DNA of 64,000 nt from Uliginosibacterium gangwonense DSM 18521 (GTDB taxonomy: Bacteria > Pseudomonadota > Gammaproteobacteria > Burkholderiales > Rhodocyclaceae): the NCBI RefSeq assembly GCF_000373965.1, contig NZ_KB892863.1:1-64000 (forward strand), read 5' to 3'. A model generated the notes under the pieces. The model was not told the DNA's origin. It did no database searches and saw only the letters and a list, made by a program, of their open reading frames with translations. A program made the translations under genes and the position numbers. Below, one piece after another: positions 1 to 64,000 of the stretch; position 1 is the stretch's first letter, and each line of letters starts with the position of its first letter.

Positions 1-3000
1 GCAGCCAGGAGCAGGCGTCCGTTGCCATCATAGGCAAACTCTTCACGGTGCAGCACACCGGCTTGCTCGGGGCTGCTGGGGCGCCCCTGGGCATCCAGGG
101 CTTGGCCTTGGGCGTCGCTCCAGTGGGCGCTGCGTTCGGTGAGGCGGCCCAGGCCGTCGAATTCAAAACGGGTGAGCAGATGGCGCTCGGTTTCCGGGAT
201 GCGTCCGTCTTGTGAGCTGATGGCGCCGGTGAAAGTTGTGGCCGGAATACTGCCGCTGACCTGGGGTTGTTGGAGTGTCCAGGCGAGGATGCCGGTGGTC
301 TCCTCGTAGTGGTAGTGGGTACGCTGGCCATCAAAGCCGGTTTCGTCCAGCAGCCGCCCGACCGGATCGTAGTGGAATTGCCAAGTAGCGTCGTTCTCGT
401 TTTGCAGGCCGGTCAGCCGCCCGAGGCGGTCCCAGCGGTAGCGCAGGGTCTGGCCCAGGGCGTCATGGCGTTGGGCGATGAGGCCAGCACCGGTGTAGTC
501 GTAACGGGTGATGCGCCCGAGCGGGTCGAGGTGGGCTAAGAGCCGCCCTTCGGCGTCTTGAACGTAGCGTTCGATGCTGCCGTCGGCACGTTCGATGGCA
601 TCCAGGTAGCCGGTGGCATTGGGGGGAAGTCCTTCGAGGCTGGATATTTGTGCCGTTTGTGCAGCCTCTACGCCTTCTGCATAGCGGTATTGGGTCTTGG
701 CGTCGGTGGCATCGGTGAAGGCAGCCAGCCGCCCACGGGCGTCATAGGCCCATTGGCTGGTTTTGCCGCTGCAGTCGGTGTAGCTGGCGAGTTGCCCGCC
801 TTCGGTGTAAGCCAGGGCTTTGACCCCGCCTTTGGCGTCGGTGATTTCAATGGGTTGCCCGGCTTTGTTGTAGGCGTATTCGGTTTCAAAGCCCAGGGGG
901 TCAATCTCTTTGACGAGGTTGCCAGCGCGGTCGTATTCACGCTTCCAGTGCTGGCCGCTGCCATCGACGAGGGTGGTCAGATGCCCTTGTTCATCGTAGG
1001 CGAAGTACAGCGTACTGCCGTCTGCGCGCTCGTGGTAGATGAGTTGGCTGCGTTCATCCCAGTCGTAGTGATCGACACTGCCATCTGGGTGGATGTGCTT
1101 GGTGACGTTTTTGGCGTCATCCCGGAAGAGCCATTCTTCGAAGTTGTCCGGGTGGACGATGCGATAGGTGTAGCCGAGGATGTCGTAGTAATGCCAGGTC
1201 TCGTTGCCCAGGGCGTCGGTGACGTAGGTGAGGCGAATGTTCTCGTCCCATTCGAGACGGGTGTCGAAGCTGCCATCATCGGCCCATTCGTGCACGGCTT
1301 TGGCCAGGCTGTTGTCGTGCTCTTCGGCCCCGCTCCATTCGAGGTTGATGCCGCGCCCGGTGCGGTCGCTGTAGCGGGTGATGAGGTGGCGGGTGTAGCG
1401 ATAATCCCAGTGGGCGCCGTTTTCATCGGTGGCGCCGATGAGGTCGCCCGCGTCGTCGTATTGGTAGTGGGCGAGTTGGCGCGTGACTTGGCCCTCAAGC
1501 AAAAGCTGCAAGGCGGTGATGCGCCCAGCATCATCGAGGGTGCTGCCGATCTGAGCGAGAACCTTTTGGTCATGCTGGAGAGTGAGTTCGGAGGGGGCGT
1601 TGCGAAGCGCGCTGGCTTCATGCGCATAGCTTAAGCTGAGGCGGATCTTGTTGGGCCAGTCGGCTTGGGTGAGGCGGTAGATTGTTTTACGGCTTGCACC
1701 TTTGCCTGTGTCCACGCGCTCAAAGCGCTGGCTGTACTCTGGGGTGAAGGCGAGCACCAGGGTTTGATGGTCGTGGCACTTGAGGGTGAGCATTTCAATG
1801 GCGTGGTAGTGCTCTTTGCCCACCCCAAGCTTGGGGAAGGTGACCGGGCGGCCATCTTCGCCCCAATAAACAAGTTCGTCACCGCGCTCTTCGATGTGGC
1901 AGAGCCAGTCGGTGGTCCAGCGTGCACCGAGTGGGCCGTTGTCGAGTACGCCGAGATTGGAGGCGTAGGTGCGCTCCCAGGCGAAGGGAATCAGGGAAGA
2001 TAAAACAAAGTCGGTATGGGTAAAGCGTTCCCAGCCCATGGCAAAGCCGATGCTGTGGCCGCTGGCAGCTTTGGCTGCGTTTTTGCAAGGGATGCATTCG
2101 CCTGTAGCCGGATGTTGGTGTTTGGTAGTTTCGAGTTGACCTTTGCTTTTTTCATGCTTGGCCTGATTGGCTTTCTTCGCATTGACCACCGCCGCCTTAG
2201 TGTGGGTCAATCTCCTCTTGGCCGCTTCAAGCAGCTTGGTCAACAACCAGCCGATGCTCATTTCCGCTTCAGCTTTGGCCAGATTCGGCAGTTGTGCGAC
2301 GGCATTTCGACCAATGCGGCGCAGCGCATCGATTTCGACCCGGATCGGTGCTTTGGCTTTTTCGGGCACGAGACTGGTGAGAATCTTGGCTTCTGTATTG
2401 GCCACTGTTTTTGCGACAGCCGAACCAAAGCTCCAGAGTGCGCTCACAGCACATTTGAGGGTTTTGCCCGGGTCATGCCAACCGCTTTTGGCGGCTTCTG
2501 CGGCGGCTTTGGCGGCTGCTTGCTTGCTGGCGTTGGCATCAAATACTTTGCCATCGAGTATGCGGTTCATTGTATTGGCGATTTCATCGCACAATTTTTG
2601 GCCATGGGATGCAGCGTTGTTGAGCATGGGCTTGAGCTGGTCCAGCGCACCTTGGGCAAATTTATCCAGCTCGCCGGCAAGCTTGTCGTTCAGGTGGTCG
2701 GCCAGCAGCACCAGAATCGATTCGCCAATGAATTTGGCAGCGCCTTTGGCCGTGCGTGCCAGATTTTGGCGCACCAGGGTGAGCGCTGGACGGAGTCCCA
2801 TCCGGGCTGCGGCCATACTCGGTGGCATGGGAATGACGCCGATGAGGTTGATACCTAGGCTGACCCACTCAAGAAACTCTTCAATTTTGCTAGTGGCCTT
2901 TTTTTGGCAGAGTTCGACGATGTCGCAAATGGCATCTGCCAAGGCGATAATGTTGCCCACCACAGGCAAATTGCCCGCCACCATCTTGATTCGTTCCAGC

Positions 3001-3146
3001 GTGACATAGCCACCGCTGATCTTGCGAAGCCAGGCGTCAAAATTCTGGATGCCAGCACCCACATCCAGCTTGTCAACGGTATTGGTCGGCGCGACAGCTA
3101 CCTGCGGCGGACGTTGCGGGGTCGGAGATGTCTTGGGATCAGCCAT
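1..3146 (-). CDS. RHS-repeat protein, 3' end beyond the window
   Basis: The minus-strand frame starting with ATG at 3146 stays open to the left edge, giving about 1048 residues without a stop, so the C-terminus is missing. The first ~350 residues have no PAAR repeat that I can see. They contain two hydrophobic stretches (about residues 58-80 and 93-115) and an Ala/Lys-rich helical part. A DUF6531-like entry segment follows (THTDF near residue 377, then a WERTYASN motif). From about residue 530 there are many YD repeats of the type YDERGRL/YDYTGAG. Family knowledge: such shells enclose a variable C-terminal toxin, which here would lie outside the window. Long plus-strand frames at 558-1634 and 2016-2858 are its antisense shadows. 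It lies downstream of a phage tail hub gene on the same strand. Confidence 0.9.
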   Translation of the reverse strand, partial: MADPKTSPTPQRPPQVAVAPTNTVDKLDVGAGIQNFDAWLRKISGGYVTLERIKMVAGNLPVVGNIIALADAICDIVELCQKKATSKIEEFLEWVSLGINLIGVIPMPPSMAAARMGLRPALTLVRQNLARTAKGAAKFIGESILVLLADHLNDKLAGELDKFAQGALDQLKPMLNNAASHGQKLCDEIANTMNRILDGKVFDANASKQAAAKAAAEAAKSGWHDPGKTLKCAVSALWSFGSAVAKTVANTEAKILTSLVPEKAKAPIRVEIDALRRIGRNAVAQLPNLAKAEAEMSIGWLLTKLLEAAKRRLTHTKAAVVNAKKANQAKHEKSKGQLETTKHQHPATGECIPCKNAAKAASGHSIGFAMGWERFTHTDFVLSSLIPFAWERTYASNLGVLDNGPLGARWTTDWLCHIEERGDELVYWGEDGRPVTFPKLGVGKEHYHAIEMLTLKCHDHQTLVLAFTPEYSQRFERVDTGKGASRKTIYRLTQADWPNKIRLSLSYAHEASALRNAPSELTLQHDQKVLAQIGSTLDDAGRITALQLLLEGQVTRQLAHYQYDDAGDLIGATDENGAHWDYRYTRHLITRYSDRTGRGINLEWSGAEEHDNSLAKAVHEWADDGSFDTRLEWDENIRLTYVTDALGNETWHYYDILGYTYRIVHPDNFEEWLFRDDAKNVTKHIHPDGSVDHYDWDERSQLIYHERADGSTLYFAYDEQGHLTTLVDGSGQHWKREYDRAGNLVKEIDPLGFETEYAYNKAGQPIEITDAKGGVKALAYTEGGQLASYTDCSGKTSQWAYDARGRLAAFTDATDAKTQYRYAEGVEAAQTAQISSLEGLPPNATGYLDAIERADGSIERYVQDAEGRLLAHLDPLGRITRYDYTGAGLIAQRHDALGQTLRYRWDRLGRLTGLQNENDATWQFHYDPVGRLLDETGFDGQRTHYHYEETTGILAWTLQQPQVSGSIPATTFTGAISSQDGRIPETERHLLTRFEFDGLGRLTERSAHWSDAQGQALDAQGRPSSPEQAGVLHREEFAYDGNGRLLLA

Positions 3147-3337
3147 GATTCTATCCAGATCGGGTCGGGCGTGGCTTGGGGCCACGTTGCGTGTGCCAAA
3201 CAAGAAAGGCTCCGATTAATACAGACCATCGGGCCATTCCGCGCCAGTTTTTAAAGGAGCGACTATATCCGAATGTAATTGACAGATGTTTGCAATCGAT
3301 AGACGGCGTTGCAAACGCCCCACAGTTCTGGCAAGCG

Positions 3338-4219
3338 TCAGGCGGATGAACTGACTTTGAATTCCATCTCCAAGGACGTCGTAAATCCCGAACTGGACAG
3401 GCTGTGCGTAGCCCTCGCAATGAGCCAGTCGGTGGCATCCATCTCGGGCTTGAAGCCTTGCACGATCACCGGCAATTCGGGAAACAGATCGGCCCGACCC
3501 CGCGCCAGGGATAGACTGAAACTTGCCACACCGCGTTGGAGGCGTTGCCATTCTGCTTTGGCTGCACGTTCGGCGGTGGTCTTGCTGGCGTAGGTGTGGC
3601 GCAGTACTTTGGTGTTCTCTGCACTGGCCTTGATTTCTGTGTTCGCGCTCTTGTTCTTCCGTTTTCCCCCGGTCGCTGTGGTGCCCTTGGCATTGACCAG
3701 CACCTCCCCATGCGTGCCCCCCCGGATATCCTGATAGTAAGCCTTCACTGCCGTGTAGGTGTCGCGTTCGGCCATGGCAAAGCGATGTTGATCGCCACTG
3801 GCTCGCGTGATCGTAACGGTGGGAAATGGCGTACCCGATACGGTTTCCGCCTCGCCAATGGGCATGAACAAGAGCATGCCTTTCTTCACCGTGGCAATGG
3901 CATCGTGATCGCGCGCCAGGCGTGTGAGCAGGTTCACGTCTGACTCGTTGGTTTGGTCGATATGCTCGATGGTGAGGCCCGCCAAGCCTTGGGATACCTT
4001 GGGCGTGAGGCCGTGGGCCGATGCAATGGCTTTGACGATTTCACCGATCTTGTGCCCCGCCCAGCTTTTGGTCTGTTTCGTGATTAAGCCTGCACGCAGG
4101 TCTGCGCTTTTGCCGCGCAGGGTGAGCCGATCCGGCGTGCCGGAATGCTCCACCTCATCAATGATGAACGTCCCCTTATCCACCAAGGGTTCGCCCCGCC
4201 AGCCCAGGAAGAGGGCCAC
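3338..4219 (-). CDS. phage late control D-like tail hub protein, 5'-truncated
   Basis: This 293-residue product resembles the GPD/VgrG-like hub of P2-type contractile tails. Recognisable segments include LGWRGEPLVDKGTF near the N-terminus, a central VNLLTRLARDHDA stretch and the C-terminal LEMEF end. Full-length D proteins carry roughly 60 more N-terminal residues. Here the homologous frame continues upstream of the GTG at 4219 for about ten codons (KLAIPDRGVTV) and then meets a TGA at 4250-4252. The beginning of the gene has therefore been lost. It is probably a non-functional prophage remnant, although the remaining frame is uninterrupted. The RHS gene follows on the same strand after about 190 bases. 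No other tail genes are nearby in this window. Confidence 0.75.
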   Translation of the reverse strand: MALFLGWRGEPLVDKGTFIIDEVEHSGTPDRLTLRGKSADLRAGLITKQTKSWAGHKIGEIVKAIASAHGLTPKVSQGLAGLTIEHIDQTNESDVNLLTRLARDHDAIATVKKGMLLFMPIGEAETVSGTPFPTVTITRASGDQHRFAMAERDTYTAVKAYYQDIRGGTHGEVLVNAKGTTATGGKRKNKSANTEIKASAENTKVLRHTYASKTTAERAAKAEWQRLQRGVASFSLSLARGRADLFPELPVIVQGFKPEMDATDWLIARATHSLSSSGFTTSLEMEFKVSSSA

Positions 4220-4340
4220 CGTGACACCTCGGTCAGGGATGGCGAGCTTTCAGCACTTTTCCGAAAATCCAATTTTGGCCTTTGTGCGATCTTCGCCGCG
4301 TGCGGAAATTCCGGTTGAGCGTCAATCCCGACGACCGTGA

Positions 4341-4937
4341 TCAGGTTCTCTGGAGCTGAACCTTGTCGAGCCAGTCGTTTTGGGGCGCCTGATGCTTGCG
4401 CATTATGCTCAGGAGTGTGGCGGGGTCTTCTGCCACGCTGATCAGTTGCATGTTGTAGGGACGAATGAATCCTTCGGCGACCATGTGTTCCAGCATGGTG
4501 AGCAGGGGGTTAAAGAAACCTTCCACGTTGAGTAGGCCGACTGGCTTTTGGTGGATTTGCAACTGCGCCCAGGTCAGTATCTCAAAGAGTTCATCCAGTG
4601 TGCCCAGGCCGCCGGGCATGGCGATAAAGCCATCAGCCCGTTCTGCCATCGTGGCTTTGCGGGTGTGCATGGAGTCAACCACGCGCATTTCGGTTGCAGA
4701 GGGGTGGGCGAGTTCTCGCTCTGCCATGAATTCTGGGATGACACCAAAAACCTTGCCTTGGGCGGCCAGGGTGGCGTCGGCAATGCAGCCCATCAGGCCG
4801 ACGTGGCCGCCGCCCCAAACCAGCTCGATCTGTTCCGTCGCCAGGGTTTGACCCAGGCGTTTTGCCATGTCCCGATACACTTCACGATGCCCTTGCGAGG
4901 CGCCGCAGAATACACAGATGGATTGAATGGAGAGCAA
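4341..4937 (-). CDS. LOG-family cytokinin riboside 5'-monophosphate phosphoribohydrolase-like protein
   Basis: The product belongs to the TIGR00730/LOG Rossmann-fold family, which hydrolyses the N-glycosidic bond of nucleoside 5'-monophosphates. The family signature PGGLGTLDE is present, with the preceding ICVFCGAS nucleotide-binding loop near the N-terminus and a WGGGHVGLMG turn. I chose a TTG start at 4937 because AAGGA sits seven bases upstream and the product then begins just before ICVFCGAS, as usual in the family. A GTG at 4973 keeps the frame but lies inside a terminator hairpin. Predicted length is 198 residues. Whether this protein makes cytokinin or serves nucleotide housekeeping cannot be told from the sequence. 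Confidence 0.88.
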   Translation of the reverse strand: MLSIQSICVFCGASQGHREVYRDMAKRLGQTLATEQIELVWGGGHVGLMGCIADATLAAQGKVFGVIPEFMAERELAHPSATEMRVVDSMHTRKATMAERADGFIAMPGGLGTLDELFEILTWAQLQIHQKPVGLLNVEGFFNPLLTMLEHMVAEGFIRPYNMQLISVAEDPATLLSIMRKHQAPQNDWLDKVQLQRT

Positions 4938-4967
4938 TTTGGTTTCCTTGGGGCTGAAAAGCAAAAC

Positions 4968-4986
4968 GGGCACCTATAAGGTGCCC
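4968..4986 (-). terminator. rho-independent terminator after the small lipoprotein gene
   Basis: A perfect 7-bp stem (GGGCACC / GGTGCCC) with a five-base loop is followed on the minus strand by a T-rich run (GTTTTGCTTTT). It lies about 60 bases beyond the stop of the lipoprotein gene and immediately before the LOG gene, so it may separate or attenuate the two. Confidence 0.75.
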
Positions 4987-5045
4987 GAACGTGCCTGAGA
5001 AATGCGCGTCAGGCAACTGACCCGCTATTTGCTACAGGAGCGGTA

Positions 5046-5270
5046 TTACTTGGCAGCGGAAGCGTCAGCAGCCGGGGCGCTGGCGTCAGCAGGTGCAGAA
5101 GCGTCAGCAGCGGGGGCGCTGGCATCAGCAACTGCGCTGGCTTCAGCGACGGGGGCTACGGATTGTTCTGCGGCCGGGGCGGATTGTGCATCGGCTGCGG
5201 GTTGTTCAGACTTGTTGCAAGCGGCCAGGGTTGCAACAGCAAACAGGGCGATCAGCAGGGAACGATACAT
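5046..5270 (-). CDS. small Ala/Ser-rich lipoprotein
   Basis: A 74-residue product starts at ATG 5270, preceded by a GGAG ribosome site. Residues 1-17 form a short lipoprotein signal (MYRSLLIALFAVATLAAC) ending in the lipobox LAAC, so the mature protein should be lipid-modified on Cys18. The mature part is almost entirely Ala, Ser, Pro, Asp and Glu, with imperfect repeats of APAADAS / APADAS and a final Lys. There is no folded domain that I can see. It is probably a membrane-tethered spacer-like peptide, as is common in betaproteobacteria. The longer frame to 5363 lacks a credible start signal. Function is unknown. Confidence 0.8.
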   Translation of the reverse strand: MYRSLLIALFAVATLAACNKSEQPAADAQSAPAAEQSVAPVAEASAVADASAPAADASAPADASAPAADASAAK

Positions 5271-5508
5271 CTTTGACTCTCCGGAGTAACAAGTTAAATG
5301 ACTAAAAAGATATTCGCTAGCCAAGCGTTTTGTTTCGTCATCCCGGCTGCGACGTTGATGCATGGCAGCAATATACTCCGTGAAATGTAATTTCGTCTAG
5401 TGAAATTCTGCGTTTGCACGTGAAGTTTTTGATCTAGATCGCTTATGTAAGCCTGTGAGGCCGAAGCTCCGGTATCATTGTGGGCTTTCCCTCCCCAGAT
5501 ATTTGCAA

Positions 5509-6138
5509 ATGGAATTGATTGATATTGTCTTGCATCTGGATAAATACTTGGCCGATCTGGTGATCCAGTATGGGCCTTGGATTTACGCGATTTTGTTTGC
5601 GATTATTTTCTGTGAGACCGGTTTGGTGGTGACCCCGTTTCTACCAGGGGATTCTTTGCTGTTTGTCGCAGGGGGGCTTGCTGCCGCAGGCGGCATGGAT
5701 ATCAAGCTGCTCTCCGTGTTGCTGTTTGTTGCGGCGGTTCTGGGGGATAACCTGAATTACTGGGTGGGGCGTAGCCTGGGACATCGTGTTTTCCGTTGGG
5801 AGCAGTCGCGCCTGTTTAACCGTGCGGCGTTTGATAAGACCCATGGTTATTTTGAGCATCATGGCGGCAAGACCATCATTGTGGCGCGTTTTATGCCGTT
5901 GATTCGCACCTTTGCGCCGTTTGTGGCCGGGGTGGCGGAGATGAGCTATCGGCGCTTTTTGCCGCTGGATGTACTGGGTGGTGCGCTGTGGGTGTTCTCG
6001 CTTACCCTGGCGGGCTATTTCTTCGCCAATGTTCCTTTCGTAAAGAATAATCTGAGCTTCTTTATTGTCGGGATTGTAGTGGTTTCACTGATTCCGGTTG
6101 CGGTGGCGGCTTTGCAGCGCAAAAAGGCCAATCCATGA
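5509..6138 (+). CDS. DedA family inner-membrane protein
   Basis: A 209-residue integral membrane protein of the DedA/SNARE-associated family, whose members are proposed undecaprenyl-phosphate or phospholipid translocases. Seen here: the membrane-embedded acidic/proline motif (FCETGLVVTPFLPGDSLLF), the GDNLNYWVGR turn, and the ARFMPLIRTFAPFVAG segment with the conserved arginines. These are followed by hydrophobic C-terminal helices and a basic tail. ATG 5509 was preferred over an upstream in-frame start at 5455, because the extra 18 residues do not look membrane-related. Its stop overlaps the purN start (ATGA), so the two genes are translationally coupled. Confidence 0.9.
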   Translation: MELIDIVLHLDKYLADLVIQYGPWIYAILFAIIFCETGLVVTPFLPGDSLLFVAGGLAAAGGMDIKLLSVLLFVAAVLGDNLNYWVGRSLGHRVFRWEQSRLFNRAAFDKTHGYFEHHGGKTIIVARFMPLIRTFAPFVAGVAEMSYRRFLPLDVLGGALWVFSLTLAGYFFANVPFVKNNLSFFIVGIVVVSLIPVAVAALQRKKANP

Positions 6139-6776
6139 AAAGAATTGTCATTCTGATTTCTGGCCGTGGCAGCAATATGGAAGCTATTCTCGAAGCGGAC
6201 CTCCCCGGTTGTCAGATTGCCGCAGTGATTTCCAACCGTCCTGATGCCAAGGGCTTGGTCTTTGCCAGGGAACGCGGTGTTCCCGCGTTGGCACTGGACC
6301 ACAAGATGTTTGCTGACCGGGCTGCCTTCGATCAGGCGTTGGCTGCACAGATTGATGAGTATTCGCCGGATTTGCTTGTGCTGGCAGGCTATATGCGGAT
6401 TCTGAGTGATGACTTTGTGCGTCATTACGTTGGCAGGATGATGAATATCCATCCCTCCTTGTTGCCTTCGTTTGCCGGGCTGCACACACATTGTCGTGCG
6501 CTTGAAGCCGGGGTAAAAGTTCATGGTGCGACAGTTCATTTCGTTACCCCTACGCTTGATGCAGGTCCCATTGTTATCCAGGCGATTGTGCCGGTGAGTG
6601 CAGATGACGATGAGACTCGGCTGGCAGCCAAGGTGCTGGAGCAAGAGCACAAAATCTATCCGCAGGCGATACGATGGTTTGTGGAAGGGCGCCTGAAGGT
6701 GCAAGGCAACACAGTGACCGTGACAGGTTTGCTTGAAGATGCCGTGAGTTGGTCTGTTCCTTCGTTACAAAACTGA
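6135..6776 (+). CDS. purN: phosphoribosylglycinamide formyltransferase
   Basis: GAR transformylase 1 transfers a formyl group from 10-formyl-tetrahydrofolate to GAR, the third step of de novo purine synthesis. The 213-residue length is normal. Visible motifs are the phosphate-binding SGRGSNMEAIL at residues 8-18, the catalytic block NIHPSLLPSF (Asn/His), and HGATVHFVTPTLDAGPIV with the catalytic Asp. The start ATG overlaps the dedA stop. The downstream DUF3108 gene follows after 85 bases. Confidence 0.96.
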   Translation: MKRIVILISGRGSNMEAILEADLPGCQIAAVISNRPDAKGLVFARERGVPALALDHKMFADRAAFDQALAAQIDEYSPDLLVLAGYMRILSDDFVRHYVGRMMNIHPSLLPSFAGLHTHCRALEAGVKVHGATVHFVTPTLDAGPIVIQAIVPVSADDDETRLAAKVLEQEHKIYPQAIRWFVEGRLKVQGNTVTVTGLLEDAVSWSVPSLQN

Positions 6777-6861
6777 CTGGCGATGGAACCCGGCCTGCTG
6801 TCAACGGTCTGCTACAGATGAGCGTTGATTGCGCTGTGTGGCATAAAGCCGGAGTGAGCAC

Positions 6862-8004
6862 GTGATAGATGCGGAGAGCGAGCCGGGTACAAGCCCTTGG
6901 CGTTTCTTTTCCCTGAAGTTTTTGGGGGATAAGAAGTTCCTGCTCGGTTTGGCCTGGGGGCTGTCCTGTTTGATCCATCTGCTGGTGGTGTTGGGGCCGG
7001 GATGGGATTTGCCAGAGCCTCCGGGTGAGGCCAGGCGCATCAAGGCTGAATTGCTTGCCGTTGTGCCCTCGGTGCCTGCTCAGGGAAAGCCTAAACAACC
7101 CCGCGTAGCCCATCGACCCAGTTCGACCCCTTCTAAAAATGCTTCTCGTGCTGTGTTGCCGAGTGAGCATGCTGAGGATGTGCCTGCATCTGAATCCAGC
7201 ACTCCCGTCGCATCTACGTCTGCACCAGTGGTGGCGGAGGCTTCTGCGCCGCAGGCTGCTGACTCTGCTCCCCAGGTGGCTGTTGCCCAATCCGAGCCGG
7301 TCGCGCAGCAGTCTGCACCGGATGAGCTTCCTTTGGCAGATCTGAAACCTGTGGCCGAACGCTTGCCGCGCATGGGGCGAATTGCCTATACGGGGACGGC
7401 CAGCCTGCTCAATGTGATGGGTTTGGTGAGCTGGGAACATGATGGCCAGCACTACAAGGCACGTTTGGGGGCGGGGATCGTAGGGGCAACCTCGACTTTC
7501 AATTACGAATCCAGCGGCATTTTGGGAAATACGCAGCTTGTCTCAGAGCAGGCCAAGGATGACCGGCGTGGCAAACACAGCACCGCAAATATCGACAACC
7601 AGAACGGTGTGGTGCGCATGCAGCGGGGAGGGGATGAGCGGGAGCGGCGTATCTCGGGTTTGGCCGTGGCCTTGTCTTCCCTGCCCGAAGCGCTGGCCTG
7701 CTTGGATGAGCGCATTGAGAAAGCTGCTTTGTTCATCGTGGGCGACTTTTGGGTGGAAGATGCAGTGGTAATCAACCGGGGTTTGGAAATGCTGCGCCTA
7801 CCCGGGACGACGATAGAAGCCAGACGTTTTCAATCCAAGATCAACAATGGCAAGAACATTGATATCTGGTTGGCGCCTGCTTGGCACAACGCACCTGCGC
7901 GAATCCGCTACGACGATGGTGGCGTGGTGGTGGACTTGAAGGCCACGGAGGTGGATATTGATGGTCAGATCCTGCTTAAAGCCCCTGCTGGCAACACCGA
8001 ATAG
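6862..8004 (+). CDS. DUF3108 domain-containing protein
   Basis: A 380-residue protein with a GTG start preceded by GGAG. A cytoplasmic N-terminus of about 30 residues is followed by one membrane helix (about residues 31-48), then a long Ala/Ser/Pro/Gln-rich linker (about 60-165). A C-terminal domain from about residue 170 resembles DUF3108, which often lies beside purN and an RsmB-type methyltransferase in betaproteobacteria. The layout suggests an inner-membrane anchored periplasmic domain on a flexible stalk. The biochemical role of DUF3108 is not established. Confidence 0.85.
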   Translation: MIDAESEPGTSPWRFFSLKFLGDKKFLLGLAWGLSCLIHLLVVLGPGWDLPEPPGEARRIKAELLAVVPSVPAQGKPKQPRVAHRPSSTPSKNASRAVLPSEHAEDVPASESSTPVASTSAPVVAEASAPQAADSAPQVAVAQSEPVAQQSAPDELPLADLKPVAERLPRMGRIAYTGTASLLNVMGLVSWEHDGQHYKARLGAGIVGATSTFNYESSGILGNTQLVSEQAKDDRRGKHSTANIDNQNGVVRMQRGGDERERRISGLAVALSSLPEALACLDERIEKAALFIVGDFWVEDAVVINRGLEMLRLPGTTIEARRFQSKINNGKNIDIWLAPAWHNAPARIRYDDGGVVVDLKATEVDIDGQILLKAPAGNTE

Positions 8005-8082
8005 GCTCTGGCCCCTGCTTCTGGATTGAGGCAAAACACTCTTTTTACACCGCCGTTGTCCGCATAATGAGATAATGGCAAG

Positions 8083-9351
8083 ATGACTACACTTATCACT
8101 TCTGTGCAGCTTGACGCTGCGGGCGAAGCCCTGCAGGACGTCTTGCGGTTCGAGTTCCCGGCAGATAACGTTCTTTCCGGGTTTTTCCGCATGAACCGGA
8201 ATATCGGTGCCCGTGACCGCAGCTTTGTGGCTGAAGCTGTCTATGGTGTATTGCGCAATTATCGGCAGGTCAAGACGCTCGCAGGCCAGGATGCGCGTGC
8301 GCGCAAGCTTGTTTTGACTTGGTTGGTTCGCCAGGAAGGCTACTCTGTGCGGCAACTTGAGCCGCTGCTCAGCCGGGGTGAGGAAGAGTGGATGGGGAAG
8401 ATGAAGGCCAAGAGTTACAAGCCTTCCTCAATCGGTGACAAGACCAATCTGCCAGACTGGCTGGCTACACGCCTTGTGGCCCAATATGGCGAAGAGAAGG
8501 CCCAGGCGCTGGCTGGTGCCCTGAATCGCCCGGCGCCGCTGGATATTCGTGTCAATCCCATGACGACGGATCGAGACACGGTGCTGGCCCGGTTTGAGCA
8601 GGAAGGCGTGGCTGCGGCTGCCGGGCTGTATTCCCCCTTGTGCATCCGTTTTGAAGGCAGGCTGGCCTTGCAGCGCCACCCTTTGTTTGAAGAGGGAGGA
8701 ATCGAAGTCCAGGATGAAGGCAGCCAGCTTTTGGGCTTCCTGGTTGCTCCCAAGCGTGGCGAGATGGTGGCTGATTTCTGCGCAGGTGCGGGCGGCAAGA
8801 CTTTGCTCTTAGGGGCACTGATGCGTTCGACCGGGCGCCTGTATGCTTTTGATGTTTCTGAAAAGCGTTTGGCCAAAGCCAAGCCACGGCTGGCGCGTGC
8901 GGGGCTGTCCAATGTTCATCTGACTGTGATTGCGCATGAAAATGACATCAAGGTCAAACGGCTGGTGGGCAAGATGGACCGCGTGTTGGTTGATGCGCCT
9001 TGCAGCGGCACGGGAACTTTGCGCCGCAACCCTGATCTGAAGTGGCGGCAAACAGAAACAGGTGTGGCAGAGCTGACTACGAAACAGGCTTCGATCCTGG
9101 CTTCCGCCTCTCGTATGGTGAAGCCCGGTGGGCGTTTGGTGTACGCGACATGCTCGCTGTTGGCCGAGGAAAACGATCAGATTGTGGATGCCTTCCTGGC
9201 TGCTCACCCTGCGTTTCGGCAGGTGCCGGTTGCGGAAGTCTTGGCTCAGGCCAAGATCGAGATGCCGGATGCAGGGGAGCGTTTGCACTTGAATCCGCTG
9301 GAACATGGAACCGATGGTTTCTTTGCCGCAGTGCTGGAGCGTATCAGCTGA
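8083..9351 (+). CDS. RsmB/NOP-family RNA (cytosine-C5) methyltransferase
   Basis: A 422-residue SAM-dependent RNA m5C methyltransferase. An NusB-like helical N-terminal region (about 1-150) precedes the catalytic Rossmann domain. SAM motif I is FCAGAGGKTLLLG, and motif IV is DAPCSGTGTLRRNP with one of the two conserved cysteines. The catalytic cysteine lies in motif VI, YATCSLLAEEN. Closest in style to RsmB (16S rRNA C967), but paralogues exist, so I give no symbol. It is transcribed with the DUF3108 gene. Confidence 0.9.
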   Translation: MTTLITSVQLDAAGEALQDVLRFEFPADNVLSGFFRMNRNIGARDRSFVAEAVYGVLRNYRQVKTLAGQDARARKLVLTWLVRQEGYSVRQLEPLLSRGEEEWMGKMKAKSYKPSSIGDKTNLPDWLATRLVAQYGEEKAQALAGALNRPAPLDIRVNPMTTDRDTVLARFEQEGVAAAAGLYSPLCIRFEGRLALQRHPLFEEGGIEVQDEGSQLLGFLVAPKRGEMVADFCAGAGGKTLLLGALMRSTGRLYAFDVSEKRLAKAKPRLARAGLSNVHLTVIAHENDIKVKRLVGKMDRVLVDAPCSGTGTLRRNPDLKWRQTETGVAELTTKQASILASASRMVKPGGRLVYATCSLLAEENDQIVDAFLAAHPAFRQVPVAEVLAQAKIEMPDAGERLHLNPLEHGTDGFFAAVLERIS

Positions 9352-9430
9352 TTGATCGGGCGCCTGATGGGCCTACGCCGGTGTCTATGGTTTGAGTTGC
9401 AAGCCAATGTCCGACTTGTTTTGAGTGTTC

Positions 9431-10687
9431 ATGAATACTTGGTTTGATAATGCATGGGCCATGGTGCAGCGGCCTGGGTTTCTACTGGAACTGCTGCTGG
9501 TTGGCGTGATACTGGGCTTGGCAGGCTGGGCTGCGAACGCGCTTCATCGACGCTCCACCAGCCCAAGCTCCGCCTTGCCGACTGGCGGGGTTGCGCGTCT
9601 TGCCTTCCCTGTTATCGCGGTGGTGATGCTCACCACGTGCGGTTTTGTCGCGCATCACATAGGTTGGCAGGTCCGGGTCATCGCTTTTGCCATCCAGTTG
9701 TTGATTGCGTTGGCTGCGGTGCGCATGGCTGTGTTTGCCTTACGCCGTGCATTTCCTCAATCGATCTGGGTCGCAGCATTGGAGCGTTCGCTGGCGACCA
9801 TCATCTGGCTGGGTGTGGCCCTTGATACGGTGGGCTTGCTATCAGAGGTGATCGACTGGCTGGACGGGTACTCATTTCATGTCGGCAAAGCGCATATCAC
9901 CTTGTGGGCCATCATCCAGGGCTTTGGCTCTGTATTTGCGACGGTGATTGTGGCCCTGTGGCTGGGGGGCTTGATTGAAACACGGCTGCAAAACTCCAGC
10001 TCCTTGGATTCGAGTCTGAAGATTGTCTTCTCCCGCGTCAGCAAAACCCTGCTGGTGCTGGTTGCGGTCCTGGTCGGGATGTCACTCGTCGGCCTGGATC
10101 TGACCACCTTGTCGGTGTTTGGTGGTGCGCTGGGGGTGGGGCTTGGCTTCGGGATGCAGAAGATTGCGAGCAACTATGTCTCGGGCTTTATCATCCTGTT
10201 GGACCGCTCCATCAGTATCGGCAATATCATCCAGGTTGGGCAGGATAAAGGCGAGGTCAAGCGAATCACGACGCGGTACACCGTGCTGCGGGCAGGCAAC
10301 GGCAGCCATATTCTGTTGCCAAATGAAACGCTAGTGACCAGCACGGTCCAGAACGACTCTTACGCTGATCCGCGTTGGCGCCTGACTGTGAGTGTGCAGG
10401 TGGCTTACTCCAGTGACGTGGAGCGGGCGATTGCGATCATGGAAGCGCTGGCGGGCGCAGACGCCCGTATATTGAAGGACCCCATGTTCAAGAGCAACGT
10501 CGTGGCGCTTGAGGATAGCGGGGTCAAGCTGGAGATGGGGTTCTGGGTCGGGACGGCGGCACACACCTCGCCGGATCTGCGCTCTGACCTGTATCGTGGG
10601 ATATTGTTGAGGTTCCGTGAGGAGGGGATCGAAATCCCCTTCCCACAACGCGAAGTCAGGCTATTGGGTACAGCGCCCGCAGCCTGA
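9431..10687 (+). CDS. MscS-family mechanosensitive ion channel
   Basis: A 418-residue small-conductance mechanosensitive channel homologue. About five hydrophobic helices fill residues 15-220. The pore helix and beta domain follow with the hallmark VGLGFGMQKIASNYVSG and DRSISIGNIIQVG segments, then the LLPNETLVTS motif. The C-terminal alpha/beta part ends with a FREEGIEIPFPQRE motif. The family opens under membrane tension to release solutes on osmotic downshock. The start is ATG 9431; a GTG six bases upstream is also in frame. It is convergent with satP, with only 15 bases between stops. Confidence 0.92.
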   Translation: MNTWFDNAWAMVQRPGFLLELLLVGVILGLAGWAANALHRRSTSPSSALPTGGVARLAFPVIAVVMLTTCGFVAHHIGWQVRVIAFAIQLLIALAAVRMAVFALRRAFPQSIWVAALERSLATIIWLGVALDTVGLLSEVIDWLDGYSFHVGKAHITLWAIIQGFGSVFATVIVALWLGGLIETRLQNSSSLDSSLKIVFSRVSKTLLVLVAVLVGMSLVGLDLTTLSVFGGALGVGLGFGMQKIASNYVSGFIILLDRSISIGNIIQVGQDKGEVKRITTRYTVLRAGNGSHILLPNETLVTSTVQNDSYADPRWRLTVSVQVAYSSDVERAIAIMEALAGADARILKDPMFKSNVVALEDSGVKLEMGFWVGTAAHTSPDLRSDLYRGILLRFREEGIEIPFPQREVRLLGTAPAA

Positions 10688-10702
10688 GTCCGGGTTTCTG
10701 TT

Positions 10703-11281
10703 TCAGGCCTTATCGCCCAAGGGCAGCAGCTTGCAGCCGTAGATTTCGTTCAGAATCTGGGCTGCTGCGGCGTAGATGGCGGACAGGCCGCACACAATGC
10801 CTTCCCAGCCGGCCAGATGCTGGATGACTGGGTTGCCAGTCGCGTCTCCTGCTGCAAGCAGGACGAACAGCACGGTGAGTGACGCGAAGATGAATTGTGT
10901 GGCGCGGTTGAGTTTCAGGGTGCCCACGAACAGCACAGCGGTAAACAGGCCCCACATGATCAGGAAGGCGATCATCCCAGCTTCGCCCGCCGCGGGAAGC
11001 CCCATCTTGGGCATGCAGATCAAGCCCACCAGGGTCAGCCAGAAGAAGCCGTATGAGGTAAATGCAATGGTGCCAAAGGTGTTGCCTTTCTTCCATTCCA
11101 TCACCCCGGCAATGACCTGGGCGATGCCACCGTAGAAAATCCCCATTGCCAGGATCATGGCATTCATTTCAAACAAACCTGCGTTGTGCAGATTCAGCAG
11201 AACCGTAGTCATGCCAAAGCCCATCAATCCCAGCGGTGCGGGGTTGGCGGTAAAGTCTGCGGTATTGGCGTGATCAGCCAT
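10703..11281 (-). CDS. satP: acetate uptake transporter (GPR1/FUN34/YaaH family)
   Basis: A 192-residue six-helix transporter with the family signature [18 protein letters not shown] near residue 13. It also has the conserved [22 protein letters not shown] block and a short basic C-terminal tail. SatP-type proteins take up acetate or succinate with protons. Its length matches the family, and it stands alone on this strand. Confidence 0.93.
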
Positions 11282-11313
11282 CAGAAGAAGCTCCCATCAG
11301 TGAACATGAAAAT

Positions 11314-11333
11314 GGGCTCGGCAACCCGAGCCC
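11314..11333 (-). terminator. probable terminator of the YgjV-like gene
   Basis: An 8-bp perfect stem (GGGCTCGG / CCGAGCCC) with a CAAC loop is followed on the minus strand by ATTTTC. It lies 75 bases past the stop of the YgjV-like gene and just upstream of satP. The T-run is weak. Confidence 0.5.
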
Positions 11334-11407
11334 GGCGCGCATGTTGCCATTGCTGATGAGGTGAAGGCTTCGTTTGGATCAAAGCCAGCCAGCTTTTTTA
11401 ATGTGTT

Positions 11408-11938
11408 TTATGTGCTCGCTTTGCTGGGCTCCGGTTGGAGTGCCTGTTCTTGCCCCATACGCCAGATGGTGATGAGGTTGACGACGAGGATGACGCATTC
11501 AAGCGCAGTGCCACCAATGGAGCCGGAAATGATATTGTTGGCGATCCACAAAGCCGTGCCCAGCAGCATCAGCATGCGCATTTTTCGGCCATGCAGCAAG
11601 AACAAGGCAATAGATCCGACGCAGGATGCGATGGGCGGCAACCAGTTCCACCAATGCTGTACGAGCATTCCGCCGACCACCAGATTGATGGTGACAACCG
11701 CTGCAGCCACCCAGCGTGAACGGGTGTAGAGCGAAAGCACCGAGCGGCCAGCAGACAGTGTAGAACTCAGCACGGCGGTGGGGTTGCCCAGCAGGTAGAA
11801 GTGCACCACGTAGGCAACACATTCGGCCGCCATGTAGAGCTTGAAATGACGGTCGTTCTTCTGGAGAAATGAGCTGACACCAAGAACAAAAGCCACATAG
11901 CCAAAAAGCTGTGGTACGGACAATACAGTGGAAAACAT
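11408..11938 (-). CDS. YgjV-family inner-membrane protein
   Basis: A 176-residue polytopic membrane protein with five to six hydrophobic helices. It aligns in my reading with Escherichia coli YgjV over GYVAFVLG, a charged NDRHFKLYMA loop, and the C-terminal SGSIGGTALECVILVVN helix. The ATG at 11938 fits the family start; a GTG at 11983 would add 15 residues without a clear ribosome site. The function of the family is unknown. Confidence 0.78.
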   Translation of the reverse strand: MFSTVLSVPQLFGYVAFVLGVSSFLQKNDRHFKLYMAAECVAYVVHFYLLGNPTAVLSSTLSAGRSVLSLYTRSRWVAAAVVTINLVVGGMLVQHWWNWLPPIASCVGSIALFLLHGRKMRMLMLLGTALWIANNIISGSIGGTALECVILVVNLITIWRMGQEQALQPEPSKAST

Positions 11939-12151
11939 TGGGAAAGGCAGAAGGAGATGAGGAGTTTGGCCCGATTGTGACACTTTGAGCTTCTGAATAG
12001 AAGCCTATTGTTTGCGACAAGATGGGGTCTGGTGTGGCACAAATGTTGTGCAAAAGGGAAATAGTATCAATATCGTACTTATATCAACACCGTTCATGCT
12101 CAGTTTGTGAAACAATTCATAGCCATTCTGGCGCTATAGGTTTGATATTTC

Positions 12152-13315
12152 ATGGCGATTACAGGTGATCAACGATTACTCAAACGTATCAACCGCATGG
12201 CGTTAGTGCGGTTGGTGCGTGGACATCCCGGTTTGTCACGTGCCGAATTGGCCGTGGAGACAGGGCTCACCAAGTCAACAGTCAGCCTGCTGGTGCAGGA
12301 GCTGATTGACGAGGGCTGGTTGTGCGAAGACGATGTCTTGGTGACTGGCGCCATCGGGCGGCGCCCCACACCACTCCGCCTGGATGATCAGCGTCTCGCT
12401 TTGATTGGCGTCGAGCTGGGGGTGGGCATGATTGGTGTGGTGGCCACGACCCTGAATGGTGAGGTCATCAGCAAGTATTCCCATAGCTTTACGGTGGATA
12501 GTGAAATTCCCTTGGTGCTCAGCATGCTTTGCCGCGCCATCATGGATACCGTGCATGCTACCCGTGGGGCTGGCCGTGAGGTGCTGGGGGTGGGCATCGG
12601 CGTTCCCGGTGCCGTCCAGGAGAGTAGCGGCGTGCTCTGTGTTGCGCCCAACCTGGGTTGGCGGGATGTGGCGATCCGCGATGAAGTGATGCGGGTACTT
12701 CAAGCCCATTCTTTAGGCGATATCCAGGTCTTTGTGCAGAACGACGCGGACGTTGCCGCGCTGAGTGAAGTGGAGTTCTCCCCGTCTTCCACGCATGACC
12801 CTCTGTTGTTTCTGAGCCTGGGCATCGGGGTCGGAGCAGGGGTGGTCGTGGGCGGGCGCTTGTTGCTTGGGCGCGGTGGCTTCGCAGGTGAAGTGGGGCA
12901 TATCCAGCTTCAGCCAGACGGCCCGGTTTGTTCCTGTGGGCGCAAAGGCTGTGCAGAGGCGTTTTTTGGCCTGCAGGTACTGGCCAATTCTTTCCACTTG
13001 AGCCGCGAACAGCTTTTTGAGCGTGCCAGTCAGGGTGACCCGGAAGTGGTGTCTGCTTTGCGCTCGGCAGGGCAACACTTGGGCGTGTTGATGCATAACC
13101 TCTGGGTGACTTTGGACCCCGCCCAGATTGTACTGGGAGGGCGTTCCTGTCGCCTTGGCCCGGCATTTCTGGATTCTGCGCGGGAAACCTTCAATGCCTT
13201 GGCGCATGAGGCGGGGCTTGAGACACCTTTGGTCGTCCAGGCAAAATACGCTGAATTGATGGTTCCGGTGGGCGCTTCTGCGCTGGTGCTGCACAAATAC
13301 CTGCAGCCCATCTGA
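12152..13315 (+). CDS. ROK-family transcriptional regulator
   Basis: A 387-residue NagC/XylR-like protein. An N-terminal winged helix-turn-helix covers about residues 10-70 (RAELAVETGLTKSTVSLLVQ) and is followed by a ROK sugar-binding fold. The ROK zinc motif is present (GHIQLQPDGPVCSCGRKGC, a His plus three Cys). The ATP-binding DxGGT sequence of ROK kinases is replaced by GVELGVGM, which points to a regulator and not a sugar kinase. No sugar-use genes adjoin it, so its operon target is not evident. It may bind an amino-sugar phosphate as NagC does, but that is only an analogy. Confidence 0.88.
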   Translation: MAITGDQRLLKRINRMALVRLVRGHPGLSRAELAVETGLTKSTVSLLVQELIDEGWLCEDDVLVTGAIGRRPTPLRLDDQRLALIGVELGVGMIGVVATTLNGEVISKYSHSFTVDSEIPLVLSMLCRAIMDTVHATRGAGREVLGVGIGVPGAVQESSGVLCVAPNLGWRDVAIRDEVMRVLQAHSLGDIQVFVQNDADVAALSEVEFSPSSTHDPLLFLSLGIGVGAGVVVGGRLLLGRGGFAGEVGHIQLQPDGPVCSCGRKGCAEAFFGLQVLANSFHLSREQLFERASQGDPEVVSALRSAGQHLGVLMHNLWVTLDPAQIVLGGRSCRLGPAFLDSARETFNALAHEAGLETPLVVQAKYAELMVPVGASALVLHKYLQPI

Positions 13316-13339
13316 TTGCCTTGGTGAGAGGGGCCGCGT

Positions 13340-13681
13340 CTATTGCTCAATCTGTGCTTGGGTGGGCACCAGACGCGGGCCAATGTAGATCAGGGTGACT
13401 TCCTGGCCCAGCAGGGTTATCGTACCGTGGCGACGGTTGTCTCCCGTGTCACTGTATTCAAACGCAAAGCTTCGCTGGATGTTCAAGCGGCCACTATCCG
13501 GGTTGCGCACCAGACGTAGCCCACTTTGGGCGACTGTGTCATCCAAGAACTGCAGCCCTTCTTTCCGGCATAGATTCCTGGCAGCGCTGACGCCGTATTC
13601 CCGTGCCTTCAGGCTATCGGCTATGTACCAGACGAGTGCAGCAATCCCAAGCAGGAAGACAACGGGTTCAATGACATTCAT
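13340..13681 (-). CDS. DUF3301 domain-containing small membrane protein
   Basis: A 113-residue protein with one N-terminal membrane helix (about residues 5-23) followed by the DUF3301 pattern: AARNLCRKEGLQFLDDTV and a C-terminal beta-rich part ending in a GQEVTLIYIG segment. It starts at ATG 13679-13681; the longer frame to 13825 adds sequence without similarity. It is convergent with the ROK gene. The family function is unknown. Confidence 0.85.
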   Translation of the reverse strand: MNVIEPVVFLLGIAALVWYIADSLKAREYGVSAARNLCRKEGLQFLDDTVAQSGLRLVRNPDSGRLNIQRSFAFEYSDTGDNRRHGTITLLGQEVTLIYIGPRLVPTQAQIEQ

Positions 13682-13888
13682 GATCAGCAAATTGTGAGGG
13701 CAAGCCCAAAGTGAGTATGGCGATTGGCAAATGTGGTGGTTCGCTCTTACCATGAAGGATACTGGATTACGTGCCTGCGTCGCAGTAATGCCAACAAGTT
13801 GTGGGTATGTTGCAAAAAAACCCAATCTCTTGCTTGGAAAAACAGTAGAGTAGCGTCCGGTTTCTGGCCATTTTTTTCGTTACACAAC

Positions 13889-14812
13889 ATGGAAAGTGAC
13901 GTTCAAAGTCCTACAGCACCGGTCTGTGGCTCTAAACGAGTCATTGACGGGGTTGAGCGCGTTTATTACTACGGTTATTGGATCAAGACGTATGAGGCGC
14001 CCGCAGATACGCTGGAGGCCAAGAAACGTCTGATTGAAGCGCTCACTCGACGACTTTTCAATCATGTCGAGCATGGCATCAACATTCCGGGCAAGCGCCT
14101 GGAAGAGGCCAGGATGACGTATGAGCGTGAAACGGACCCTGCCATGCGGCGCGTCAAGGGGGCCATGCTTGCGGGGACTTTGTTTAATCGGGCGACCGAC
14201 ATTTTTACCAAACTGGTGGATCTGCAAGCCGCAGGGGTGGAGATCGCCCCGGACAATGCGTTGATGCGCGAATGTGGCCGCTGTCTGCATGAAGCCCTGG
14301 ACTTGGGCAAAACAGTTCTGCATCGTAGCGGCGAAGAGGGTATCGACGAGTTGTGGGGCGAGCCATTCAAGGCTTTCTCCATTCCTGTTGAGGCATTCTA
14401 CGAGAGCCGGTATAACAAAATCGCCTTGGCCATGCGGGATATCGACGAAATCGCCGCAGCGCTCAAGCAGGTTTTGGGCAAACACGACATGTTTGCCGGG
14501 ATTGTTCCGGTTGTGGATGCCTACGCAGAAGCGGCGCGCATCAAGAGCGAGACCTTGCGTACCGATGCCAATATTTTCGATGTCTGGGCTCGTTTTTCGG
14601 TGGTGGGAGACCAATTAAGGTATTTCCCGCCCGTGGTGGTAGAGAATGCCAGTGAGGATTTGGTCCGAGAGGCAGAACACGCCGTTCGGCTCATTCGCCA
14701 TGGCGTGTCTTTGATCAGCGATATCACGCGTGCCCGTGTTTCCATGCCTAAGAGTACGGCTGATTTCATAGAGCGTTGCCAAGTCTTTTCCAGCAGATAT
14801 GCCCAACGGTGA
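13889..14812 (+). CDS. unrecognised 307-residue soluble protein
   Basis: I do not recognise this protein. It starts at ATG 13889; the in-frame 55-codon extension upstream is unlikely to be coding. The product has no signal peptide or membrane helix. After a short variable N-terminus there is a YYYGYWIKTYEAP segment, and the rest is mostly predicted alpha-helical and charged, including LIEALTRRLFNHVEHGINIPG and a C-terminal EAEHAVRLIRHGVSLISD helix. The stop is only three bases from the stop of the convergent sensor kinase gene. Codon use looks like that of its neighbours. It could be a signalling or regulatory protein working with the kinase, but nothing proves that. Confidence 0.65.
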   Translation: MESDVQSPTAPVCGSKRVIDGVERVYYYGYWIKTYEAPADTLEAKKRLIEALTRRLFNHVEHGINIPGKRLEEARMTYERETDPAMRRVKGAMLAGTLFNRATDIFTKLVDLQAAGVEIAPDNALMRECGRCLHEALDLGKTVLHRSGEEGIDELWGEPFKAFSIPVEAFYESRYNKIALAMRDIDEIAAALKQVLGKHDMFAGIVPVVDAYAEAARIKSETLRTDANIFDVWARFSVVGDQLRYFPPVVVENASEDLVREAEHAVRLIRHGVSLISDITRARVSMPKSTADFIERCQVFSSRYAQR

Positions 14813-14815
14813 TCA

Positions 14816-17722
14816 TCAGGCGGCTGCCCGTGCCTGAGTTTCGTCTGACTTGACGGGAAGCAGCAGCTTGAAGATGGCGCCGCCTGTGGGGTGATTTTCC
14901 ACCCACAGCTGCCCGTTGTGATCCAGGATGATCCGGCGGCAGATAGCCAGCCCCAAGCCCGTGCCCCCTTGAGGCAAGGTTTGGTGCCCCTGGATAAAGG
15001 CTTCAAAGATGTTGTTTATGTCTTGTTCCGGAACACCGGGGCCTTCATCACGGATCGCAAGTCCGACCGCACGGGTGGTCTCTCCGATGATGGCCTCATC
15101 CAGAAATTGGATGTGGATGGCGCCGTTTTTAGGGCTGAACTTGATGGCGTTGGAAAGTAGATTGATGAAAACCTGATGGATGCGCTCTTGATCGTAATAG
15201 GCGTTCACGGTCGGCGTGGTTTCATCCATCTCAATGCGCAGGTTCTTGTTTGAGAGCAGGGAAGACAACTCACGGGCAGAAGTCTGGAAGGTCTGCTGGA
15301 GTGCATGCTGCGCGAGGTTGTATTGCATCTTGTTGGCTTCAAGCTTCGACATGTCCAGCAGATCATTGAGCATTTTCAACAAACGTCTGCCGCTGCTATC
15401 AATGCGTTCAAAATAGCGCTTTAATGTAGATGTGTTTGTATTGTCTGTTTTTTGTATGCCCATCTCGGAAAAGGATAGGATGGCATGCATTGGCGTGCGC
15501 AATTCATGCGACATATTGGTCAGGAATAAGGATTTTGCGGTGTTGGCTCGCTCGGCATATTCCTTGGCCTGGATGAGAGAGCGCTCGATTTCCTTTTGAT
15601 GAGTGATGTTGGTGAGAAACACAAATGCATGGGTGATCTGCCCGTCTTCGTCGCAGACCACGCCACGGCTGGCCAGATACGTGCGTTCATTGCCACTCTG
15701 GTCAGGCAAAGAGACTTCCTCAAACGGTTGGTGGGCGATCTGCTTGGGGTCATGCGGGAAGAGCTTCTCCGCAATGGCTTCTCCCCACAGACTGGCGGGG
15801 GTTTTTGTCTTCAGCTCGGATGAGCTGATTCCGGTCTGGAGGCAAAGTGCGCGATTGATCTCAATAAAACTGTTATGTGTATCGACTAACGCAAAAGAAT
15901 CTTCGGTTGCATCCAATACCAGGCGCATGAGTCGTTCAGAGTGGCGTAGGGCTTGTGCCGCCAGGCGTTGAGGGGTGTTGTCCTCAATTACATAGATCAG
16001 GCCTTCTTCTGGTGCATGAGGATTGATGGCGCGGGCAAAGAAGACTGCCCAGAAGCGCCCTCCATCGTTGCGTTTGAGTTCGATCTCGCGGCGGAAGGTT
16101 TTGTCCTGTGCGGCGCGCTCCCGTATATCTCTGACCGTATCGGCATATTGCGTTTCGTCGAGGAAAAAGACGCTTTCCTGCATGTTTTCAATTTTGCCGG
16201 ACCTGAAAGTGAACAGCGCTTCGAAGGCACGGTTGCAGACTTTGATTTGTCCGTTTGTCGACAGGGCGATAGCCAGGGGGGATGCATCCAGAATGGTCTG
16301 GATTTCCGCTGTCTTGGCGCTGACCAGTTCTTGCAAATGGTCGCGGTGGCGTTTGAGTTCTCTTTCTGCTTCTTTGCGTTCGCTGATGTTTCGCGCCGCG
16401 ACGCAAAGGTAGCTTTGCCCATTGAATGCGACAGCCGACAGGGTGATCTCTATCGGCGTGGTATTTCCATCTGCGCAAGTCAGTTCAGCGGTATGGGTGA
16501 TGCAGGAGCCTTGCGGGTTGGCGTCACACCAATCCTGCCACGAGGATTCATCAAGCGCTACGATCTGCTCAATGGGTTTATCGAGCAGATCATCAATCTG
16601 GTAGCCGGTGTGATCAAGCACGCTTTTGTTTGCATAGACAAGCTGCAAATCTGCTTTGCACCACAGCACCATGTCTGGAGAGACGTCCACCGTGTGTTGG
16701 GTCAGACGTAGCTGCGATTCGGCTTCGTCGGCACGTCGCAGTTGTCGCAGTAGCAAATAGTGCAGCATGGAATGCAAAACAATGAAAAATGCCACAATCA
16801 TTATATACTTGATGGCATTTTCCTGGAATGGGGCCAGAACGCGATCTGCTTCCATGCTGATGCGCACCTGGAAGGGGTAGTGCCCTGCGTTGTGTTGTTG
16901 GATGACGAAGCGGTCTTTACCTTGCTCCCCTTCCTTGACGCGAAGCAGATGCCCCTCCTGATCCTGCGTCTCAGCATAATGCGGATCAAGTTCGCGTGCG
17001 GTTTTCCCCATCAATTCAGTGCTGGATGGGTATGCGAGCATGATGGCGCCTGAATCGAGCGTAACCTGGACATGTGTGCCCGAGTCGAGTGCCAGGAATT
17101 GATAGAAACTCAGAAAATAGTCGGGCTCGACCCCCGCGAGCACAATGCCGCCAAAGTTGCCGTCCTTGGTCGTAATCCGGCGGGTGACGGGAATCAGCCA
17201 TTTGTAATCGGTGCGGCTGACCAGCGGTGTATCCAGCAAGGGGTTCAGGCTGGGCGAATCCCGGTGGTAGGCGAAATATGATCGATCCGCCAGACTGATC
17301 TGACGGGTTGGGTATTCCAACCCATGTGCGCGTAAGATTCCCTTTTCGTCGATAGCGATCAGCCCGCGTACCTGCGGGGTAAGCTGTACCTTTTCACGCA
17401 GGGTTTCGTGGATCTGCTTCTCATCAATGTGTGATACACCGCCATCCCGGGTGATGTCTTCAGCCACGTTCTGCATGGCCTGCTCGACGGAGGCGAAGCT
17501 GCGGGTCAGGTGCTCGTCCAGAGAGCGGATCAGGGATTGGCTGCTGCGCTCTGCCGTGGCAAGCGTCTTGTAGTATTCGTAGTACAGACTCCAGCCCAAA
17601 ACGATAAGCAATAGCAGGCAAACCCCCCAATACAGACGCCAAAGCCATTGCCGCAGCCGTTTGAGTGGCACGGATGCGCGGTGTGCGTGTACGGCGTCAA
17701 TTTTGGCGTCGAATCGGTGCAT
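14816..17722 (-). CDS. membrane sensor histidine kinase with Cache-like sensor and PAS domains
   Basis: A 968-residue kinase. Membrane helix 1 lies at about residues 29-48 and helix 2 at about 308-330. They flank a ~260-residue periplasmic region that looks like a double Cache sensor (contains YPTRQISLADRSYFAYHRD). Three PAS-like domains follow at about 340-460, 475-590 and 605-720, joined by coiled segments. The HisKA box is NMSHELRTPMHAI with phospho-acceptor His739. The ATPase domain shows NAIKFSPKNGAIHI, DEGPGVPEQD and GGTGLGLAICRRI. There is no receiver domain and no adjacent response regulator, so the partner is unknown. The gene follows the T2SS operon on the same strand after 126 bases. 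Confidence 0.92.
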   Translation of the reverse strand: MHRFDAKIDAVHAHRASVPLKRLRQWLWRLYWGVCLLLLIVLGWSLYYEYYKTLATAERSSQSLIRSLDEHLTRSFASVEQAMQNVAEDITRDGGVSHIDEKQIHETLREKVQLTPQVRGLIAIDEKGILRAHGLEYPTRQISLADRSYFAYHRDSPSLNPLLDTPLVSRTDYKWLIPVTRRITTKDGNFGGIVLAGVEPDYFLSFYQFLALDSGTHVQVTLDSGAIMLAYPSSTELMGKTARELDPHYAETQDQEGHLLRVKEGEQGKDRFVIQQHNAGHYPFQVRISMEADRVLAPFQENAIKYIMIVAFFIVLHSMLHYLLLRQLRRADEAESQLRLTQHTVDVSPDMVLWCKADLQLVYANKSVLDHTGYQIDDLLDKPIEQIVALDESSWQDWCDANPQGSCITHTAELTCADGNTTPIEITLSAVAFNGQSYLCVAARNISERKEAERELKRHRDHLQELVSAKTAEIQTILDASPLAIALSTNGQIKVCNRAFEALFTFRSGKIENMQESVFFLDETQYADTVRDIRERAAQDKTFRREIELKRNDGGRFWAVFFARAINPHAPEEGLIYVIEDNTPQRLAAQALRHSERLMRLVLDATEDSFALVDTHNSFIEINRALCLQTGISSSELKTKTPASLWGEAIAEKLFPHDPKQIAHQPFEEVSLPDQSGNERTYLASRGVVCDEDGQITHAFVFLTNITHQKEIERSLIQAKEYAERANTAKSLFLTNMSHELRTPMHAILSFSEMGIQKTDNTNTSTLKRYFERIDSSGRRLLKMLNDLLDMSKLEANKMQYNLAQHALQQTFQTSARELSSLLSNKNLRIEMDETTPTVNAYYDQERIHQVFINLLSNAIKFSPKNGAIHIQFLDEAIIGETTRAVGLAIRDEGPGVPEQDINNIFEAFIQGHQTLPQGGTGLGLAICRRIILDHNGQLWVENHPTGGAIFKLLLPVKSDETQARAAA

Positions 17723-17848
17723 TGTCGTTTGAGAGAACCGAAAGTGAACACTTCCTTCATTTTCGGCATTGTTGCTGGCGTTTAAAGGCTTCTGCCCTTT
17801 TGGATAGTATCAACAACCCTTACGCCGCTGAGATGATTTGTTGCTGTG

Positions 17849-18598
17849 CTATTGATGAACAGCAAATTTCAGATGTCCTGGAGGGCCATCTGGTGTGACC
17901 AGTTTGCCTGCAATGTTGGGCAGACGGTCTACAAAAGCAGGCTCCCCCTGGATGCTGCCACTCAGATCAAAATGTGCCCCGGGTTGAATTTTCCCTTGCG
18001 CTTGTAACTGGATGGCGCCTCTCAGGGTCGCTAGTTGCAGATCCATGCTGCCATCTTGCGCATGGATGTTGAGCTGGTAATCACCAAATTGCCGCATCGG
18101 AAAGAGGTCTGAGGCCACGCCAAACCATTGCAGGTTAACGTCTCCTGTGCATTGGCTGCGCCAATTGCATTGCCAGTGTTGTACGAAAAGGGTCAGATCG
18201 CCTCGCCAACCTGCATGCCCAATGGCATGAGGGACGCGTTCAAGTGCATAGCGGGCAGGCATGGTGATTTGCAGCAGTTCGATTTCCACGCCTCGCGGAG
18301 TCAGGGCAATCGCCGCAGGGGCCGCGCCCCCGGAAGAGAACTGCCAGCGAAATTGGCCTCGCAGCAGCCAAGCAGGCTGCCAGGCCCAGCGAACCTGCAT
18401 GAAGGGGGTGAAGCGGCCGGTGCTGGGTTCTGGGACGGCGAGGGTGCCAGTGCCTGACCACAGGCTGCCTTCTGCACCGACCAAAGCCATGCTACCCATA
18501 CTCAAACGTTGTATGACCAGATCGGCCCAGGTCGCGGGCGCTTGCCATGCCACCGCTCCGAGGAAGCATGCCAGAAAGAGCAGACTGCGGCGAAGCAT
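17849..18598 (-). CDS. gspN: type II secretion system protein N
   Basis: A 249-residue inner-membrane protein with a single N-terminal helix or signal-anchor (residues 4-25) and a periplasmic domain with GspN features (GSLWSGTGTL near residue 46). It is the last gene of the gspC-N operon, five bases after gspM. GspN is an accessory component found in some type II systems; its exact role is not settled. Confidence 0.85.
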   Translation of the reverse strand: MLRRSLLFLACFLGAVAWQAPATWADLVIQRLSMGSMALVGAEGSLWSGTGTLAVPEPSTGRFTPFMQVRWAWQPAWLLRGQFRWQFSSGGAAPAAIALTPRGVEIELLQITMPARYALERVPHAIGHAGWRGDLTLFVQHWQCNWRSQCTGDVNLQWFGVASDLFPMRQFGDYQLNIHAQDGSMDLQLATLRGAIQLQAQGKIQPGAHFDLSGSIQGEPAFVDRLPNIAGKLVTPDGPPGHLKFAVHQ

Positions 18599-18603
18599 GG
18601 ATT

Positions 18604-19107
18604 CTACTGTCCTGATGACAATTGGGATTCAACGCGCACATTGTTGCCTTCGCGGACCACATCCGCGCTGGCAAGGCGCATTCCAAGTGTTTGCTGGACT
18701 TTGGCGAGCCAGCTGATCCAGATATCGAAACTGACTTCCTTGCCAGATACCTGCACCAGCCCCCCATCAATGTTACGAATGCTCAGGCTCAACTGCATGG
18801 CCTGTGCCGATGCCTGGAGGGCATCGACCAACTGAGCGGGAGAGGTTTGCGTCAGAGGCGGTTTGGCTTTCAGGCGGGTGATCTCCGCAGAGGCATCCTG
18901 AAGACTGGCCAAGCGAGCCCGGCTTTGCGGCAAAACCTTGTCCAAACGGGTGTTTTCATGACTCTGCCATGCGAACCAACTCCACAGCAAACCGGCCCCT
19001 ACCACCGTGCACATGATGAGGATCAGACGCCGTTCACGTAATGAATACGCCATGTATCGCGTGCGCAGTTTGGCTATAACGGGGTGGGTCAGTGTACTAT
19101 CCATCAA
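18604..19107 (-). CDS. gspM: type II secretion system protein M
   Basis: A 167-residue bitopic protein: a short cytoplasmic N-terminus, one helix at about residues 30-47 (ILIMCTVVGAGLLWSWF) and a periplasmic ferredoxin-like domain. GspM pairs with GspL in the inner-membrane platform. The start codon overlaps the gspL stop (ATGA). It is short but within the family range. Confidence 0.88.
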   Translation of the reverse strand: MMDSTLTHPVIAKLRTRYMAYSLRERRLILIMCTVVGAGLLWSWFAWQSHENTRLDKVLPQSRARLASLQDASAEITRLKAKPPLTQTSPAQLVDALQASAQAMQLSLSIRNIDGGLVQVSGKEVSFDIWISWLAKVQQTLGMRLASADVVREGNNVRVESQLSSGQ

Positions 19108-20291
19108 TTTCCCCTGCGGATGACAATCTTGCCATCCCCTTCACGTTGGCTCACGGTCAAGCCTCTGGCTTGAACCCGGGTACGAATGGTATCCAGATTG
19201 ATTTTGCTGGCTTCTACGCTCAATTCCAGAGATCCATCCTGGTAGCGCAGGTTTTTGACTGCGTCAGTTCCATCCGGCCCCAACGCGGCGGCAAAATCAG
19301 CCATCAGGGATAGCGCAGCGTCATTGGCCAGCAGGCCATGGCGGCTACGTTGCATATTCAGCTCACGCTGAATCTGGGCCGCAGGGTCAAGAACCGGGTC
19401 GTTGGGCAACTGGGTGCGCATCAGCTGCTCCATGCTGGCATTGATGTGGTTAAGTTCCGCACGGCGCCACCATGCATACGCAGTTCCCCATAGCAGGTGA
19501 ATGGCAAATACCACACTTAAGCCCACGAGGGCAGGGCGCAGCGCCCGTCGCCATGCCTTGCGCCGATGGCGGGGCTGAAATTCGCCATGGAGTAGATCTG
19601 CCCAATCGCTGGCGGCGGCATACCACGCCCATGCCGTAGTGGATTCAACGCTGACCCCAAGTTGCTCCGACCAGGGTTTCAGCAGGGCTTCGGTTTTGGC
19701 TGCGCTCAACAGCAGGCGGGCAGGTGGCCCTCCAGCCTCTTTGTTCTGGGTAAGCGCAATCGAGAGCAGCGCAGGGACTTCGCCCGAAGCTGGCATATCT
19801 TCTGCCCACCCTTCGTGTTCGCCTGAACGCACCACTACGCCATCTTCATTGAACGCCACGACCCAGGCATCGGCCTGCACGGGCACCGTCTGCAGCGCAG
19901 AGTAGGCCGCATCCAGGGGGCGGGAGATGGTCTCGAATTGTGCGACCAATCGCTTGAGGCGCTCCCGGGCGATGACGATCACATGCCAGTGCTCATCTTC
20001 CTGGGCGGTCGGGGTGCTGTGCTGGCTATCCGCTTCCCGCACAATCTGCTCTTCGATGGCAAAGCCAAGTGCCTGAGCCTGCTCACGGACCCCGGCCTTG
20101 GGAACTTTGATTTTGAACCAGCTTGTTTGCGGGCCGTGCAGAATGGCTTCCGTCCGATTGCTCTTGGGCCAGTTGCGCGGCTCATCAACCCCGGAGTTGA
20201 TGACTTTGCCGCGTTCATCCATTACCACCCAGTGGGCGGTTGGCTGATCCGGCCAATGCTCGCCAAGCAGAACGCGTAATAATGTTGTCAT
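19104..20291 (-). CDS. gspL: type II secretion system protein L
   Basis: A 395-residue protein. The cytoplasmic actin-like N-terminal domain (about 1-250) should bind the GspE ATPase. One membrane helix lies at about residues 265-283 (ALVGLSVVFAIHLLWG), followed by a periplasmic domain that contacts GspM. It overlaps gspM at its 3' end and lies 19 bases after gspK. Confidence 0.9.
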   Translation of the reverse strand: MTTLLRVLLGEHWPDQPTAHWVVMDERGKVINSGVDEPRNWPKSNRTEAILHGPQTSWFKIKVPKAGVREQAQALGFAIEEQIVREADSQHSTPTAQEDEHWHVIVIARERLKRLVAQFETISRPLDAAYSALQTVPVQADAWVVAFNEDGVVVRSGEHEGWAEDMPASGEVPALLSIALTQNKEAGGPPARLLLSAAKTEALLKPWSEQLGVSVESTTAWAWYAAASDWADLLHGEFQPRHRRKAWRRALRPALVGLSVVFAIHLLWGTAYAWWRRAELNHINASMEQLMRTQLPNDPVLDPAAQIQRELNMQRSRHGLLANDAALSLMADFAAALGPDGTDAVKNLRYQDGSLELSVEASKINLDTIRTRVQARGLTVSQREGDGKIVIRRGN

Positions 20292-20310
20292 AAGTAGTAA
20301 TTGCCCAAAC

Positions 20311-21282
20311 TCATTGAATCTTCACCCAAAGGATATCAGGTCGGGGCTTGGCCTGGCTGCGATAGAGCAGGGCTTGGACTCTGCTGACCGATTCTCCCCA
20401 GCGTGCCCGCCCGGTTGCCAGGAAAAAAGTGCTTGTCACGGCGAGAGACGAGGTGCTTTTGGGGGTTGAGGGCAGGTTTTCAACAAAGTTGTTCACGGAA
20501 GTGAAAAAGCTGCGTTCCCGGTTCAGAATCAGTGCCGTGGCTTGCGCTGCGGTGAGGTCTTCGACATATGCCTGCAGCACAGGTGCCGTGGCAGTATTCA
20601 CATTGATCTGCTTGTCGCTTGCCAGCACGGCAGTGATATGCGGCCGCAGTAGTTGCACGATCTGCGGGCTAAAACCATGCACAAACTGTATCTCCGCAAC
20701 ATCCAGCATATAACTCTGTGGTGGTACGCGCGCATTGCTGCCGTCTTGACGATAGCTTGCAGTTTCCGAGCCGCCAGTCTGACCCGCAATTTCGTCGTTG
20801 CTGTCGATCCAGTCAATGAGCGAATTGGTGAGCTTGACCGCATCCGCTTGCGTGATACCGAGCGCGACCAGCAGGCGTTTGAAGCGTGCTGTCTGATCCG
20901 CATCAACCGTGCCATCCACATTGACCAGACTATTCAGGTTGAAGCAACCTGATTGATCCTGAAGTTCGCCGCTGATTTCGCCATCTTCAAAAGGCGTGGC
21001 AGGGACTTTTGTGGCCCAGTCTTCGCGCAGGTGGTCGACGTGGTTGACGCCTTCACGCAGATAGTCGCTTTCCAGCACGTTGCGCCCCCAGTCAACAGCG
21101 GCTTTGGCCAGCCAGCGCGCCTGCGCCTGATCGTGCCGCCCCCCTAGTTGATCGACTGCATGCCCATAGTCGGCCAGGATGGCGGTGGCTAGTGTTGCCA
21201 CCAGTGCGACAGTTAGCATGGCCATGATGATGGCCGTACCCCTTTGTTGGCGGTAGCAAGAATCAGTGTGGCGCAAAAACAC
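20311..21282 (-). CDS. gspK: type II secretion minor pseudopilin K
   Basis: A 323-residue large minor pseudopilin that caps the pseudopilus tip with GspI and GspJ. I chose GTG 21282 because GGGAGG lies seven bases upstream within the end of gspJ; the open frame reaches 21402. The pseudopilin region QQRGTAIIMAMLTVALVATL starts near residue 12 and lacks the usual Glu at +5, as often in GspK. The long C-terminal alpha domain contains the INVNTATAPVL motif seen in GspK helix-hairpin regions. The start overlaps the gspJ end by 20 bases. Confidence 0.88.
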   Translation of the reverse strand: MFLRHTDSCYRQQRGTAIIMAMLTVALVATLATAILADYGHAVDQLGGRHDQAQARWLAKAAVDWGRNVLESDYLREGVNHVDHLREDWATKVPATPFEDGEISGELQDQSGCFNLNSLVNVDGTVDADQTARFKRLLVALGITQADAVKLTNSLIDWIDSNDEIAGQTGGSETASYRQDGSNARVPPQSYMLDVAEIQFVHGFSPQIVQLLRPHITAVLASDKQINVNTATAPVLQAYVEDLTAAQATALILNRERSFFTSVNNFVENLPSTPKSTSSLAVTSTFFLATGRARWGESVSRVQALLYRSQAKPRPDILWVKIQ

Positions 21283-21838
21283 GCGTGATCCTCCCGATTC
21301 CATCCACTTCCATTTCAAGGCGTATCCCAGTTGGGATTTCGGTTTTGCGGGCGGGTGACGCAGGCCAAGATGTACGCCATGTCGAGTCATTCTCTGCCGC
21401 ATAGTTCAGGGTAAAGCTTGTGACGCCTGCCAACAGGATATTGCGCTCCGGGTTTTGAGAGGCATCGCCGGATTTCCAGCGCAGCAGGCTGAGCGTGTTG
21501 TTTGAATACTCCAAGCCAGACAATCGGGCTCCTTGGTTGTCATCCATCCGCCAATATACCATACGGATATTGCCGTTGTCGGACGTTGTGACGTCCAGTG
21601 CAGCTTGGGCGCTGACAATTTGCCCTGAAGAGCGTGTCCCGATCTGCGTGAGTTCCGTTTCTACCCGGCTGATTGCGCGGCTGATGCGCTGCCAGGTGAC
21701 ATATTCTTCGCTCAAGCGTTTCTGGCTTTCTGTCGCGCTGTAGACGGCGCGATAAGCCATCAGCCCCAGCAGCGAGAAAATGACAATGGCTACCAGTAGC
21801 TCGATGAGGGTCAGGCCCCGTATGTGTCGGCGCATCAT
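21263..21838 (-). CDS. gspJ: type II secretion minor pseudopilin J
   Basis: A 191-residue pseudopilin with the prepilin peptidase site and hydrophobic helix RGLTLIELLVAIVIFSLLG at residues 7-25 (Glu+5 present), then a beta-rich globular domain. The start overlaps the gspI stop by four bases. It forms the tip complex with GspI and GspK. Confidence 0.93.
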   Translation of the reverse strand: MMRRHIRGLTLIELLVAIVIFSLLGLMAYRAVYSATESQKRLSEEYVTWQRISRAISRVETELTQIGTRSSGQIVSAQAALDVTTSDNGNIRMVYWRMDDNQGARLSGLEYSNNTLSLLRWKSGDASQNPERNILLAGVTSFTLNYAAENDSTWRTSWPASPARKTEIPTGIRLEMEVDGIGRITRVFAPH

Positions 21839-22218
21839 TGATTGGCTTGGCGGGAAATGAAGCCGGTGACCGAGGCCAGACGAGAACTATCCCCTGCCTT
21901 GGTTACGGTGACGTCAATGCGACGGAACAACTGATTGGATGTTCCCTTGATGTTCTCCTCGTAATGAAACTGCACGCCGCCTTGTTCGACTTCGCCATTG
22001 TTGTTGCCCGGCTCCACCCAGCGTGCAAAGGCACGATATTCGGCAATGCGGTTTTCCGCTACCCATTCAGCCAGCATACGATTGCGGATGTCCTCAGTCT
22101 GGTTGGAGGCTACACCAATGGCACGCATGGCGGCAGTCAGGGCGATCGCCATGATGGCAAGTGCCACCAGCACTTCCAGCAGGGTAAAGCCTTTGCCATG
22201 TTTGAAGGGTGTGTTCAA
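21835..22218 (-). CDS. gspI: type II secretion minor pseudopilin I
   Basis: A 127-residue pseudopilin with a GKGFTLLEVLVALAIMAIAL cleavage and helix motif near the N-terminus and the typical WVAENRIAEYR segment of GspI. It overlaps gspH and gspJ by four bases each, so the three are translationally coupled. Confidence 0.93.
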   Translation of the reverse strand: MNTPFKHGKGFTLLEVLVALAIMAIALTAAMRAIGVASNQTEDIRNRMLAEWVAENRIAEYRAFARWVEPGNNNGEVEQGGVQFHYEENIKGTSNQLFRRIDVTVTKAGDSSRLASVTGFISRQANQ

Positions 22219-22682
22219 TCCACGTCCACCATGCCATTGATTTGTCCGGTAATGTGCTTGGCCCCTTCCGGCGTAGTCAGAACCAACTGATACTCCGGCG
22301 GTTCGCTGCCGAAGATGATGCGCATGGGCGATTGGGCCTCCACGCCATCTACCTCAACCCGCGTCACGCTGACTCCGCTGGGCCAGCTTCTTTCCGCAAA
22401 TGGGCTCGGGGGAAATAGCAGATGCCATTCGCCATCGGTTTGCAGTTCGCTGAAGCGGTAGCCATTGGGCAGGAAGTCCACAGCAAGCTGCGTACCGCGT
22501 GTTTCGGCATAATCACCTGCCATTTCCAGCAGACGGCGCACACGTTCCAGCTCCTCTTCACTGCGACGACTTTGCATGCCATCCACACTCATCGTTGTCA
22601 GCCCGATAAAGACGCTGACAATGACGAGGACAACAAGCACTTCGATGAGTGAGAAGCCGCGTTGTCGCGTGCTGCGCCACAT
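22215..22682 (-). CDS. gspH: type II secretion minor pseudopilin H
   Basis: A 155-residue pseudopilin with RGFSLIEVLVVLVIVSVFIG at residues 8-27 and a GspH-like globular domain (RRLLEMAGDYAETRGTQL). It lies three bases after gspG and overlaps gspI. Confidence 0.92.
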   Translation of the reverse strand: MWRSTRQRGFSLIEVLVVLVIVSVFIGLTTMSVDGMQSRRSEEELERVRRLLEMAGDYAETRGTQLAVDFLPNGYRFSELQTDGEWHLLFPPSPFAERSWPSGVSVTRVEVDGVEAQSPMRIIFGSEPPEYQLVLTTPEGAKHITGQINGMVDVD

Positions 22683-22685
22683 GGC

Positions 22686-23141
22686 TTACATCCAGGAGCC
22701 AATGTCGGCATCCACACCTTCGCCACCGGGCTTGCCATCAGCGCCGAGGCTCCATACATCTACTGGGCCATGTACACCGGGGCTCAGATATTGGTAAGGG
22801 GCACCCCATGGATCTTGTGGGAGCTTCGGCAAGTATCCGCCCTGGCGGAAGGCGGGGGGAACAGGCGCAGAGGTGGCGGGCTTGACTAAGGCGATCAGGC
22901 CTTGCTCTGTAGTCGGATAAACACGGTTATCCAGCTTGTACATCTGCAACTGCGTCATGATGGTGGAGATTTCCTGCTTCGCTGCGGCAGCCCGCGCTTC
23001 ATCTGGGCGACCCATTACATTGGGGACGATGATGGCCGCGAGCACGCCCATGATGACGATCACAACCATGATTTCAATCAGCGTAAAACCCCGGGAACCG
23101 GACGGCTTCGCTGCAAGACTGCGGATGCGTGGATAATTCAT
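22686..23141 (-). CDS. gspG: type II secretion major pseudopilin G
   Basis: A 151-residue major pseudopilin. The prepilin site is [20 protein letters not shown], followed by the family hallmark [15 protein letters not shown] and the calcium-site C-terminal region around [18 protein letters not shown] 23141 has AAGGA upstream; the six-codon longer frame overlaps gspF. GspG polymerises into the pseudopilus that pushes substrates through GspD. Confidence 0.95.
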
Positions 23142-23155
23142 GAAAAGTCCTTTTC

Positions 23156-24355
23156 TCATTTCACCAGGGTGTTCATGTTGATGATGGGTTGCATGACGGC
23201 CAGCACGATCAGCAAGACCGTTCCACCCATGAAGAGTAACAGAAGGGGCTCCAGTACCGTAGTCAAGGTGGCGGTTCGGGTTTCGACCTCATTTTGCTGC
23301 AATTGTGCGCAACGTGAGAGCATGGTCGAAAGCTCCCCGGTAGCTTCCCCGCTTGCCGCCATGTGGGCCAGTAATGGCGGGAAGGCGTGGGTCTGGCGTA
23401 AAGCGGTGGACAGCGACGTGCCTTCGCGCACGCGATCAGCCGCTTGGGCAACGGCCTGGCGTATGGGGAGCCGGGTGATGACTTGACGCCCGGCATCCAG
23501 TGCCCCCAGCAGGGGGATGCCACTGGACACCAGAATCGCCAGGGTGCTGGCAAAGCGTGAGGTGTCCAGCGCCCGCAGATGCTTGCCCAGGAGTGGTTGA
23601 GCCAGGAGGTAGGCATCCCACCGGTAGCGGATGCTCTCGTCACGCAGGGCGTAGCGGAATGCAATGATACCCAGCGCCAGCATCAATGCCATCAACCAGC
23701 CGTAGCTCCGCAGAATGGCGCTGGCGAAAACCAGGGCACGGGTCAGTAAAGGAAGCGTCTGCTTGCTATGCTGGAACACTTCAATGACCTGTGGGACAAC
23801 GTAGGTCATCAAGCCGATGACCACGAGCAGCGCGACGACGGCTACGATTATCGGATAAAGCAGGGCTTGGAGGGTTTTGCGACGCAGCGTATCCTGGCGT
23901 TCGAGGTATTCCGCAAGCTGGCTCATCACCATGGCCAGTTGCCCGGATTTCTCCCCAGCGGCGACAGAGGCCCGGTAGATGGGGGGAAAGGCATAGCCAA
24001 AGCGATCCAGTGCAGAACGCAATGAGTGCCCCGCCAGGATGTCGCTGCGGACGGCGGCAAGCACGGCCCGGATATTGGGGCTGTCCGCCTGCTCGACCAA
24101 TGCCCCAAGCGTTTGCTCCACGGTGAGCCCGGAACTCAGCAGCGCAGAGAATTGCCGGGTCAGCAGGCATAGCTCAGCGGAGCGCAGGCGCACCCGGCCT
24201 GTGCGTTTTTCATCTCGCTCGACTGCTTCGATACTGGTGGGAAACAAGCCGCGCTCGCGTAATTGGACGCGGGCCTGACGAGCGTTTTCGGATTCAACGG
24301 TGCCTGATGTTTGCAGTCCGTTTGCATCCAGTGCGCGGTAACTGAAAGCTGCCAT
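23156..24355 (-). CDS. gspF: type II secretion inner-membrane platform protein F
   Basis: A 399-residue polytopic protein with two repeated GspF cytoplasmic helical bundles, separated by membrane helices at about residues 168-190, 218-240 and 370-392. The N-terminus shows [19 protein letters not shown], typical of the family. It couples GspE to the pseudopilus. Confidence 0.94.
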
Positions 24356-24371
24356 GGTAAGGTCTGCCCGG

Positions 24372-25832
24372 TCAGTCGCGCGTTACGCGCAGAAGCTCTT
24401 CAAACGACGTCTTTCCGCTTGCCAGATAACGCAGGCCATCTTCACGCAGCAAACGCAGTCCTTTCTCACAGCTACGCTCTCGCAATGCCGCTTCCGGGGC
24501 TGCGTTGTGGATCAGTTGGGCAAGTTCGGCATCTACTGAAAACAGCTCGTAGATACCGCTACGGCCACGGTAACCCGTGCGCATGCATTCAGAGCAGCCA
24601 TCTGCCGTCCATAATGAATCAGGCAGGGGCTTACCAAAGAGGGCGCGGTCTGCATCGCTGCTGGCATGTTGGGTGCGACAGCTTGGGCACAGACAGCGTA
24701 CTAGGCGCTGCGCCAATACGCCGCGCAGGGTGGATGCTAGCAGGAATGGCTCCACGCCCATGTCCGTCAGGCGGGTGACGGCAGAGCAGGCGTCATTTGT
24801 GTGCAGGGTGGCCAGTACAAGGTGGCCGGTCAGACTGGCCTGCACGGCAATCTGAGCGGTTTCCAGATCGCGGATTTCACCAATCATGATGACATCCGGA
24901 TCTTGCCGCAAAATGGAGCGCAGTGCTCGTGCAAAACTCAGATCGATCCGTGCGTTGACCTGGATCTGTCCGACTCCGGCCATTTCATATTCGATAGGGT
25001 CTTCTACGGTGACGATATTCCGCGTGGGGCTGAGCATCTCGCGCAATGCCGCATACAGCGTGGTGGTCTTGCCTGAACCCGTTGGCCCGGTCACCAGCAC
25101 AATACCATGGGGTTGGGTGAGCAATGCCTGGAAAGCTACCTGTGTATCACTAGGCATGCCGATTGCATCAAGGCCAAGTTGGGAGCCTGATTTATCCAGC
25201 AGCCGCAGCACGATGCGTTCGCCGTGGGCCGTGGGGACCGTGGAGACGCGCACATCAACGGTGCGCCCGGCCAGACGCAAGGAGATGCGGCCATCTTGCG
25301 GCAGACGCTTTTCGGCAATATCCAGACTCGCCATGATCTTGATGCGCGAGGCAATGGCCGCGTGCAGGGCACGGTGCGGACGGGCGATATCCATCAAGGT
25401 GCCATCCCGCCGGAAGCGTACCAGGCAGTAGCGTTCATACGGCTCGATGTGGATGTCGGAAGCCTGTTCGCGCACGGCCTGTTGCAGCAGGGCGTTGATC
25501 ATGCGGATGATGGGGGCATCATCCTGGGTTTCCAGCAGGTCTTCCACAACGGGCATATCCTGCATCAATTGCGAGACGTCGACATCCTGGCCGATGTCTT
25601 CTACAACCGATGCCGCATCCTGGTCCCCCTGGCCGTAAGCATCTGCCAGATGCGCATCGAAAGTCGCACGCGCCATGCGCTGGATGCGGATCGGCAAACC
25701 CAGATGACGGCGTACTTCAGCCAGGGAAGCCGCGTGGGTATCCTCCCGAACCAGCAATTCAACCGCTTCGCCGGTTTCCGTAACAATCAGCACGCCATGG
25801 CTGCGTGCAAAGGCATAGGGCAGCTTGCTCAT
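24372..25832 (-). CDS. gspE: type II secretion ATPase E
   Basis: A 486-residue hexameric ATPase that powers pseudopilus assembly. The N1E-like domain leads to Walker [14 protein letters not shown], the Asp box [14 protein letters not shown], Walker [12 protein letters not shown], and a His box [13 protein letters not shown]. The C-terminal zinc module has two CxxC pairs (CLCPSC and CSEC). The start overlaps the gspD stop (ATGA). Confidence 0.96.
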
Positions 25833-27967
25833 TGTAGCGTTGCAGCAGGCGTGTCGCCTTGGTCTTCAGGCGTTGGCAGGGTGGGCAAAGGGGCCTCGTT
25901 GCGCATCAACGCCTTGGGGCTGTCCGCATTTTTTTCCACGCCGATGATTTGGTCATAGCGCGAGCGCGACAGTTCCGCAGTGTCTTCTGCGCTGCGCAGC
26001 ACACGGGGGCGCAGGAAGATCATGAGGTTGGTTTTGCTGCGGCTGCGCGTGTCATAGCGGAACAGGGCGCCAATGAAGGGCAGATCGCCCAGCAGAGGCA
26101 CCTTTTCAACCGACCCGCTGTAACTATCCTGCATCAAGCCACCCAGGGCAATGATGCTGCCATTGTCGACCACGACCGTGGATTCGATGGAACGCTTGGT
26201 GGTGGAGGCTCCGCTGGTAGAGGTGGTGGTGCTATCGATAACGGCGGATACCTCCTGATATACCTGCATGCGGATGGAGCCACCTTCGGTGATCTGGGGT
26301 TTGATCTTGAGGGTCAGGCCCACATCCTTGCGTTCATAGGTCTGGAACGGCGTGCTGGACGTGGTCGAGGTCGTGGTGTAGGAGCCGGTGATGAAAGGCA
26401 CGTTCTTGCCCACTACGATTTTCGCCTCTTCGTTATCCACGGTCAGAATACTTGGTGTGGACAGGATGTTGGCATTCGCATCAGACTCCAGCAGGCGCGC
26501 CAACAAGTTGAGGTTCATGATCTCTGTGCCATTGATCTTCACAGGGCCTGAGCCAATGATGAAGTTCATCCCCTTGGCAACCGTGCCAGAACCTGTTGCG
26601 AGTGAGGAAGCGAGGCCGATGATGTTGTTGCCGGTAGAGGCCGAGCCAAAATTCGTGCCGCCGTATACTGTGGTGCTTCCGTTCGTAGGCAGCGCGCTTT
26701 GCCATTGGATGCCGTACTCAGCCGCTCGGTCAGAGGTGATCTCCGCGATCAGCGCTTCTACATAGACCTGGGCCTGACGACGATCCAGCTCGTCGATGAC
26801 CGCACGGATGTTGTTGTAGATGGCATCTGTGCCGGTGATGACCAAGGCATTGTTCGCCACGTCAGCAAAAATATTACCACTGCCTACCACATTCGAATTG
26901 TTGCCCGATTGCGAGAAATTGCCTCCGCTCGTGGACATGCTCGATGAGCTGGTATTGGTACTGTTCGATGAATTGTTTGATGTACTGGAGCTAGAGCTAT
27001 TATTGTTGCCGCTCAGGCTCGTACTGGAAGAAGATGACGAGTTGCCGCCTGAATCGCCGGAGAGTACAGCGCGCAGCGTTTGTGCAACCTTGACTGCATT
27101 GGCGTTCTTCAGGAATATCACCCGGATATTGCTGGTGGCGCCAGCCTGATCCAGTTGGGAGGCCATGCTGCGCACGGCTTGCATGCGTGAGCGATTCTCT
27201 GCGCGCACCAGCAGAGAGTTGCTACGTGCGTCCGCTAGGATGCTGACCTTCATCGAAGGCTCGGTCGATGTGCCACCCCCTGCAGCGGTCTCGGAATAGA
27301 GCTTATTGAGCATGGCCGCCAGATCGACAGCCGAAGCATGCAACACCGGGATGACAAGTGAGTCGCTGGGCGGGACGTCGATGGATTCGATGATCTTGCT
27401 GATGCGCCCGAGGTTTTCCGCGTAATCGGTAATGATCAGGGAGTTGTTGCCCGGATACACGCTCACCGTGTTGTTCGGGGTGACCAAGGGGCGGATGACC
27501 TGGAGTAACTGTGAGGCTGACTCATGACGAATCTGGAAAACCTCCGTCACGATTTTGTCGCCCGTCGTCTGGGTGCGGGCTTTGCCCACCGGCACCGAGT
27601 GCATTTTGGCATCGGCTTCGGGCAGGATCGTGACAATGCCATTTGCTTCAATGGCCGCGTAACCTTGCAGGCGCAGGGCCGAGAGCAGGATGGAGTAGGT
27701 CAGGCTGCGGGGCACCGGGCTATTGGTGACGATATTCAAGGTGCCTTTGACGCGTGGGTCCACCACAAAATTCTTGCCACTGATCTTGCCTATGGCTTTG
27801 ACGACCGCGTCGATATCCACGCTATTGAAATTGAGTGATACGAGATTGCCGTTTTCCTGGTTTGCAGGGGGCGGCGATGCCGGTGGCGTTTGCGCTTGTC
27901 CTGTGACGCACAGGCCTGACAGGAGCATGAATAGCAGGCAACTGATTGAAGATCTGGTAATAAGCAT
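25829..27967 (-). CDS. gspD: type II secretion secretin D
   Basis: A 712-residue outer-membrane secretin. A signal peptide (about 1-25) is followed by N0 ([16 protein letters not shown]), then N1-N3 domains. A low-complexity Ser/Asn/Thr-rich insert covers about residues 303-365 within the N3 region. The beta-barrel domain has [15 protein letters not shown] and the conserved C-terminal [15 protein letters not shown] plus [11 protein letters not shown]. The last ~45 residues could form the pilotin-binding S domain. It lies five bases after gspC. Confidence 0.96.
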
Positions 27968-27972
27968 CGTTT

Positions 27973-28605
27973 TTAGTCGTTAGCAGGTTGCTCTGATGAT
28001 TTGGCTTCAGTGTGGATGCCCGCCAAGCCCTTTACCGGCGGCGGGGTGGGTGAAGGCATGACCACAGGAGGTGCGGCAGGTTGTTGAATTCCAGGAGGAG
28101 GCATTTGCGTCATCATGGTCGTTGGTGCAGGAGGCACCGCTTCGTTTTGATTGCCGCTCAGGGCAAGCGTTTCCTTGACCCCGTCACGCAGGATCTCTAC
28201 ACCTTGGGGTAGAACTTTGCTCAAGCGAATGCCAGATGCAAGTTCCTCTCCCTCTATGACAGGACGGCTGGCCTGACCTTGTTCCTGGACGACCGCGAAG
28301 CCTGGGCCGTGGATGCTTCCTGTCAGGATGCCGATGATGCGGAGCCCTGGGGCGACAACGGCGGCTTCCCCTTGCGGTTTATTGGCCTGGGTTCCCAAAC
28401 CAAACAGGTGGCGTGAGGAGACTTCGTTGGCCGCATTGATGGGGTCTGCCATGGGGGCAAAGATCGCCCCGGACATGGGGGGCGCATTCAGGCGCCAGAA
28501 CCACCCAGCGGCCAGCCACCCGCAGACGGCCATGACGCAAAGCCAAGCTAGCGCAGGGGCGAGCGCAGTCTGGAGTCGAACGATATAGGTGCGCAACAGC
28601 GACAT
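27973..28605 (-). CDS. gspC: type II secretion protein C, short form
   Basis: A 210-residue GspC that links the inner-membrane platform to the secretin. A membrane helix lies at about residues 13-34. The homology region at about 55-145 has ANEVSSRHLFGLG and LRIIGILTGSI. The C-terminus is a Pro/Ala-rich tail without a PDZ or coiled-coil domain, so it is shorter than the Klebsiella or Vibrio versions. It is the first gene of the operon; the promoter should lie in the 198-base divergent region 28606-28803, but I cannot place it with confidence. Confidence 0.88.
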   Translation of the reverse strand: MSLLRTYIVRLQTALAPALAWLCVMAVCGWLAAGWFWRLNAPPMSGAIFAPMADPINAANEVSSRHLFGLGTQANKPQGEAAVVAPGLRIIGILTGSIHGPGFAVVQEQGQASRPVIEGEELASGIRLSKVLPQGVEILRDGVKETLALSGNQNEAVPPAPTTMMTQMPPPGIQQPAAPPVVMPSPTPPPVKGLAGIHTEAKSSEQPAND

Positions 28606-28803
28606 TAGTGCCGAAACCGGAAATTCATGAATTTGCAGATTCTAACAAGCTTGCGTAACAAATTGTCGCAAACCTTGGTTCTGTGGTCTCAAGTCGGTAT
28701 GGTTGTTTGACTTTCATCGGGGCTTGTATTGTGAGATGGCGGTTGATGGCACAATACTATCCTGTTATGACCGTTTATGACTTGAACCGGAGCGTGGCTA
28801 AGC

Positions 28804-29448
28804 ATGGGTCGTCTTTCTTTTTGTGTAAAGCCTTTGCTTTGCGCGCTGTTTTGCCTAGTAGGGCGTGCGTATGCCACAGAGGTCGCGCTGGTCGGGGTTT
28901 TTCCCGGTAAGGCTGTATTGGTGGTGGATGGAGGCGCTCCGCACACCATTGGAGTGGGGCAAACGCTAAGCGGGGTTAAGCTGGTGTCCGTTGATCGGGA
29001 AAGTGCCGTGGTGGATGTTGACGGCAGGCGAAGCAAGGTGATGGTGGGGGAGCGTCCGGTGGCGCTGGCCAGTGCAGAAGGGAAAAGCGTTTTGTTGCAG
29101 GCGGATGCGCGTGGGCATTTTTTGGCCAATGGCGCCATTAACGGTGCGGCGGTGCAATTCATGGTCGATACCGGGGCGACCAGCGTGGCCATGGGGCCGA
29201 GTGCTGCCACCCGCGCCGGTATTGTGTATACCCAGGGCACTCCGGGGGCGGCATCGACTGCCAATGGGGTGACGAGAACCTGGCAGGTGAAACTGGATAC
29301 GGTGACAATTGGTGATATCACACTCAGGAATGTGGATGCCACTGTGATGTCGCAGGAAATGCCAGTCGTGTTGCTGGGGATGAGTTTCCTCAAGCGCATG
29401 GAGATGAAACAGGAAAACTCGACCATGTTGCTCAAGCAACGTTATTAG
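28804..29448 (+). CDS. retropepsin-like aspartic protease (clan AA)
   Basis: A 214-residue exported protein with an N-terminal signal (about residues 1-24, cleavage after AYA). The C-terminal half is a single-lobe retropepsin fold with the active-site FMVDTGATSVAMG motif and a later MPVVLLGMSFLKRM segment, as in TIGR02281 proteins. An N-terminal SH3-like segment (about 27-90) precedes it. It would act as a dimer in the periplasm. It lies divergently from gspC, but no functional link to secretion is shown. Confidence 0.87.
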   Translation: MGRLSFCVKPLLCALFCLVGRAYATEVALVGVFPGKAVLVVDGGAPHTIGVGQTLSGVKLVSVDRESAVVDVDGRRSKVMVGERPVALASAEGKSVLLQADARGHFLANGAINGAAVQFMVDTGATSVAMGPSAATRAGIVYTQGTPGAASTANGVTRTWQVKLDTVTIGDITLRNVDATVMSQEMPVVLLGMSFLKRMEMKQENSTMLLKQRY

Positions 29449-29461
29449 CGCCTCATACGGT

Positions 29462-30064
29462 ATGTTCCCCCGTAATGCCAATGAGATGCGGCGGCTTTGT
29501 CAACATGCGGATGCGTTTTCCCGACACTGCCCGGCTCAGTCCGTACCCGATACGGTGATCGCATCTGCGGTGCTGATTCTCTTGCAGGCACATGAGGATG
29601 GCCTGCATGTGTTGCTGACTCGCCGTACAGAACATCTGCGTCATCATGCAGGGCAAATCAGTTTTCCGGGTGGGCGCAGGGAAGAGCAGGACGCTACCGC
29701 TGTGCGGACTGCCTTGAGAGAGGCGCAGGAGGAAGTGGGCGTTGTTCCAAGTGACGTTGAAGTCCTGGGGTGTCTTCCGGATTTTCTCGTTCCGAGTGGT
29801 TTTTTGATTACGCCGGTGTTGGGCTTGCTTCAGCGGCCGGCAAAGCTTGTACTAGATGATTTCGAGGTGGCGGAAGCCTTTGAGGTGCCCTTGGCGCATC
29901 TGATGCAACGCATTCGTTACCAGCAGCACCGCCTCCAGTGGCAGGGCTCGGTACGCCATGTCCATGCGGTGGCGTATCAGGGACGCTTCGTCTGGGGGGC
30001 TACAGCCGGTATCCTCGTGATGTTGGCCGATTTTCTGTCGTTTGCTTATCAGGCAAAGGTTTGA
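29462..30064 (+). CDS. Nudix CoA pyrophosphatase-type hydrolase
   Basis: A 200-residue Nudix protein with the complete Nudix box GGRREEQDATAVRTALREAQ continuing EEVGV. The preceding HHAGQISFPGG is the extra CoA-specific signature of the NudL/PCD1 group. It should cleave CoA or related nucleoside diphosphates. It follows the protease gene by 13 bases, so they are probably co-transcribed. Confidence 0.9.
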   Translation: MFPRNANEMRRLCQHADAFSRHCPAQSVPDTVIASAVLILLQAHEDGLHVLLTRRTEHLRHHAGQISFPGGRREEQDATAVRTALREAQEEVGVVPSDVEVLGCLPDFLVPSGFLITPVLGLLQRPAKLVLDDFEVAEAFEVPLAHLMQRIRYQQHRLQWQGSVRHVHAVAYQGRFVWGATAGILVMLADFLSFAYQAKV

Positions 30065-30202
30065 ATACTTGTTGCATTTGTGCCAACTGTCACCATCTGC
30101 CCTGAAGATGGCATAGGTCTTGATGCCGAGTATGCTATCTTCGGAAGAACCGACCCTTTTAACATTATTTTTGAGTAGTCTGGCCACCGTGCCACTTTTG
30201 CG

Positions 30203-31132
30203 ATGACCTTAGTATCCCTCATGTTGGCTCTGGTACTTGAGCAGTGGAAACCTTTCAAAGCGGCACGGTATCTGTACCCGCTTTTGGAGAGCCTGGGGCA
30301 GTATTTTGAAGACCGCTTCAATGATGGTCAGGCCAAGCACGGCGCTATTGCCTGGTGCCTGCTGGTTTTGCCACCGACTGTCTTGGTGGCGGTTGCCTAC
30401 TTTCTGATCTATACCACGCACCCATTTCTGGCGCTGCTGTTCAATATGGTGGTGCTGTACTGCACGATGGGGTTCCGGCACTCCAGCCATTTCTTCACCC
30501 GTATCCACTCCAGCCTGAGAGCCCAGGATCTGCCTGAGGCCAGAAAGCTGCTGGGTGAGTGGCGGGGGCATCTGCATGAGTTGAGCAGCACTAACGAAGT
30601 GGTACGCCTGACCATTGAGGAAGGGATTGTTGGCTCCCATCGCCAGGTATTTGCCGTGATCGTCTGGTTCGTGCTCATGCCCGTGCCTGGGCCTTGCGGG
30701 GCGGTGTTCTATCGTATGTCCGAGTATTACGCCAGAACCTGGGGGAAGCGCAAAGACCCGGCGTTTGGGGAATTTGGCAGCTTTGCGGCCCAGGTTTTTG
30801 AGTTGATTGAGTGGTTACCTGCACGGATTACCGCGATCGGCTTCTCGTTCATGGGTGATTTTGAGGATGCTGCTCATTGCTGGCGCACCCAGGCCACTTT
30901 GTGGGTCAATCGCATTGAGGGGATTTTGCTGTCGGCAGGTGCCGGGGCGCTTGGTGTACGTCTTGGTCAGCCGATTCATCAAAATGGTGAAACCATTGAT
31001 CGTCCCGAGTTGGGTACGGGCGACGAAGCGGAGGTTGATCATCTGCAGAGCTTTATTGGTCTTGTGCGCAGAACCCTGGTGCTGAATCTGCTGCTCGTGA
31101 TCCTGCTTGGCTTTACCCGGGTGATCGGCTGA
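30203..31132 (+). CDS. CobD/CbiB family membrane protein
   Basis: A 309-residue integral membrane protein related to adenosylcobinamide-phosphate synthase (CbiB/CobD). There are hydrophobic helices near residues 50-90, 150-170 and 285-305. Family-like segments include HSSHFFTRIHSSLRAQDL and GSHRQVFAVIVWFVLMPVPG. No other cobalamin genes are near. This betaproteobacterial version commonly follows a CoA Nudix gene, so it may be a paralogue with another role. Confidence 0.82.
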   Translation: MTLVSLMLALVLEQWKPFKAARYLYPLLESLGQYFEDRFNDGQAKHGAIAWCLLVLPPTVLVAVAYFLIYTTHPFLALLFNMVVLYCTMGFRHSSHFFTRIHSSLRAQDLPEARKLLGEWRGHLHELSSTNEVVRLTIEEGIVGSHRQVFAVIVWFVLMPVPGPCGAVFYRMSEYYARTWGKRKDPAFGEFGSFAAQVFELIEWLPARITAIGFSFMGDFEDAAHCWRTQATLWVNRIEGILLSAGAGALGVRLGQPIHQNGETIDRPELGTGDEAEVDHLQSFIGLVRRTLVLNLLLVILLGFTRVIG

Positions 31133-31136
31133 GGCT

Positions 31137-32090
31137 TTACTGCTGCTGCAAGGCCCAGTGTGAGACCTGTTCCAGTATCTGGGCCTGATGATCTGGTTGC
31201 AGGCAGTCAACGGTCTGCACCTCAGGCCATGTCTGTTTGAATTGTCGCATCCAGGTGATCTGGCGTTTGGCCAGTTGGCGGGTTGCGGCAATCCCCTTGA
31301 AGCGCATCTGTTCAAAATCGATTTCACCGTTGATGTATTCCCACATCTGGCGGTATCCCACACAGCGCATTGAGGCCATGTTTGGGGAGAGCGTGTATTG
31401 GGTGAGTAGCTTGCGTACTTCCTGTTCAAACCCGGCTGTGAGCATGGCGTCAAAACGCTGGGCGATCCGCTCGTGCAGCACAGCCCGATCGGAGGGTTCC
31501 AGGGCAATTCTCAGGAAGGGCAGAGGCGTCTCATCTAGCGGTGAGCGTTTGTTGTAATTTTCCGCCAGAGATTGCCCGCTCAGTCGCACGATTTCCAATG
31601 CCCGCTGGATGCGTTGCGCGTCGTTGGGATTCAGGCGGGCGGCTGCTTCGGGGTCGAGTTCTGCCAAGTCCGTGTGCAAGGCTGGCCAGCCTTTTTCGCG
31701 TGCTGCCTGCTCAATTTCTTCCCTCAATGCGCCGTCTGCCTGGGGGAGATCCGACAAGCCATCATGCAAGGCTTTGAAATACAACATGGTTCCACCCACC
31801 AATATCGGTGTGCGGCCACGGCGACAGATTTCGTTGATCAAGGTGAGGGCGTCACTGCGGAATTGGGCTGCGGAGTAGCTTTCCTCCGGGCTGACGATGT
31901 TGATCAGGTGCTGAGGGCAACTCGCCAACTCGGTAGCGGTGGGTTTTGCCGTACCAATGTCCATGTCGCGGTACACCAGTGCTGAATCCACACTGACAAT
32001 TTCCACGGGAAATTGGGATGCCACGGCCAGAGCCGCAGCTGTTTTACCCGATGCGGTCGGCCCCATCAGAAAGACGGCGTGTTGTTTCAT
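31137..32090 (-). CDS. miaA: tRNA dimethylallyltransferase
   Basis: A 317-residue enzyme that adds dimethylallyl to N6 of A37 in tRNAs reading UNN codons. Seen: P-loop [16 protein letters not shown] at residue 10, [16 protein letters not shown], the substrate motif [19 protein letters not shown], and the C-terminal [12 protein letters not shown] tRNA-binding segment. The gene is convergent with the CobD-like gene (four bases apart). It does not lie beside hfq, as it often does elsewhere. Confidence 0.97.
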
Positions 32091-32302
32091 GCGTCAAAAG
32101 TCATTGGATATTTGTTGTTGAGTTTAACGGCTTTCATTCATTTTTGCTGAAGATAAGGCTTGTTTTGACGTGGTTTGTGGATGACAAAGCGGTAATCTCC
32201 GCTCTTTTATCCGCCAAATATGCGTCACAAGGCGTTACAATTGGAAAAAATTAGACTGCGAGACCTGAATGCGGGTCACCGCGCTATGGAAATGGAGGAT
32301 TC

Positions 32303-33610
32303 GTGGGAGTCAGGAGCTTGGCAAGCTATGCGTACTCTATTTTGGTGCGCAATATCCATTACTTCGAGCCACGTTTTTTGCCTTTTGGTTTGGCGGCGGT
32401 TCTGGGGTTTCCCTGCTTTTATCTGGTATGGCACTACATATTTCCTCAGGCCTATGAGAGTCTCTCTTTACGCTTGATAGGTTCGGCGATATTTATCCCG
32501 ATCATCTTTGCTAGGCGTTGGCCTGCTCGCCTGCAACGCTTCCTTCCCGCATATTGGTATCTGGCGATTCTGTATGCCCTGCCGTTTTTCTTCACATTCA
32601 TGCTGTTGAAGAACGCAGGCTCCAGCACCTGGGTGCTGTCTGCCTTGTCGGCGGTTTTTCTGATGGTGCTCTTGCTGGATTGGTTGAATCTGTTCATCCA
32701 GTTCTTTCTGGGCGTGGGGCTGGCCTGGTTGGCCTACTGCATGACGACTACGGCACCAAGCATCGGCTTCCTGACGCTTGAACATGTGCCCATTTTTTTG
32801 TTCATTGTTGTCTTGGGGGCGCTGGCAAATTACAACTCCCAAGTGGTCAAGCACGAAAGAATGCGCGCCATGTTGATCGCTGCCAGTACGGTGGCGCATG
32901 AATTGAGGACGCCTTTGCTGGGAATCAAGGCTGGGGCTGCGGGTTTGAAGCGCCATCTGCCTGCATTGCTCGACGCCTATCGGCAAGCCAGCCAGGCCAA
33001 ACTACAAGTGCCACCGATACGTGGTGCGTACTTGGATTCCATGGCTGGGGTGTTGGAGCGGATTGAATCCGAAGTGGATTGTTCAAATACCGCAATCGAT
33101 ATCTTATTGATGAACACCCGAACGTTTAACATCAATGAAATCGAGCTTTCCGCATGCTCGATCCGCTCCTGTGTCGAAGCCGCCTTGCGGCGCTATCCCT
33201 TTAGCTCGGAACGAGAGCGTGCGCAGGTGGCATGGGAGGGGGGGGATGAGTTTACGTTTTGGGGAAATGAGTTGCTGACCGTCCATGTTTTGTTCAATCT
33301 ACTCAAGAACGCTGTCTATCATGTCGCTAAAGCAGGGAAAGGGCAGATTTGTATCCGCTTGAGCCGGGATCATGACCATGGGCATCTGATCTTTCGGGAT
33401 ACCGGGCCTGGAATTCCGCCACACGTACTGTCACACATATTTACTCGGTTCTACTCATGGTCTGGGGCGCATAATAACGGCTCCAGAGCAGGGATCGGGT
33501 TGGCGTATTGCCGAAGTGTGATGCAGGCTTTTGGCGGAACCATTACATGCAAATCGGTAGCTGGCGAGTACAGCGAGTTCGTTTTAACCTTTCCTGTGGT
33601 AAACGGCTGA
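32303..33610 (+). CDS. membrane sensor histidine kinase of a Cqs/Lqs/Jqs-type quorum-sensing locus
   Basis: A 435-residue kinase with GTG start and GGAGG upstream. Six or more hydrophobic helices fill residues 22-180, with almost no periplasmic domain, like the CqsS ligand-binding bundle. The dimerisation box is VAHELRTPLLGIKAG with phospho-acceptor His199. A long helical segment follows, then the ATPase domain: FNLLKNAVYHVAK (about 328), FRDTGPGIPPHV (about 364) and SRAGIGLAYCRSVM (about 395). No receiver is fused. The stop overlaps the start of the response regulator gene (TGATG), so the two are translationally coupled. The signal would be the alpha-hydroxyketone made by the neighbouring synthase; that is inference from context. 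Confidence 0.85.
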   Translation: MGVRSLASYAYSILVRNIHYFEPRFLPFGLAAVLGFPCFYLVWHYIFPQAYESLSLRLIGSAIFIPIIFARRWPARLQRFLPAYWYLAILYALPFFFTFMLLKNAGSSTWVLSALSAVFLMVLLLDWLNLFIQFFLGVGLAWLAYCMTTTAPSIGFLTLEHVPIFLFIVVLGALANYNSQVVKHERMRAMLIAASTVAHELRTPLLGIKAGAAGLKRHLPALLDAYRQASQAKLQVPPIRGAYLDSMAGVLERIESEVDCSNTAIDILLMNTRTFNINEIELSACSIRSCVEAALRRYPFSSERERAQVAWEGGDEFTFWGNELLTVHVLFNLLKNAVYHVAKAGKGQICIRLSRDHDHGHLIFRDTGPGIPPHVLSHIFTRFYSWSGAHNNGSRAGIGLAYCRSVMQAFGGTITCKSVAGEYSEFVLTFPVVNG

Positions 33611-34641
33611 TGCGGAGTATGGAAATACCACCGTTTTACTATCCGACTACGGTTATGTTTGTTGACGATAGTCGGGATTTTCTGTCGAATTTGAGCTTGC
33701 AGCTTGATGCTGGTTTGGCTTTTAGCCTGTATGACTCTCCTAATCAGGCATTGGGGGCGTTGAATACTGTGTCCAATCAGCCTTCGCTGGCTGAGCGTTT
33801 CTTTTCCATTTCTCGCCGTGCTGATGGGGATGGGCACCATGTGCTCGACCTGAACCTGGATAATGTGCTCCGGGAGGTGCATAACGAGCACCGGTTCGAG
33901 CAGGTCTCGGTAGTGGTGGTCGACTTTGAAATGCCCGAGATCAACGGTCTGGAGTTCTGCAAAGGAATCAAGAATCCTGCCATCAAGAAAATCCTCCTGA
34001 CTGGCAAAGCGGGTGAGAAGGTGGCGGTACAAGCGTTCAACCTGGGGTTGATAGACCGTTTCATTGTCAAACAGGATGAAGACGTCATCCCGATTCTGAA
34101 CCGCGCCATCGTGGATCTGCAAAATGCCTATTTCAGCCGCCAAGGGCGCATGATTCTGGATGCGCTGCTGCTGGGGTCGCATACATTTTTACGTGATCAG
34201 GTCTTTGCCAAGGAATTTGAGCAAATCTGCAAGCGTCTGGGAATTGTGGAGTGTTATCTGACGGGTGCGCCAGAGGGCATCATGATGCTGGATGCCAACG
34301 CCAAGGCCACACTGATGATTGTGCAGACGGAAGATGGCATGTTCAAGCAGTTTGAGTCTGCCTATGAACTGGCGGCGCCGCGATTCGTGCTGACGGAATT
34401 GAAAAACAACAAGTCTGTGTCCTACCTGGGGGCAGGACGTGGGCAAGGTGGCGCTGATCAGGCCGTGGATTGGTCGCGCTGTCTTTATCCCGCCACCGAA
34501 CTGCAAGGGGCAGAACCCTATTATTACGCGCTGGTTCCAGAACCTACGGGTTTTCCATTGGGGGGCGTGGTGTCTTACAACACCTTCCTGACTTGGAGTG
34601 ACCAGCAGGGAATCAACGCGGCCAGCGGTGGAGCAAGATAG
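33610..34641 (+). CDS. atypical response regulator (LqsR/JqsR-like)
   Basis: A 343-residue protein. The receiver has the acidic pair Asp19-Asp20 (MFVDDSRD), the phospho-acceptor Asp105 (VVVVDFEMPEINGLEF) and LTGKAGEK with the conserved Thr and Lys. The spacing between acidic pair and phospho-acceptor is about 85 residues instead of about 40, so the domain carries an insertion (about residues 55-98). The C-terminal ~190 residues contain no helix-turn-helix, GGDEF or other output domain that I recognise. The first codon overlaps the kinase stop. The organisation resembles LqsR of Legionella and JqsR of Janthinobacterium, which is my basis for the name; output is unknown. Confidence 0.82.
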   Translation: MRSMEIPPFYYPTTVMFVDDSRDFLSNLSLQLDAGLAFSLYDSPNQALGALNTVSNQPSLAERFFSISRRADGDGHHVLDLNLDNVLREVHNEHRFEQVSVVVVDFEMPEINGLEFCKGIKNPAIKKILLTGKAGEKVAVQAFNLGLIDRFIVKQDEDVIPILNRAIVDLQNAYFSRQGRMILDALLLGSHTFLRDQVFAKEFEQICKRLGIVECYLTGAPEGIMMLDANAKATLMIVQTEDGMFKQFESAYELAAPRFVLTELKNNKSVSYLGAGRGQGGADQAVDWSRCLYPATELQGAEPYYYALVPEPTGFPLGGVVSYNTFLTWSDQQGINAASGGAR

Positions 34642-34646
34642 CGTAG

Positions 34647-34695
34647 AAAGAGCCCGGGTCTGGCGTGTTGGGTACGCAAGTCCATCGGGCTCTTT
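34647..34695. terminator. shared bidirectional terminator between response regulator and autoinducer synthase genes
   Basis: A perfect 10-bp stem AAAGAGCCCG / CGGGCTCTTT lies between two converging genes, six bases past the stop of the regulator. The A-rich left flank and the T-rich right flank (GGGTTTTC) let it act in both directions. The 29-base interior is long for a terminator loop. Confidence 0.65.
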
Positions 34696-34732
34696 GGGTT
34701 TTCTACGATCTTGTCTGAAAACTCATCCGTAC

Positions 34733-36010
34733 TTAGGCTGCAGCTGCATTCTGGAAGTAGGGAGTTGTTTCTTTGCGGGTGTTTTTGCGCCGCGTGGATG
34801 CCCAAGCCTGCATGCCCACTTCACCCCGGATCTCTTTGCAGACTGCGACAATGCGTTCCAACTCTTCATCCGTTAGCATGCTATTGATTGACATGCGGAT
34901 CAGCGCACGATTTTTGGGTGTGGCAGGCGCACAGAAGATGGAGCCAAAAATGCCACGAGACTCCAGCGCGTCACGGAGCACAATGGTTTGTTGCTCAGTA
35001 CCAGATTCCAGCGCAATGATTTGCGCCTGACTGTCATTCAGGTTGTAGCCCAAGGCATCTAGCTCGTGACGCAGATAGGCCGAACTGGCATGCAGCCGTT
35101 GCCGCCGCCATCCTTCGGTACGAATGACTTCCAGGGTGGTATGGATTGAGGTGACTTCATGCGGGAGCAGGGTTGAGCTGAAGATTGCCGGGTTCGATTC
35201 AAACTTAAAGTATTCTGCGAACCGCTCCGAGCAAGTCACAAATCCCGCCCGCCCGGCAAATGCCTTGGCCAAACTGGCTGTACGGAAGTGGACCTTGCTG
35301 CTCAGCCCCAATGAGGCTACCAATCCTTCGCCGTAGCGGCCATGTGTGCCAAGCGAATGGGATTCATCCACCACCAGTACGCAGCCGTGGCGGGTGCCGA
35401 CGTCAACGAGTTCTTCAAGCGGGCAGAGGCTGCCATTGGTGCTGTAGACAGAGTCTACTAGGACAACCCCGGGGCCATTCTTGAGGATTTGGCGTTCCAG
35501 ATGCTCCATGTCGTTGTGATGGAACATGATGCTCGTCGCACCCGCTGCACGGATGCCTTCCCACAGCGACATGTGGGCCTGCATGTCCACATACACGGGG
35601 ATCGTGGCGTCAGCGATGGATTGCACAAGCCCGGTGTTGGCCAAAAAGCCGGATTGACAGAGTACGCCAGATTCTGCCCCCATGAAATTGGCTAGGCGTT
35701 TTTCCAGATTGAGCAGCGGGTTGTCTCCATGCAGAAAAATCCCGGACATGAGTAGTCCGCCGCCTTCAGCTAACATGCATTCTGATGTGCGTTGAAGAAT
35801 CTGTGGATGACGCGCAATCGACAAATAGTCATTGCTGCTCAGGTGAATGGCGTCTTTGCCCGGATGACGTCCGCGCATGATGTGCCCGCCCCCCCAAGTC
35901 TTGGTGACGCGCTCACGATAATAGCCATCTACCCGAGTGGACAGGAAGGCGGGGTCGGGTGCGTGTGTAAAGGCGGGAAGGCGGTTCAGGTTAGCAACTG
36001 CTGAGTTCAT
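34733..36010 (-). CDS. cqsA: alpha-hydroxyketone quorum-sensing autoinducer synthase (CqsA/LqsA/JqsA type)
   Basis: A 425-residue PLP enzyme of the alpha-oxoamine synthase family. Beyond the general family fold (LSSNDYLSIARHP, SGIFLHGDNPLL, VVDESHSLGTHGRYGEG), it shows the CqsA-type opening with an RVTKTWGGGHIMRG segment and lacks the features of BioF, Kbl or HemA. The PLP-lysine is Lys249 in ASLAKAFAGRAGF. ATG 36010 has AGGAG upstream. It should condense an acyl-CoA with a small amino donor (SAM or aminobutyrate in known cases) to give a long-chain aminoketone/hydroxyketone signal. Convergent with its likely sensor genes. The closest relatives of the enzyme cannot be ranked by eye. Confidence 0.88.
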   Translation of the reverse strand: MNSAVANLNRLPAFTHAPDPAFLSTRVDGYYRERVTKTWGGGHIMRGRHPGKDAIHLSSNDYLSIARHPQILQRTSECMLAEGGGLLMSGIFLHGDNPLLNLEKRLANFMGAESGVLCQSGFLANTGLVQSIADATIPVYVDMQAHMSLWEGIRAAGATSIMFHHNDMEHLERQILKNGPGVVLVDSVYSTNGSLCPLEELVDVGTRHGCVLVVDESHSLGTHGRYGEGLVASLGLSSKVHFRTASLAKAFAGRAGFVTCSERFAEYFKFESNPAIFSSTLLPHEVTSIHTTLEVIRTEGWRRQRLHASSAYLRHELDALGYNLNDSQAQIIALESGTEQQTIVLRDALESRGIFGSIFCAPATPKNRALIRMSINSMLTDEELERIVAVCKEIRGEVGMQAWASTRRKNTRKETTPYFQNAAAA

Positions 36011-36411
36011 GGTTTCTCCTAGATAAAAAGAATGAGAGGCGCAAAACTAAGGACTTATGACGAACGTCAGGATCGATCCATCACTGCACGCGGCGAATAA
36101 CTGCAAGCAGGACGGAAATAATTTAACGTAGCGAAACAATCTTCGCTGTGCCAAAACATCCATTTTGCGTAGCACTTTTGATATCTATGGAAGGGCGTTG
36201 GGAGAAACCACAACTTGAGCGCTTGTTCCTGGCAAGTTGTCAGCCTTATCCTGCAAGATGGGGCATGGTGCAGGCATAACGTCTTGCTATGCCTGCACTT
36301 TCGCGCGGCAGACCGTGATCAGGCTTTATGGATGAAAAATTCTTATGCTGTCGCAATCCGGTAATGGGCGACAGTGGGCGATGAAGGGTGCCAGAGGAGA
36401 GGCCAAACGAA
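36011..36411. other. 400-base non-coding region upstream of the autoinducer synthase
   Basis: No convincing reading frame is seen on either strand. It should carry the promoter of the synthase gene (minus strand). AT-rich bits occur near 36115-36140 and 36175-36190. I could not fix a -35/-10 pair or a regulator site. The frame on the plus strand at 36374-36682 is the antisense of the small basic protein gene. Confidence 0.5.
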
Positions 36412-36437
36412 AGAGGCTCTGACTAATCAGAGCCTCT
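36412..36437 (-). terminator. rho-independent terminator of the small basic protein gene
   Basis: A perfect 11-bp stem AGAGGCTCTGA / TCAGAGCCTCT with CTAA loop. On the minus strand it is followed by TTCGTTTGG, a modest T-run. It lies 90 bases past the stop of the 44-residue protein. Confidence 0.75.
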
Positions 36438-36526
36438 GGCGGATTGCTACAACGCATCAGTACCTTGGGGCCGGTCAGACTGTCATGTTTGACGGCTGGA
36501 GGCCTAAAGAAGTGGCGCGGATTGAA

Positions 36527-36661
36527 TTACTGAGAGGAGGGGAACAACTGCTGAATCGTCTTGGAATGGCGTTTGGCGGCCTTGACCAAGCGTTTTTCTT
36601 TCAAACCCATAACTGGAGTTTTTTTGGTTTCCTTGTTGCCATGTTGTTCCTTGTGACTCAT
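36527..36661 (-). CDS. small basic 44-residue conserved-type protein
   Basis: A short frame starting at ATG 36661 with a near-ideal AGGAGG seven bases upstream, and its own terminator downstream. The product is very rich in Lys, starts MSHKEQHGNKETKK and ends KTIQQLFPSSQ. Similar short Lys-rich proteins with an N-K-E-x-K-K pattern occur in other betaproteobacteria, as far as I recall. It is not a ribosomal protein that I know. The longer frame to 36724 adds an unlikely leader. Function is unknown. Confidence 0.7.
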   Translation of the reverse strand: MSHKEQHGNKETKKTPVMGLKEKRLVKAAKRHSKTIQQLFPSSQ

Positions 36662-36878
36662 GCAAGCCTCCTGAGTGGATGATTGGGAACGAACTACCAA
36701 GTCGGGCACCCCGACTCTATCCACTATAGGCTTGGTTTGATGTTTTGTATGGGGACGATGTCTGCCCAGGCGGCAGATGCCCGCTTAGCGGCAGCTAGAC
36801 TGGGGTTGCGGGTATGTTTGCAATTCTGTTGCGAGGACGTGTCTGACGCCCTCGCTTGATAGAGCTTGAAACCGACCC

Positions 36879-38414
36879 TTAACGGGCTTCTGCGTTTGCC
36901 AACCCAAGTTCGCCGGCAGGGGTTTTTGCGGAATCCGATTCCCAGGGGGTGTGATCGCTTTCCAGATCCATTTCCGCGTAGGGGACGATCCGGGTTTTGT
37001 GCTTGATGCGGTAGCCAAGCCAGATCAACAGGAACAATGGAATACCGATGTAGGTGGCGGTGAGGCCCACCCAATCAATCTTCCCGCCCAGTAGAGCCTG
37101 ATAATTCTGGCCCAGGGTAATCAGCAGGCACAGTGCAAAGGCAAACAGAGGGCCCAAGGGGAAGAAAGCAGATCTATACGGTAGGGCGGACATGTCCCGA
37201 TTCTGCAGCACGTAGCCTTTGCGGAAGCGGTAGTGGCAGACAGCGATGCCAAGCCACGCGATGAAACCCGTCATCCCGGAGGTATTCAACAGCCACAGAT
37301 AGACCGTTTTCTCGCCGTAGATCGAGGCCAGGAAACACAGCGCCCCCACAACCGTGGTGGCATAGAGTGCATTGAGTGGCACGCCATTGGAACTGAGCTT
37401 GGCGAAAATCCTGGGGGCTTTCCCTTCATTGGCCAGGGCGTAGAGCATGCGGGTCGACGCATACATGCCGGAGTTTCCTGCTGAGAGGATGGCGGTGAGG
37501 ATGACCGTGTTCATCACCCCCGCGGCAAACGCCAAACCCAGGCGTTCAAATACCAAAGTAAAGGGGCTGACGCCGATGTTCTCTACGTCATTTTTGAGCA
37601 GATTCGGGTCGGTATAAGGAATGATCAGGCCGATGATGGCAATCGCACAGACGTAGAACAGCAGAATCCGCCAGAACACCTGACGCACTGCACGGGGGAT
37701 ACTCTTGCCGGGGTTTTCCGATTCTCCCGCAGCAATTCCGATCAGTTCGGTGCCCTGGAACGAGAACCCTGCAATCATGGCTACCCCGAGCAGGGCTGGA
37801 AATCCTCCCGCGAAGGGCGCATCACCTGTTTTCAGATTCGCCAATGGGGAACTGGGTGCGCCGTGGACAATCCCAAAGATCATAGCAAGCCCGGCGGCGA
37901 TGAATACCAGCACGGTGACAACCTTGATGAGCGAGAACCAGTATTCACCTTCGCCAAAGCCTTTGACCGAGATGGCGTTGAGGATGAACATCAGGGCGAG
38001 GAAGGTTCCGCTCCATATGAAGCCTGAGACCTCTGGGAACCAGTACTTCATCACGATACTGGCCGCTGCAAGTTCTACCGCAATGGTCACCGCCCAGTTG
38101 TACCAGTAGTTCCAACCCAAGGCGAAGCCAAAGGCGGGGTCCACAAAACGGGAGCCGTAGGTGGAGAAGGAACCTGCCACGGGCATGTAGGCGGCCATTT
38201 CCCCCAGACTGGTCATCAGGAAATAAACCATGAGCCCGATGACCGCATACGCCACCAACGCACCTCCTGGCCCGGCTTGGGCGACGGATGCGCCTGAGGC
38301 AACGAAAAGCCCAGTGCCAATTGAACCACCGATGGCGATCATGGTGAGGTGGCGTGTACGCAGGCTGCGCCTGAGCTTGGGCTCAGGCGTGGATGCTGCG
38401 GGTGTGGTGTCCAT
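36879..38414 (-). CDS. lysP: lysine-specific permease-type amino acid transporter
   Basis: A 511-residue APC-family permease with 12 predicted helices. It matches LysP closely in my reading: RHLTMIAIGGSIGTGLFVAS at about residue 22, FSFQGTELIGIAAGESE, RAVRQVFWRILLFY, and LNTSGMTGFIAWLGIA. The C-terminal hydrophilic tail of ~30 residues is longer than in Escherichia coli. It takes up lysine with protons. Monocistronic; I see no lysine riboswitch in the 250 bases upstream. Confidence 0.92.
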   Translation of the reverse strand: MDTTPAASTPEPKLRRSLRTRHLTMIAIGGSIGTGLFVASGASVAQAGPGGALVAYAVIGLMVYFLMTSLGEMAAYMPVAGSFSTYGSRFVDPAFGFALGWNYWYNWAVTIAVELAAASIVMKYWFPEVSGFIWSGTFLALMFILNAISVKGFGEGEYWFSLIKVVTVLVFIAAGLAMIFGIVHGAPSSPLANLKTGDAPFAGGFPALLGVAMIAGFSFQGTELIGIAAGESENPGKSIPRAVRQVFWRILLFYVCAIAIIGLIIPYTDPNLLKNDVENIGVSPFTLVFERLGLAFAAGVMNTVILTAILSAGNSGMYASTRMLYALANEGKAPRIFAKLSSNGVPLNALYATTVVGALCFLASIYGEKTVYLWLLNTSGMTGFIAWLGIAVCHYRFRKGYVLQNRDMSALPYRSAFFPLGPLFAFALCLLITLGQNYQALLGGKIDWVGLTATYIGIPLFLLIWLGYRIKHKTRIVPYAEMDLESDHTPWESDSAKTPAGELGLANAEAR

Positions 38415-38632
38415 ATCGAATTCCTGTTCGCGGATTCAAATAGGGATGTAGCGCACGATGGGTGCCTGCATCCCCATAAAAAAGCGCGATCCTAGCACCA
38501 ACGCTCGAATTTGGTGCGAATTATTGATACAGGGACGCTTGGGTTTGGGCAGAATCAATCTGCCAGAGGATTTAGGCTTCGGTTGGAGTGGTTTTTTGCC
38601 GAGGTGGCGCCTGTAGTTAGGCCAAGGCAAGG

Positions 38633-38656
38633 CGCCCCCGAGTGGACCCGGGGGCG
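38633..38656 (-). terminator. probable terminator of the min operon
   Basis: An 8-bp GC-only stem CGCCCCCG / CGGGGGCG with an 8-base loop, eight bases past the minE stop on the minus strand. It lacks a clear T-run, so efficiency is doubtful. Confidence 0.5.
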
Positions 38657-38663
38657 GTAAGGC

Positions 38664-38936
38664 TTAGCGTGAGTCTGCACCAGCCTCGGGCATCACGATA
38701 TTGACTTCCAGCACCTCATAATTGTCTTTGCGCTCAAGTTGAACCTTGATGTCATCCGCGTTGACCTTGACGTATTTGGAAATCACATCGATCAATTCCT
38801 TTTGCAGCGCCGGGAGAAAATTCGGCTGGCTGCCGGTGTCGGTGCGTTGGTGTGCAATCACCAGGGTCAGCCGTTCCTTGGCCAGTTGGGCGGACTTGGG
38901 TTGGCTGTTGCCAAAGAGTCGTTCTAGCCAGGACAT
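38664..38936 (-). CDS. minE: cell division topological specificity factor MinE
   Basis: A 90-residue protein with the N-terminal anti-MinCD/membrane-targeting segment MSWLERLFG and the dimerising C-terminal domain (YVKVNADDIKVQLERKDNYE). It stimulates MinD ATPase and drives pole-to-pole oscillation. ATG 38936 lies two bases after the minD stop. Confidence 0.97.
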   Translation of the reverse strand: MSWLERLFGNSQPKSAQLAKERLTLVIAHQRTDTGSQPNFLPALQKELIDVISKYVKVNADDIKVQLERKDNYEVLEVNIVMPEAGADSR

Positions 38937-38938
38937 GA

Positions 38939-39754
38939 TCAAGCCCCCCCAAAGATGCGTTTGAGCAAGCCGGGCTTCTCGTAACTCACAAAGCGCAGTT
39001 CCTGCTCCTCACCCAAGAAGCGCGACACAATGTCGGAATAGGCTTCTGCTGCATCACAACCCTTGGTGTGGATGACCGGGGCGCCCGCATTGGAGGCCTG
39101 GAGTACGGCTTCCGATTCCGGGATAACCCCGAGTAGCGGTACGCGCAGCAGCTCCTGCACGTCCTTGTAGGACAGCATCTCACCTTCGTCCACGCGCTTG
39201 GCTGAATAACGGGTGATGATCAGGTGTTCCTTGACGGCTTCGCGGCCTTCCTTGGCCCGTCGGCTCTTGCTTTGCAGAATGCCGAGGATGCGGTCGGAGT
39301 CGCGGATCGAGGAGACTTCCGGGTTGGTCACCACCAGCGCCTCATCAGCGAAGGTCAGGGCCATGACTGCACCGCGTTCGATCCCTGCGGGGGAATCGCA
39401 CACGATGTACTCAAAGCCCATATGGGCCAACTCCGTCAATACCTTTTCGACACCTTCTTCTGTCAATGCATCCTTGTCGCGGGTTTGCGAGGCTGGTAGC
39501 ACGAAGAGGTTCTCGCAGTGCTTATCCTTGATCAGCGCTTGGTGTAGATTGGCTTCTCCCTGGATCACATTGATTAGGTCATAGACGACGCGGCGCTCGC
39601 ACCCCATGATGAGATCAAGGTTGCGCAAGCCGACATCGAAATCGATCACCGCAGTTTTAAAGCCTCTCAGTGCCAGCCCGCTTGAAAAGCTGGCGCTGGT
39701 GGTGGTTTTGCCAACCCCGCCTTTGCCGGAGGTTACGACGATCACTTGTGTCAC
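38939..39754 (-). CDS. minD: septum site-determining ATPase MinD
   Basis: A 271-residue ParA/MinD ATPase with deviant Walker A SGKGGVGKTTTSASF at residues 8-22, DFDVGLRNLDL, CDSPAGIERG, and the C-terminal amphipathic membrane helix ending in KPGLLKRIFGG. The start is GTG with GGGAG upstream. It recruits MinC to the membrane to block FtsZ rings away from midcell. Confidence 0.98.
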   Translation of the reverse strand: MTQVIVVTSGKGGVGKTTTSASFSSGLALRGFKTAVIDFDVGLRNLDLIMGCERRVVYDLINVIQGEANLHQALIKDKHCENLFVLPASQTRDKDALTEEGVEKVLTELAHMGFEYIVCDSPAGIERGAVMALTFADEALVVTNPEVSSIRDSDRILGILQSKSRRAKEGREAVKEHLIITRYSAKRVDEGEMLSYKDVQELLRVPLLGVIPESEAVLQASNAGAPVIHTKGCDAAEAYSDIVSRFLGEEQELRFVSYEKPGLLKRIFGGA

Positions 39755-39795
39755 AAATGTCTCCCTGTATGCCTGTAAGGCAGAAGTAGTCTTGT

Positions 39796-40557
39796 TCAGT
39801 CGAGCTGAAGCGGTTCAAGCACCAGGCTCTGACTCTCCCCGGTTTTCCTGAGCAGAGCATGGCTGGCATGGCCTGCGATGGCAGGTGGTATGCCTTGTTC
39901 AAATGTACGATAGACACCCGCAATCGAGATTAATTCCGGGCCGAAATTGGTTGTGATGATGCGTGCGGTCTGGTCCCCCGCGGCCCCGGCCAGCACACGT
40001 CCGCGCAACGGGCCGTAGCAGTGGATGTTACCGTCTGCGATGACTTCGGCGCCATGGCTTACGCCCCCAAGTACAATCAGGTCACAGCCGCGCGCATAGA
40101 TCTGTTGCCCTGAGCGGATGGTGCGCTCTACCACCATGGCAGAAGCCGTTTTCTGGGGTTCAGGCGCAGGCGCAACGGTGACAGCTGGGGCGGGTGGAGG
40201 GGCTACTTCTGTTTTAAGCGGAGGCAGTTCTACTTGCCGGAGGCCTCCGGAAGCGCCTTCCAGAATCGCAAAACCAGCCCTGCGGGCTGCATCGTGCAGG
40301 TAATCCGGAGCGCCCTTGAGTGCGACAGGCTGCAAACCATAACGGCGCAGCAGGCTTTGCAGGCCAACCCAGTCGACACGCTGAGGGAGGCCCTGGATTG
40401 AGCTTACGTCGATGATTGTCGCTTCACCAGCGAAGAATTCTCCCATCCCGCTTAACATGACTTGCAACGCATCGGCAAGGCGAACGTTGTCGATTTCGTG
40501 CAGAACGGCTGTCATCGCAGTCAGCGTGCCAGCCTTGAATTCTATGGGTTTGACCAT
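39796..40557 (-). CDS. minC: septum site-determining inhibitor MinC
   Basis: A 253-residue FtsZ antagonist. The N-terminal domain covers about residues 1-105, followed by a Pro/Ala/Val-rich linker (about 115-150). The C-terminal beta-helix starts at RSGQQIYARGCDLIVLGG and carries GNIHCYGPLRGR and GVYRTFE. First gene of minCDE. Confidence 0.95.
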   Translation of the reverse strand: MVKPIEFKAGTLTAMTAVLHEIDNVRLADALQVMLSGMGEFFAGEATIIDVSSIQGLPQRVDWVGLQSLLRRYGLQPVALKGAPDYLHDAARRAGFAILEGASGGLRQVELPPLKTEVAPPPAPAVTVAPAPEPQKTASAMVVERTIRSGQQIYARGCDLIVLGGVSHGAEVIADGNIHCYGPLRGRVLAGAAGDQTARIITTNFGPELISIAGVYRTFEQGIPPAIAGHASHALLRKTGESQSLVLEPLQLD

Positions 40558-40641
40558 GAGGCGGTAGATGAAATTGCAGCAAATCGCCTGAGTCTACTTT
40601 TTGAAGCGCTGCGGGGCAAGCCAAACAGTCAAATGGCGCAA

Positions 40642-41433
40642 TCAATGCCCACCGAAGCCCTGGATCAGCAGTGCCGTCAGCTCAAATCCCGTGTCATAAA
40701 TATGCTGTAATGCGGGTGCCAGGGAATTGAGAGAGGCGATCATCACCAGATAGCCAACGGTACTGGTGATGGGGAATCCCAGCGAGAAGAGGTTCAACTG
40801 GGGGGCGGTGCGGGTCAGTACTGCCAAGGCAATATTGGTGATGAGCAGCGCGGCGATCACGGGTAAGGAAATCATCAGACCAGAAGAAAAAACCGCCGTA
40901 CCAAGCTGCGCAACCACTGTCCAGGTTTTGCCTGTGACGACGCTCATGCCGATCGGTGCAAGCTCGAAACTGTGGGCAAGCACATCAATCAGTACCAAGT
41001 GACCATTGAGCGCAAGAAAAGTCAGCGAGGAGAGCAGGCTGAGCATTTCCCCCATGACGGCAGTTTGCGCGGATGAGTTGGGATCGAAAAATGTGGCAAA
41101 CGACAAGCCCATCTGCAAGCCGATCAGTTCCCCGGCCACATCCAGGGCGGCCATTACGATGCGCATCGACATCCCGATGGCGACCCCGATTACGATCTGC
41201 TGGATAAAAATGCCGATTCCGATCCAGCTACCCGGTGCAATGTTTGCTGCAGTAGGTGGGTGTGCGCTGGCGATGGCAAATGTGATCATCAGGCCAAAGG
41301 CCAGACGCACACGACGTGGCAACGCACTGCTGCTAAATATTGGCGCAGAGGCAATCACACCCAGCACGCGCGCCAGGGGAAACAGCCAGGTGATAAGCAG
41401 CAGATCCAGTTGGGCACTGGTGACGACCAGCAT
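40642..41433 (-). CDS. fliR: flagellar export apparatus protein FliR
   Basis: A 263-residue membrane protein of the flagellar type III export gate, with about six to seven hydrophobic helices. It shows the family segments ALPRRVRLAFGLMITFAIA, GLQMGLSFATFFDPNSSAQ and RTAPQLNLFSLGFPIT. It is last in the fliO-P-Q-R string. Confidence 0.96.
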   Translation of the reverse strand: MLVVTSAQLDLLLITWLFPLARVLGVIASAPIFSSSALPRRVRLAFGLMITFAIASAHPPTAANIAPGSWIGIGIFIQQIVIGVAIGMSMRIVMAALDVAGELIGLQMGLSFATFFDPNSSAQTAVMGEMLSLLSSLTFLALNGHLVLIDVLAHSFELAPIGMSVVTGKTWTVVAQLGTAVFSSGLMISLPVIAALLITNIALAVLTRTAPQLNLFSLGFPITSTVGYLVMIASLNSLAPALQHIYDTGFELTALLIQGFGGH

Positions 41434-41439
41434 GGGGCG

Positions 41440-41709
41440 CTATCCGATCAAGGTGGGAATGGCCTCGAAAAGCCTGCGGATGTAGTCGGTGAGTGTGGTG
41501 ATCATCCACGGCCCTGCAAGCAGGAGTGTGAGGAACATCACCAGCAGCTTGGGCACGAAGGACAGCGTGGCTTCGTTGATCTGTGTGGCTGCCTGAAAAA
41601 TACTGATGATCAGCCCGGTGGCCAGCGCAGCAATGAACATGGGTGCAGCAACCAGCAGGGCGGTTTCCATGGCACCACGGCCAATTTCCATCACGGTGGT
41701 GGGGGTCAT
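41440..41709 (-). CDS. fliQ: flagellar export apparatus protein FliQ
   Basis: An 89-residue two-helix protein with ALLVAAPMFIAALATGLIIS and the conserved loop AATQINEATLSFVPKLL. Length and motifs are typical. Six bases separate it from fliR and nine from fliP. Confidence 0.97.
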   Translation of the reverse strand: MTPTTVMEIGRGAMETALLVAAPMFIAALATGLIISIFQAATQINEATLSFVPKLLVMFLTLLLAGPWMITTLTDYIRRLFEAIPTLIG

Positions 41710-41718
41710 ATAACGCTC

Positions 41719-42462
41719 CTATCCAAAACTGTTGACCAGCGAGGCAATCAGCAGCCCCCAACCGTCAACCAGTACAAACAGCATGATCTTGAAAGGTAGA
41801 GACACCATTACGGGGGACATCATCATCATCCCCATCGACATCAGCACCGAGGCCACCACCATGTCGATAATCAGAAAGGGGATGAAAATAATGAAGCCGA
41901 TCTGAAATGCGGTTTTCAGCTCACTGGTGGCAAACGCAGGGATGATCACGCGCATCGGCAGGTCCGAGGCTTTGTCTACCTTGGGTGTGTTGGCAAGCTT
42001 GGAGAAGAGTGACAGATCCGGCTCGCGGATCTGCTTGAGCATGAAGGCCTTCATGGGGACTGAAGCGCGGGTGAGTGCTTCATCAAACTGGATCTTGTTT
42101 TCTGACAGGGGAACCCAGGCATCCTGATACACCTTGTCTAGCACGGGCGACATGATGAAGAAGGTGAGGAACAGTGCCAGCCCGATCATGACCTGGTTGG
42201 GGGGCGAGGTCTGGGTGCCCATGGCATGGCGCAACAGGGAGAGCACGATGATGATCCGGGTGAAGCAGGTCATCATCAACAAGACGGCAGGGAGAAAGCT
42301 CAGGGCGCTGAGCGTGAGCAGGGTTTGTACTGGCAGGCTATAGGTGGTGCTGCCACCTGGCCCCGGTGTGCTGGTAAAGCCGGGAAGGGATTGGGCAAGG
42401 CAGATCGTAGGCAGTAGGCAGGCCAATACTGCCAGTATGCGGAGAAGGGGAACACGCTTCAC
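41719..42462 (-). CDS. fliP: flagellar export apparatus protein FliP
   Basis: A 247-residue protein with an N-terminal signal peptide (about 1-23) and the family core MMTCFTRIIIVLSLLRHAMG, PNQVMIGLALFLTFFIMSPV and IGFIIFIPFLIIDMVVASVL. The GTG start overlaps the fliO stop (GTGA). FliP, FliQ and FliR build the export gate together. Confidence 0.97.
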   Translation of the reverse strand: MKRVPLLRILAVLACLLPTICLAQSLPGFTSTPGPGGSTTYSLPVQTLLTLSALSFLPAVLLMMTCFTRIIIVLSLLRHAMGTQTSPPNQVMIGLALFLTFFIMSPVLDKVYQDAWVPLSENKIQFDEALTRASVPMKAFMLKQIREPDLSLFSKLANTPKVDKASDLPMRVIIPAFATSELKTAFQIGFIIFIPFLIIDMVVASVLMSMGMMMMSPVMVSLPFKIMLFVLVDGWGLLIASLVNSFG

Positions 42463-42890
42463 TTGCGCCCCCGTTCCATGAACTGCTTGAGCCGTAGGGC
42501 AAAGTCCTGCATGGGTGGTGCTGCGGGAGCCGTGGGCAGGGGGACTTCACCCTCATCCAGCAGGTGCAGCATGTTGACGCGCCCAGGTGCTACGCCCAGC
42601 ACCATCACCCGATTGCCTGCGGCAACCAGTACCACGCGCTCACGTGGGCCGACGGAGGTAGCGGAGATGACCTTGAGGTTGCTGGTCGCAGCATTGCCGC
42701 CTTGTTGCAGGCGCCGCAACATATGCAGGGCACCGTACAGTACCACCAGAATCACGCCCAGGCCCACCACCATCTGCGCAATACCAGCGGCGGGGCTTGG
42801 GGCGGCGGAAGGGCTGGCCTGAACCAGACCCGGCAGCAAGCATAAAAGGAGAACGAAGCGTTTCACGGGTAAAGCTCGCGTTGAGTGCAT
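42459..42890 (-). CDS. fliO: flagellar biosynthesis protein FliO
   Basis: A 143-residue protein with a signal-like N-terminus and one membrane helix at about residues 38-58 (AQMVVGLGVILVVLYGALHM). The cytoplasmic FliO domain has SVGPRERVVLVAAG and the C-terminal basic tail. It assists assembly of the FliP ring. Upstream lies tex and not fliMN. Confidence 0.92.
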   Translation of the reverse strand: MHSTRALPVKRFVLLLCLLPGLVQASPSAAPSPAAGIAQMVVGLGVILVVLYGALHMLRRLQQGGNAATSNLKVISATSVGPRERVVLVAAGNRVMVLGVAPGRVNMLHLLDEGEVPLPTAPAAPPMQDFALRLKQFMERGRK

Positions 42891-43007
42891 AGTGCAAGGA
42901 TAGGCTTGCTCTATGCGATCTCAGCGCCGGATAAGCGGCAAAAATAGGCGGCAAATCTTGCCGTATTGAAGCGCGCCTACATGCTTGATCCGCGTGCCGT
43001 ACTTTTC

Positions 43008-45332
43008 CTACTTTTGGCGTGCCTTGGCAAACGCAGCTGCAAACGCGCTATTCAAGGGGGCTGGCTCGGGCTTGCGGGCCGCCTGTGGCTTGCCCTTGAC
43101 GGGCGTTCTACCGGGCTGGTCCGTTTTTGTCGGGCGTGCAGCTTCGTCAGACAGACGCATGCTGAGTGCGATGCGCTTGCGCGCCAGGTCCACCTCAATT
43201 ACTTTGACCTTGACGATGTCGCCCGCCTTGACGATCTCGGCAGGATCTTTGACGAAGCGATTGGAGAGTGCCGAGACGTGCACCAAGCCGTCCTGATGCA
43301 CACCGATATCCACGAAGGCACCGAAGTTGGTGACATTGGTCACGACCCCCTCGAGCAACATGCCAGGGGCGAGGTCCTTCAGGTTCTCGACGCCTTCGCG
43401 GAAAGAGGCTGTCTTGAATTCCGGGCGCGGGTCACGGCCGGGTTTGTCGAGTTCGCGCAGAATGTCTTGTATCGTCGGCAGACCGAAGCGCTCATCCGTA
43501 TACTTTTTGGCGTCCAATGCCCGCAAGGTGGCAGAGTCACCAATCAACTCGCGGGCTTTCTTCTGTACATCAGCAAGGATGCGCTCCACGACCGGATAGG
43601 CTTCCGGGTGGACCGCCGAGGCATCAAGCGGATTGTCTCCCTCATTGATACGCAAAAAGCCAGCGCATTGCTCGAAAGTCTTGTCGCCCAGACGCGGCAC
43701 CTTTTTGAGTGCACTACGGCTCTTGAAGGGGCCATTGGCATCACGATGAGAGACAATGTTCTGTGCCAGCGTGGTGTTCAGGCCCGATATACGGGTGAGC
43801 AGGGCGGCGGAGGCCATGTTGACGTCCACACCCACTGCGTTCACGCAATCTTCCACGACTGCATCCAGGGAACGGGCCAGCTTGCTCTGGTTCAGGTCGT
43901 GCTGGTATTGCCCCACGCCGATCGCCTTGGGTTCGATCTTGACGAGTTCAGCCAGCGGGTCTTGCAGGCGGCGGGCAATGGAGACCGCGCCCCGCAGGCT
44001 CACATCCAGCTCAGGGAATTCTTTCGCGGCCAGCTCTGAAGCGGAGTAGACCGATGCACCCGCTTCGGACACGACGATCTTCGTCAATTGCGGGCGCGAC
44101 AGTTGTTTGATCAGATCCGCTGCCAACTTGTCAGTCTCTCGGCTGGCGGTTCCGTTGCCGATGGCGATGAGTTCCACGTTGTGCTTTTCTACCAGCTTGG
44201 CAAGGGTATGGAGCGAGCCATCCCAATCCCGGCGGGGTTCATGCGGATAGATCGTGGCGGTATCCAGCAGCTTGCCGGTGGCATCCACTACGGCGACCTT
44301 GACGCCAGTGCGGATGCCGGGGTCCAGCCCCATGGTGGCCTTGGGGCCAGCGGGGGCAGCAAGCAGCAGGTCCTTGAGGTTCTTGGCAAACACACGGATG
44401 GCCTCTTCTTCGGCACGCTCGCGCAGCTTACCCATCAGATCCAGTTCCATCGAGAGTGCGAGTTTGACGCTCCAGGTCCAGCGGGCCGTATCGACCAGCC
44501 ATTTGTCGGCGGCGCGGCCCTGATCACGGATACCTGCGGCCACCATGATCTTGCGTTCGCAAGGGTTGGGCTCCGGGCTGCGCGAACCGTCCTCTGGGTC
44601 GGTATCTAGGGCCAGCTTCACACGCAGCGCATCTTCATTGCGGCCACGGAACAGGGCCAGGGCGCGGTGGGAGGGAATGTCGCCCAGCTTTTCACGATAG
44701 GCAAAGTAGTCGCGGAACTTGGCGGCTTCCTGATCGTTGTCCTTGCCTTCTGCTACGTTGGCTACGACCACACCGTGCGCATCAACGTATTCGCGCAGGC
44801 TACCCAGCAGCTCGGCGTCTTCAGCAAAGCGCTCCATCAGGATCTGGCGGGCACCATCGAGCACAGCTTTGGTATCGGCAAAGCCAGCTTCGGCATTGAA
44901 ATACTTGGCGGCTTCCTCTTCCGGCTTCAGATTCGGGTCGGTCAGCAGGGCTTCGGCCAGCGGGGCGATGCCTGCTTCACGGGCAATCTGGGCCTTGGTG
45001 CGGCGCTTTTGCTTGTAAGGCAGGTAAAGGTCTTCGAGGCGTTGCTTGGTTTCCGCGTTTTCGATCTCGCTACGCAGTGTTGGAGTCAGTTTGCCTTGTT
45101 CATCGATGCTCGCCAGCACAGCGGTGCGGCGTTCCTCCAGCTCACGCAGGTAGCCCAGACGCTCTTCCAGATTACGCAACTGAGTATCGTCTAAACCACC
45201 GGTTACCTCTTTACGGTAGCGGGAGATAAAGGGAACGGTTGCTCCACCATCAAGTAGTTCGATGGCTGCAACGACCTGATAGGGCTGGGCGCCGAGTTCG
45301 GCTGCAATGCGGTGTTCGATCGAAGGCAACAT
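43008..45332 (-). CDS. tex: RNA-binding transcription accessory protein Tex
   Basis: A 774-residue protein. The N-terminal Tex helical domain begins at ATG 45332 ([14 protein letters not shown]). A YqgF-like nuclease fold is marked by [17 protein letters not shown], followed by helix-hairpin-helix modules. The C-terminal S1 RNA-binding domain runs from [20 protein letters not shown] to [12 protein letters not shown] Pro/Lys-rich tail follows. The length matches Escherichia coli YhgF/Tex (773). The frame extends to 45422, but residues before 45332 are not family-like. Confidence 0.96.
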
Positions 45333-45426
45333 GATCCAAAACAGATAGGGACAAGGGCGCAGACTATGCCTAAGCAGGAACCTGGGCGCAAGCATCAATC
45401 GGCGAGTGGTTTGAACGGACAATAAA

Positions 45427-45454
45427 AAACGGCACCCCCGAAGGCGTGCCGTTT
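45427..45454 (-). terminator. rho-independent terminator of dps
   Basis: A 9-bp stem AAACGGCAC / GTGCCGTTT with a partly paired interior is followed on the minus strand by TTTATTG. It lies 17 bases past the dps stop. Confidence 0.88.
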
Positions 45455-45471
45455 GTGAAGACTACGGGCGC

Positions 45472-45975
45472 TTAATCTTCCAGCACGCTACGCAGCATCC
45501 ATGCGGTTTTTTCATGGATATCAAGGCGTTGCGTGAGCAGGTCGGCCGTCGGCTGATCGTTGGCTTTGTCCACCAACGGGAACAGATCCCGTGCCGTGCG
45601 TGCGGTGGCTTCTTGGGCAGCGACCAGCAGGCTTACCATTTCCAAAGCCTTGGGCTTGCCTTCTACGGCGGGAATGCTGGTGAGCTTCAGGTAATCCTGA
45701 TAGCTGCCTGGGGCTTGCACGCCAAGGGCGCGGATACGCTCAGCGATGATGTCCAGCGCATTCCATTGTTCGGTGTACTGAGCCATGAACATGGTGTGCA
45801 GGCTGTTGAACATCGGGCCGGTCACGTTCCAGTGGAAGTTGTGGGTCATCAGATACAGTGTGAAGCTGTCGGCCAGTAGGTGCGAAAGCCCTTCTGCAAT
45901 GGCTGTCCGGTCTTTTTCGGAGATACCGATGTCGATGGCGCCTGCCAGCGACTTCTTGCCTTTTTCCGCTTTCAT
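45472..45975 (-). CDS. dps: Dps-family DNA-binding ferritin-like protein
   Basis: A 167-residue miniferritin. The ferroxidase ligands lie in LMTHNFHWNVTGPMF and in AQYTEQWNALDIIAERIRAL. A Lys-rich N-terminus (MKAEKGKKS) may bind DNA. Dps oxidises and stores iron using peroxide, which fits the catalase gene 75 bases upstream on the same strand. Confidence 0.95.
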   Translation of the reverse strand: MKAEKGKKSLAGAIDIGISEKDRTAIAEGLSHLLADSFTLYLMTHNFHWNVTGPMFNSLHTMFMAQYTEQWNALDIIAERIRALGVQAPGSYQDYLKLTSIPAVEGKPKALEMVSLLVAAQEATARTARDLFPLVDKANDQPTADLLTQRLDIHEKTAWMLRSVLED

Positions 45976-46050
45976 TTCAACACTCCTTGGGTTTTAGAAC
46001 GTTTAGCGACGAAGCGCATGCTTTGCAGGGCCTCTCAGTCTTCTATGGTA

Positions 46051-47493
46051 TCAAGACAAACCCAATGCGTGGGCAACTCCCGCGCCATATTGCGGGTCTG
46101 CCTTGGCAAAATGCTCCACTTGGTGACGCTGTATTTCTACAGGTACGCCCTGCATAGCGGCGGCGATGTTGGCAAACAGGCGTTCGCGCTCGCCTTTATC
46201 AAAGAGCCGGAAGAGTGCACCGGGCTGTGAGTAATAGTCGTCGTCTTCGCGGTGATCGTAGTGGGCGGCGGCCCCGGCAAGTGCAAGCGGGGATTCGTTC
46301 AGCGCGGGCTGGTCGAACAAGGCGCCCGGCAGGCCGCTCGGGTTGTAGTTCGGTGTCGCTCCACCATTCCCATCCACACGGCCTGTGCCATCCTTGTGGG
46401 GATGATGGAAGGGGCAGCGTGGCGCATTCACGGGAATCTGGTGGTGATTGACCCCCAAACGATAGCGTTGAGTATCACCGTACGAGAACAGACGCCCTTG
46501 AAGCATGCGGTCTGGTGAAAAACCGATTCCTGGTACTACATTTGCAGGTGTAAAGGCGGCTTGCTCAACCTCGGCAAAATAATTGACTGGATTGCGGTTC
46601 AATTCCAGCACGCCGACTTCGATGAGCGGATAGTCGGCATGCGGCCACACCTTGGTCAGATCAAACGGGTTGATGTGGTAGGTGGCGGCATCCTTTTCCG
46701 GCATGATCTGCACCTTGAGCGTCCAGCGCGGGAAGTTTCCCTTGGCAATGTTCTCGAACAGATCCCGTTGGGCGCTTTCACGGTCTTGCCCCACCACGGC
46801 TGCAGCTTCTGCGTTGGTGTAGTGAGTCACACCTTGCTGGGATTTGAAGTGGAACTTCACCCAGAAGCGCTCGCCTGCTGTATTGGTGAAAGAGTAGGTG
46901 TGGCTGCCGAAGCCATGCATTTCGCGGTGGTTGCGGGGCAAGCCGCGATCACTCATCAGGATGGTGACCTGATGCAAGGATTCCGGGTGGCGCGACCAGA
47001 AATCCCAGGCCGCCACAGGGTTGCGCAAGTGGGTTTGCGGATCGCGCTTCTGGGTATGGATGAAATCCGGGAACTTGAGCGGATCACGAATGAAGAACAC
47101 AGGCGTATTGTTGCCCACCAGATCCCAGTTGCCTTCTTCGGTGTAGAACTTGAGCGCAAAGCCACGGACGTCGCGTTCGGCATCTGCAGCACCCGCTTCA
47201 CCTGCGACGGTTGAGAAGCGCAAGAACACCTCGGTGGTCTTGCCCACTTCGGCAAAAAGCTTGGCCTTGGTGTACTTCGTGATGTCGTGGGTGACTTTTA
47301 AGGTGCCATACGCGCCAGACCCCTTGGCGTGTACCACGCGTTCGGGGATGCGCTCACGGTCAAAGTGCGCAAGCTTCTCAAGCAACCACACATCCTGCAA
47401 GAGCACCGGCCCACGTGGCCCAGCGGTGAGACTGTTCTGGTTGTCAGCTACGGGAGCGCCTGCGGCGCTGCTCATTGGCTTGTTCTGACTCAT
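46051..47493 (-). CDS. katA: monofunctional haem catalase
   Basis: A 480-residue small-subunit clade 3 type catalase. The distal His is in [16 protein letters not shown], the Asn block is [19 protein letters not shown], and the haem-ligand Tyr lies in [14 protein letters not shown]. It destroys hydrogen peroxide. The 217-base divergent region upstream could hold an OxyR site; I cannot define one with confidence. Confidence 0.96.
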
Positions 47494-47719
47494 GTTGTTG
47501 CTCCTTGCTGTAGTGGTTTTGATGTTTAAAATTTATTGTTTATTTGATTTTTAATCCAATAAAACTATCGAACAAAGATGATAGCGTGAGGCAATCGAAG
47601 CACTGAATAGATCAAGTTAGGTAATTTCGTCTGGTCTTTCGACCAAATGGCGCCGGATGGGCAGATTCATGGGGCGAGGAGCGTTATACTCGCGGCCTTC
47701 AAGACCTTAAGTGTTTGTT

Positions 47720-48325
47720 ATGAGCATCCTTGACAAGCGTTCCATTCTGCCGACCCTGACGGCTGATTCCCAAGTCGCCATTGAGTTGGGGTGTGGCCCC
47801 AGCAAGCGGGATCTAGAAGCTTTGGGGATTGATGCGCTTGATTTCCCAGGCGTGGATCTGGTGGGGGATGTGTTTGAGGTCTTGCGCGCGTTTCCTGCGG
47901 GTTCCGTGGTGCGTTGTTCCAACTCACATTTTCTTGAGCATGTGGATGATCCTGCCGGGCTGCTTGATGAACTTGCCCGTGTGATGCGTGCAGGGGCGGA
48001 ATTGCGGGTGATCGTGCCTCATTTCTCCAACCCCTATTTCCACTCTGACCCAACACATCAACGCAGCTACGGCTTATACACGATGAGCTATTTTGCCCGT
48101 GATGAATTGCTGTGGCGCAAGGTGCCCAATTATGGGCGTACTCCTGCGTTTGAATTGCAATCGGTGCGCTTGGGATTCAATTCGCCATTCCCCCTGCGCG
48201 GTTTGATGCGCAGAACGATTGGTCGGTTTTTCAATCTGAGTCGCTGGCTTCAGGAATTCCATGAAGAGAACCTCTGTTGGCTATTCCCGTGCTATGAGAT
48301 TGAGTACCGTTTGAGAAGACTCTGA
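47720..48325 (+). CDS. class I SAM-dependent methyltransferase of the glycan cassette
   Basis: A 201-residue methyltransferase with SAM motif I VAIELGCGPSKRD and an HFLEHVDDPAGLLDELARVM segment typical of the Methyltransf_11 type. The C-terminal third is basic and aromatic. It is the first gene of the glycan cassette and overlaps the flippase start by one base. It may methylate a sugar or lipid-linked intermediate; the substrate is not known. Confidence 0.85.
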   Translation: MSILDKRSILPTLTADSQVAIELGCGPSKRDLEALGIDALDFPGVDLVGDVFEVLRAFPAGSVVRCSNSHFLEHVDDPAGLLDELARVMRAGAELRVIVPHFSNPYFHSDPTHQRSYGLYTMSYFARDELLWRKVPNYGRTPAFELQSVRLGFNSPFPLRGLMRRTIGRFFNLSRWLQEFHEENLCWLFPCYEIEYRLRRL

Positions 48326-49746
48326 TGTCAGCAGCCAGGGCCAGTCTGGCCTATTTCCTGACTCGCGGGCTATCTGGCGCGCTGGCCGTGGCAACGGTGT
48401 CTTTGTTCGCACGGCAATTGGGTCCGCATGGCTATGCCTCCTATACCTTGGCGGCTACGGTAGCAGCGTTTGTTGGCAGCATCCTGATACAGCCCCTGCA
48501 TAGCTGCCTTGGGCGTTTTCTTCCTGCCAGCAAGGATAACGGACTGACGGTTGCCTTAGGGCGCCTCTTGCTGGGAGGCGGTGGCATTGCGGCCCTGTTG
48601 GCACTGTTGCTGGAAGTTTTTCGCCCCCACTGGTTGCCGCCAGGCGTTGCTTTGGCGGCTGCTTTGCTGTGTGTCATTCAGGGGATTTTCGACTTTTCGG
48701 CGCAATGGGCCTCTGCAAGCCTGATGGCCCGGCGTTATGGGCGCCTGTATCTGCTCAAGTCTTTTCTGGCCCCCGCCATGGGGTTTGGCCTGATTGCATT
48801 GGGTGCGGGTTTTTGGGGGGCCGTGCTGGGAATGTGTTCTGCCTATCTGCTTGCGACAGCCATCTCCTTGCCGCAGCCCTGGACCATCGTCCGAAAGGGA
48901 CGATTCGAGCGTCGGGTCTTGGACGGGATTGGCAGCTATGCCAAGGGCCTTACCGTGTCAATGTTGCTTGGTGTGACCTTGAGTTGGAGTGACCGCTTGC
49001 TCATGGCGGCGCTCTCGGTGGCGGGGCTTGGTATATATGGTGCCGCAGCGGACTTGACTCAGCAGGGCTTTGGTTTGATCTTCAGTGCGCTATTTCTGGC
49101 GTGGTTTCCACGACTGGTGAGTAGCTGGGAAAACGGGGTGGATCAGTATCGTGATCAACTGGCTCGTTACCTGCGTTTGAGTGCCGCCTTGATGCCTGCG
49201 GTAACGGTTGGCTTTGTGTGGGTTTGCTCTGATCTGGCTCACCTGCTGTTAGGCAAAGCTTTTAGTGCGGAGGCGGCTCGGGTGATGCCTTGGCTGGCAT
49301 TGGCCGCGTTGTGCGGCGGGATTCGGACTTACATGACAGATATCCCTTTGCACTTGCACAAGCGTCTTGATTTACAAGGGGGCATTGTGGCTGTTTGCGG
49401 TGTCTGCGGGATGGGACTGAATGTGATCTTGCTGCCGCGCTACGGTATTTTGGGTGCGGCCTGGAGTTCTGTTGCAGCCAACCTTGTAGGGGTGGTGCTG
49501 GGGCTTCTCCAAACGCGCCGTATGGGCGGAATGCCTTGGCCCTGGCGGGATCTGGCGATTTCGTTGATCGGTGTGCTGGTCATGAGTGCGGTGCTGTATG
49601 GCATGCCGGAAGGCTCCTTGTTCCGTATGCTGGCGCGTGTGGCCGCTGGGGCTTTTGTGTTCGCCTGCGTGGCCTTGTTGGCCGATTTGGCTGGCGGGCG
49701 CACATGGCTTGTGCTCCGGTTGCGTGCCAGGAGTGGCGCATGCTGA
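48325..49746 (+). CDS. polysaccharide flippase (Wzx/MOP type)
   Basis: A 473-residue protein with 12-14 hydrophobic helices of the MOP flippase superfamily. The N-terminus RGLSGALAVATVSLFARQLG and the ALSVAGLGIYGAAADLTQQG segment are typical. It would move lipid-linked oligosaccharide across the inner membrane. The next gene starts inside its last codons. Confidence 0.88.
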   Translation: MSAARASLAYFLTRGLSGALAVATVSLFARQLGPHGYASYTLAATVAAFVGSILIQPLHSCLGRFLPASKDNGLTVALGRLLLGGGGIAALLALLLEVFRPHWLPPGVALAAALLCVIQGIFDFSAQWASASLMARRYGRLYLLKSFLAPAMGFGLIALGAGFWGAVLGMCSAYLLATAISLPQPWTIVRKGRFERRVLDGIGSYAKGLTVSMLLGVTLSWSDRLLMAALSVAGLGIYGAAADLTQQGFGLIFSALFLAWFPRLVSSWENGVDQYRDQLARYLRLSAALMPAVTVGFVWVCSDLAHLLLGKAFSAEAARVMPWLALAALCGGIRTYMTDIPLHLHKRLDLQGGIVAVCGVCGMGLNVILLPRYGILGAAWSSVAANLVGVVLGLLQTRRMGGMPWPWRDLAISLIGVLVMSAVLYGMPEGSLFRMLARVAAGAFVFACVALLADLAGGRTWLVLRLRARSGAC

Positions 49747-50753
49747 GAGCAATGGCCTACACCCAAGGGGTGAATACCCCGTCAGCCCGGTTCCGGATTC
49801 GCCAATACTTTCCCTATCTGGCAGAGCAGGGCGTGGCGTTGTCGGAATCCTGGGCGAGGTTCGGTAGCTACCCTCCTGGCCCAGGCTGGCGTCGTCTGCC
49901 CTGGCTGACAGCTACGACACTGGAAAGATCCTTGGCTGCGGTGAAGGGGAATGCCTTTGATGCTGTGTTGTTCCAGCGTGAGATGGTCTCAACGCTCTAC
50001 ACTGCAGAGCGTTTGTGCCGTACCCCGGCAGTACTGGATGTGGATGACGCCATCTGGCTCACGCAGCGGGGGGGCGGTATTGACCAGCTCGCCCGGCAAT
50101 GTAGCCTGATCCTGTGTGGCAATGACTATCTTGCAGAACATTTCTCTGCGCTGGCTCCCGTCGAGATACTGCCCACGGGGGTTGATACCTCGCATTGGCA
50201 GCCGGGCGTGCGGGCGCAGACGCCTGTGATCGTCTGGTCTGGTAGCGCCAGTGGTCTGCCTTACGTCTATGAGCTGGAACCCGCTTTGCGTGAGGTGATG
50301 CAGGTACGCCCTGATCTGCGGTTGCGGATTTGTAGCAATGCCATGCCACAATTCAAAACCCTGTCGCCAGAGCGTGTGGATTTTGTCCCCTGGTCGCCTG
50401 AGGCGGAGTTGGGTGTGGTCCAAAGCGCATGGTTGGGGCTGATGCCCATGCCGGACACTCCCTGGACGCGTGGTAAGTGCAGTTTCAAGATGCTGACCTA
50501 TATGGCTTGTGGCGTACCTTGTGTAGCAGCTCCTTGGGGGATGAATGCCCAGGTGATTGCCGGAGGTGGCGCCTTGGGGGCCATCACACTGCAGGACTGG
50601 CGCGAGCATATGCTGGCTTTGCTGGATGACCCCGATGCGGCTGCCGCACTCGGCAGGCAGGGGCGGATACAGGTAGAGAACCACTACGCGACGGCACAGC
50701 TTGCTGGCGTTTTGGCGCAGGCATTGAAACGGGCAGGGGGGCGAGGCGGCTGA
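49740..50753 (+). CDS. glycosyltransferase
   Basis: A 337-residue GT-B glycosyltransferase. The ATG at 49740 overlaps the flippase stop; the frame further upstream belongs to antisense or alternate-frame sequence of the flippase. The N-terminal half has NTPSARFRIRQYFPYL and VLDVDDAIWL. The C-terminal nucleotide-sugar domain includes FKMLTYMACGVPCVA. Acceptor and donor are unknown. Confidence 0.82.
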   Translation: MLRAMAYTQGVNTPSARFRIRQYFPYLAEQGVALSESWARFGSYPPGPGWRRLPWLTATTLERSLAAVKGNAFDAVLFQREMVSTLYTAERLCRTPAVLDVDDAIWLTQRGGGIDQLARQCSLILCGNDYLAEHFSALAPVEILPTGVDTSHWQPGVRAQTPVIVWSGSASGLPYVYELEPALREVMQVRPDLRLRICSNAMPQFKTLSPERVDFVPWSPEAELGVVQSAWLGLMPMPDTPWTRGKCSFKMLTYMACGVPCVAAPWGMNAQVIAGGGALGAITLQDWREHMLALLDDPDAAAALGRQGRIQVENHYATAQLAGVLAQALKRAGGRGG

Positions 50754-52714
50754 TGTGTGGGATTGCTGGTTTCTGGGGACGTACCCAAACACAGGCTGAT
50801 CTTGCTGTCCTTGCGCAGCGGATGGGGGATGCCATCCGCCACCGCGGACCGGACGCGCATGGTGAGTATGTGGATGCCGACCATGGCTTGGCCTTGGCTC
50901 ACAGGCGCTTGTCGATTCTTGATCTGAGTCCCGCTGGCGCGCAGCCTATGACGAGCCACGGCGGGCGCTGGGTGGTGGTCTACAACGGTGAGATTTACAA
51001 CTACCGCAGCGTTCAGCGTCAATTGGAGGCTGAACTGGGAGCCATCCCTTGGCGGGGGCATTCAGATACGGAAGTGCTGCTGGCTGCTCTGGAGCACTGG
51101 GGGGTTGAGCGCACGCTGGGCGCGCTCGATGGCATGTTCGCCCTGGCTGCGTGGGATCAGCAGGACAAGCGCCTGATCTTGGCACGTGATCGGCTCGGCG
51201 AAAAGCCTTTGTACTGGGGCTGCATGCCGGATGGCGCCTTGCTGTTTGGGTCCGAGTTGCGTGCGTTGTACGCCCACCCCTCCTGGCAGGGCGAGGTGGA
51301 TCGTGACGCCTTGGCAGCCTTCATGCGTTACCAATGCATTCCCGCTCCGCAAAGCATCTTTAAGCGTGTTGGCAAACTGCAGCCGGGTTACTGGCTGGAG
51401 ATCAAGGCCGGTAACGGTGCGCCCGTTCCGGGCGTGCCTCGGCCTTACTGGCAGTTGTCTGAGACCATGGCGGTAGGGGCCGCTTCACGCAAGGCTTCAA
51501 ATCCAGATGCCACCGTGTGGGTGGATGAGCTGGAACGGGTGCTGGGGGAGGTGGTCAGTGAGCAGATGCTGGCCGATGTGCCGCTGGGTGCGTTCCTTTC
51601 CGGGGGCATTGACTCCTCCCTGATTGTGGCGACCATGCAGCGCCACGCCAGCCGCCCAGTCAAAACCTATACGGTGGGGTTTGACGTGGGTGAGTTTGAC
51701 GAGTCGACCCATGCACGTGAAATCGCGCGCCATCTTGGCTGCGACCATCACGAAATCCATTTGACCGGGTCTGATGCCCTGGCAGTGGTTCCCAAGATGG
51801 CCGACGTGTACGACGAGCCCTTTGCCGACGCTTCCCAGCTCCCAACGTTTCTGGTTGCGCAGTTTGCGCGCCAGCACGTTACCGTTGCGTTGTCTGGTGA
51901 TGGTGGGGATGAGATGTTTGCGGGCTACTCCCGCTACGCGATTGCGCAGAATCTGTGGCAAAAGATGGGGCGCCTGCCAAGTGCTGTACGCAAAGGCTTG
52001 GGGGCGAGCATGGGGATGGTGCCTGATGCCCTGTGGGAGGTGGGCGCAGGGATGCTGAAGCCGGGGATGAAAGCGCCTGCCGACAAGGCGCGGCGCTTCA
52101 GTGCCATGTTAATGGCCCAGGACTTTGGCGGTTTTTACGATAGCCTCTTGGCGCATTGGCTACAGCCGCAGGACGTGGTTCCTGGTGGCCGTGCCCGGCT
52201 TCCTGATGATGTCTTGAATGCCAGCCAGCGTGGTCTGGATAATATTGAGTTCATGCAGGCGCACGATAGCTTGGCCTATCTGCCGAACGACATTCTGGTA
52301 AAAGTGGATCGTGCGGCCATGGCCGTGAGCCTGGAAACCCGGGCGCCGTTTCTGGACCGGCGGGTGATGGAGCTGGCTTGGCGCTTGCCTGAGTCTCTCA
52401 AGCGTAAAGGCGACAGTGGCAAGTGGCTGATGCGCGAACTGCTGGCCCGCCATGTTCCTAGAGAAATGTTCGAGCGCCCCAAGCAGGGTTTTGCCATTCC
52501 TCTGGAGGCCTGGTTGCGTGGGCCTTTGCGTGAATGGGCGGATCAGTTGCTCTCTACGGATGCGTTGGCCAGTAGCGGTCTGCTCAACCCGGCGCCTGTC
52601 CGCCAGTGCTGGCAGGCATTGCTGGCGGGTAAAGGTGGGATGCATTACCGCCTGTGGGATGTGCTGATGTTCCAATCCTGGTTGGAGCACTATCGTTCAT
52701 CTCGGCACGGGTGA
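50753..52714 (+). CDS. asnB: asparagine synthase-type glutamine amidotransferase
   Basis: A 653-residue two-domain enzyme. The N-terminal class II glutaminase starts MCGIAGFWG with Cys2 as nucleophile, then RRLSILDLSPAGAQPM and YNGEIYNYR. The synthase domain has the ATP loop LSGGIDSSLIVATMQ and VALSGDGGDEMFAGYSRY. Inside a glycan cluster it may amidate a uronic acid, as WbpS-like proteins do, and not necessarily make free asparagine. The start overlaps the upstream stop (TGATG). Confidence 0.92.
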   Translation: MCGIAGFWGRTQTQADLAVLAQRMGDAIRHRGPDAHGEYVDADHGLALAHRRLSILDLSPAGAQPMTSHGGRWVVVYNGEIYNYRSVQRQLEAELGAIPWRGHSDTEVLLAALEHWGVERTLGALDGMFALAAWDQQDKRLILARDRLGEKPLYWGCMPDGALLFGSELRALYAHPSWQGEVDRDALAAFMRYQCIPAPQSIFKRVGKLQPGYWLEIKAGNGAPVPGVPRPYWQLSETMAVGAASRKASNPDATVWVDELERVLGEVVSEQMLADVPLGAFLSGGIDSSLIVATMQRHASRPVKTYTVGFDVGEFDESTHAREIARHLGCDHHEIHLTGSDALAVVPKMADVYDEPFADASQLPTFLVAQFARQHVTVALSGDGGDEMFAGYSRYAIAQNLWQKMGRLPSAVRKGLGASMGMVPDALWEVGAGMLKPGMKAPADKARRFSAMLMAQDFGGFYDSLLAHWLQPQDVVPGGRARLPDDVLNASQRGLDNIEFMQAHDSLAYLPNDILVKVDRAAMAVSLETRAPFLDRRVMELAWRLPESLKRKGDSGKWLMRELLARHVPREMFERPKQGFAIPLEAWLRGPLREWADQLLSTDALASSGLLNPAPVRQCWQALLAGKGGMHYRLWDVLMFQSWLEHYRSSRHG

Positions 52715-52717
52715 GTC

Positions 52718-53830
52718 ATGCGGATTGTTCTTTTTGCGAATACAGACTGGTTCCTCTACAACTTCAAGCGTTCGCTGGCCTGTGCGTTGCGTGAAGCGGG
52801 GCATGAGCTGATATTGATGAGCCCGGATGGTGAGCATGCCTGCCTTTTGAGAGCGGAAGGCTTCACTTGGCAGGCTTTTCCGCTCTCGCGCAGCGGGATC
52901 AACCCGTTTGCAGAGTTGATACTTATCTGGCGGCTGTGGCGGGCCTATCGGGCATTGCGGCCCGATGTGGTACATCACTTCACCATCAAATGCGTGATCT
53001 ATGGCTCCTTGGCAGCACGCTGGGCAGGGGTGGCACGCGTGGTGAATTCCATCACCGGCCTGGGGTTTGCCATACTGGCCAATACCCCGAAAGCACGCTT
53101 GATTCGCCCTGTTGTGCTTGTGCTGTATCGCGTGGCCCTACGCGGCAGCCACGTGCTGTTCCAGAATCAGGACAATCTGGAAACCTTGCGCAAGTTTGGT
53201 GTGTTGGAACGGGCTCAGCCTGAAGTCGTGCCAGGGGATGGTATTGATACGGAACATTTCTCCCCCGATCCTGGTCACATGCCCGGAAATTGCGTGTTGA
53301 TGATGGGGCGTCTGCTTCACTCCAAAGGTGTGGAGGAATATGTGGCGGCCGCCCGTATCGTGCGCCAACAAGTACCGGCAGCCAGATTTTTACTCGCGGG
53401 GGCACCTGATCCGGGTAATCCAGAATGTATCTCTGAGGCGCAATTGGCCGAGTGGCGAGCCGAGGCTGCGGTAGAATTTCTCGGGCAGCGGGCTGATGTG
53501 CTTGCGCTTCAACAGGCGGCTGATGTGGTGGTGCTTCCCAGTACGCAAGGGGAAGGCATGCCGCGTGCTTTGCTGGAAGGGGCTGCCTGTGGCAAACCGA
53601 TGGTGGCGACTGATGTGCCAGGATCGCGTGAGCTGGTGATTGAGGGGGAAAATGGTTTTCTGGTGCCACCAAGTGATGCTGGCGCCCTTGCAGAGGCTAT
53701 TCTGCGGTTGTTGAATGATTCGGCTTTGGCGCAACGCATGGGGGCCAAAGCGCGAGAGCGGGTGGTTGATGTCTACTCCAATGCCTGCGTGACGAGGCTG
53801 AGTTTTCAAGCCTATGGGCTGACCAATTGA
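52718..53830 (+). CDS. glycosyltransferase family 4 protein
   Basis: A 370-residue GT4 enzyme. The N-terminal fold has FANTDWFLYNFKRSLACALR and an HHFTIKCVIYGSLAAR motif. The nucleotide-binding domain has MMGRLLHSKGVEEYVAAARI, LPSTQGEGMPRALLEGAACG and PMVATDVPGSRELV. It retains the EX7E motif. Three bases follow the asnB stop. The donor sugar is unknown. Confidence 0.9.
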   Translation: MRIVLFANTDWFLYNFKRSLACALREAGHELILMSPDGEHACLLRAEGFTWQAFPLSRSGINPFAELILIWRLWRAYRALRPDVVHHFTIKCVIYGSLAARWAGVARVVNSITGLGFAILANTPKARLIRPVVLVLYRVALRGSHVLFQNQDNLETLRKFGVLERAQPEVVPGDGIDTEHFSPDPGHMPGNCVLMMGRLLHSKGVEEYVAAARIVRQQVPAARFLLAGAPDPGNPECISEAQLAEWRAEAAVEFLGQRADVLALQQAADVVVLPSTQGEGMPRALLEGAACGKPMVATDVPGSRELVIEGENGFLVPPSDAGALAEAILRLLNDSALAQRMGAKARERVVDVYSNACVTRLSFQAYGLTN

Positions 53831-53840
53831 TGATGCTGAA

Positions 53841-54911
53841 ATGGGCCTGACCTTCAATTACCTCGTATTTCCGTTTCTCACCTCGCTGAGCGCCTGCCTG
53901 CTGCTTGCCTGGCTGGCGCCTTGGCTGTCGTTGGTCGACTGCCCCGATGCCCGCAAACAGCATGTGGGGGAGGTGCCGGTGGTCGGCGGAATCGCCATCA
54001 TGCTGGCCTACGTGCTGGCGGTGAAGGTGCGCGGAATCAGCGGCAATCTGCTGCCGGCCGTGGTGCCTGTTGGTTTGATGCTGGCGGTGGGGGTCGTTGA
54101 TGATGTGCGTCCCTTGTCTGCTAAGTTCAAATTGGTGATGCAGCTTTTTGCTGCATGGCTGCTACTGCGAACCAGTGGTTTTGCGCTTATCAATCTGCCT
54201 ATGCCGGGGTTGTCCGAAGGCGTTCCACTCGGGTTCTTGTCGATTCCTGTGTCGATGCTGGTGATCGTGGCGGTTACCAACGCCATCAATCTGGCCGATG
54301 GGGCCGATGGCCTTGCCGGGGGATATCTGCTGATTGCTCTGGTGGGGCTTGGCTTTGTCGCTTTCAAGGCAAGTGACGTGACGGTTTTCCTGTTGGTCGC
54401 AGGTTTGGTGTCGGCATTATTGGGTTTTCTGGTCTGTAATGCGCGTCACCCCTGGCAGGCACGTGCGCGGGTCTTCATGGGGGATGCGGGAGCCTTGGCG
54501 CTGGGTATCCTGGTGTGCTGGTTTTCCATCATGCTTTCCCGTGGCTCGCGCCCTGCCATGCCTTCCGTGTTGTTGTTCTATGTGGTTGCCCTGCCCGTGA
54601 TGGATATGGTGACCGTCAGCATCCGGCGCGTCCTGCGCGGAGTGAGCCCGATGCGGCCGGATCGCACCCACCTGCATCACCTTTTGCTCTACAAGGGCTA
54701 TTCCGTCGAACTCTCGGTTCCGATGCTTTGGCTGGTGGATGCTTTGCTGGTAGGGCTCGGGCTTGGCCAATGGTTGCTGGGTGTGCCCGCGGGCGTAATG
54801 CTGGCTGTATTTGCGATCCTGCTCGCTGCCAAAATGGTCTGGTTGCGTGTGTGGGATGAGGCCGCTACGCAACAGGCGAGCAAAGTGATTGAGGGCGAAG
54901 GCGGTAAGTGA
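53841..54911 (+). CDS. WecA/MraY-like undecaprenyl-phosphate glycosyl-1-phosphate transferase
   Basis: A 356-residue polytopic initiating transferase with about ten helices. Motifs in order: AVGVVDDVRPLSAKFKL (Asp-Asp), TNAINLADGADGLAGG, RVFMGDAGALALG and the MRPDRTHLHHLL histidine motif. It would transfer a GlcNAc-type sugar-1-phosphate to undecaprenyl phosphate. The stop overlaps the next start. Confidence 0.92.
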   Translation: MGLTFNYLVFPFLTSLSACLLLAWLAPWLSLVDCPDARKQHVGEVPVVGGIAIMLAYVLAVKVRGISGNLLPAVVPVGLMLAVGVVDDVRPLSAKFKLVMQLFAAWLLLRTSGFALINLPMPGLSEGVPLGFLSIPVSMLVIVAVTNAINLADGADGLAGGYLLIALVGLGFVAFKASDVTVFLLVAGLVSALLGFLVCNARHPWQARARVFMGDAGALALGILVCWFSIMLSRGSRPAMPSVLLFYVVALPVMDMVTVSIRRVLRGVSPMRPDRTHLHHLLLYKGYSVELSVPMLWLVDALLVGLGLGQWLLGVPAGVMLAVFAILLAAKMVWLRVWDEAATQQASKVIEGEGGK

Positions 54912-56053
54912 TGACTCGTGTGCATGTGTGTTTCGTGATCACGGCCCTGGGGGTGGGTGGGGCAGAGCATGCCTTGCTCAAGATGCTCTCTCGTCTGGAC
55001 CGAACTCGCTTTGAACCCAGCCTGATTGTGCTGGGGCGCCAGGATGACCTTCTGCCGCGTTTCCAGGCGATTGGGATTGAGCCGCTGATGCTGCGTCTGC
55101 GCCCAGGGCGTTGGCCGTTTGCCGAGGTAGGGCGTTTTCTGGCTGCAGTGCGGAGCATTCAGCCGGATATCCTGCAAGGCTGGATGTATCACGGCAACCT
55201 TGCCGCATCTTTTGCTGCTGCACGACTGAACCCGAAACCAAGGGTTTGCTGGAGTGTGCGCGATACGCCAGATGCCGCACATGCACACAGTTTTTTTACG
55301 CGCATGGTTATCCGCCTGTCCGGGTTCTACGTGGGCAGGGTGGCGCAGATATTCAATGTATCTGCGCGCAGCGCTGAGTACTGTGCCCAAAATCTCGGTT
55401 GGCCGCGCGAGTGCACCGCGCTGCTGCCCAATGGAGTTGATACCGAGTTGTTCCAGCCAGACTCCGCGCTACGGGCAAAACTCCGGCTTGAGCTGGGAGT
55501 GGCTGACGATAGTGTGCTGGTCGGGATGGTGGCGCGCTGGAGCCCCGTCAAGAACCACGCCTTGCTGCTGCGCGCGATGGCGGCTCTGCGCACCAAAGTA
55601 CCAAACGCGCAATGCGTGTTGGTAGGCAAGGGGCTGGATCGCAACAATGCTGAGTTGATGGCATTGATTGAACAAAACGGGTTGGCGTTCGCTTGCCATC
55701 TATTGGGGCCACGTGCCGACGTGCAGACGCTGTACCCGGCTTTTGACATTCTGGCATTGAGTTCCCGTAGTGAAGGCTTCCCGAATGTGCTGGTGGAAGC
55801 CATGAGCTGCGGAGTGCCGGTTGTCAGTACCGATGTTGGGGATGCTCGTCAGATCGTCGGGGCAGGAGGCCTCATCGTTGGTCAGGACGAAAACGAAATG
55901 GCTCAGGCGCTGGAGTTTCTGTGCTTGTTGGGAAACCGACAAGCTATGGGACGTGCCGCCCGCGAACAGGTGAATCAGCACTATGGCCTGGATTCCGTAG
56001 TGGAGGGACTGCAGGCACGGTATCTCTCCCTTATTGCCGATTCCAGGGCTTGA
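54911..56053 (+). CDS. glycosyltransferase family 4 protein
   Basis: A 380-residue GT4 enzyme opening with VHVCFVITALGVGGAEHALL. The GT-B C-terminal domain has GMVARWSPVKNHALLLRAMA and SSRSEGFPNVLVEAMSCGVP, then VVSTDVGDARQIVG. The start ATG overlaps the WecA-like stop (TGATGA region). It is the last gene of the cassette. Acceptor and donor are unknown. Confidence 0.9.
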   Translation: MTRVHVCFVITALGVGGAEHALLKMLSRLDRTRFEPSLIVLGRQDDLLPRFQAIGIEPLMLRLRPGRWPFAEVGRFLAAVRSIQPDILQGWMYHGNLAASFAAARLNPKPRVCWSVRDTPDAAHAHSFFTRMVIRLSGFYVGRVAQIFNVSARSAEYCAQNLGWPRECTALLPNGVDTELFQPDSALRAKLRLELGVADDSVLVGMVARWSPVKNHALLLRAMAALRTKVPNAQCVLVGKGLDRNNAELMALIEQNGLAFACHLLGPRADVQTLYPAFDILALSSRSEGFPNVLVEAMSCGVPVVSTDVGDARQIVGAGGLIVGQDENEMAQALEFLCLLGNRQAMGRAAREQVNQHYGLDSVVEGLQARYLSLIADSRA

Positions 56054-56179
56054 TTTCCTGATTCCCACCCCAAAATACTTCAAATTAAGCGGCAAGCATG
56101 TCTTCGCGGTGCGAGCGTGCGCTTAGGTTGTGCTACCATCGCCGGTTTCTTGAATCATTACTGTCAAAGGTAGCGTTTG

Positions 56180-56212
56180 TTCGTCTTTTCCGGCGAGGCC
56201 GGTAAAGACGAA
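56180..56212 (+). promoter_or_regulatory. leader hairpin upstream of tig
   Basis: A 33-base inverted repeat has outer arms TTCGTCTTT / AAAGACGAA and inner arms CCGGC / GCCGG, with a T-T mismatch and GAG loop. It ends 40 bases before the tig start. A TTTTT run follows after about 13 bases, so it could be a leader structure, an attenuator or the terminator of the glycan cassette. Confidence 0.6.
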
Positions 56213-56252
56213 TCAGGCACAGCCTTTTTGTTCCATACCAAGGGATTTTCGA

Positions 56253-57563
56253 ATGCAAACGAATGAAGTGACGCTGGGCGCGCTTGAGCGCCGTATCGAC
56301 ATGGCCGTGTCGCTGGCTGATATCGAACAAGGTGTTGCGGAGCGCCTCAAGCGTCTTTCGCGCACGGTGAAGATGGCGGGTTTCCGTCCTGGCAAGGTGC
56401 CGATGCGCATGGTCGAACAAACCTATGGTGGCCAAGTGCGCTCCGAAGTGATTGGTGAGCACGTTGAACGCAAGTTCAACGAAGGCGTCCGGGAACAAAA
56501 GTTGCGTGTGGCAGGTTATCCGAAAATTGAACCGAAGGAAGCTTCTGCCGAAGGCACGCTCGAATTTTCTGCTACCTTTGAAGTGATGCCCGAAGTTGTG
56601 ATCGGCAGCTTGGCTGAACAGGCAATTGAACGCCCGGCCCTGACCGTGGGTGATGCCGAAGTGGATAGCACCATCGAAGTCCTGCGCAAGCAACGTGCCG
56701 TGTTCCAGAAGGTGGAACGTGCTTCTGCCGCTGGCGACCAAGTGGTGATTGATTTCACCGGGCGCAAGGATGGCGAAGTGTTCCAAGGCGGGCAGGCGGA
56801 AGATTTCTCGGTTGTTGTCGGTGGTGGGCAGATGCTGCCGGATTTCGATGCCCAGTTGGTTGGCATCTCTACAGGTGTGAGCAAGACGTTTGACCTGACC
56901 TTCCCGGCTGACTATCAGGCCAAGGAACTGGCCGGTCAGACCGTGCAGTTTGAAATTACCTGCAAGAGCGTGGAAGAAGCTGTGCTGCCCGCTGTGGATG
57001 AAACCTTTGCCAAGGCCATGGGCGTGGATGACGGCGATATTGCCAAGATGCGTGCTGAAATCAAAGAGAATCTGGAGCGTGAAGTGGCCCGCCGCGTGCG
57101 CGTGCGTATGCGCGACCAAGCCTTTGATGCGCTGATTGCTGTGACGCCGATGGAGGTGCCGAAGGCCATGATTGAAGCTGAAGCTGAGCAAATGGCCGAA
57201 GCTGCCAAGCGCGATCTGGCTTCCCGTGGCATGGATGTGAAGAACATCCCCGTGCAACCGGCATGGTTTATCGAACAGGCGACCCGCCGCGCCAAGCTGG
57301 GGCTGATCGTCTCTGAGGTTGTCGTCAAGAACGAACTCAAGGCTGATGCAGACAAGGTGCGTGCCCGCGTAGACGAGATTGCAGCCAGCTACGAAGACCC
57401 GAGCAGCGTGGTATCTTGGTACTATTCCAAGCCCGAGAATCTGCAAAATATTGAAGATGTCGTGGTGGAAGAGAACGTAGTGGCATGGGTGCTGGCACAG
57501 GCCAAGACCACGGATCGGGCTGTGACGCTCGAAGAGCTGATGGCCCAGCCGCAACAGCAGTAA
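56253..57563 (+). CDS. tig: trigger factor
   Basis: A 436-residue ribosome-associated chaperone. The ribosome-docking loop [14 protein letters not shown] sits at about residues 43-56. The FKBP-type prolyl isomerase domain is at about 150-245 ([20 protein letters not shown]). The helical C-terminal arms follow. It is first of the quality-control cluster and binds nascent chains at the ribosome exit. A 473-residue frame on the opposite strand is an antisense shadow. Confidence 0.97.
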
Positions 57564-57634
57564 ATATGTGGGTGAGGGTGCCGGATGTCCGGCACCCCCT
57601 GGGAAGAAAGGTGGCAGTTTTGGAAAAGACTTCG

Positions 57635-58258
57635 ATGCAGTCTCAATGGGATCCGATGGGGCTTGGCTTGATACCGATGGTGGTTGAGCAGAGTGGTCGC
57701 GGTGAGCGTTCCTACGACATCTACTCCCGACTGCTCAAAGAGCGAGTGATCTTCCTGGTCGGGCCGGTCACGGATGTGACTGCCAACCTGATTGTTGCGC
57801 AATTGCTGTTCCTGGAGTCGGAAAACCCCGACAAGGACATCTATTTCTACATCAATTCACCAGGGGGCTCGGTGAGCGCTGGCATGGCCATCTATGACAC
57901 CATGCAGTTCATCAAGCCAAGTGTGAGTACGCTGTGCATCGGGCAGGCCGCCAGTATGGGTGCCTTCCTGTTGGCGGCAGGCGAAAAGGGCAAGCGCTTC
58001 TGCCTGCCCAATTCGCGGGTTATGATTCATCAACCTTTGGGCGGCTTTCAAGGGCAGGCGTCGGATATTGAGATCCATGCCCGTGAAATTCTGACTTTAC
58101 GTGCCAAACTCAATGAAATGCTGGCGCTTCATACCGGCCAGTCGATCGAACAGATTGAGCGTGACACTGATCGGGATAACTTCATGTCTGCGCAGGATGC
58201 GCAGGCCTACGGTCTGGTAGACAAAGTGCTGAGCAACCGCGCGGATGCGGCAAAATAG
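57635..58258 (+). CDS. clpP: ATP-dependent Clp protease proteolytic subunit
   Basis: A 207-residue serine protease. The N-terminus [20 protein letters not shown], nucleophile motif [14 protein letters not shown] and catalytic [13 protein letters not shown] His are present. ATG 57635 gives the normal length; a TTG at 57620 with AAGGTGG upstream is an alternative that adds five residues. It forms the tetradecamer fed by ClpX. Confidence 0.97.
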
Positions 58259-58299
58259 CTCATGGTGTTGATTGTGCAGGTTCTTGAGGAAGGCAGAAT

Positions 58300-59571
<1,272 letters not shown>

Positions 59572-59649
59572 GCTGAAAAATCGGGTCGCCCTGCTTGAAT
59601 AGTCTGCTCCTGGCCCAATATGGGTTAGGAGCGGTTATCAGGAAAAATC

Positions 59650-62082
59650 ATGTCAAACAAAACTGAACTCCCCCAGGAGACGATTGAGCTCCCTTTGTTG
59701 CCTCTGCGCGATGTGGTGGTGTTTCCCCACATGGTCATTCCTCTGTTCGTTGGGCGTCCCAAATCGATCAAGGCGCTTGAGAATGCGATGGAGTCCGGCC
59801 GCAGCATTCTGTTGGTGGCACAGAAGTCTGCCGCCAAGGATGAGCCTGCAGCAGAAGACCTCTACGACATCGGCTGTATTGCCAATATTCTGCAAATGCT
59901 GAAGTTGCCCGATGGCACTGTCAAGGTGCTGGTGGAGGGTACGCAACGCGGCAGGGTGGAGTCTGTACAGGACGAGCGCACGCTGTTCATGGCCCAGGTA
60001 ACGCCTGTAGTGGGTGACGAGCATGGCAATCACGAGATTGAAGCCATGCGCCGTGCCATCATCAGTCAGTTTGACCAATACGTAAAACTGAACAAGAAGA
60101 TTCCGCCGGAAATTCTGACTTCCCTGGCCGGGATTGACGAAGCAGGGCGTCTGGCAGACACCATTGCCGCGCATCTGCCGCTCAAGCTTGAGCAAAAGCA
60201 GTCGGTGCTGGAACTTTTCGATATCGGCCAGCGCCTGGAAAAGCTGCTTGCCCAGCTTGAAACCGAGCTGGACATTCTGCAGGTAGAAAAGCGTATCCGT
60301 GGGCGCGTGAAGCGCCAGATGGAGAAGAGCCAGCGCGAGTATTACCTGAACGAGCAGGTCAAGGCGATCCAGAAAGAGCTGGGTGAGGGCGAAGAGGGGG
60401 CTGATCTTGAAGAGTTGGAACGCAAGATCAAGACCTCTGGCTTGTCCAAGGAAGCGCTTACCAAGGCCCAGGCCGAGCTGAAAAAGCTCAAGCTGATGTC
60501 GCCCATGTCGGCTGAAGCCACAGTGGTGCGTAATTTCATCGAAACCCTGGCCGGGCTGCCCTGGAAGAAGCGTTCGCGTATCAGCAAGGATCTGAGTGAA
60601 GCCCAAAAAGTGCTCGACAAGGATCACTTCGGCTTGGACAAGGTCAAGGAGCGCATCCTTGAATACCTGGCTGTGCAGCAACGTGTCGACAAGCTCAAGG
60701 CTCCGATCCTGTGTCTGGTTGGGCCTCCAGGGGTTGGCAAGACCTCGTTGGGGCAGTCCATCGCCAAGGCGACGAACCGCAAGTTCGTGCGGATGTCCTT
60801 GGGCGGTGTGCGTGACGAAGCCGAGATTCGCGGTCACCGTCGTACCTATATCGGTTCCATGCCCGGCAAGATCTTGCAGAACATGACCAAGGTTGCCGTG
60901 CGTAACCCCTTGTTCCTGCTTGATGAAGTCGACAAGATGGGGGCGGATTTCCGTGGAGACCCGTCGTCTGCACTGTTGGAGGTGCTGGACCCCGAGCAGA
61001 ACTCAACGTTTGTCGACCACTATATCGAAGTGGAATACGACCTCTCGGAAGTGATGTTCGTGGCAACGGCCAACTCACTGAACATTCCTGCGCCGCTGAT
61101 GGATCGGATGGAAATCATCCGTTTGTCTGGTTATACGGAAGACGAAAAGGTCAATATCGCCCAGCGTTATCTGCTGCCCAAGCAGATGAAGAACAACGGC
61201 GTGAAGCAGAACGAGCTTTCCGTAACCGAGGAAGCCCTGACCGACATCGTTCGCTACTACACGCGGGAAGCTGGTGTGCGCAGTCTGGAGCGGGAAGTCT
61301 CGAAGATCTGCCGCAAGGTCGTCAAGGCCCTAGTGCTGAAGAAGCGTGAGAGCAAGGTGGTGGTCAACGCCAAGAATCTGGACAAGTATCTGGGTGTGCG
61401 CCGCTTCTCGTTTGGCATGGCCGAAAAGGAAAACCAGGTGGGGCAGGTGACTGGCTTGGCTTGGACCGAAGTGGGTGGCGAACTGCTGACCATCGAAGCC
61501 GTCGTGCTGCCGGGTAAGGGCAAGGTGATGACGACTGGCAAGCTGGGTGAAGTGATGCAGGAATCCATCCAGGCCGCTCTGTCGGTCGTGCGTAAGCGCG
61601 CTCGCCAGCTGGGCATCCACGAGGATTTCCACGCCAAGAGCGACATCCATATCCACTTGCCAGAAGGAGCGACACCCAAGGACGGCCCATCTGCAGGGAT
61701 TGCAATCGCTACGTCGTTGGTCTCGGTTTTGGCCAACATTCCGGTGCGAGCCGATGTGGCTATGACAGGTGAAATCACACTGCGCGGTGAGGTATTGCCG
61801 ATCGGTGGCTTGAAGGAAAAACTGCTGGCAGCTGTGCGGGGTGGTATCCGCAAGGCTCTGATCCCCGAGGAAAACGTCAAGGATTTGGTTGATTTGCCGC
61901 CTGATGTGAAGGATCGTATCGAGATCATTCCCGTCAAGTGGTTCGACCAAGTGTTGCATCACGCCTTGGAGCGGGGGCCAGAGCCTTTGCCGGAGAGTAC
62001 CGAAGTGCCCCCGGTTGGAGCTGCGGCCGCTGCGCCGGTGGCAGAGGAAGAAGCTTCTGCGACAGGAGTCCTTAAGCACTAA
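59650..62082 (+). CDS. lon: ATP-dependent protease La
   Basis: An 810-residue Lon. The N-terminal substrate domain starts at LPLLPLRDVVVFPHMVIPL. Walker A is GPPGVGKTSLGQS, Walker B LFLLDEVDKMG. The catalytic dyad is Ser in KDGPSAGIAIATSL and Lys in GGLKEKLLAAVRGG. The C-terminal extension is Ala/Glu-rich and variable. It degrades misfolded and regulatory proteins. Confidence 0.98.
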   Translation: MSNKTELPQETIELPLLPLRDVVVFPHMVIPLFVGRPKSIKALENAMESGRSILLVAQKSAAKDEPAAEDLYDIGCIANILQMLKLPDGTVKVLVEGTQRGRVESVQDERTLFMAQVTPVVGDEHGNHEIEAMRRAIISQFDQYVKLNKKIPPEILTSLAGIDEAGRLADTIAAHLPLKLEQKQSVLELFDIGQRLEKLLAQLETELDILQVEKRIRGRVKRQMEKSQREYYLNEQVKAIQKELGEGEEGADLEELERKIKTSGLSKEALTKAQAELKKLKLMSPMSAEATVVRNFIETLAGLPWKKRSRISKDLSEAQKVLDKDHFGLDKVKERILEYLAVQQRVDKLKAPILCLVGPPGVGKTSLGQSIAKATNRKFVRMSLGGVRDEAEIRGHRRTYIGSMPGKILQNMTKVAVRNPLFLLDEVDKMGADFRGDPSSALLEVLDPEQNSTFVDHYIEVEYDLSEVMFVATANSLNIPAPLMDRMEIIRLSGYTEDEKVNIAQRYLLPKQMKNNGVKQNELSVTEEALTDIVRYYTREAGVRSLEREVSKICRKVVKALVLKKRESKVVVNAKNLDKYLGVRRFSFGMAEKENQVGQVTGLAWTEVGGELLTIEAVVLPGKGKVMTTGKLGEVMQESIQAALSVVRKRARQLGIHEDFHAKSDIHIHLPEGATPKDGPSAGIAIATSLVSVLANIPVRADVAMTGEITLRGEVLPIGGLKEKLLAAVRGGIRKALIPEENVKDLVDLPPDVKDRIEIIPVKWFDQVLHHALERGPEPLPESTEVPPVGAAAAAPVAEEEASATGVLKH

Positions 62083-62178
62083 CCTTCATCTTTGCGGTGA
62101 TGCCGGTGGCAAGATGGCCGGTATTACAGCAAAGTGGGTGATGGAGTATCATTCTGATTCTCTAAGGGGCTTAGTAAG

Positions 62179-62547
62179 ATGGATCCAAAACAACAGCCAG
62201 TGACGACTGCACGCGCAGGGGTGTTGTCGCTTAACATCAACTCAAAATCCGCGCTGTATGCAGCCTACATGCCCTTTCTAAAAAATGGGGGGCTGTTCAT
62301 TCCCACTGCCAAGCACTATGGCCCAGGGGATGAGGTATTTATGTTGTTGCAGTTGATGGATGATCCTGCACGCCTTGCCGTGAAGGGCCGTATTACCTGG
62401 ATTACGCCTGCCAACGCACAAAACAACAAAACCCAAGGGGTCGGTGTGCAGTTCACCCCCGACGAAGGCGGCAACGCGGTCAAGATCAAGATTGAACAAA
62501 TCCTGGCCAATGCGCTGGGTTCCTCGCGTCCTACCCATACCCTTTGA
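62179..62547 (+). CDS. pilZ: PilZ domain type IV pilus protein
   Basis: A 122-residue PilZ-fold protein with KNGGLFIPTAKHYGPGDEV and GRITWITPANAQNNKTQGVG. It lacks the RxxxR and D/NxSxxG motifs needed to bind cyclic di-GMP, as in the PilZ of type IV pilus systems. It lies 29 bases before tatD, the usual beta/gammaproteobacterial order; holB, which often precedes it, is absent here. Confidence 0.9.
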   Translation: MDPKQQPVTTARAGVLSLNINSKSALYAAYMPFLKNGGLFIPTAKHYGPGDEVFMLLQLMDDPARLAVKGRITWITPANAQNNKTQGVGVQFTPDEGGNAVKIKIEQILANALGSSRPTHTL

Positions 62548-62576
62548 TTTTTCATTGATCAATTCGATCTGCTCAC

Positions 62577-63350
62577 ATGTTCGTTGATTCTCACTGCCAT
62601 ATTGATTTTGAAGATTTGGCAGCACAGGGCTCTGCCTTGTTTGAACGCATGGCCCAGGCGCACGTGTCACACGCCGTCTGCATTGGTGTGAGTATTGAAA
62701 GCCTGCCCAATGTGCTTGCACTGGCAGAGCAGCATGAACATATTTTTGCTTCGGTTGGTGTGCATCCTGAGTACACCGAAGGCGAAGACCCCTCTGTTGA
62801 GCGCCTAGTTGAATTGGCGGCTCATCCACGCGTGATTGCAATTGGTGAGACAGGGCTGGACTACTATTGGCACAAGGATCGCCCCGAATGGCAGCGTGAG
62901 CGCTTCCGGCGCCACATTCAGGCTGCGCGGGTCTGCAATAAGCCTTTGGTGATTCATACCCGCGAGGCGGCCGAAGATGTGGTCCGCATCCTGCGTGAAG
63001 AGCAGGCGGCCAAGGTAGGCGGGGTGATGCACTGTTTCACTGAAACGCTCGCGGTGGCAGAGCAGGCCATGGCAGAGAACTTCTATATTTCTTTCTCGGG
63101 CATTCTGACCTTCAAGAATGCTACGCAGATCAAGGAAGTGGCGGCAGCCATCCCACTTGAGCGGATTCTGATAGAAACCGATTCGCCTTATCTGGCCCCA
63201 GTGCCATACCGTGGCAAACTCAACGAACCTTCATACGTGCCCTACGTGGCTGCCGAAATCGCGCGCTTGCGTGGCATCTCGCTTGAGGAAGTTGCCGACG
63301 CCACCACACGCAATTTCTTCACTCTGTTCAAGGTTGGCGAGCCCATCTAA
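62577..63350 (+). CDS. TatD-family metal-dependent deoxyribonuclease/hydrolase
   Basis: A 257-residue TIM-barrel hydrolase. Metal ligands: DSHCHIDFED at residues 3-12, GETGLDYYWHKDRPEWQRE, VIHTREAAEDV, GVMHCFTE, and the late IETDSPYLAPVPYRGKLNEP. Probably DNA repair/3'-exonuclease activity, as in the family. It is co-transcribed with pilZ. Confidence 0.92.
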   Translation: MFVDSHCHIDFEDLAAQGSALFERMAQAHVSHAVCIGVSIESLPNVLALAEQHEHIFASVGVHPEYTEGEDPSVERLVELAAHPRVIAIGETGLDYYWHKDRPEWQRERFRRHIQAARVCNKPLVIHTREAAEDVVRILREEQAAKVGGVMHCFTETLAVAEQAMAENFYISFSGILTFKNATQIKEVAAAIPLERILIETDSPYLAPVPYRGKLNEPSYVPYVAAEIARLRGISLEEVADATTRNFFTLFKVGEPI

Positions 63351-63372
63351 TCATCTGATTGATGCGTGGTTG

Positions 63373-63398
63373 ATGTAAATCCTGATAGGGATTTACAT
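63373..63398. promoter_or_regulatory. perfect palindrome upstream of kduI
   Basis: Ten-base arms ATGTAAATCC / GGATTTACAT are separated by TGATAG. It lies between tatD and kduI, 133 bases before the kduI start. It may be an operator or the tatD terminator; no T-run follows. Confidence 0.45.
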
Positions 63399-63530
63399 GC
63401 TTGCAATGCTTGGCTTTTCCTCTCCCCGTTCTGTACTAGAATGCTTGTCTGTCTTATGGTTCGCATGTCAGACAGCTCGGCCCGAGAGCCCCTTGCGTGT
63501 GAATCTACCTAACCAAATAGCGGAGTGACC

Positions 63531-64000
63531 ATGCAGATCGATATTCGCCAATCTTGCAATGCAGCTTATACCAAGACTCTTGACACCGAAGGTTTGCGCA
63601 AGGAGTTCGTGGTTGAGCAGATTTTTGTGGCTGACCAGATCACTATGACCTATAGCCATGTTGATCGCCTTGTTTTCGGTGGCATCATGCCGGTGGCTGC
63701 CGTGGTTACTCTACCGGATCTGGGCAAGACCTACGGTACGTCCTTCTTCCTGGAGCGCCGCGAGATGGGGGTCATCAACATCGGTGGTGACGGTGTGATC
63801 GTGGTCGATGGGGTGGAGTACGCAATCGCCGCCAAGGAAGCGCTTTATATCGGCAAGGGTTCCAAGGATCTCTCTTTCAAGAGCAAGTCTGCCGCCAACC
63901 CGGCCAAGTTCTACTACAACAGCACGCCTGCCCACGCTGCCTACCCGACCAAGAAAATCACTCAGGAAATGGCCAGCCCACAAACGATGGGGGACGTCAA
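63531..64000 (+). CDS. kduI: 5-dehydro-4-deoxy-D-glucuronate isomerase, 3' end beyond the window
   Basis: The first 156 residues of a KduI-type cupin are seen: DIRQSCNAAYTKTLDTEGLR, RKEFVVEQIFVAD, YSHVDRLVFGGIMPV, and FFLERREMGVINIGGDG with SAANPAKFYYNSTPAHAAYP. KduI isomerises the product of pectin or alginate-type unsaturated uronates, feeding 2-keto-3-deoxygluconate. The start is ATG 63531 with CGGAG upstream. The frame is open to the right edge. Confidence 0.93.
   Translation, partial: MQIDIRQSCNAAYTKTLDTEGLRKEFVVEQIFVADQITMTYSHVDRLVFGGIMPVAAVVTLPDLGKTYGTSFFLERREMGVINIGGDGVIVVDGVEYAIAAKEALYIGKGSKDLSFKSKSAANPAKFYYNSTPAHAAYPTKKITQEMASPQTMGDV

What the first reader, a model, noticed from the sequence alone, without database searches (positions are those of the whole stretch)
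32303..36010. Complete alpha-hydroxyketone (CqsA/LqsA/JqsA-type) quorum-sensing locus in a probable Neisseriales genome
Seen: a multi-helix sensor kinase with almost no periplasmic domain (His199), a translationally coupled atypical response regulator, and a convergent CqsA-like PLP enzyme (Lys249). Known: such trios are described from Legionella (Lqs), Vibrio (Cqs, with a different layout) and Janthinobacterium (Jqs). Inferred: this organism makes and senses a long-chain hydroxyketone signal. AHL systems are the better known quorum circuits in Chromobacterium relatives.
Basis: partly seen in the sequence, partly recalled or inferred. Interest (0 to 1): 0.75.

Follow-up and report, generated by a model that had tools for sequence, protein, structure and literature searches.

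The report
Ordinary hydroxyketone quorum-sensing gene trio

Summary
The trio is real and at the stated coordinates: sensor kinase 32303-33610 (+), LqsR-type regulator 33610-34641 (+, start overlapping the kinase stop), convergent synthase 34733-36010 (-). The synthase passes NCBI's equivalog model for alpha-hydroxyketone autoinducer synthases (590 bits, cut-off 428) and fails BioF and Kbl; its nearest solved structure is CqsA, and a tree splits it from 12 BioF/Kbl-like rows at 100/100. The regulator matches solved LqsR. The kinase keeps a CqsS-type sensor and all kinase boxes. Signal production is inferred. Two corrections. The host is probably not Neisseriales: rpoB places it apart from the three Neisseriales genomes compared, in a group that includes a MAG labelled Rhodocyclaceae. 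And the layout is the usual one: 22 of 23 other complete trios share it; lqs clusters across Alpha-, Beta- and Gammaproteobacteria are already in print (PMC10653808, passages). Mildly new is the patchiness: 7 of 249 genomes of the family, 1 of 8 of the genus; with the synthase sister to that of Paludibacterium, this suggests transfer. New member of a known kind.

The parts
32303..33610 (+). LqsS/CqsS-type membrane sensor histidine kinase, 435 aa, no fused receiver domain; H199, N box 332, G1 box 366, G2 box 397
   Evidence: HATPase_c E 4.4e-23; HisKA under its cut-off; alignment with the kinases beside Vibrio cqsA, motifs; 32-33% identity to those Vibrio kinases and 64% to the Paludibacterium one
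33610..34641 (+). LqsR/PhcX-type response regulator, 343 aa, phospho-acceptor D105; ATG overlaps kinase stop by one base
   Evidence: LqsR 6sy9, E 2.7e-65; 18-row alignment, D19 D20 D105 K154 invariant
34733..36010 (-). alpha-hydroxyketone autoinducer synthase (CqsA/LqsA/JqsA type), 425 aa, PLP lysine K249
   Evidence: NF005526 590.1 bits, cut-off 428; CqsA 3hqt; tree; 8 of 9 acyl-pocket residues as in CqsA
34642..34732 (.). 91-base gap between the converging regulator and synthase genes
   Evidence: coordinates; one weak terminator-like match on + at 34679
31137..32090 (-). left border: miaA (not part of the system)
   Evidence: in the two congeners inspected further miaA has other genes on its 5' side
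36879..38414 (-). right border: amino acid permease (not part of the system)

Best explanation
This is an ordinary, complete alpha-hydroxyketone quorum-sensing cassette of the Lqs/Jqs kind. The synthase joins a fatty acyl-CoA to an amino-acid-derived substrate (SAM in Vibrio, PMC3285556) on its PLP lysine K249 to give an amino- or hydroxyketone that leaves the cell (inferred from CqsA). The membrane sensor kinase (six helices by alignment with CqsS) binds it and switches kinase activity at H199 (inferred). The coupled regulator is phosphorylated at D105 and acts through its LqsR-type output domain; no DNA-binding domain was recognised in it (phosphorylation and output are inferred). The cassette was probably gained as one block: none of the 7 other congeners sampled has it, and its synthase is sister to that of Paludibacterium.
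For: Family models and structures. Split from BioF/Kbl-like rows 100/100. Acyl pocket: 8 of the 9 CqsA positions named in PMC3285556 identical, V32 replaced by M45. Receptor: W110 and S113 fit V. cholerae W104/S107, and A175 fits the tail-length position (C170 in V. cholerae, F175 in V. harveyi) (numbering carried over by me through a V. campbellii kinase). Same layout in 22 of 23 other complete trios. Patchy presence; sister to Paludibacterium 98/99 for the synthase and 82 for the kinase, against an rpoB tree that places the genome elsewhere.
Against: No chemistry or phenotype is available. The regulator tree leaves the pairing with Paludibacterium unresolved and the kinase tree gives it only 82 SH-aLRT without bootstrap, so transfer of all three as one block is likely but not proven; loss in congeners is not excluded. 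I did not look for mobile elements or repeats at the borders. No sigma-70-like promoter was found in 31000-37200 (0, against a mean of 4.5 in shuffles). A hydropathy scan showed 5 distinct membrane segments, not 6.
Confidence: 0.93

Rival explanations
1. The PLP enzyme is a BioF/Kbl-type acyltransferase of metabolism that happens to lie beside a two-component pair.
For: Same superfamily; bioF and glycine C-acetyltransferase models give sizeable scores (252.8 and 216.9 bits).
Against: Both lie far under their cut-offs (426.45 and 460) while NF005526 is far over its own; tree split 100/100; the genome has a separate, 25% identical relative on contig C10 that falls among the BioF/Kbl-like rows; the 4 BioF/Kbl-like rows compared differ from the window at 6 or 7 of the 9 pocket positions; a kinase of this type lies beside the synthase in 27 of the 28 other loci with readable flanks (23 trios, Cupriavidus, 3 Vibrio; not found beside Tistrella L078).
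Confidence: 0.03
2. The regulator has been rewired to another quorum circuit (as PhcX in Ralstonia), so the trio is a physical but not a functional unit.
For: PMC10653808 (passages) shows an LqsR-family regulator moved to the phc genes in Cupriavidus and Ralstonia.
Against: Here the regulator's start overlaps the kinase's stop and it remains beside the synthase; it is the only full-length match of its kind in the genome (the second match is partial, E 2.8e-4). Presence of phc genes was not tested.
Confidence: 0.07
3. The trio is a listening or decaying system: it senses neighbours' hydroxyketones and its own synthase is not expressed or is inactive.
For: Patchy distribution; no promoter-like site found by the sigma-70 scan.
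Against: All three frames are intact with the catalytic residues in place; ribosome-binding-like sequences precede kinase and synthase.
Confidence: 0.08

Closest known systems
Jqs system of Janthinobacterium sp. HH01 (PMC3566124, passages)
   Same: Betaproteobacterial synthase, sensor kinase and LqsR-type regulator side by side
   Different: By locus number the order there is jqsA-jqsS-jqsR; here kinase and regulator run towards the synthase. HH01 sequences were not compared here.
Lqs-type cluster of Paraburkholderia xenovorans LB400 (L017) and kin
   Same: Same three genes and same convergent layout; 67% (synthase), 52% (kinase), 46% (regulator) identity
   Different: Another host lineage; homologues in this species are listed in a review (PMC3376566, passages), no function seen by me
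Cluster of Paludibacterium purpuratum (L003)
   Same: Closest relative found: 74-75% synthase, 64% kinase, 56% regulator; same layout
   Different: Host is of Neisseriales (Chromobacteriaceae by its record); the window's genome lies apart in the rpoB tree
Legionella Lqs (LqsA/LqsS/LqsR)
   Same: Separate kinase and LqsR regulator; regulator matches solved LqsR, D105 aligns with D108
   Different: hdeD lies between lqsS and lqsR in Legionella (PMC3376566, passages); no second sensor of the LqsT kind found here. LqsA and LqsS sequences were not compared.
Vibrio CqsA/CqsS
   Same: Synthase family and pocket; sensor alignable over its whole length
   Different: The Vibrio kinases carry a fused receiver (about 690 aa) and no LqsR was found beside them

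Membership tests
Alpha-hydroxyketone autoinducer synthase (NF005526; CqsA/LqsA/JqsA) | Score over the curated equivalog cut-off | tested here: met
   590.1 against 428 bits
Alpha-hydroxyketone autoinducer synthase (NF005526; CqsA/LqsA/JqsA) | Groups with CqsA-type enzymes, not BioF/Kbl | tested here: met
   100/100 split, 23 against 12 rows; Vibrio rows included, no LqsA or JqsA row
Alpha-hydroxyketone autoinducer synthase (NF005526; CqsA/LqsA/JqsA) | PLP lysine and hydrophobic acyl pocket of CqsA | tested here: met
   K249; 8 of 9 pocket residues identical, V32 to M45
Alpha-hydroxyketone autoinducer synthase (NF005526; CqsA/LqsA/JqsA) | Makes an alpha-amino/hydroxyketone from acyl-CoA | not testable with these tools
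   needs enzyme assay or mass spectrometry
CqsS/LqsS sensor kinase | Multi-helix membrane sensor without large periplasmic domain, alignable with CqsS | tested here: met
   aligned over the whole sensor with Vibrio kinases; the hydropathy scan printed 6 segments of which the first two overlap, so 5 distinct ones
CqsS/LqsS sensor kinase | H, N, G1, G2 boxes | tested here: met
   positions 199, 332, 366, 397; box names recalled
CqsS/LqsS sensor kinase | Binds an alpha-hydroxyketone | not testable with these tools
   W110, S113 conserved; A175 at the tail-length position
LqsR/PhcX response regulator | Receiver plus LqsR-type C-terminal domain over nearly full length | tested here: met
   6sy9, residues 35-365 of the 377-aa frame, E 2.7e-65
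LqsR/PhcX response regulator | Phospho-acceptor aspartate | tested here: met
   D105 invariant in 18 rows
BioF or Kbl | Score over curated cut-off | tested here: not met
   252.8 against 426.45; 216.9 against 460
Neisseriales (host) | rpoB groups with Paludibacterium/Chitiniphilus | tested here: not met
   only three Neisseriales genomes of two families, midpoint drawing, so a deeper Neisseriales branch is not strictly excluded

The most novel reading that the evidence does not exclude
A whole alpha-hydroxyketone signalling cassette moves between betaproteobacterial lineages as a unit, and the betaproteobacterial trios use their own signal dialect: methionine at CqsA's V32 position in the synthase and alanine or serine at the receptor's tail-length position would suit tails longer than the C8 of Vibrio harveyi.
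Probability: 0.3. Interest if true: 0.4.

Novelty: new member of a known kind. Interest (0 to 1): 0.2.

Why it matters
It adds a clean, testable member of the Lqs/Jqs group in a family where only 7 of 249 sampled genomes carry such a synthase, and points to two positions (synthase M45, receptor A175) where a chain-length dialect can be tested directly. It opens no new kind of system.

Tried and rejected
BioF/Kbl identity: rejected by cut-offs and tree. Neisseriales host: disfavoured by rpoB; the 16S of a congener leans the same way but is not decisive, since another family member, G105, is 90.5% to Paludibacterium. LuxI in the same genome: the one weak PF00765 hit (22.9 bits, cut-off 24) is closest to ornithine-lipid acyltransferases (OlsB models 159.5 and 158 bits, under their cut-offs of 320 and 350), so I found no LuxI; LuxR solos, luxS and phc genes were not searched. 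Second sensor of the LqsT kind: of 52 kinase matches only the query itself covers residues before 170. Rfam and tRNA scans of the window: nothing. A first rpoB tree was wrong: the script took the longest open frame, which for the three Neisseriales rows was not rpoB, and gave absurd branch lengths; redone with the right frame, it is not used. Two small frames at 36374-36682 and 36724-37074 gave no family. Rows left out: the synthase tree used 11 of the 18 named loci, 6 of 6 other family members, 5 of 7 plasmid-collection hits (those fetched), and 11 of the 23 sub-cut-off loci L028-L050 plus the own paralogue as BioF/Kbl-like rows, a label I gave them from their place under the cut-off, not from single annotations. 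Its long BioF/Kbl-like branches drew the tool's warning, so their own order is unsure. Kinase and regulator trees used 9 of the 17 named trios.
Full report
Observation. The three frames are present and intact at the stated coordinates. The kinase (32303-33610 +) has H199 in HELRTP and the N, G1 and G2 boxes. The regulator's ATG at 33610 overlaps the kinase's TGA by one base. The synthase (34733-36010 -) converges on them over a gap of 91 bases and has K249 at the PLP position.

Synthase. NCBIfam NF005526, 'alpha-hydroxyketone-type quorum-sensing autoinducer synthase', scores 590.1 bits (cut-off 428); bioF scores 252.8 (cut-off 426.45) and glycine C-acetyltransferase 216.9 (cut-off 460). The best solved relatives are CqsA structures, E 1.9e-107 for 3hqt. 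In a maximum-likelihood tree of 35 rows the 23 hydroxyketone-synthase rows, three Vibrio rows among them, are split from 12 BioF/Kbl-like rows at 100/100. Of the nine acyl-pocket residues of V. cholerae CqsA named in PMC3285556 (passages), eight are identical here; V32 is M45, as in 10 of 10 other betaproteobacterial trio rows compared (Cupriavidus has L, Tistrella T, three Vibrio V). The four BioF/Kbl-like rows compared differ from the window at 6 or 7 of the 9 positions.

Kinase. It aligns over the whole sensor with the kinases beside Vibrio cqsA, at 32-33% identity, and lacks their fused receiver. The residues that PMC3376566 (passages) gives for telling hydroxyl from amino ligands, W104 and S107 of V. 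cholerae, correspond to W110 and S113. The tail-length position, C170 in V. cholerae and F175 in V. harveyi (PMC3285556, passages), corresponds to A175; six other betaproteobacterial trio rows have A in five and S in one, Cupriavidus has I, three Vibrio rows have F. I carried the numbering over through a V. campbellii kinase. A small residue there fits a tail of C10 or more; this is inference.

Regulator. LqsR (6sy9) matches from residue 35 of the long frame, which is the overlapping ATG, to residue 365, E 2.7e-65. D105 corresponds to LqsR D108 and is invariant in 18 aligned rows. No DNA-binding domain was recognised. PMC10653808 (passages) reports that the LqsR output domain resembles a diguanylate cyclase fold with a degenerate motif and no activity detected; how such regulators act is open. 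A structure model could not be made.

Distribution. One scan of genome contigs gave 18 loci; in 17 both partners are present, and L010 is on a contig of 3,392 bases that ends too soon. In the window's family 7 of 249 genomes exceed the cut-off, the window's included; 227 more have only matches under it, and 15 none. Of 14 control genomes 8 ring and none is over the cut-off. None of the seven other congeners is over it; one of those genomes is 89% complete, the rest 94% or more. All six other family members with the synthase have the trio. Kinase and regulator converge on the synthase in 22 of these 23 loci; Variovorax has synthase-kinase-regulator in one direction. Loci outside this kind: Cupriavidus EM10 and three Vibrio have synthase and kinase without a regulator match, and beside the Tistrella synthase neither was found. 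So the arrangement is the rule among betaproteobacterial relatives found, not a peculiarity.

Host. The assembly has no 16S match; 6 of 13 genomes asked gave one. rpoB came from 14 of 16 genomes asked. The window's genome groups with its two congeners at 100/100 and with another family member, G051, at 96/98; a MAG labelled Rhodocyclaceae lies among the rows of the family (group 91/95); Paludibacterium and two Chitiniphilus form a separate 100/100 clade. The nearest named genome by path is that MAG. Only three Neisseriales genomes were compared and the tree is drawn at its midpoint, so a deeper Neisseriales branch is not strictly excluded; 16S leans the same way but is not decisive. I conclude: probably not Neisseriales, probably Rhodocyclales or near it.

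Origin. The synthase (98/99) and, weakly, the kinase (82) pair with Paludibacterium; the regulator's nearest row is Paludibacterium too, but its fork is unresolved. In three of four congener stretches read, the block on the window's left side is kept: TIGR02281 protease, a NUDIX-like frame (named by eye), CbiB family, miaA; in the two inspected further the 5' side of miaA holds other genes, and none of the four matched the trio. Together with absence from 7 of 7 other congeners this favours gain by transfer; loss in the others is not excluded. G+C of the trio is 53.6% against 56.6% for the window, a small difference.

What is known. PMC3566124 (passages) established jqsA/jqsS/jqsR in Janthinobacterium; [quoted passage not shown] Two searches pairing such systems with Chromobacterium (12 of 12 listed) or Rhodocyclaceae (12 of 41 listed) showed, in the listings seen, no paper devoted to them in those groups. 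The finding is a new member of a known kind, of modest interest.

Noticed in passing
36011-36878: 868 bases between synthase start and permease end hold no recognised gene, but a hairpin with an 11-pair stem and a tail with several T on the - strand at 36437-36412, roughly midway.
   Followed up: partly
31000-37200: No sigma-70-like promoter found where shuffles give 4.5 on average (sd 2.1).
   Followed up: no
L051 1432-2181 (own genome contig C1): A weak LuxI-like hit is closest to ornithine-lipid acyltransferases (OlsB), under their cut-offs.
   Followed up: partly
14816-17722: A large histidine kinase (968 aa) lies elsewhere in the window; not linked to the trio.
   Followed up: no
3338-4219: Protein with a weak VgrG-related match, 37.5 bits against a cut-off of 275.
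   Followed up: no
L004 (Variovorax sp. JS1663): Only one of 23 other trio loci with the order synthase-kinase-regulator on one strand.
   Followed up: no
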